The notes below the pieces were generated by a model. That model was not told the origin of the DNA. It saw only the letters and a program-made list of their open reading frames with translations, and ran no database searches. Of a stretch of DNA of 32,169 nt, positions 1 through 32,169 are shown one piece after another (the stretch's first letter is position 1; each line of letters starts with the position of its first letter). Source of the DNA: Deltaproteobacteria bacterium (GTDB taxonomy: Bacteria > Desulfobacterota > Desulfobacteria > Desulfobacterales > JAUVGT01); the NCBI GenBank assembly GCA_030593645.1, contig JAUVGT010000002.1, positions 1-32,169 of the forward strand, in the 5' to 3' direction. A program made the position numbers and the translations under genes.

Positions 1-1471
1 CCCATCTGCCGTTGATATAGACCAGCGCCCAGGCATGCGCGTGGCGGTCCCTGACAATATACCTGTTCTCGAATTTACTGAATTCATGGATCGAGTATCC
101 TTTTGAATAGCGCGCCGGCATGCCGGCAGTGCGAAGAAGAAGTATTGAAGCCGTGGCAAAAAACTCACAATGTCCTTTTCTGGAGTTGGTTAAAAATTTT
201 GCAATCGGTGTCCCTTTATCATTATCTTTACCCTGAACAAGAGAGTATTTAAACCGGTCTTTAAAAAACTTTTCCACACTGTTCAGAATTTTTTGAGGGG
301 ATTTCCCGTTGAGTTTAAGCTCTTTCGCGATCCTGTTTAAGACCGGTTTTTCACTTTCCGGCACAAGCAGATCATGCGCGTTCGGTGGACCGGCAGTCGG
401 GACTGATGGATCGAAACTCACATCATAAACCGCCAACCCCGGTCCGCCTTCAACTTTTACAGTCCCGAACCTGTTTCTTTCCATGTTGATGACTTGCAGT
501 TTTTCTACTTTGAAAACACCCCGGGGCAGTTTTAAAAGCCCCTCTCCCTTATTCAGGTAGGAAAAAACCGTAAACCTGCTGCTTGGTTCCGGCCCTTCTG
601 AAAAATTCCAGCTGGTCTGGTTTTTGTCCGGCTGTATTAATACAAAACCGGGCTCCGCGCTAATCCACCTGGAATAATTATATATATTATAACCCGCTTC
701 CTGGAGAAGCAGTGGAAATACTTCTGTATTATCAGTACTTACCCTGAAGATAATCCTGCTTGACGGTTTCAGCGCTCCGATATCCCCAATCGCCGTCTTT
801 GTCTGGAACGGATCCGTTTCACCCTGCCTGAACTTACTGAACCATTCCAGATCTCTTCCTTCCAGGTAGAGCTGCAGCCGGTTAAGCTTCTCATATCCGA
901 CTGCACCGATAACACCTGCCAGAGCCATAAGCATTAAAAATAATGCGATTGAAAACCTTTTTGACCTTACAAACCAAAGCAGGGGAATCGCAAACAAAAG
1001 GAGACCCGCGTAATAATATCCATCCATTACATTGGCTACCCCTGCCGAAAGCACACAAACAGCATAATATGGATACGACAGGTTAAGTCTGATCTGTTTT
1101 TTATTCTTCGCAATCACGTCCTTTTTCTTCCTCCGGAGTGTGAAAAAAAGGGCGCTGATATCCAACTTCTCCCGGGTGGAATATCTCTGCACAATTAAGA
1201 GCGGAAACAAGATCATCGGCAGCCACTGGAGAAGAACCAGGATGATATTGGCAGACCTGTCCCTGACAATCAGGTAGGCGAGCAGTATGATAAAAAGGAG
1301 TGTGCAAAGATCTGAGATACGCCTGAAATCATGATCAGACAGGTCCCACCTGATACTGACAAAGCGGGCTCCTTCATAAAGCAGGAGCATGATTCCCGCC
1401 AGTACCAGCAGTCCGGTATACCAGCCCCAGAAAAGAAGTGAAGCACCGAGGAGAAAAAATGGTGTCTTCAT
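1..1471 (-). CDS. DUF3488/TgpA-like membrane protein with transglutaminase-like domain (partial, C-terminus beyond window start)
   Basis: Reverse-strand reading frame open from ATG at 1471 to the window edge; translation contains KGHCEFFATASILLLRTAGMPARYSKGYSIHEF...YIVRDRHAHAWALVYINGRW (transglutaminase Cys/His regions). ATG overlaps the stop of the upstream DUF58 gene. Not in the supplied ORF track because it runs off the edge. Confidence 0.9.
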   Translation of the reverse strand, partial: MKTPFFLLGASLLFWGWYTGLLVLAGIMLLLYEGARFVSIRWDLSDHDFRRISDLCTLLFIILLAYLIVRDRSANIILVLLQWLPMILFPLLIVQRYSTREKLDISALFFTLRRKKKDVIAKNKKQIRLNLSYPYYAVCVLSAGVANVMDGYYYAGLLLFAIPLLWFVRSKRFSIALFLMLMALAGVIGAVGYEKLNRLQLYLEGRDLEWFSKFRQGETDPFQTKTAIGDIGALKPSSRIIFRVSTDNTEVFPLLLQEAGYNIYNYSRWISAEPGFVLIQPDKNQTSWNFSEGPEPSSRFTVFSYLNKGEGLLKLPRGVFKVEKLQVINMERNRFGTVKVEGGPGLAVYDVSFDPSVPTAGPPNAHDLLVPESEKPVLNRIAKELKLNGKSPQKILNSVEKFFKDRFKYSLVQGKDNDKGTPIAKFLTNSRKGHCEFFATASILLLRTAGMPARYSKGYSIHEFSKFENRYIVRDRHAHAWALVYINGRW

Positions 1472-2826
1472 AATTTCATCAGTCCTTCCTGGATTTTCCC
1501 CAGTTTCAACTCAAGAACGTTTCCAGGTTCATGTTTCATTGGCCACGGTTTAATTTTTTCTTTCGTTTTCCCGTTTCCCGTGATGACCATGGCAAGTACC
1601 GGGATCCCAAACCCTTTTAATAAATTGATAAAGTCTTCTCTTTCTTTATCCCAGGAAAGAAAAATGCATATGCATCCGCTTAAAAGATGCGCGCGGTTCA
1701 TCGTAACCGGTGTCAGGCTGCTAAACGGTTTATCTGTACATGGGATCACAGAGGCTAATATTTTAAGAATTTTATCGATATGTGAAATCCCCCTGCCCGA
1801 TGTAAAGCAGTATGCTTCAGTCCCGACAAACATAAGATCCAGAAGTGATTCCTGGGTCTGGATTGAAAAAGCAAAAGAAGCCGCGATCGATATCGCTTCT
1901 TCAAAAATATCGCTGGTACCGGTCTCCTGAAACGTATCCAGTATCAAAGCGTGCCGGACAAAAAATTCATCCTGGTATTCCTTTACAACCGGCTTCCCGG
2001 TTTTTGCCCAGCTCTTCCAATGAAACCGTCTTATGGGATCACCCGGACGGTAATCCCTCAAAGATGTGAACTCCTCAGAATCCCCTATGGAAGAAGCCAG
2101 GGCCACACCGCCTGTCTGATATTTCCTTGTTCCGGAAAGCCCAACAGGCGGAAGCATATATCGTTTCGGAAGTATCAGCAAAGATTTCGGGAGCGGTATG
2201 GTGGTACAGGAATTGAACAGCCCAAGCGGATCAGGACGTGCGATGGTCAGGGCGGTCAGTTTAATCACCCCCCTGTTGGGCGGAACAAATTTAACAGTGA
2301 CATCACAACTGCCGCCGGGTTCAACCGCCGGCAGTTCAGATCCCTTTGATTCTGTATTCTGCTTTCTTGATATCAGCCAGAGCCACCTGTAATACCCAAA
2401 AGTCCGGTCATAAAGATTGCGTTTATTTTCATCCGGTTCGGGTGTATTGATAAATTCTTTAAAACCGGGCAGCGGGTCTTCAAAATTTTCAAAAAGCAAT
2501 AGTCCTTTTTGAACTTTACCGGTATTATTTTTTATGGTGATACGATATTCAACGATCTCCCCTGCCGTACCAAATCTGGGAAGTACCCTTACACCGGTAA
2601 ACCGGAAACGAAAAAAAAGACTTGATACCATGGAAACCGCAAGCAGGGATAAAAAAAAAGTAAACGCCTGGTATACCAATGTCCGTTTGGTATCGACCCC
2701 AACCACGGCGGATGCCGCAAGGCAGATTAAAACAAACACACCGGCCATGGTAAATCGACGCAGGAACCATTTCTTTACCCGGTAAATGTTACGATATGTT
2801 CGATATAAGACGCGTTTGATGATCAA
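1468..2826 (-). CDS. DUF58 domain protein
   Basis: 452 aa, two N-terminal TM segments, DUF58 signature SLRDYRPGDPIRRFHWKSWAKTGKPVVKEYQDE; flanked by MoxR and transglutaminase genes as is typical. Confidence 0.93.
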   Translation of the reverse strand: MIIKRVLYRTYRNIYRVKKWFLRRFTMAGVFVLICLAASAVVGVDTKRTLVYQAFTFFLSLLAVSMVSSLFFRFRFTGVRVLPRFGTAGEIVEYRITIKNNTGKVQKGLLLFENFEDPLPGFKEFINTPEPDENKRNLYDRTFGYYRWLWLISRKQNTESKGSELPAVEPGGSCDVTVKFVPPNRGVIKLTALTIARPDPLGLFNSCTTIPLPKSLLILPKRYMLPPVGLSGTRKYQTGGVALASSIGDSEEFTSLRDYRPGDPIRRFHWKSWAKTGKPVVKEYQDEFFVRHALILDTFQETGTSDIFEEAISIAASFAFSIQTQESLLDLMFVGTEAYCFTSGRGISHIDKILKILASVIPCTDKPFSSLTPVTMNRAHLLSGCICIFLSWDKEREDFINLLKGFGIPVLAMVITGNGKTKEKIKPWPMKHEPGNVLELKLGKIQEGLMKL

Positions 2827-2893
2827 TGGATTTCCTCTGTGATCTCTGAGCCTCTGTGAGAAATTTATCTTTTTTGCCTCTCTTTTGTCATTT

Positions 2894-3856
2894 TCATGAG
2901 GGAACTTTCACAGATTCAAGGATATCTTTCACAATCCTTTCCGCGGTGCGTCCGGAGAAACGCGCCTGGGGATCCATGACGATCCTGTGAGCCACCACAG
3001 GTATCGTTATTTCCTGAACATGCTCCGGTGTAACGAATCCGTTCCCGTCAAACAATGCCAGGGCCTGGGACACTTTCATCAGAGCGAGAGATGCCCTGGG
3101 GCTGGCTCCTAGCTCAACCCCGTCCATTGTCCGGGTCGCGTCCACGATATCAACAATATAGCGTTTCATCTCAGCACTGATCCGCACCTGTTTCACCTGC
3201 TGTTTTAATTCATTCACATCCTCGATTGTCACGCATGCTTTAATCTTATCTACCGGGTGATCCTGAAGCTGGTCCGTCAAAATGGTGACTTCATCATCCG
3301 GTGACACATAACCAAGACTAAACTGCAACGCAAACCGGTCCATCTGTGCTTCCGGCAGCGGGTATGTCCCGCGGGACTCAACCGGGTTTTGAGTGGCGAC
3401 CACAAAAAACAACTCCTCAAGCCTGTATCGCTTTCCGTCCACACTCACCTGTGATTCGCCCATAGCTTCAAGCAACGCGGACTGGGTTCTGGGTGACGCA
3501 CGGTTGATCTCATCTGCCAGCACGATATTGGCAAAAATCGGTCCTTCATGGAAATGAAATGATTGATCTTTCTGGTTAAAAACAGAAATACCGAGAATAT
3601 CCGATGGAAGCAAATCAGGTGTAAACTGAATACGCTTAAACTTCGCGTCAATCGAAAGTGTCAGAGCTTTTGCAAGCGTGGTTTTCCCGGTGCCCGGGTA
3701 ATCTTCCAAAAGCACATGGCCCCCTCCCGCAAAGGCCGCCAGTAATTTCCGAATCGATTCGGTCTGCCCCTTCATCACCTTTTCAATATTTTCCTTAATC
3801 TTCTGATAAATCTTCCTGCCCGATGTACTGCCGTTTCCATTTTTTGTATTATCCAT
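2894..3856 (-). CDS. MoxR-family AAA+ ATPase
   Basis: Walker A DYPGTGKTTLAKAL, Walker B NIVLADEINRASPRTQSALLEAMGE, sensor TQNPVESRGTYPLPEAQMDRF. Confidence 0.95.
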   Translation of the reverse strand: MDNTKNGNGSTSGRKIYQKIKENIEKVMKGQTESIRKLLAAFAGGGHVLLEDYPGTGKTTLAKALTLSIDAKFKRIQFTPDLLPSDILGISVFNQKDQSFHFHEGPIFANIVLADEINRASPRTQSALLEAMGESQVSVDGKRYRLEELFFVVATQNPVESRGTYPLPEAQMDRFALQFSLGYVSPDDEVTILTDQLQDHPVDKIKACVTIEDVNELKQQVKQVRISAEMKRYIVDIVDATRTMDGVELGASPRASLALMKVSQALALFDGNGFVTPEHVQEITIPVVAHRIVMDPQARFSGRTAERIVKDILESVKVPS

Positions 3857-3944
3857 GTGATTTCACCCTGTTATCGGCCAACCTGGACGATAATGGCTTG
3901 CCTGTTGAATTGTAAATAACAATTTATCGGTTTCAGGTGCAATA

Positions 3945-4145
3945 TTGACGGTTTCGTAAAAAGTCCAACTTCTGCGTTCCGCTGTGTTACGCTGCATTTT
4001 GCAATGATTCAACTCCCCTGTTAAATAAAAAAACAGTTTTAACAGGGCGGGTCCGATAAGTACACTTCATCATTACAAAAATTGCACGCCTTGAATTTGA
4101 ACTCTTTACGAAACCGTCTAATCGGACTTTTTACGAGTTCATCAA
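3945..4145 (-). repeat. Palindromic MITE-like repeat, copy 1 (inverted relative to copies 2 and 3, with a nested hairpin insertion)
   Basis: Reverse complement matches copies at 30745-30899 and 32033-32169; ends TTGACGGTTTCGTAAAAAGTCC / ...CGTAAAAAGTCC inverted; extra ~38 nt CCGCCCTGTTAAAACTGTTTTTTTATTTAACAGGGGAG at the apex. Confidence 0.9.
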
Positions 4146-4354
4146 TATTCGGTATTCAAATCCTCCAATCACCTGTAGGGGTGGATCCCAGATACGCACT
4201 ATTAATTACAGAGATCTGACTCGATGGGAGGTTTCGAAATCACTGTTAACCTTATCACACAATGAACATTCAGCCAAAGTTTTTCACGGTTTGGTGGAAC
4301 CCGGAGGCGCAAAAAACAGTTCAATGGTTATTGCATACTTGACAGCCATTGCAC

Positions 4355-4516
4355 ATGCCGTGGACTAATTTGGATATTGCCTTTTTCTGGTCCGAGATCA
4401 CCCACCGCTGTAGTTTAGATTGCGATTACTGTTACCAGAATAATCTCCCCAATAGTGACAAAGATATTTCTCAACTGGAAAAGAAAATACAGACTCAGGT
4501 TCACCCACGGCCATAG
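4355..4516 (+). pseudogene. Radical SAM protein N-terminal fragment (53 codons)
   Basis: MPWTNLDIAFFWSEITHRCSLDCDYCYQNNLPNSDKDISQLEKKIQTQVHPRP*; CxxxCxxC radical SAM motif then a stop long before a complete barrel. Confidence 0.65.
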
Positions 4517-5045
4517 AAAATCGTAAGGAAAAAGATCTTTGGTTTAAGTGCCGTGAAGATCTTCTAATAGAAAAAATATCTGTTCGGTTCAGTAACTTGA
4601 CCCTGGAAGATGGTTTTAAACGAATTTTATCTCCCATGAATTATAGTTTTATATTTAACAGCAACAGGCAACTCGAAGGAATAGTCATTATAGGTAAAAC
4701 ATCAGGCAAATCGGATATTTCTTCTTCATCCTCGAAAATCATTAAAAATCCGGTAAAGCCGACAACCGGGTCAATGGATACTGCCCAGCGGCAACCTGAT
4801 GCGTCAGGGGTCAAGAAGAATACACACCCGGAGGTGAGGTTAAATCCACTGTTGATAATACCAAAGCATTTACTGTGGTTAAAAACAGTCCACCCCCCGG
4901 AGGAAATAACGATAAAACCCCTCAAGACTTATCAAGCTTTACAATCGTCAAGAATAGTTCGCCCCCAGGCGGTGCAATAAAGAAAACTAAGAAAAAGAAG
5001 TTGAACTTTGTAGTAATTAAAAACAGTCCACCTCCTGGAGAATAG
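4459..5045 (+). pseudogene. STN-like domain protein with C-terminal tandem F-x-V/I-V/I-K-N-S-x-P-P-G-G repeats, interrupted by one frameshift near 4825
   Basis: Frame 1: ...REDLLIEKISVRFSNLTLEDGFKRILSPMNYSFIFNSNRQLEGIVIIGK... up to GVKKNT; other frame: PGGEVKSTVDNTKAFTVVKNSPPPGGNNDKTPQDLSSFTIVKNSSPPGGAIKKTKKKKLNFVVIKNSPPPGE*. A net 1-nt change at ~4825 joins them. True start not identifiable. Confidence 0.6.
4869..5042 (+). repeat. Protein-coding repeat units FTVVKNSPPPGG / FTIVKNSSPPGG / FVVIKNSPPPGE (units at 4869-4904, 4938-4973, 5007-5042)
   Basis: Direct translation in one frame; codons differ at many synonymous positions while the peptide is conserved. Confidence 0.85.
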
Positions 5046-5119
5046 TTAAGTCGGGTGCATTCCCTGCAACAAATTTTCTTACTCCGCCATCGGTCCCCGA
5101 GCCCTTTGGATCCAGATAT

Positions 5120-5701
5120 TTATTTCTCAATCTGCTTTTTGACACTATATAGGATATCTAATACTCTTTCCCGTATTTCCTTGATTTTGGGAGTCACTGC
5201 ACCCTTTACTATCAGTTCCACGGCAAAGTTTCCGATCCAAAGGTCAGGGAGCCACATTCTCTGGCCCATAGAAAACTCTTCATAGCTTGTAAATGAGATA
5301 TAAAGATCGATCCCGTCTTTTTCAGGATAGTATGATATGGTTTTTTCGGGAAAAGGTCTTTTTGCAGGGGACTGGGTTTTTCTTTTTGCGATCTCTTTTT
5401 CATATTCGGGGTTTGGCTTCTGCAAGATATTGTTTTGGTACCAGATGAGTGAAGTTGCGTATATGGCAGCACCCGCATTAAATTTTTTCAAATGCGGATA
5501 CTTTGGCTTAAGCTTTTCTATTTGATTGACAATATCGTTTATAGCTTTTTGCAGATCTTTTTCATCAAGAACTTTTTTTGAGTCCGGTTTCATGGGATCC
5601 TGCAGCTCGCTGGTGTTTGACTCATTGCCTTTGTTTTGCGCCATGACTGCCTCCACGAAGAAGCTGTTGAACATAAGTATGATGAGTAATACATATTTCA
5701 T
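5120..5701 (-). CDS. Hypothetical secreted/periplasmic protein
   Basis: 193 aa with N-terminal signal peptide MKYVLLIILMFNSFFVEAVMAQN; no family recognised. Confidence 0.75.
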   Translation of the reverse strand: MKYVLLIILMFNSFFVEAVMAQNKGNESNTSELQDPMKPDSKKVLDEKDLQKAINDIVNQIEKLKPKYPHLKKFNAGAAIYATSLIWYQNNILQKPNPEYEKEIAKRKTQSPAKRPFPEKTISYYPEKDGIDLYISFTSYEEFSMGQRMWLPDLWIGNFAVELIVKGAVTPKIKEIRERVLDILYSVKKQIEK

Positions 5702-5794
5702 AGTTTCACCTTTCAGTATGTATCAACCTGGATATGTTCGCATGATGGAAAGTATTAAAACACGAACTGCGAAAATAATTTAAAACCGTTTCAA

Positions 5795-6907
5795 TTAAAG
5801 AAGCTCATCGATCGGAGTATAATCAAGACCAAAAGCGTCAGAAACCCCTTTGTATGTTACTTTTCCATTGATCACATTGGCACCCAGTTTGATTTCTTTG
5901 TTTTCCTTCATGGCCTTTTTCCAGCCTTTGTTGGCAATTTCAACCGCGTAAGGGAGGGTCGCGTTGGTCAGAGCCATTGTGGAAGTCTTGGCTACAGCAC
6001 CGGGCATATTGGCCACACAATAATGGACCACACCGTCAACAGTATAAATGGGATCCCCGTGTGTGGTTGCCTTGGAGGTTTCAAAACATCCTCCCTGGTC
6101 AATAGCCACGTCAACCAGAATGGAACCGGGTTTCATTGTACTTAACATTTTTCGAGTCACCAGCTTGGGTGCTTTCGCGCCGGGAATCAGTACAGCACCG
6201 ACCACCACATCGGCTTTTGTAACCAGGTCCCTGATCACGGCCGGACTGGACATGAGCAAAAAGCAGTTACTCGGCATCACATCACTTAAATATCGAAGCC
6301 GGTCAAGATTCATATCCAGGAGATAGACCTTGGCGCCAAGGCCGCAGGCCATCTTTGCCGCGTTTACACCGACCACGCCGCCGCCGATCACAACCACTGT
6401 ACCTGAATCCACACCCGGTACACCACCCAAAAGAATACCGTGTCCGCCTTGAGCCATTTCCAGGTATTTTGCACCCTGTTGAATCGCCATACGTCCCGCG
6501 ACTTCACTCATCGGGGTCAGAAGAGGCAGTGAACCGTCAGTTTTTTGAATGGTTTCATAGGCAATATTGATTGAATTGCTTTTGATCAGAACGTCTGTCA
6601 ACTCCCTTGCCGCGGCCAAATGGAGATAGGTAAACACAATCTGGTTTTCCCTGATTAAATCATACTCCGCAGAAAGGGGTTCCTTAACATGCATGACCAT
6701 GTCTGAACGATCAAATATCTCTTTTGCGGTTTCAACCATTTCAGCACCGGCATCAACATATGCTTTGTCATCGAATCCGCTTCCTTTACCGGCGCTCACT
6801 TCAACAAGAAGCGTATGCCCGTTCTGCTTCATGACCTCTACCCCTATGGGTGTCATGCATACGCGATTTTCTTCGGTTTTAATTTCTTTCAGAATTCCTA
6901 CAATCAT
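5795..6907 (-). CDS. ald: Alanine dehydrogenase
   Basis: [31 protein letters not shown]..., [24 protein letters not shown] Rossmann motif, [39 protein letters not shown]. Start placed at ATG 6907 because GGGAGGAAG lies just upstream; the ORF-track start at 6922 would bury that RBS. Confidence 0.96.
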
Positions 6908-7032
6908 TTTTCTTCCTCCCATGCAAAATTTCTAATTTAAATGTATCGATGAAATGATAAAAATATACTTTAAAACTGTCTTTTTACATCGCTTTCATTT
7001 ATCAGCAATCGTCATATAACCCCTCGTTTAGT

Positions 7033-7048
7033 AGCAATATCCATGCCA
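7033..7048 (-). promoter_or_regulatory. Putative sigma54 (-24/-12) promoter for ald
   Basis: Minus strand TGGCATGGATATTGCT matches TGGCAC-N5-TTGCW with GG/GC spacing intact; about 125 nt upstream of the ald start and downstream of a sigma54 activator gene. Confidence 0.65.
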
Positions 7049-7316
7049 TCGATACACCTCCATGATAATTAATAGTTTATCGGGAGATGCATTAAAAGAT
7101 TTGATTCATTTTTATATTTATTTACAGATAGTTATAGAATTTACCCATTGATAGTGACTAAAGTAAATCGATGGTTTAACGCATGATAGAGGGGTTACTG
7201 AAGGAAGGGAATGGGTGATATCTGGCAAGAAAACAAACCACTATATCATTCATTTGAGACGTATCCGGTTGATTATAAAATAAATATTGCCAATGGTACG
7301 TTTTATTACCACCGGT

Positions 7317-8906
7317 TCATTTTGTTTCCGGTGGAATATCGTACTTTTTAATCTTATTTAATAGAGCTGTATGAGAAATTCCCAATGTTTTTGAGGCTTT
7401 TCGAATACTTGCTGAGATTTTCAAGGTATCGGTAATAATTCTTCGCTCAAGATCATTTACAAGCGATTTGAGAGACTGCCCTTTATCTCCGGACAAATAA
7501 CGCCGGTTTTTCATATTTTTTATGTTTTTTCCAATTTCAAAGCTGAAAAGGATATGCTCAACCTCAACCTTGCTCGAATCACAGAGAATGGCCGCCCGTT
7601 CAATGACGTTTTTCAGTTCCCTGATATTGCCGGGCCAATCATGGCTGTATAATTTATTTAATGATTCCCGGGTCACCGCCTGAAGATCTTTTTTTAACTG
7701 TGATGCCAGTTGGAAAAGGAAATGCTCAACCAGCAGCGGAATATCATCTTTTCTCTCTTTTAACGGAGGAATATGTATGGGAAGAACATTGATTCGATAG
7801 TACAGATCCTGCCGAAAACTTTTCTCCTCTACCATTCGTTCCAGGTTCCTGTTTGTGGCGGTAAGAATACGGACATCAATGGAAATTTCTTTCTCTCCGC
7901 CAAGCCTTCGGACCCGTTTTTCCTGGATCAGTCTCAATATTTTTACCTGGGGTCCCGGCGGCATTTCAGCGATTTCGTCCAGAAATACCGTGCCGTTTTT
8001 CGCAAGCTCAAACAGACCGGGTTTACCTCCCTTTCGGGCTCCGGTGAAAGCCCCCTCCATATAACCGAACAGCTCACTCTCGAGTAATGATTCCGGCAGG
8101 GCCGCGCAGTTGATCGGCACAAAAGACCCTGTACGGCCGCTGGCTGTATGTATGGTGCGGGCAAACAACTCTTTACCGGTCCCGCTTTCACCCCGAACCG
8201 ATACGATTGAACCGGTATCGGCAATTTTTTGGGCAAAGGATATGGCCGCTTTAATGGCCGGTGTTTTACCAATGATATCACTGAATGTAATCTGGCTGGG
8301 CTCGGAAATAGATTGGGCCAGCATCTTGATTTCCTGCATATCTCTGCCGATCTCCACGGCACCCACAATACGCTTTGAAGAATCATATATGGGTCTTCCC
8401 GTGGCAAAAAACTGGAAACGTCCCTTTTCGTTGATGATATTCTTCTTTACATTGCTGAATTTTTTCCCGTTCAAACAATCCAGTATATCAAAATCAGGCA
8501 GATTGAGCTCTTTAATGTCCCGACCAATGGCTTCTTTTCGGTTTCGGCTGAAAATCCTGCCGGCAACCCGGTTAATCGTCGTGATCCTCCCGTTTTTATC
8601 TATGGAAATCACACCATCGCTCACATTGTCCAGCACCACACGGGACCTGTTTTCCCTCTCTTCCCTGGGAAGGGTTTTAATAAAACGGATCTCCGAAAGA
8701 CCGGAAATTTTCCCAAGAATCTCAAATACTTCTTCCCGGTTTATTTCTGCATTTTCTTTTTCAGCCTCAAGATATACATCTGCCATATCCGCCGTTCTCT
8801 CCACTTCCATGGAAATGATATTAAGATTTTTCTCGGCGATAAGAGAGGAAATGTCCGCGACAATCCCAAGACGATCATTAAACAGCAATCGCAGTTTGAT
8901 ATTCAA
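7317..8906 (-). CDS. Sigma54-dependent transcriptional activator with ACT and PAS domains (TyrR-like architecture)
   Basis: N-terminal ACT (LRLLFNDRLGIVADISSLIAEKNLNIISMEVE), PAS, AAA+ with GESGTGKELFARTIH and GAFTGA loop, C-terminal Fis/TyrR-type HTH (IRKASKTLGISHTALLNKIKKY). Confidence 0.94.
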   Translation of the reverse strand: MNIKLRLLFNDRLGIVADISSLIAEKNLNIISMEVERTADMADVYLEAEKENAEINREEVFEILGKISGLSEIRFIKTLPREERENRSRVVLDNVSDGVISIDKNGRITTINRVAGRIFSRNRKEAIGRDIKELNLPDFDILDCLNGKKFSNVKKNIINEKGRFQFFATGRPIYDSSKRIVGAVEIGRDMQEIKMLAQSISEPSQITFSDIIGKTPAIKAAISFAQKIADTGSIVSVRGESGTGKELFARTIHTASGRTGSFVPINCAALPESLLESELFGYMEGAFTGARKGGKPGLFELAKNGTVFLDEIAEMPPGPQVKILRLIQEKRVRRLGGEKEISIDVRILTATNRNLERMVEEKSFRQDLYYRINVLPIHIPPLKERKDDIPLLVEHFLFQLASQLKKDLQAVTRESLNKLYSHDWPGNIRELKNVIERAAILCDSSKVEVEHILFSFEIGKNIKNMKNRRYLSGDKGQSLKSLVNDLERRIITDTLKISASIRKASKTLGISHTALLNKIKKYDIPPETK

Positions 8907-8944
8907 TGTTATACACCTTAAGGTAGATTACACTTGATTATTTC

Positions 8945-11047
8945 TTACACCTTGAACTTGCCGACCATTTCTTTTAAGCGCGCCGCCAGTTCAGATAAAT
9001 CTTTTGAACTCTTACTTAAATTGGTACCGCTTTTTGATATTTCATTGGCCGAAATATTTACATCGGAAATATCCTGGGCGATTTCACCGGCAACCGCGGA
9101 GCTTTGAACCACATTCTCACTGACTTCCTGTATCCCGGTCGACGCCTGGGATACATTATCTGCGATTTCTCTCGTGGTAACAGCCTGTTCTTCAACAGCT
9201 GCAGCAATCGTTGACACAATATCATTGATATCATTAATGATGCTGGTGATCTGCTCAATCTCCTTTACGGTTCTGATAGTCGATTCACGGTTGGTACTTA
9301 TTTTTCCCTTAATTTCCTGGGTGGCGGCCGCAGTTTGTGTCGCGAGTTCCTTTATTTCGCTGGCAACTACCGCAAATCCCTTACCCGCGTCACCGGCCCG
9401 AGCCGCTTCAATCGTGGCATTTAACGCAAGCAGGTTGGTCTGTTCGGAAATCTCGGTGATGGTCTCAGTAACCATACCGATTTCATGGGCTGCCCGACCA
9501 AGCTCTTCCACCATATCCGAAACACTTCGGGCCTGGACAACCGCCTGACCGGTAATATTTCGCGCTTTTTCTGAATTCTGAGCAATTTCATTAACAGAAG
9601 ACGTGATCTGCTCAGCCGCGGTTGCAACAAGGTTCACATTTGTTGCCGCCTGTTCCATGGCCGCGGAAACAGAAATGATACTTGTGCTCATTTCCCCGGC
9701 TGACGCGGTAACCACATTGGATATTGAGGACATATCATCAACAACCTTTGACATCTGACCTGAAAGTGCTGAAAGATTTCCGGAAGAAGATTCCAGTTCA
9801 TCAGCATTTCCCATGATATTTTTAATAATCGTCTGGAGCTTCTCAATAAAAATATTAAACCATTTGGCAAGTTCCCCGATTTCGCCCTTACCCGCTATAT
9901 CCAGTCTCATCGTAAGATCGCCTTCCCCTTCCGCGATATTTTTTAGGCCGGTCACAACTTCTGATATTGGTTTGAACATGGATTTTGAGAAAAAGAATAC
10001 AGCCGCAAAGGCGATCAAAACAAAAAGAAATGCCATGATAGTTAACAGAACAATCAACTGATATGTATTAATCTGGGTTTTCTCATATGAGGATAGAAGT
10101 ACGATTGCACCGATTATTTGAGAATTTTCTTCAACAGGAAAAATGACCCTGGCAAAATCTTTCCCGCCAATTGTAACTTCATCAAAGAACTCATTCGAGT
10201 CCGTTGATTTTGTATTTGTTTTCAAATCCTGAAACGCCGCAATATTGAAAAAATCAAACTCTTCCAGGGTACCTATTCCGGATCCTGTTTTTGAAAAAAT
10301 ATTAACCTCTGTCCCGGATAGCCTGGATATTCTATCTGCAAAGTCCTTTCTGATTATTTGTTTTACTGTCAGCATTCCCACGACCTGATTTTCCCGTTTC
10401 TTTTTATCAATATCAAAAACCTCAGTAATGGATGGAACCCGTGTAACAATTCTGATACTTTTTTCATCCGGTTCAAACCCGTCAGATTCTCTGCTGTATA
10501 CCTTGGCGGTCATTATGAGTTGTTCAAAAGGCAATGTTTCAACGATTTTATAAGATTCTTCTTTTATTTCATCCCCTGTTTTAATGACTGCAAATAAAAA
10601 GACATCTTTTTCATCGTCTTTAAATGGAAAGCCCATTTGAGTTTTTTCACCCTCAATATTCACGAACACAATCAGCTTCCCGTTAGCGTCATGAACAATC
10701 GCCTGGTAAAATTTGTGTACCAGCATCACCTTATACAGATCTTCAATCATGCTTTGATGGGTATACCGGGCCATCTGGTAACCATCCGGGCGTCCCTCGT
10801 AGGAACTAATCAATCTTAAATCCCGGCCGATTTCCCCATTCAGGATCATCTGTTTTGAATCATTAATGCTTTTATTTTTTATATTTTCCAATTCATAGTG
10901 AACAATTGTTAAAGCCCTTTTTAAAGAATCAGATGTGATCAATTTGTTTTGCTTATGGACAGTCAGTGATACAATGACGATTGACCCAACGATTATCATT
11001 ATGACAAGCCCCAATGCGCCAATGATAAGCCTGTTTTTGAATGTCAT
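8945..11047 (-). CDS. Methyl-accepting chemotaxis protein
   Basis: Two TM segments flanking a periplasmic sensor, HAMP, and signalling hairpin [48 protein letters not shown]. Confidence 0.96.
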
Positions 11048-11200
11048 ACGTTGCTGTTCCTTTCAAATATCTGAAGCGGTAAGAGATTGATTTCTAATTA
11101 TAATTTTACTCAAAAACCACCGACATGTCAAGAAATCAGGATGAACTGAAAACAAGTCCCGTATAATAATTCCCATCATTCGATCAGTCAGTTTTTTTTA

Positions 11201-11246
11201 TTGACATGGATGGGAAAAAAAGTTTATGATCTCCATCATTTGATGG
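11201..11246 (+). promoter_or_regulatory. Putative sigma70 promoter and TetR operator
   Basis: TTGACA (11201-11206) - N18 - TATGAT (11225-11230), followed by inverted repeat CCATCA-TT-TGATGG (11233-11246); related half-site CCATCATTCGATCA near 11173. Confidence 0.6.
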
Positions 11247-11271
11247 AAACAAACACTGGAAATGGTATAAC

Positions 11272-11901
11272 ATGGCGACACCGCTGGAAAAAGCCCGTAA
11301 AGCCCCGAATTCGATGAAAGCCAAAATCCTGAAGAAAGCCCGTCGGGTATTTGGTGAGTACGGCTTTCACGGAACCACCACACGAATGATCGCACAGGAA
11401 GTGGGCATCGATATTTCAACCCTGTATTATCACTGGGGTGAAAAGGGAGACCTGTATGAATCTGTCATTGTAGATATTAATGAAGATCTACGACAAAAAC
11501 TGGTTGAGGTTGAGGGTATTATTCATGGCCGGCCCCTTCCGGATCGAATGGATATTGCCATAGATTTGATGACTGATTTTCTTTTCAGACACCCTGAAAT
11601 TTCAAACCTGGTCCTTTTTCAATACTTCGGGAAAACCCGAGGTAAAAAATTAATTAATGTTGAAATTCCCGAATTTGTTTCAGGTATTGCACGGTCCATG
11701 GAGTTGTGTCGGTCGACGGATGATGTTCCCGGCCGTGTCCGCCTTCAGGTCCTGGCAATTATGAATTCAATTCACAGTTTTATCTCAGGCGAACACTTTT
11801 TCCGCAAAATGGTTGAACTGGAAAAAAACGACTACATGGCCGAGGTTAAAAAAACGTTAAAATTCATTTTGATCCCCGCCTTTACAGGGAAGAACAAATA
11901 G
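11272..11901 (+). CDS. TetR-family transcriptional regulator
   Basis: N-terminal HTH AKILKKARRVFGEYGFHGTTTRMIAQEVGIDISTLYYHWGEKGDLYESV. Confidence 0.93.
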   Translation: MATPLEKARKAPNSMKAKILKKARRVFGEYGFHGTTTRMIAQEVGIDISTLYYHWGEKGDLYESVIVDINEDLRQKLVEVEGIIHGRPLPDRMDIAIDLMTDFLFRHPEISNLVLFQYFGKTRGKKLINVEIPEFVSGIARSMELCRSTDDVPGRVRLQVLAIMNSIHSFISGEHFFRKMVELEKNDYMAEVKKTLKFILIPAFTGKNK

Positions 11902-12123
11902 AAAATGAACATTGAATGAGGAAAAGCTTGGCTTTGTCTTTTTTATATGGATGTTGAATTAAACCCAAATAAATGTGATTTCAAAACTTTCAAGAAGGTG
12001 CAGACCAAGAAAAATTATGAGTTTTGAGTTTCAAGTTATGAATGAACGGACAATAAATCAATTTAAATGCTTCAACTTAAAACTAATAATTTATAACTCA
12101 AAACTTAAACCGGAGGTTTACAA

Positions 12124-14253
12124 ATGACCCTCAACCTGAACGCCATTGGGAAAAAAATCGGCCCGCTGGTTAAAGAATACACATGGAAAGACCCGGTTCT
12201 TTATGCCCTGGGTGTGGGTGCGGGCTTTGATGACCTTGAATATGTCTGGGAAGACGGTCTCAAGGTCATACCGAGTTTTTCCATCGCCAGTATCTTCGAT
12301 TTTCTGGCTGAAACAGCCATAAAGGCAGAAGTGGATCTTTCAGGTATTCTTCACGGGGAACAGGATATAATTTTTCACAACCCCATTCCGCCTGAGGGGA
12401 CACTCACAACAGAAGGCCGGCTTACCGATATCTATGATAAGGGGAAAGACAAAGGCGCCATTGTAATCGCCGAGGCCAACACCTTCCATTTAAACGGTCA
12501 AAAACTCTACACAAATATATTCAAGCTGTTTTGCCGCAAAGACGGCGGTTTCGGCGGCGACCCCGGTCCAAAGGAAACAATAAAAATTCCGGATCGAGAA
12601 CCCGATTATACGGAAAATGCCGTCCCCACCAAAAATCAGCCATTACTCTACAGACTCTCAGGGGATATATTCGCCCTTCATATCGACACCGAATACGCGA
12701 AACAAAGCGGTTTTGAAAGACCAATCATGCACGGACTCTGCACACACGGTTATGCCTGCCGGGCTGTAATCAAACATCTATTCCCGGGAAATCCCGAGCG
12801 TATGAACCGTTTCAGGGTTCGCTTTTCAAAAACGGTTTATCCGGGCACACCCATAAAGACCCAAATTTGGAAAACCGGTGAAAATGAAGCTGTCTTTCGC
12901 ACGATCAATGCGGAAACCCAGGATGTCATCCTCGATCTGGGGAAGGTGGAATGGCTCAGCAGCGGTGAACAGGCGCGAAGAAAAAAACTCGGAGATATAA
13001 ACTTTGACGGGAAAGTCGCAGTGATTACAGGCGCTGGTGCGGGTCTTGGAAAAGCCTATGCCCTGGAACTTTCCAGACGGGGGGCCAAAGTACTGATCAA
13101 CGACCTTGGCGGCGCGCCGGATGGTACAGGATCTTCTTCCTCTGCCGCGGACCTTGCTGTAAAGGAGATTAAAAACACGGGAGGAGAAGCTTCTGCCAGT
13201 TATGATTCCGTGGCCACACCCGAAGGCGGCAGGGCCGTCATTGACAAGGCTGTTAAACTCTGGGGCAGGGTCGACATACTGATTAACAATGCAGGTATTT
13301 TAAGAGACCGGACGCTGGCAAAAATGGAACCCGATACATGGAAGTCTGTAATGGATGTACACCTGAACGGAGCATTTCACGTCACAAAACCGGCATATGT
13401 AAAGATGAAAGAGCAGGGTTACGGCCGCATCGTGTTTACCACATCCGCGGCCGGACTCTACGGCAATTTCGGTCAGTCCAATTATTCATCAGCCAAAATG
13501 GGGCTTATCGGATTAATGAACAGTATTAAAATCGAAGGTGAAAATGCCGGTATTAAGGTGAATACCATTGCCCCGATCGCCGGCACACGGCTCACCAGGG
13601 AAGTCATTCCGCCGGACCTTTTTGAAAAGCTCAAACCCGAGTTCGTGGTACCGATCGTACTGTACCTGTGCTCGGAGCTATGTCCGGTATCGGGAAATGT
13701 TTATAACGCGGGGATGGGATATTTTAATCGGGCAGCCGTGGTTACCGGACCCGGTGCCGTGATCGGTGATGGTCAAACCCCGCCGACTCCTGAAGAGATT
13801 GCTTTAAAAATGGCATCCATCAAATCAATGGATCCGCCCAAAGAATACTTCAATGCCACGTCCGCCCTGTCACCAATGCTGGATGCCTTTAATCCTGAAA
13901 GTATCGATGCGGGTGAAACTGCCGGATGCCCTGAAATCACTGTGGCTGCTATTTTTGAAAAAATGCCGGATGCCTTCCAGCCCGATGCCGCAAAAGGTGT
14001 GGATGCAATATTCCAGTATACCATCAGCGGCCCCAATGGCGGAGAGTGGTATTCTGTAATCAGTAAAGAGAATTGTACGGTTGATCAGGGTAAACATGAA
14101 AACCCCACGACGACCATCAAGATGAACGATGATGATTTTCTGGCATTGATGGGAGGCAAGCTCAACCCCATGACAGCTTATACCAGCGGCAAGCTGAAAA
14201 TTGAGGGCGACATAATAAAATCTCAACTGATTGATAAACTATTTAAGTTCTAG
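12124..14253 (+). CDS. Multifunctional enzyme: MaoC-like enoyl-CoA hydratase 2 + SDR 3-hydroxyacyl-CoA dehydrogenase + SCP2 sterol-carrier domain
   Basis: N-term hot-dog region with YRLSGDIFALHIDTEYAKQSGFERPIMHGLCTHG; SDR GAGAGLGKAYALELSRRGAKVLINDLGG and YSSAK catalytic motif; C-term SCP2 (ISGPNGGEWYSVI...MNDDDFLALMGGKLNPMTAYTSGKLKIEGD). RBS GGAGG upstream. Confidence 0.93.
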   Translation: MTLNLNAIGKKIGPLVKEYTWKDPVLYALGVGAGFDDLEYVWEDGLKVIPSFSIASIFDFLAETAIKAEVDLSGILHGEQDIIFHNPIPPEGTLTTEGRLTDIYDKGKDKGAIVIAEANTFHLNGQKLYTNIFKLFCRKDGGFGGDPGPKETIKIPDREPDYTENAVPTKNQPLLYRLSGDIFALHIDTEYAKQSGFERPIMHGLCTHGYACRAVIKHLFPGNPERMNRFRVRFSKTVYPGTPIKTQIWKTGENEAVFRTINAETQDVILDLGKVEWLSSGEQARRKKLGDINFDGKVAVITGAGAGLGKAYALELSRRGAKVLINDLGGAPDGTGSSSSAADLAVKEIKNTGGEASASYDSVATPEGGRAVIDKAVKLWGRVDILINNAGILRDRTLAKMEPDTWKSVMDVHLNGAFHVTKPAYVKMKEQGYGRIVFTTSAAGLYGNFGQSNYSSAKMGLIGLMNSIKIEGENAGIKVNTIAPIAGTRLTREVIPPDLFEKLKPEFVVPIVLYLCSELCPVSGNVYNAGMGYFNRAAVVTGPGAVIGDGQTPPTPEEIALKMASIKSMDPPKEYFNATSALSPMLDAFNPESIDAGETAGCPEITVAAIFEKMPDAFQPDAAKGVDAIFQYTISGPNGGEWYSVISKENCTVDQGKHENPTTTIKMNDDDFLALMGGKLNPMTAYTSGKLKIEGDIIKSQLIDKLFKF

Positions 14254-14284
14254 AAGTGGATTTATTACAAGGGAGAGTATATCC

Positions 14285-17023
14285 ATGATCGGAATCACAT
14301 CATACGGCGCACATATACCAAAACTCAGGTTAAACCGAATGAGTATTGTAGAAAACATGGGCTGGTTTGCCCCGGCGATTGTAATGGTTGCCCAGGGAGA
14401 GCGTTCCTATTGTAACTGGGACGAAGACAGCCTCACCATGGCCGTTGCCGCGGCAACGGACTGTCTAAAAAATATGGACAAACAATCAGTTGACTCCATA
14501 TTTCTCTGCTCAACAACACTGCCCTTTAACGACCGCCTTAACGCGGGTATTCTTAAAACCGCCCTGAACCTTCATGACCAGGTGTCTGCCGCAGACATCA
14601 CATCTTCTGTTCGTGCCGGTACCATCGGTCTTGTGCAGGCGCTTGAGGTAGTGAAAAACCGGGGAAAAAAACAGGCCCTGGTAGCCGCCACCGATAAACG
14701 AAAAGCCAAAACCGCTTACTTTTATGAAATGTGGTTTGGTGACGGCGCTGCCGCGGTCCTTACCGGACGGGACAATGTCATCGCGGAATATTTGGGTTCT
14801 TATACGGTGACCCATGATTTTGTTGACCATTACCGTGGATCTGACAGCGATTTCGATTACATGTGGGAAGAACGATGGACCCGTGACCAGGGTTACTCAA
14901 ACATTATTCCGGAAGCGGTCAACGGTCTTTTTAACACACTTTCAATGACCATGGATGATGTTGACCATTTTGCCTTTCCCTGTTTTTTTGCTGCCGAACA
15001 CAGCAAAATCGCTGCCAAACTGGGCGCCTCCCCTGAAAAAATCATCAACAATATGCATGATGTGTGCGGTGAAACCGGTGCCGCGCATCCCCTGATGATG
15101 TTAATCACAGCACTGGAAAAAGCATCCCCCGGCGACACAATACTTGCCGCGGGCTTTGGCCAGGGAAGCGACGCGCTGCTCTTTAAAGTAACAGATGCCA
15201 TTAAAGATCTGCCTGAACGAAACGGTGTATCCGGGTGCCTTAAAAACGGTAAAACGGTTTCAAGCTATACAAAATTCCTCAAGTTCCGTGATCTTATTGA
15301 TACAGAAATGGGTATCCGGGCAGAAGCTCCCACCCAGACGGCCATGACCGTGCTCTGGCGAAAACGCGATATGCTCCTGGGCATGGTCGGAGGCCGCTGC
15401 ACTGATTGCGGTACTCCCCAGTTCCCCAAAGCAGATATCTGTATTAACCCTGCCTGTAGAAAAAAAGATACTCAACAGCCCTATGAATTCGCGGATAAAC
15501 CTGCATATGTAAAAAGTTTCACAGGGGATCTTCTGGCCGTATCGGTTGATCCGCCTGCAATATACGGTATGGTGGAATTTGAAGACGGCGGCCGGTACAT
15601 GGCAGATTTTACGGATTGTGAGATGGATGATGTCGCTGTGGGGCAGCCTGTAACCCTTAGCTTCAGAAAGCGCTACGTTGACCGGGAACGCGGGTTCAGC
15701 GGCTATTTCTGGAAAGCGATCCCTGAACCGGGACAAACCGAATCACCGGAATCCGATCAAACCATAAGATTTGACGGCAAGGTGGCTGTGATTACAGGTG
15801 CCGGCGCGGGCCTGGGCAAAGCATACGCCATAGAGCTTTCCAGGCGGGGAGCCAAAGTGCTTGTAAACGACCTCGGCGGATCGACGGATGGAACCGGATC
15901 TTCTTCCAGTTCCGCGGATCTGGTTGTAAAAGAAATCACGGACGCGGGCGGAGAAGCCGCGGCCAATCACGAATCCGTGTCCACACCCGAAGGCGGCAGG
16001 GCAATTATTGATCAGGCTGTTAAGCTCTGGGGCCGGGTCGATATATTGATTAACAATGCGGGTATATTAAGAGACAAAACCCTGGCAAAAATGGAACCGG
16101 ACATGTGGCAGCCTGTTATGGATGTACATCTCAACGGCGCATACCATGTGACACGGCCGGCTTTTATAAAAATGAGGGAACAGGGTTACGGTCGCATCGT
16201 CCTAACCACTTCCGCAGCCGGGCTTTACGGTAATTTCGGGCAAACCAACTACTCATCTGCCAAACTGGGCCTGGTCGGTTTTATGAACACACTTAGAATC
16301 GAAGGTGAAAAAGCAGGGATAAAAATCAACACCATTGCCCCGATCGCGGGGACAAGGCTGACCCGGGATATCATTCCGCCGGATCTTTTTGAAAAGCTCA
16401 GTCCCGAATTTGTAACACCCATGGTCATCTATCTTTGCTCTGAAAAATGCACGGAAACAGGTATTATCGTTAACGCGGGCGGGGGATATTTTAACAGGGC
16501 GGCGATCAGTACCGGTTCCGGCATCGCTGTGGGTGACGGCAAAAAACCGCCTGAACTTGAAGAAATACATCGCAAATGGGAAGACATTAATGATCTCTCA
16601 GACATCAGGGAATATGACGATGTAACAAGTTCTTTGAATCCCATGCTTGAGGCTTTCAATCCTGACAATGAAAAAAAAGCTGGAGTTAAAAATGATTCAT
16701 CAAAACCGACCGTACAAAACATATTCGACAAAATGACTGACATGTTTCAGGAGGAAGCAGCAGAAGGCATCGACGTGGTCTTTCAGTATAACATCAGCGG
16801 TCCCGGAGGCGGAGAATGGTATTCTGTTATTAAAAATCAAACGTGTACCATTCAGGAAGGCACACATGAAACCCCGGATACGGTTATAAAGATGAATGAT
16901 GAAGACTTCATCTCCCTGATGTCAGGCGGTCTTAATCCGATAACCGCCTATACCAGCGGAAAACTGAAAATTGAGGGGGACATCATGAAGTCACAGCTTA
17001 TTGATAAGTTATTTAAATTCTGA
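14285..17023 (+). CDS. HMG-CoA-synthase/thiolase-fold domain + DUF35 zinc-ribbon/OB-fold + SDR dehydrogenase + SCP2 fusion protein
   Basis: MIGITSYGAHIPKLRLNR...; CGETGAAHP and GFGQGSDALLF; zinc ribbon CTDCGTPQFPKADICINPAC; SDR GAGAGLGKAYAIELSRRGAKVLVNDLGG and YSSAK; C-term SCP2. Start set at 14285 behind GGGAG. Confidence 0.9.
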   Translation: MIGITSYGAHIPKLRLNRMSIVENMGWFAPAIVMVAQGERSYCNWDEDSLTMAVAAATDCLKNMDKQSVDSIFLCSTTLPFNDRLNAGILKTALNLHDQVSAADITSSVRAGTIGLVQALEVVKNRGKKQALVAATDKRKAKTAYFYEMWFGDGAAAVLTGRDNVIAEYLGSYTVTHDFVDHYRGSDSDFDYMWEERWTRDQGYSNIIPEAVNGLFNTLSMTMDDVDHFAFPCFFAAEHSKIAAKLGASPEKIINNMHDVCGETGAAHPLMMLITALEKASPGDTILAAGFGQGSDALLFKVTDAIKDLPERNGVSGCLKNGKTVSSYTKFLKFRDLIDTEMGIRAEAPTQTAMTVLWRKRDMLLGMVGGRCTDCGTPQFPKADICINPACRKKDTQQPYEFADKPAYVKSFTGDLLAVSVDPPAIYGMVEFEDGGRYMADFTDCEMDDVAVGQPVTLSFRKRYVDRERGFSGYFWKAIPEPGQTESPESDQTIRFDGKVAVITGAGAGLGKAYAIELSRRGAKVLVNDLGGSTDGTGSSSSSADLVVKEITDAGGEAAANHESVSTPEGGRAIIDQAVKLWGRVDILINNAGILRDKTLAKMEPDMWQPVMDVHLNGAYHVTRPAFIKMREQGYGRIVLTTSAAGLYGNFGQTNYSSAKLGLVGFMNTLRIEGEKAGIKINTIAPIAGTRLTRDIIPPDLFEKLSPEFVTPMVIYLCSEKCTETGIIVNAGGGYFNRAAISTGSGIAVGDGKKPPELEEIHRKWEDINDLSDIREYDDVTSSLNPMLEAFNPDNEKKAGVKNDSSKPTVQNIFDKMTDMFQEEAAEGIDVVFQYNISGPGGGEWYSVIKNQTCTIQEGTHETPDTVIKMNDEDFISLMSGGLNPITAYTSGKLKIEGDIMKSQLIDKLFKF

Positions 17024-17043
17024 AAGATTTAAATAACAAAGGG

Positions 17044-17130
17044 TTCGAGGGGTCAAGGGTTCGAGTATTATTTCCCCGGCGGGGCGATGCATTACTTCCC
17101 GCATTTCACTTGAACCCTTGGCCCCTTGAA
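17044..17130. repeat. Long intergenic hairpin inside the beta-oxidation cluster
   Basis: TTCGAGGGGTCAAGGGTTCGAGT (17044-17066) pairs with ACTTGAACCCTTGGCCCCTTGAA (17108-17130): 23 positions, mismatches only as G-U wobbles in RNA; 41-nt loop containing CCCCGGCGGGG. Confidence 0.8.
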
Positions 17131-17209
17131 TCCTTGAACCCTTACATCTCAAACTCTTTAAGGCGGTAAACAAGGGATTTTCAAATACACAAATTTCCCG
17201 GAGGAAAAT

Positions 17210-18418
17210 ATGACTGACGGTATCAGAGACAAAGTGGCAATCATCGGAATGGGCTGCTCCCGATTTGGCGAACGATGGGACATGGGTGCCGAAGAATTGA
17301 TCGTGGAAGCATTTACGGAATGCGTCGAAGACGCCGGGATCGATCAAAAAGAAATACAGGCGGCCTGGGTGGGTAACTGCTTTGAAGAAGTCAGCCTGGG
17401 CAAAAGCGCCCTGGGTGCGGCCATGGCCCTTCGCCTTGACTATGTTCCGTTCACCCGTGTGGAAAATTACTGCGCCAGCGGTACGGAATCATTCAGGGGC
17501 GCGGTTTACGCGGTCGCTTCCGGTGCCTATGATACCTGTCTCGCGATTGGGGTTGAAAAACTTAAGGATACCGGGTATGGCGGTCTTCCCAACCCCGGCT
17601 CAAATATGGGACCCCTTAACTGGCTCTGGTATCCCAATATCTCCGCGCCCGGTGCATTCGCCCAGCTTGCCACAGCCTATGCTGCCAAATATGGTATTAA
17701 AGATCAGGATCTTAAACGGGCCATTGCGCACGTTTCTGTTAAAAGCCATGAAAACGGTTTAAACAACCCCAAAGCCCATCTCAGAAAAAAAGTGACAATT
17801 GATCAGGTTATGGCATCCCCGATCATTGCTCACCCGCTCGGCCTTTTTGACTGCTGCGGTGTGAGCGACGGTGCGGCCTGCGCGATCGTGACAACAGTAC
17901 AAAAAGCCAGGGAGCTTGGCATTAAAAACCCGGTCACCGTAAAAGCCCTCCAATTGGCCTTAAGTAACGGGGAAGAAATGTCATTCAATGACTGGGACGG
18001 CACTTATTTTCCCACCACATCAAAGGCAAGTAAAAAAGCATATCAAGAAGCAGGAATCACAGACCCAAAAGAAGAAATTTCAATGATGGAGCTGCACGAT
18101 TGTTTCTCAATCACAGAGCTTGTGACCTACGAAGATCTTCACATATCCGAGCGGGGTCATGCATGGCAGGATACACTGGATGGAATGTACAACCGTGATG
18201 GAAAAATTCCGGCACAGATTGACGGGGGCCTCAAATGTTTTGGCCATCCCATCGGGGCTTCGGGACTTCGCATGCTGTATGAAATGTATCTGCAGTTAAA
18301 CGGCCGGGCGCAGGACCGGCAGCTTGAAAACCCGCGTTTCGGTCTCACCCACAATCTTGGCGGAGTTCCATTTATGAGCGTGGCCAGTATCGCTATTGTG
18401 GGACTGTATAAAACATAA
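17210..18418 (+). CDS. Thiolase, SCP-x type (acetyl-CoA acyltransferase-like)
   Basis: VAIIGMGCSRFGERWD..., active-site VENYCASGTESFRGAV, C-term GGLKCFGHPIGASGLRM and GLTHNLGG (no second active-site CxG motif, as in SCP-x-like thiolases). Confidence 0.9.
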   Translation: MTDGIRDKVAIIGMGCSRFGERWDMGAEELIVEAFTECVEDAGIDQKEIQAAWVGNCFEEVSLGKSALGAAMALRLDYVPFTRVENYCASGTESFRGAVYAVASGAYDTCLAIGVEKLKDTGYGGLPNPGSNMGPLNWLWYPNISAPGAFAQLATAYAAKYGIKDQDLKRAIAHVSVKSHENGLNNPKAHLRKKVTIDQVMASPIIAHPLGLFDCCGVSDGAACAIVTTVQKARELGIKNPVTVKALQLALSNGEEMSFNDWDGTYFPTTSKASKKAYQEAGITDPKEEISMMELHDCFSITELVTYEDLHISERGHAWQDTLDGMYNRDGKIPAQIDGGLKCFGHPIGASGLRMLYEMYLQLNGRAQDRQLENPRFGLTHNLGGVPFMSVASIAIVGLYKT

Positions 18419-18450
18419 ACAAAACCGAATTCAGCAAGGCTGCATGAACA

Positions 18451-19593
18451 ATGGAAATACTAAAATATTCAGCAGAACATGATTCATTCCGCGAAACGTT
18501 AAGGAAATTCCTGGGAAAAGAAGTGGTTCCTTTCGCGGATCAATGGGAACAGGAAGGTATTGTGCCTCGTGAAGCCTGGAAAAAGGCCGGGGAACAGGGA
18601 TTTTTATGCACGAGTGTTCCGGAAAAATATGGCGGGGCCGGAGCTGATTTTTTGTATTCCATAATCGTGATCGAAGAAATGATACATACCCGTCAATTCG
18701 GTCTGCTCACTCCCCTTCACAGTGATATAATTGTTCCGTACATTACATCCTATGCTTCTGAAGAATTAAAGCAAAAATACCTTCCCGGCTGTATTTCAGG
18801 AGATATTATTACTGCTGTGGGTATGACCGAACCGGGTGCGGGGAGCGATCTCACTTCCATATCGACCACCGCGACCAGGGCGGGGGATGAAGTCATTATA
18901 AACGGTCAAAAAACCTTTATCAGCTGCGGGATCAATTGTGATCTGGTCATCGTCGCGGCAAAGGATCCGGATATCGACGATCCTTATAACGCCCTTGATT
19001 TATACCTGGTGGATGCTTCCACACCGGGTTTTAAAAAGGGAAACAAACTGGATAAAATGGGATGGCGCAGTCAGGATACCGCGGAGCTGTTTTTTTCAGA
19101 CTGCCGCATACCCGTCACAAACCGGCTGGGACAAAAAGGGGGCGGTTTTCTGATGCTCATGGATAAACTCCAGCCCGAACGGCTGGTTTGTACTGTGGGT
19201 GCCCTGACCGCGGCTGAAATTATGATCGATTTAACAATCGATTTTTGTAAAAACCATAATGAATCAGGAAAACCACTTTCCAAGTACCAGGCAACCCAGC
19301 ATAAAATAATTGATATGCTCACAGAAATAAAACTGGGCCGCACATTTACAGACAAACTGATCGCGGATCATATTGAGGGGATTAAAGTACCCATCGAAGT
19401 CTCCATGGCAAAGGCATGGGTCACCGATATGGCCAAACGTGTGGCCGACGGGTGCATGGATTTGTTCGGTAATTACGGATATTATGAAGAATATCCGATT
19501 GCCCGCTTCTGGCGCGACATTCGCGTGATGTCCATTTTTGCCGGTACCAATGAAATTATGAAGGGCATTGCGGCTAAATTTATGGGGCTATAA
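18451..19593 (+). CDS. Acyl-CoA dehydrogenase
   Basis: GMTEPGAGSDLTSISTTATRAGDEVIINGQKTFISCG, RFWRDIRVMSIFAGTNEIMKGI. Confidence 0.94.
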   Translation: MEILKYSAEHDSFRETLRKFLGKEVVPFADQWEQEGIVPREAWKKAGEQGFLCTSVPEKYGGAGADFLYSIIVIEEMIHTRQFGLLTPLHSDIIVPYITSYASEELKQKYLPGCISGDIITAVGMTEPGAGSDLTSISTTATRAGDEVIINGQKTFISCGINCDLVIVAAKDPDIDDPYNALDLYLVDASTPGFKKGNKLDKMGWRSQDTAELFFSDCRIPVTNRLGQKGGGFLMLMDKLQPERLVCTVGALTAAEIMIDLTIDFCKNHNESGKPLSKYQATQHKIIDMLTEIKLGRTFTDKLIADHIEGIKVPIEVSMAKAWVTDMAKRVADGCMDLFGNYGYYEEYPIARFWRDIRVMSIFAGTNEIMKGIAAKFMGL

Positions 19594-20050
19594 TAACGTG
19601 CTCAATCGAAATTCGGGGTCGGTATCGGTATCGCAATCGTCTTTTTTTAGTGTAGGGGTGCCTCTTGCGGGTACCCAGTAATGAGCGTTGAACACTTGTC
19701 AGGCCATAACCTCGGCGACGGCTGATCGAATAATGATGCCGCTTTGCTCTATCTTATTTAAATCAGGCAGTATTCCTAAGATTTTCAATCAATCGGGTAA
19801 TGATTTATTGAATTTTTTAGTATTTAGCAGTACAAGCGTTTAAGGTGTTTTTTAAACCTTGCCTCCAGAGTGGAAATTATGAATATTGAGTGATAAATTA
19901 TCGTTTCAAGGATTAAATTCGATTTAGAATTTAGGGTTCCTTCAACTCAAAATTCAGAATTATTAACTCAAAACTCAATCGCACGCGCGATTGCCAGGGG
20001 GGTCTGCGGTCCGTAACGTTTTATTAACTCAAATACAGGAAAATACTGCA

Positions 20051-21748
20051 ATGGAAATCTATGACAGCAAGCCATGGCTAAAGTCCTATGATCCAGGTGT
20101 CGAAACCAGTCTTCATATTCCGGATGAACCGGTAACTGCCGGTTATGAAAGGATCAGAAAACGTTTCCCGGACAGACCGGCCTTCCATTTTCATGGGGTA
20201 ATGTGGACATTTGAAAAAATGTTTAATGCCGCTGATCGTTTTGCCCGGGCGCTGTCGGACCGGGATATCGGTAAAAATGATGTCGTGGCCATTAATTTAC
20301 CGAATCTTCCCCAATATCTTATCGCCCAGCTGGGTGCGACAAAAATGGGCTGCTGGATAACCGGAATTTCCCCACTTCTCCTGGCCGATGAAATGGCATT
20401 CCAGCTCAAAGATTCCGGTGCAAAAGCTCTTGTCACACTGGATCCAATTTATGAACATCGCCTTTTACCGGTTATTGACCAATTACCGGAACTTAAATTT
20501 ATCGTTTCCACGGGTATCCTCGATTTTTTACCCAGGTTTAAACAAATCATGGCCGCACTGCTGAAAAAGGTTCCAACCGGTAATGTAAAACCCATACCCG
20601 GCAAAGATGTGATCAAATTTATGCCGCTTCTAAAAAAACATGAACCGAATCCGCCCCGGGTAGATATCCACGCGGATGATATTCACCTCCTCCAGTACAC
20701 CGGCGGCACCACAGGTACTCCAAAAGGCGCCATGCTGACCCACCGCAACATTCTGAGTCAGGCTTTATTCTGGAATACCTGGTTTGATATGAATATAGGC
20801 ACGGATGTTTCATGTTCAGGTTATCCATATTTCCATATCGGCGGTCAATGCTCTTTTGTTGCAACCATATGGCTCGGCGCAACACAGATATTAATACCCA
20901 ATCCCCGGGATACCAAACATATTGTTAAAGAAATTGCCAGGTACAAACCTCATTTTATAAATAATGTGCCGTCACTTTACATGCTTCTTTTAGATACTCC
21001 CGGTTTTAAAGATCTTGACTTTTCATCGGTCCGCTTTGCCACCGCCGCCGCCGCTCCGTATCCTGTTGAGCCCTTAAAAAAGCTTGAGTCCGTGATCGGA
21101 GCCGATAAGGTGGTGGAACTCTATGGGCTGACTGAAACGTCCCCCCTTGTGACCATGAATCCGGTTAAGGGAACAAAAAAAACAGGAAGCGTGGGTATTC
21201 CCGTTCCGAATACTGAAATCAGACTCGTGGATATCCTCACCGGTGATACCCAGGTACCCCAGGGTGAAAAGGGGGAACTGATCGTACGCGGTCCCCAGAT
21301 TATGAAAGGTTACTGGAACAAACCTGAAGAAACAGCGAATGCAATGCGTCAGCATGACGGTAAAACCTGGCTTCATACCGGCGATATTGCCGTTATGGAC
21401 TCTGACGGTTATATCAGTATCGTAGACCGTTCCAAAGACATGATAAACGTCAGCGGATTCAAGGTTTTCCCACGTGAAGTTGAAGAAAAACTCTACAACC
21501 ACCCCGCAGTCAAAGTATGCGCGGTGGTCGGTGTCGATGATCCGGATCGGCCCGGAAGTGAGATGGTCAAACTGATCGTCCAGATGAGCGATGACTGGAA
21601 AGATAAATCCGAAACAGAAATAATTGATGAAATCAACACCTTTTGCAGGGAGAAACTCGGTGCACATAAAAAACCGAAACTGATCGAAATTATCGATGAA
21701 ATACCGATGACTGCAGCCGGTAAGGTTGACCGCAAAGTACTTCGGTGA
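20051..21748 (+). CDS. Acyl-CoA synthetase (AMP-forming, long-chain fatty-acid CoA ligase type)
   Basis: AMP-binding motif LLQYTGGTTGTPKGAMLTHRN, VVELYGLTETSPL, WLHTGDIAVMDSDGYISIVDRSKDMI, C-terminal GKVDRK. Start set at ATG 20051 (AGGA upstream). Confidence 0.95.
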   Translation: MEIYDSKPWLKSYDPGVETSLHIPDEPVTAGYERIRKRFPDRPAFHFHGVMWTFEKMFNAADRFARALSDRDIGKNDVVAINLPNLPQYLIAQLGATKMGCWITGISPLLLADEMAFQLKDSGAKALVTLDPIYEHRLLPVIDQLPELKFIVSTGILDFLPRFKQIMAALLKKVPTGNVKPIPGKDVIKFMPLLKKHEPNPPRVDIHADDIHLLQYTGGTTGTPKGAMLTHRNILSQALFWNTWFDMNIGTDVSCSGYPYFHIGGQCSFVATIWLGATQILIPNPRDTKHIVKEIARYKPHFINNVPSLYMLLLDTPGFKDLDFSSVRFATAAAAPYPVEPLKKLESVIGADKVVELYGLTETSPLVTMNPVKGTKKTGSVGIPVPNTEIRLVDILTGDTQVPQGEKGELIVRGPQIMKGYWNKPEETANAMRQHDGKTWLHTGDIAVMDSDGYISIVDRSKDMINVSGFKVFPREVEEKLYNHPAVKVCAVVGVDDPDRPGSEMVKLIVQMSDDWKDKSETEIIDEINTFCREKLGAHKKPKLIEIIDEIPMTAAGKVDRKVLR

Positions 21749-21758
21749 TGAGGCGCAT

Positions 21759-23867
21759 ATGGACGAATTAAAAATAAAGCAGCTTGAAAATGGTATAGCT
21801 GTTGTGAGCATTGATGATCAAGAGCGGACTGTTAATACGTTGACACCCGATCTGCTGCTGGAATTTGCCGAAAAGATTGTCCCTCTTTTAGAGAATCCTG
21901 CTGTCCGGGCCATGGTATTTATCTCGGCAAAAAAAAATACATTTATCGCCGGAGCAGATATCAAACTCTTTTCTTTGATAGATGATCCAAATCTTGTCAT
22001 AAGAGTTGACCGGGCATATAGCCGACTTTTTTCTCGATTTTACAATTGTCCCAAGCCTCTGGTTGCAGCCATTCATGGCGCAGCCCTTGGCGGGGGACTG
22101 GAGCTGGCTCTCTCCTGCGGGTTTATCCTGGCTACTGATCACCCCAAAACAGTATTCGGATTACCGGAAGTCAAACTGGGCATCCTGCCCGCGGCGGGCG
22201 GGACACAAAGGCTGCCAGATCGCGTGGGACTTTTCAGGGGTCTTGAGATGATGCTGACCGGGCGGCACATACGCGCACGAAAAGCACTTGGTATGGACCT
22301 GGTTGATGAAGTGACCCCGCATGAAAGCCTGTTAGACCGTGCCATTGAGATCGCCCTGGTACTCAGCCATAAGAATAAGAAGCATCGGAAGAAAAAAAGA
22401 TCTTTTATGGAATCCATTGTTTCACTTCCGCCGGCTCGCAAATTTGTATTTAATAAACTTCGAAAAAAAGTAATTTTAAAAACACGGGGGAATTATCCCG
22501 GGCCGCTGAAAATTATCGACTGTGTGGAAACCGGTATAAAAAATGGAACAAAAGCAGCATTAAAACAAGAGATAAAAGATATTGGTGAACTCTTCGCAAC
22601 TCCACAGTGTCGCGCCCTGGTGTGGCTATTTTTAACATCACAGGGATTGAAAACTCAACCCGATGGGTTCTTACCTCCTGACAGCATTGCTGTAATCGGG
22701 GCCGGCCTGATGGGTTCGGATATTGCTTCGACCAGTCTTTCCCTTCACCCGGTAGTCGTACAGGACAATTTAAAAGAAGCGCTTGAACGGTCTGAAGACC
22801 GGATCAAAACCGGCTTAAAAAAACAGGTCCGATCACAGGCGATTACAGAAGATGAGCAAAAAAAACGTCTGGCATCATTTAAAACCACCATGGATAAAAA
22901 TGATATTGCCGATTCTGATTTCATCATTGAAGCGGTATATGAAGATCTTGAATTGAAACAGCGCGTCCTTGCTGAAATGGAAAAAATAATATCACCTGAA
23001 GCAGTTTTTGCCTCCTGCACATCCGCCCTGCCGATTTCAAAAATAGCAGAAAAAGCACTTCACCCTGAAAGGGTGATCGGGATGCATTACTTCTCACCCG
23101 CGCATAAAATGCCTCTTTTAGAGCTCGTGGCGCACAAATCAGTGTCTGAGCAAACAGTAAATAAAGCCCGATCCCTTGCGGCCGCTCAGGGCAAATCTGT
23201 TATCCAGGTCAAAGATGAACCGGGATTCTATACCACGCGTATTTTCGCGCTTTACCTGAATGAAGCACTTCTTCTTCTCGCAGAGGGTGCTCGAATTGAT
23301 ATCATCGATAAAACCATGAAAGATTTTGGTTATCCGATAGGCCCGGCAGCTTTGATGGATGAAGTCGGCCTTGACGTCATCGCGCGGGTCGCGAACGATT
23401 TGGGAAAATCATTTTCCGACCGCTGGAAACTCAGTCATGTCACTTCAAGAATGCTTGGGGCCGGCTGCCTGGGACGAAAAAGCCAAAGGGGATTTTATAA
23501 ATACACTGAAGCGAGGAAGAAGAAAAAGAGAATCAATCACAATATTTATTCATTTTTTTCAGATACCGCGTTAAGACCGCCGGCAGTGTCGCAAATTAAA
23601 AACCGCCTGGTCCTTGCAATGGTCAACGAGGCCGCCCTTTGCCTGCAGGAAGGTGTGATTTCATCCCCGGATGATGGTGATATTGGAGCTGTGCTGGGAT
23701 TGGGTTTTCCGCCTTTTATTGGAGGTCCATTTCATTATATTGATTCAAAAGGGGCGGATGTGATCCTGTCCCGTCTGGATCATCTTGCGGATGACGATAA
23801 ACCCCATTTTCAACCGGCACAAATTATAAAAAATATGGCCAAATCCGGCAAAAGGTTTTTCAAATAA
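21759..23867 (+). CDS. Bifunctional enoyl-CoA hydratase / 3-hydroxyacyl-CoA dehydrogenase (FadB/FadJ type)
   Basis: Crotonase AAIHGAALGGGLELALSCGFILATD and FGLPEVKLGILPAAGGTQRLP; 3HCDH AVIGAGLMGSDIAS and VIGMHYFSPAHKMPLLELV. Start set at ATG 21759 behind GAGG rather than TTG 21726 inside the upstream gene. Confidence 0.93.
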   Translation: MDELKIKQLENGIAVVSIDDQERTVNTLTPDLLLEFAEKIVPLLENPAVRAMVFISAKKNTFIAGADIKLFSLIDDPNLVIRVDRAYSRLFSRFYNCPKPLVAAIHGAALGGGLELALSCGFILATDHPKTVFGLPEVKLGILPAAGGTQRLPDRVGLFRGLEMMLTGRHIRARKALGMDLVDEVTPHESLLDRAIEIALVLSHKNKKHRKKKRSFMESIVSLPPARKFVFNKLRKKVILKTRGNYPGPLKIIDCVETGIKNGTKAALKQEIKDIGELFATPQCRALVWLFLTSQGLKTQPDGFLPPDSIAVIGAGLMGSDIASTSLSLHPVVVQDNLKEALERSEDRIKTGLKKQVRSQAITEDEQKKRLASFKTTMDKNDIADSDFIIEAVYEDLELKQRVLAEMEKIISPEAVFASCTSALPISKIAEKALHPERVIGMHYFSPAHKMPLLELVAHKSVSEQTVNKARSLAAAQGKSVIQVKDEPGFYTTRIFALYLNEALLLLAEGARIDIIDKTMKDFGYPIGPAALMDEVGLDVIARVANDLGKSFSDRWKLSHVTSRMLGAGCLGRKSQRGFYKYTEARKKKKRINHNIYSFFSDTALRPPAVSQIKNRLVLAMVNEAALCLQEGVISSPDDGDIGAVLGLGFPPFIGGPFHYIDSKGADVILSRLDHLADDDKPHFQPAQIIKNMAKSGKRFFK

Positions 23868-23889
23868 AAAAAATTAAAAAAAGGAAACC

Positions 23890-25026
23890 ATGAACACTGA
23901 AATTTATAAGAAACTGGCTTTGCATCTTGATGACCTTCCTGCAGGCTTTCCGGCAACAGAAAGCGGTGTGGAATTGCGGATTCTGAAACGACTGTTTACA
24001 CCCGAACAGGCTGAGCTTGCCCTGCACACCACAATCATTCCTGAGAAAGCAAAGGTTATCGCGCTTCGTGCCGGAATGAATACCGATGAAACAGAGCAAA
24101 AGCTTAGGGAGATGGTCGACAAAGGGTTGCTTTTCAGCATCGAGTTCCCGGATAAACCGGCCTTATATATGGCCACCCAATATGTGATTGGTATTTGGGA
24201 ATACCAGGTCAATACACTGGACAAAGAATTGATCCGGGACATGAATGAATACATTCCCGAATTTGTTAATTTCGACACCTGGAAAAAATCACCGCAGCTT
24301 CGGACCATCCCGGTCAATCGCAGCGTTGACGCTTCCCTTGAAATCCTGCCCCATGAAATGGCCGCGGAAATGGTCAAAGACCAGAGTAAAATACGTGTTT
24401 TCCCCTGTATCTGCCGCAAGGAGCACTCCATGATTGGAGAAGGCTGCGACAAACCCGAAGAATCATGCCTGGCATTCGGAATGGGTGCTTATTATTACGA
24501 ACGGAGAGGAATCGGTCGTGATATCGACGCTGAAGAATGCATTGAAATTCTCAAACGTGCGGATAAGGCCGGTCTGGTTCTTCAACCGAATAACGCGAAA
24601 AAACTGGTCAATATATGCTGCTGTTGTGGATGTTGCTGCCAGATTCTCAAGAACCTGGGAAAACACCCCAAACCCGCCGAGCTGATTTCCACGCCGTTTG
24701 TAGTCAGGTTTAACGAAGAGACATGCAAAGAGTGCGGGGTTTGTGAAAAACGATGCCAGATTGACGCGATCACAATCGAAGATGATAAAGTATCCCTGGA
24801 TGAAGGACGCTGCATCGGATGCGGGCTGTGTGTATCCACATGCCCCAGCGGATCCATGACACTGGAGCGCAAACCCGATGAAGAGCAAACCTACATCCCT
24901 TCTAACCAGATCAAAAGCCATCTCAGGCTGGCAAAGTCAAGGGGAAAACTCAACCGGGTGAAAATGACCAAAATATCAATCCAATCCAAATGGGACAGGT
25001 GGTTGGCTAATAACCGGAAGAACTGA
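23890..25026 (+). CDS. 4Fe-4S ferredoxin-domain protein with cysteine cluster CCCCGCCC
   Basis: FPCICRKEHSMIGEGCDKPEESCLAFG; NICCCCGCCCQILKNLG; two [4Fe-4S] motifs CKECGVCEKRCQIDAI and CIGCGLCVSTCPSGSM. Confidence 0.9.
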   Translation: MNTEIYKKLALHLDDLPAGFPATESGVELRILKRLFTPEQAELALHTTIIPEKAKVIALRAGMNTDETEQKLREMVDKGLLFSIEFPDKPALYMATQYVIGIWEYQVNTLDKELIRDMNEYIPEFVNFDTWKKSPQLRTIPVNRSVDASLEILPHEMAAEMVKDQSKIRVFPCICRKEHSMIGEGCDKPEESCLAFGMGAYYYERRGIGRDIDAEECIEILKRADKAGLVLQPNNAKKLVNICCCCGCCCQILKNLGKHPKPAELISTPFVVRFNEETCKECGVCEKRCQIDAITIEDDKVSLDEGRCIGCGLCVSTCPSGSMTLERKPDEEQTYIPSNQIKSHLRLAKSRGKLNRVKMTKISIQSKWDRWLANNRKN

Positions 25027-25080
25027 ATCATATCAGGAGAGAACTCAAATGGAGTGCAATAAAGAAAAAAATATTGAATC

Positions 25081-27114
25081 CTATTTCTTGAGCATAAAAC
25101 TATCGAATGCTTTTTTTATCGCAGAAGCCGGTCCGATGAAAATAACACGATCATCAACCTCGATAGTTGTCGTGCCGCGCGGGACCACAAATTTGTTATC
25201 CCTGATTATCGCGGCAATCAAGCACCCTTTGGGTATATCAACATCCCGGATGAGCGTTCCAGTTACCTTCGCGTTTTCAGGAACGCTCACTTCCAAAAGA
25301 CTTGCTGCTCCGATTCCAAATTCGAAAAGCTGCGCTAAAACGGGGTTGTCGAGAATATTTTCAACCATCGCCGCAGTCGCCCAGGGTGCGTTTACCACCT
25401 GTACTTTGTTCTGCTCAAGGAGCTGTGTATATTCTTGATTTTGGACAATTGCGATGATTTTTTCAAGTTTTAACTCTCTGGCCTGGAGGGCCGCGATTAC
25501 ATTCCGGCCATCATCTTCAAAGGCAGCGATGACAACATCAATATTATCAATGCCTACCTGTCGCAATAATTCCCTCTTTGTGCCGTCTCCCTGGTAAATT
25601 GGAACATTGTAGCGTCTTTCAAGTTCCTTACATAATGCCCCGTCTTCTTCAATGAAGGTAACCTGATGTTCCGCTGAACGAAACATCATCTGGTACTCAT
25701 CTTTTGCCATGAGGCGATCAGCTATGTTTTGACCCTGTTTTCCTCCACTTATGATAAGCACCCGCATACGCATTCTCCTTAATTTATATATAAACAATTT
25801 CAATGATTTTACATGGGTTTTTGCCAATTTAATCACTTCAGCGCGGTTATCGAAATTGAAAAGATATATTCCGCTTCCAACCAGTGTCAGTATCCCTCCC
25901 AAAATAAAACTTCTTGTTTCCAATGCCGGAACGAACATCCAGGTGGTTACCACTCCCAGGTAAGGTATCCAGGGAAACAATATGGTTCGAAATGGACGTC
26001 TCAAATTTGGCATCCGTCTGTGCAATGGAATCACCGCATAATTGATTATCCCGAGTCCCATCAGGTAGCCAAAATCACTCAAAGAAGCCACAAATTTTAC
26101 GATACCTGAAGAGCTGAAAATAATCACAATCAGGGCACACACACAAAGAGCGATATGCGGAGTTTGAAATTTCGGGTGCAGCCGGGCGAAAATGGTGGGA
26201 AAATGCTCATCGCGCCCCAATGCGTACAAAATGCGGGCACTGGCGCCCAATGTCACGCTGAACGCGGAAAGGCTAGCCATTATAGTCGCTATGATTCCAG
26301 CCCAAAGTCCCCAGGCACCGAAAAGCCGCTCAGCAGTATAGATGAACGGAATGTCACTTTTGGCAAGTTCAGAATAATTGACAGTACCCATCATGACACC
26401 GACCACAAATACATAGATTACTGTACTCACACCCAGTGTGATCAGAATCGCTCGAGGAATGTTCTTACCCGGTTCAATAATTTCTTCGGCCGCGTTCGAG
26501 ATCAGTTCGAACCCGACATAGGAAATATAGATGAGGGCCATCGCCGGAACAAAGGGACCCCATCCCATGGGAGCAAAAGGTTCCAAATTGGGCGGTTCAA
26601 TATCAGTACAGCCGAGCACGGCAACTCCAACCAGAACCACCAACTCCACCAGATTCATTATAGTAATAACTATAATGGCTTCCTTCATTCCCCTTAAGTT
26701 GATGGCAGCGAATACAATAGTGGTGATCAGGCTGATGAGGGCAATATTGGCACCCGGTAAAAAGTAGGCGCGGATCGTCATGGCAAAGATAAGGGCGTAC
26801 ATCGAACAGGCGAGAGTGTTGCCGATCCAGAAAAACCAGCCGGTAAAAAACGCCACAGGTCTGTTAAGTGTTCTACTGGTAAAGGAGTATCCGCCGCCGG
26901 CTAAGGGAATGGCTGCACTGAGCTCGCTGTAATTTAACGCGGTAAATACAGTTAAAAAACCCATCGCCAGATAAACGAGAATTCCAAGCGGGCCGATCAT
27001 ATGCGCCAGCTCACCCGGCAGGGCAAAAATTCCGGGTCCCATGGTGGCGCCAATGCCGATCATTACCGCCATAAACAAGCCCATATTCCGTTTGACACTT
27101 ATTTGTTCCGGCAT
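25081..27114 (-). CDS. APC-family amino-acid permease fused to C-terminal TrkA-N/TrkA-C (RCK-like) domains
   Basis: N-term GIGATMGPGIFALPGELAHMIGP... multi-TM; C-term MRVLIISGGKQGQNIADRLM...VTFIEEDGALCKELERRYNVPIYQGDGTKRELLRQVGIDNIDVVIAAFEDD, then VPENAKVTGTLIRDVDIPKGCLIAAIIRDNKFVVPRGTTTIEVDDRVIFIG. Confidence 0.92.
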   Translation of the reverse strand: MPEQISVKRNMGLFMAVMIGIGATMGPGIFALPGELAHMIGPLGILVYLAMGFLTVFTALNYSELSAAIPLAGGGYSFTSRTLNRPVAFFTGWFFWIGNTLACSMYALIFAMTIRAYFLPGANIALISLITTIVFAAINLRGMKEAIIVITIMNLVELVVLVGVAVLGCTDIEPPNLEPFAPMGWGPFVPAMALIYISYVGFELISNAAEEIIEPGKNIPRAILITLGVSTVIYVFVVGVMMGTVNYSELAKSDIPFIYTAERLFGAWGLWAGIIATIMASLSAFSVTLGASARILYALGRDEHFPTIFARLHPKFQTPHIALCVCALIVIIFSSSGIVKFVASLSDFGYLMGLGIINYAVIPLHRRMPNLRRPFRTILFPWIPYLGVVTTWMFVPALETRSFILGGILTLVGSGIYLFNFDNRAEVIKLAKTHVKSLKLFIYKLRRMRMRVLIISGGKQGQNIADRLMAKDEYQMMFRSAEHQVTFIEEDGALCKELERRYNVPIYQGDGTKRELLRQVGIDNIDVVIAAFEDDGRNVIAALQARELKLEKIIAIVQNQEYTQLLEQNKVQVVNAPWATAAMVENILDNPVLAQLFEFGIGAASLLEVSVPENAKVTGTLIRDVDIPKGCLIAAIIRDNKFVVPRGTTTIEVDDRVIFIGPASAIKKAFDSFMLKK

Positions 27115-27173
27115 AAATGAATACTCCCAGAATTGATATGAATATCACTAATGACAAAAAATAGCCCAGGTCA

Positions 27174-27204
27174 ATAAAAAATCGCCTCGTGAATCATAAA
27201 GGCG
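27174..27204 (-). terminator. Putative rho-independent terminator after the GHKL ATPase gene
   Basis: Minus strand CGCCT-TTATGATTCACG-AGGCG followed by ATTTTTTATTG, starting 28 nt after the stop codon. Short 5-bp stem. Confidence 0.45.
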
Positions 27205-27231
27205 TCGCTTACTGCGATCACATATCTCCTG

Positions 27232-29073
27232 TTATTTCAAATGCTCTTCAGTATATAATGACAGCTCGATCATCCGCTCAAGAAGTTCATCGGTCTGCAT
27301 TCCCGGAAAATTGTGACGGATCAGCTCTTTACAAAACAGGCGGCAAATATACCTGAGTTTCCGCCTTTTCACCTTGCCGGCATAGACAAAGTCCCTGTGT
27401 CCATTATTGATAATCACAACGTTTTTGTCCACATCGAATTGTGAGCGCCACATTTCACCCGGTGCACGGCGATAGGTGTATCCCGGAAGTCCTTTACGAT
27501 GACCCGCATCTTTAGAAGATTGATCCAGGAGAGTTTCGGTGACGGTGATTAAGGCTTCATCCCTGCATTCCGTGTCTCCCTGCCGGACAATGACTATCAA
27601 TGTAGTCAGACATGGTTCCGGAGGCGCGCTAAACGTGACCGATTCCGTATTATTCTCGAGAAGCTGACCGTCTCCATCACTAATTTCCCATTGATATTCC
27701 AGGTTTTCCAAAACAGTCCGCCGCGAGCGGTCCCGGCAGACCACGCGGTATGTCTTGCGTTTATCGACTGAAACAACACTCGATTTCGGCGTAATCAACG
27801 CGCTGAATAAAGGGCCGGCATATTCAAAAAACTGCATTTGTCCGGTTTCATCGATATTCCGTTCGGATAAATCGGCAGGCTCACTTTCGCGACCGTTTTC
27901 ATTTTCAGGGCTCACGGACAACGGCCCGGTCGAAAAAACAGTACCCGGCTTTTTTTTTGCCATCCCGGCATGGATATCGAACCAGTCATACTCCTCTTCC
28001 GGGAGCCGTAAAAACGCTTCTTTGAGTGCGCGCTGAACCCGGCGTAAAATAAGACGGCTCGATCGCTCCTCTTCCGCTTTACGCTGGTCATCGATGATTT
28101 CCTGCAGATGACTTTCGACGGGCACCATCGCCTGGGAAAATGTGTGAAAACGGTCATCACGTATAATGCCTTGACGCGTCCCCGGTGTGAGGTTTAAAAA
28201 CGGCGCGTCCACAATTCCTTCCACGTATCCGGCCGTCCACGGCTCTTTTTGAAATTGTTCCAGTTCAGTTATTGAAGGAAGCACCCGCGTGCCCCGCCGA
28301 TACAGACCGACCCGGTTTGAAGGGCCCGGGTCGGTGAGATAAAGCTCCAGGTAGATATCACCGTGCAGAGTTTCAGCCGGTTTTAATTTGTGAAGCAGAC
28401 GCCCGGTAAATTGCCGCGGGACAACAATAAGCTCTTTTCTACCTGTACGGTCGATAATTTTTACCGTCACTTCAGCAGATTTTATCCGGTCCCGGAGTTC
28501 GGATGCGAGGTAGCGCTGGATTTTTTCACCGGTCAGAGACCGCAGGCCGGGAAGTAATGGATGGATCATCAGGTCCGTTCCCTTAATGGGGAGCATTATC
28601 CGCTTATCCTTGACGGTAAAATCGGGCGAATCCTTGGCCATGGTCATCTCATACGTTTTACCGTCCGCACCGCTGCTGGCCATGTTCAGGTTGTGACCCA
28701 CCGTCCAGAAACTAAGGAGACCGATGCCGAATTCACCCTGGATATCAGCCGATCTTTCGGACTTGAACTGCCGTTTGATGGAATCACAAATGTGGGTGGC
28801 CACGCGGCGGAAATCGGGAAGCCCGTCTTTATTTCTTGGAATTCCCTCACCATCGTCACTGATCTTGAGATAGAATTCACCTTTCTTTTTCCCCCTGATG
28901 ATAACGATCTGCTTTGCGCGCGCGTCAATGCTGTTTTCCACAAATTCGGCCACCGCTTTCAGGGGATTGGCCTGAGAATTGGCGATGATGCTGATGGCGT
29001 TCCAATGATCGGCAATGCGCAGCTTTCCAGTACGAACGTCTTTCCTTTTCTTTTTACGCATGGATTTTGACAT
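27232..29073 (-). CDS. GHKL (HSP90/MutL/MORC-like) ATPase domain protein
   Basis: N-box AVAEFVENSIDARAKQIVI, G1 ISDDGEGIP, G2 GEFGIGLLSFWTVG; middle Ig/PKD-like beta region (YRVVCRDRSRRTVLENLEYQWEISDGDGQLLENNTESVTFSAP); C-term VVIINNGHRDFVYAG. Start set at MSKSMRKKKRK (29073). Confidence 0.85.
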   Translation of the reverse strand: MSKSMRKKKRKDVRTGKLRIADHWNAISIIANSQANPLKAVAEFVENSIDARAKQIVIIRGKKKGEFYLKISDDGEGIPRNKDGLPDFRRVATHICDSIKRQFKSERSADIQGEFGIGLLSFWTVGHNLNMASSGADGKTYEMTMAKDSPDFTVKDKRIMLPIKGTDLMIHPLLPGLRSLTGEKIQRYLASELRDRIKSAEVTVKIIDRTGRKELIVVPRQFTGRLLHKLKPAETLHGDIYLELYLTDPGPSNRVGLYRRGTRVLPSITELEQFQKEPWTAGYVEGIVDAPFLNLTPGTRQGIIRDDRFHTFSQAMVPVESHLQEIIDDQRKAEEERSSRLILRRVQRALKEAFLRLPEEEYDWFDIHAGMAKKKPGTVFSTGPLSVSPENENGRESEPADLSERNIDETGQMQFFEYAGPLFSALITPKSSVVSVDKRKTYRVVCRDRSRRTVLENLEYQWEISDGDGQLLENNTESVTFSAPPEPCLTTLIVIVRQGDTECRDEALITVTETLLDQSSKDAGHRKGLPGYTYRRAPGEMWRSQFDVDKNVVIINNGHRDFVYAGKVKRRKLRYICRLFCKELIRHNFPGMQTDELLERMIELSLYTEEHLK

Positions 29074-29607
29074 GGTTGACTCTATTTGGTTTCCATATAT
29101 TTGACACGCCAGGTGAATAATGCGTCCCAATTTTACCCTTCAAGAAGGAAAATGCAAGAATATTATAGATGTTATGTTTTAAGAAGAAATCTCTCTGAAC
29201 CAAATACAGCTAAATTAGGTGGTGATTACCACATTTTGCGGCCATATAAATATGATAAATATCACAAAATATGCTCGAATCTTGAAGTGAAAGCCGGTAT
29301 TAATCCCCGAGTAAAAGCCTGCACTCATACAACAAACAGTATTCACCACCAATTCTTTTAAGATCAACCATTCTGAATCTTAAAAAGGACGGGAAAATAG
29401 TTAATCTGCCGCTTTACGCCATATCTCAATTAGGACTGGTCACACATGCCAGTCAATAACGGCTTTCTGTCAGCTCAATTGGTGATAACCCATTTGTTCT
29501 ACCTAAATTGACTGCAATTAATTGGGAGAAGATCCCTCAAAAAAGAACCTTGTATTGTAATTCCTGTTGAAGTCAAATCATGCGACTATTTATAGAGGAA
29601 TATAATG

Positions 29608-29634
29608 GAGTCGATTACAGCCTATAATCGACTC
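29608..29634. repeat. Perfect 10-bp hairpin GAGTCGATTA-CAGCCTA-TAATCGACTC
   Basis: Read directly; flanked by AAAAAA on the right, lies ~85 bp downstream of the GNAT gene. Confidence 0.8.
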
Positions 29635-29719
29635 AAAAAATAATCCGGAAGAATATATTATGGAAAATCTATCCGATTGAAACAATTAAAATCGATTTAA
29701 AACCCCTACAACTATTAAC

Positions 29720-30229
29720 TCAATCGCGCTTCTTGCTAAATGCTTTCTTTAGGGTAGCAAAAGGTAAAAAAAGCTCAAGCGGGTTATCAGGAAGAGAAAA
29801 AAAACCAAACTGCCCGTAATAAGTTTTTGCCTCTTCCTTTGCATCAACAAAGAAACCGAAAATACCGAGATGTTCGGACACTTTTAGTACGCGTTCAATC
29901 GCGTTTACCAGCATATACTTCCCCAAACCTGTTTTCTGATGTTTTTTACGAACAGCAAGTCTGGCTAGTTTTGCAGCAGGTGCTCGCAAAGGATATTTTT
30001 TTGAATATTTCCGTGGTAATTTATCTACAACTATTTCGCATGAAGACAAGGTAAAATAACCCAGGATTTCAGTCATATTGTTTTCATTCACCAGCACAAA
30101 AGTTCTTGAAATACCTTTTTCCGCATGCTGCCTTGCGGTATTTCTTAGATAACGATTTAAATCATTGTTACCGCAGTCAAAACCTTTCCTGTCATGATGT
30201 TGGGCAAGGGGTTCAATTTTCAGCTTCAT
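29720..30229 (-). CDS. GNAT acetyltransferase, TacT-type toxin
   Basis: MKLKIEPLAQHHDRKGFDCGNNDLNRYLRNTARQHAEKGISRTFVLV...LARLAVRKKHQKTGLGKYMLVNAIERVL; paired with a DUF1778 gene and overlapping it by 17 bp. Confidence 0.92.
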   Translation of the reverse strand: MKLKIEPLAQHHDRKGFDCGNNDLNRYLRNTARQHAEKGISRTFVLVNENNMTEILGYFTLSSCEIVVDKLPRKYSKKYPLRAPAAKLARLAVRKKHQKTGLGKYMLVNAIERVLKVSEHLGIFGFFVDAKEEAKTYYGQFGFFSLPDNPLELFLPFATLKKAFSKKRD

Positions 30230-30500
30230 CGGCTAAACCATCATAAGCTCTAACAGCATTAACCAATTTTTGATTCGGATCCGGTGGGTTTTCAAGTGTA
30301 TCAAAAAACTTCTTTGAAGATTTCTTTGACATGATTATGAAATGGCTGTGCTCGATAACTTTTTGTGCTTTTTCATAAGCGGATTGCACAAGAAACTGGT
30401 TAAGTGTTGAGCCTGTAACTTCAGCCGCTTGTGCCAGTATTTCATAAACCTGCTGAGGGACTCTTGCTGATACACGCTGGTTTTGCTTTTCTAATGCCAT
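30213..30500 (-). CDS. DUF1778-family antitoxin (TacA-like RHH)
   Basis: MALEKQNQRVSARVPQQVYEILAQAAEVTGSTLNQFLVQSAYEKAQKVIEHSHFIIMSKKSSKKFFDTLENPPDPNQKL; start set at ATG 30500 rather than the 30620 ORF start. Confidence 0.92.
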   Translation of the reverse strand: MALEKQNQRVSARVPQQVYEILAQAAEVTGSTLNQFLVQSAYEKAQKVIEHSHFIIMSKKSSKKFFDTLENPPDPNQKLVNAVRAYDGLADEAEN

Positions 30501-30546
30501 AGCTTCCACTCCATAATTAATTTTTCGATCATATTTCTTAGAACTA

Positions 30547-30575
30547 AACATAACAATTTGGCGCCAAAATGGCAA
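30547..30575 (-). promoter_or_regulatory. Putative TA promoter with palindromic operator
   Basis: Minus strand TTGCCA (30575-30570) - N17 - TATGTT (30552-30547); perfect palindrome TTTGGCGCCAAA at 30557-30568 lies inside the spacer. Confidence 0.6.
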
Positions 30576-30744
30576 CAAATTTATTTTCTTCCTGGTATGC
30601 GTGGCAGATGAAAAAGGCATGAGCTATTACGGTGACAAGTCCATTATGAACAAGCTTTCCATGGATCTGAGCACCCTTCAAGATACACGATCAGGCTTGA
30701 TACAAAGTATAGTTTGCCCCGATTTTTTTCAACGGTGTCTATAA

Positions 30745-30899
30745 TTGATGGTCTCGTAAAAAGTCCGAATTAGACGGTTTTGTAAAAGGTTCAAATTCAA
30801 GGCGTGCAATTTTTGTAATGATGAAGCGTACTTATCGGACGTTGAATCATTGCAAAATGCAGCACAACGCAGAAGTTGGACTTTTTACGAAACCGTCAA
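30745..30899 (+). repeat. Palindromic MITE-like repeat, copy 2
   Basis: TTGATGGTCTCGTAAAAAGTCCGAATTAGACGG...GTTGGACTTTTTACGAAACCGTCAA; 4 differences over 137 nt from copy 3. Confidence 0.95.
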
Positions 30900-31089
30900 T
30901 TTTCGTTTTCAACAATTCTGCTGATCGATAGGGCAATAGAAAAAGTATTTGACCCTATACTGTAATTAATATATATAAATTACCATATTTTTCCATATAA
31001 AGAATATTATTTTTGTATTAGTTGTTGGATAAAGAAACAAGCTATTACAAACAGTTCATTTTTGAAACTATGCTTAAAAGGAGTTTGTT

Positions 31090-31935
31090 ATGAATTTCAA
31101 GTTACGTGTCCGGACCTGGATAGCAATCGTTTCCACCATGTTGGTTCTATCTTGGGCCATGTGGATTTTTCTCAATTATGTTCCCTTTTATCTGCCGAGT
31201 TACATGGTGTGGGGCGGGATTCTTGTTATTGGTGGCGGATGTGTCGGTATGATATTTCCGGTCAAAAAATTTGGATTTGTAACTCGAAAACATTCAGCGA
31301 TTGCCGCCCTATCTGGTTTGTTACTGGTAGTAATCACTATTCTTTGGCCCCCATCCGTCGCTCCCTCCCGGCGAGAGTATCAGCGGCTTGATGACTTCCT
31401 TCCTCGATTTCAGTGTTCCGAATATCACCAGGAGATTGCATCCGTGTCTGCCAAAACGATGATCGAAGCGGCACCGAAGGTAAGCCTGTCCGATATCCCA
31501 ACAGCCGTTTTTCTGTTACGAGTGCGTGCCTGGGCTGGTGGAAAAAGATAGCAACCCGATCCCGAAACTGTTCTGCTTCTTGATTTCAAGCCGGGTTCAG
31601 GATTTCTGGTATTGGATGATTCGGATCCTTCTGAGTTAGTTTATGGTATGGTTGGCCGGCCATGGATCAATGAGGTCCCACCAGATGTTCGTACGGCAGA
31701 ACAGTTCAGAGCATTTAATCAACCGGGACATATCAAAGTCGCCTTCAACATTCGAACGATAGATCAAGGTAAGCAGAACACGCTTATTTCTACGGAAACA
31801 CGAATTCTTGGTAACGATAAGTTGGCACAAACGCGTTTCGCCCGTTACTGGCGAGTTATCTACCCCGGCAGTTCTATTATTCGCAGGATATGGTTAAACG
31901 CCATCATCAACAAGGCTAAAAAGTCTGAACAATAG
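31090..31935 (+). pseudogene. Hypothetical membrane protein gene interrupted by one in-frame amber codon (TAG 31549-31551)
   Basis: ORFs 31090-31551 and 31612-31935 are in the same frame, and the sequence between the TAG and 31612 is open (QPDPETVLLLDFKPGSGFLVL...). N-term has TM helices; C-term GSGFLVLDDSDPSELVYGMVGRPW...RFARYWRVIYPGSSIIRRIWLNAI looks like one conserved domain. Confidence 0.75.
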
Positions 31936-32032
31936 GTTGAGCCTGAATCCAGTATGTTGGTTCGAAACTGTGTAGTTATTACAATTCAGAGCCTATGGGT
32001 TTTCGATGCTTTTTAGCAACTCATTCGCAATA

Positions 32033-32169
32033 TTGATGGTCTCGTAAAAAGTCCGAATTAGACGGTTTCGTAAAGAGTTCAAATTCAAGGCGTGCAATTT
32101 TTGTAATGATGAAGCGTACTTATCGTACGTTGAATCATTGCAAAATGCAGCACAACGCAGAAGTTGGAC
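32033..32169 (+). repeat. Palindromic MITE-like repeat, copy 3 (truncated by window end)
   Basis: Near-identical to 30745-30881, same orientation. Confidence 0.95.

Follow-up and report, generated by a model that had tools for sequence, protein, structure and literature searches.

A probable decayed gene for a small exported STN protein with proline-glycine tail repeats, and intact Desulfobacterales relatives encoded beside predicted beta-propeller proteins

The window, a 32,169-nucleotide stretch of contig JAUVGT010000002.1 from a deltaproteobacterial genome, carries what is very probably a pseudogene remnant from a family of small exported proteins, here called STN-PPG, in which one STN (secretin N0-like) domain is followed by a repeated proline-glycine tail. 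The copy in the window matters mainly as a clue, since its intact relatives lie directly behind genes for large exported proteins that end in a predicted beta-propeller, an arrangement suggestive of a new pair of partners in export or surface attachment. Our best overall explanation, to which we assign a probability of about 0.35, is that the window holds the relic of an STN-PPG protein that was paired with propeller proteins and acted as an N0-type adaptor.

STN stretch and tail repeats of the window copy

In a three-frame translation of positions 4201-5046, frame 1 contains the STN-like stretch and frame 3 contains the repeats. Positions 4522-4764 of the plus strand encode the second half of an STN domain together with the start of the linker, a piece that matches the family profile (E=2e-21) as well as Pfam STN (PF07660; E=7e-5, 23.0 bits, below the gathering score of 28.4). 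Its aligned part is 44% identical to the intact protein of genome G037. The first-pass annotation, which had proposed an STN/secretin-N-like stretch upstream of the repeats, is thus borne out, with a Pfam match of sub-gathering strength. Three repeat units follow on the plus strand, FTVVKNSPPPGG (4869-4904), FTIVKNSSPPGG (4938-4973) and FVVIKNSPPPGE (5007-5042), and a stop codon (5043-5045) stands directly after the third. Each unit comprises 12 residues, and the starts are 69 bases apart both times, giving an exact 23-residue period; the annotation had placed the units, the STN stretch and the stop correctly, and the spacers that it gave as 22 and 11 residues are 11 and 11. Comparison of the frame 1 and frame 3 translations locates a degenerate fourth unit at 4806-4836 (plus strand), at the frame change as had been supposed, with the switch itself near 4815-4835.

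The tail peptide of the window copy was formerly under selection, because the differences among its units are mostly synonymous. In the three unit pairs the proportions of differing sites are 0.93, 0.45 and 0.98 at synonymous positions and 0.09, 0.15 and 0.24 at non-synonymous positions, in agreement with the earlier remark that codons vary while the peptide is kept. Moreover, 5000 shuffles of the tail residues never yielded three such motifs (0/5000). A recent DNA-level duplication of the repeats was rejected, the units being only 58-78% identical in DNA and their changes mostly synonymous. The first-pass annotation had stated that the family idea would fail if homologues were lacking, or if the units were recent duplications confined to one genome; homologues were found in other genomes.

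Intact relatives, their propeller neighbours and a possible role

A first search returned genes in genomes G037 and G076, and a profile built from both was then used to scan 391 genomes of the order. The scan found further members, including an intact paralogue on contig C106 of the window's own genome; a search at class level covered the same 391 genomes. The five intact genes come from five different families of the Desulfobacterales and share one architecture, in which a hydrophobic segment at the N-terminus is followed by one STN domain and a proline-glycine tail. The hydrophobic segment is likely a signal peptide, and no lipobox cysteine was found at its end in any of the five proteins. 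One further genome from each of the G076 and G037 families was searched, and no STN-PPG gene was found there.

The tail sequence is highly variable between genera: the strict KN..PPG motif is present in four of the five genes, and G320, devoid of the KN motif, has only looser PP-x-G units. The G037 tail contains the units FKAIRNAPLPGG, FKVFKNRPPPGG and FRIIRNSSPG, the G192 tail LRITRNVTIPGY, LTVRKNVSPPPGF and EKKVESPPG, and the C106 tail four units ending in PPGA or PPGD; in G076 the tail reads FKIKRNMPPPGG and is cut soon after by the contig end. In the window the repeats recur every 23 residues; the intervals are 23 and 26 residues in G037, 23 and 24 in G192, and approximately 20 in C106. 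The search for a widespread KN-x-PPPGG peptide family was negative. Across 85,462 species genomes, a collection in which the window's own record is possibly not included, the pattern F-x-[VI]-x-[KR]-N-x-PPPGG is rare: it occurs in 16 stretches, two of them in STN proteins of genomes already found and the remainder single, chance-like matches. It had no match in phage or plasmid records, and the papers searched contained no description of an STN-PPG protein or of the propeller domain.

The intact protein is 192 aa long, with STN as the sole domain found and no secretin channel; the G037 protein scores 25.8 bits against PF07660, under the gathering score. In structure models, which were based on two- and three-sequence alignments, the G037 STN domain reaches a pLDDT of 75-89, and the tail, mostly below pLDDT 50, is predicted to be disordered. 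The structures nearest to the STN model are PilQ N0 and the signalling domains of FpvA and PupB. Of these, PilQ N0 is the top fold match (probability 0.97, E=0.016), in keeping with an STN/N0 fold, and PilQ is also the best solved sequence match (E=0.006). As a separate observation, small exported STN proteins with many kinds of tail (ankyrin, coiled-coil-like, acidic proline-rich and basic) occur in about 75 of the 391 genomes (L022-L098), representing stand-alone STN domains with swappable arms.

At each of the five intact loci, the gene immediately upstream of the STN gene, on the same strand and separated from it by 40-180 bases, encodes a large exported protein that terminates in DFGxxGLYxYDGxxW repeats; one or more proteins of this type are encoded ahead of it. 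These repeats, usually eight (seven to nine) and about 35-39 residues each, are predicted to form a closed ring of eight four-stranded blades (pLDDT 90, pTM 0.81), a beta-propeller by prediction only, and the structures nearest to the model all contain propellers. The repeat domain had no match in Pfam, in NCBIfam or in a PDB sequence search. It is mostly C-terminal, in proteins whose other parts are subtilase, trypsin-like (an assignment based on the sequence of L054 and, for its fragment, a weak Pfam match), C45 hydrolase, FG-GAP, NosD/beta-helix or unknown. Within the order it was detected in 14 of the 391 genomes, in five cases by weak fragments only, and a phylum sample of 336 added one further genome; most genomes that have the domain carry several copies.

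The neighbour table comprised 36 rows, namely the five intact genes, 30 other small STN genes and the window relic. None of the 30 other genes had a propeller-gene neighbour within the 1.5 kb examined on each side, and a lone PPG was present in three of them. The chance that the five neighbour-bearing genes would be exactly the five PPG-tail genes is 1 in 324,632 if the 35 genes are taken as independent, which they are not fully, though the five intact ones span five families; the association rests on n=5. The profile used for the table included the five genes themselves, and the initial profile contained two genes only, the other three having been found via their sequence and not via their neighbour. 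One intact locus is cut by a contig end, and the C106 locus contains a masked stretch. Altogether, we consider that the pairing is probably functional. The dependence is nevertheless one-sided, because genomes G011, G069, G092 and G156 have propeller proteins and no detectable STN-PPG gene, so that propeller proteins are not always in need of it. In G069 (L142, L143), at least six exported proteins with the propeller tag are even encoded one after another, again with no STN-PPG gene.

By analogy with a Xanthomonas N0 protein that carries a partner-binding arm (PMC3093366), we tentatively propose that STN-PPG proteins could work as adaptors. In the periplasm, the N0-type domain would provide an anchor, either through self-association or through attachment to an outer-membrane complex. 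The tail repeats would form a flexible, multivalent arm for holding or guiding propeller-tagged proteins en route to, or at, the cell surface. The architecture, the gene pairing and the decay of the window copy are directly supported, and the folds are supported by prediction; export, co-transcription of the pair, binding of the tail to the propeller and the place of action are inferred. Several observations weigh against the adaptor proposal: the four genomes with propeller proteins and no detectable STN-PPG gene, the strong variation of the tail between genera, including the G320 tail without KN motif, and the presence of secretins in all genomes checked, which therefore do not single out an N0 anchor. 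Exosortase genes are likewise uninformative as a distinguishing feature.

It is also conceivable, though less likely than not, that the tail binds peptidoglycan or polysaccharide, or is only an extended basic spacer, and that the protein is a general envelope component which is co-expressed with propeller proteins and polysaccharide genes and makes no contact with the propeller. The tails are indeed basic and proline-rich, with a K+R to D+E count of 10 to 3 in the window and 14 to 6 in G037, and at the three loci with enough context (G037, G192 and G320) the pair stands beside polysaccharide genes, among them flippase, glycosyltransferase, O-antigen ligase or carbamoyltransferase genes. However, these polysaccharide genes differ between loci, whereas the propeller gene is paired at all five, and the F-x-V-x-[KR]-N-x-PPPGG core, which is repeated and has changed mostly synonymously, would be superfluous in a mere spacer.

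A signalling role of the kind known from TonB-dependent transducers and FecR-type regulators, in which the STN domain would report on an outer-membrane partner and the tail would contact a regulator of the propeller proteins, appears improbable. The fold matches to the FpvA and PupB signalling domains and a weak FecR_C similarity (E=0.026) point in that direction, but no sigma factor, FecR-like regulator or TonB-dependent receptor was seen beside the intact genes, and the model shows neither a barrel nor a second membrane segment.

Returning to the adaptor proposal, a wider and more speculative version, which we regard as rather unlikely, is an undescribed, polysaccharide-linked sorting system of Desulfobacterales. 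In such a system the eight-bladed C-terminal propeller would be a common export or surface-attachment tag of many secreted enzymes, recognised by a single-copy N0-type adaptor with a repeated PPPGG arm, and the window would hold a decayed second adaptor copy. If the pairing is functional, it offers a handle on how some sulfate reducers export or display proteases and other enzymes, through one C-terminal propeller common to many kinds of protein and one small partner. It would also mean that stand-alone N0/STN domains have swappable arms, making arm-specific partnering testable.

Breaks in the window copy and the radical SAM junction

The profile match of the window copy begins at model position 55 of 203, with neither the export segment nor the first half of the STN domain present; the copy therefore lacks a complete STN domain and is broken at the gene start as well as mid-gene. 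Immediately upstream, positions 4335-4494 (plus strand) are the 5' part of a truncated radical SAM gene, lying outside the STN gene and fused to the relic. They share 81% DNA identity with positions 877-1036 of contig C367 (locus L184) in the same genome, where the radical SAM gene is intact (432 aa). The identity ends at 4494, shortly upstream of the start of the STN fragment, and the two fragments were probably joined by deletion or recombination. The missing first half, the broken frame and the junction with another gene are the grounds on which we read the window copy as a relic.

The fragmented state of the assembly (446 contigs, 79% complete) might instead suggest a working gene whose breaks are assembly or sequencing errors. 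This is very improbable given two independent faults, the join to the 5' end of another gene, the absence of a propeller gene from the window and the intact paralogue on contig C106 of the same genome.

The first-pass annotation had raised the idea that the tail serves a maturase as a multi-core substrate, and had pointed to the adjacent radical SAM fragment. Taken as a ribosomal peptide natural product with a radical SAM maturase, this reading has the short repeated cores and the adjoining fragment in its favour. The intact radical SAM copy on another contig of the genome nevertheless marks the neighbour as a junction scar; the radical SAM family was not found in G037, G076, G192 and G320, and the maturase idea is left unsupported. 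No such gene lies beside any of the five intact STN loci, nor an STN gene near the intact radical SAM gene on C367, and the sole CxxxCxxC gene in the intact loci is a B12-type radical SAM gene five genes away, inside a polysaccharide cluster. With no conserved maturase adjacent to the intact genes, whose products are larger and combine a hydrophobic segment at the N-terminus with a folded STN domain, the maturase reading is scarcely credible, and a docking or scaffold tail, the other option of the annotation, is favoured over it.

Upstream of the junction, at positions 3945-4145, lies a repeat of the type TTTCGTAAAAAGTCCAACTTCTG...GAACTCTTTACGAAACC, of which similar copies are found near the ends of C367 (89% over 90 bases) and C106 in the same genome; this dispersed sequence is probably a small element of mobile or MITE-like character. 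Just downstream of the relic, on the minus strand, positions 5120-5701 encode an exported-looking protein of 193 aa with no Pfam or NCBIfam match. Farther along are two overlapping large fused genes (12124-14253 and 14231-17023), one combining a MaoC/MFE-2 hydratase, a short-chain dehydrogenase and SCP2, the other an ACP-synthase-III-like part, a ChsH2-type OB domain, a short-chain dehydrogenase and SCP2, a domain content resembling peroxisomal multifunctional enzyme 2. At 29720-30620 (minus strand) a TacA-type antitoxin gene adjoins a GNAT acetyltransferase gene, likely a TacAT-type toxin-antitoxin pair. No Rfam family was found in the window.

Comparison with known systems

The STN-PPG domain shares its beta-alpha-beta-beta-alpha type and its probable export with the N0/STN domains found in secretins such as PilQ and GspD and in TonB-dependent transducers such as FpvA and PupB. 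Unlike in those proteins, it stands alone with a repeat tail and is accompanied by neither channel nor barrel; the plug and barrel that follow STN in a TonB-dependent transducer are replaced by a predicted disordered end. It differs from the members of PF07660 in that its Pfam score stays below the gathering score.

In the type IV secretion system of Xanthomonas, the flexible arm of a small N0 protein, VirB7 (XAC2622), binds a partner as well as neighbouring N0 domains (PMC3093366). VirB7 and DotD of Legionella type IV secretion are small proteins with an N0 domain and a disordered arm, which is also the predicted make-up of STN-PPG. In these two the arm is at the other end, whereas the STN-PPG arm is repeated and the protein lacks the lipobox cysteine; furthermore, type IV secretion genes were not seen beside STN-PPG genes.

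C-terminal sorting modules of exported proteins are known from type IX secretion, with its C-terminal domains, and from PEP-CTERM. Unlike these, the candidate module described here is an entire predicted propeller that neither Pfam nor NCBIfam recognises. As with type IX and PEP-CTERM modules, the propeller is a single C-terminal module borne by many unrelated exported proteins per genome, and the proteins that carry it are often encoded near polysaccharide genes.
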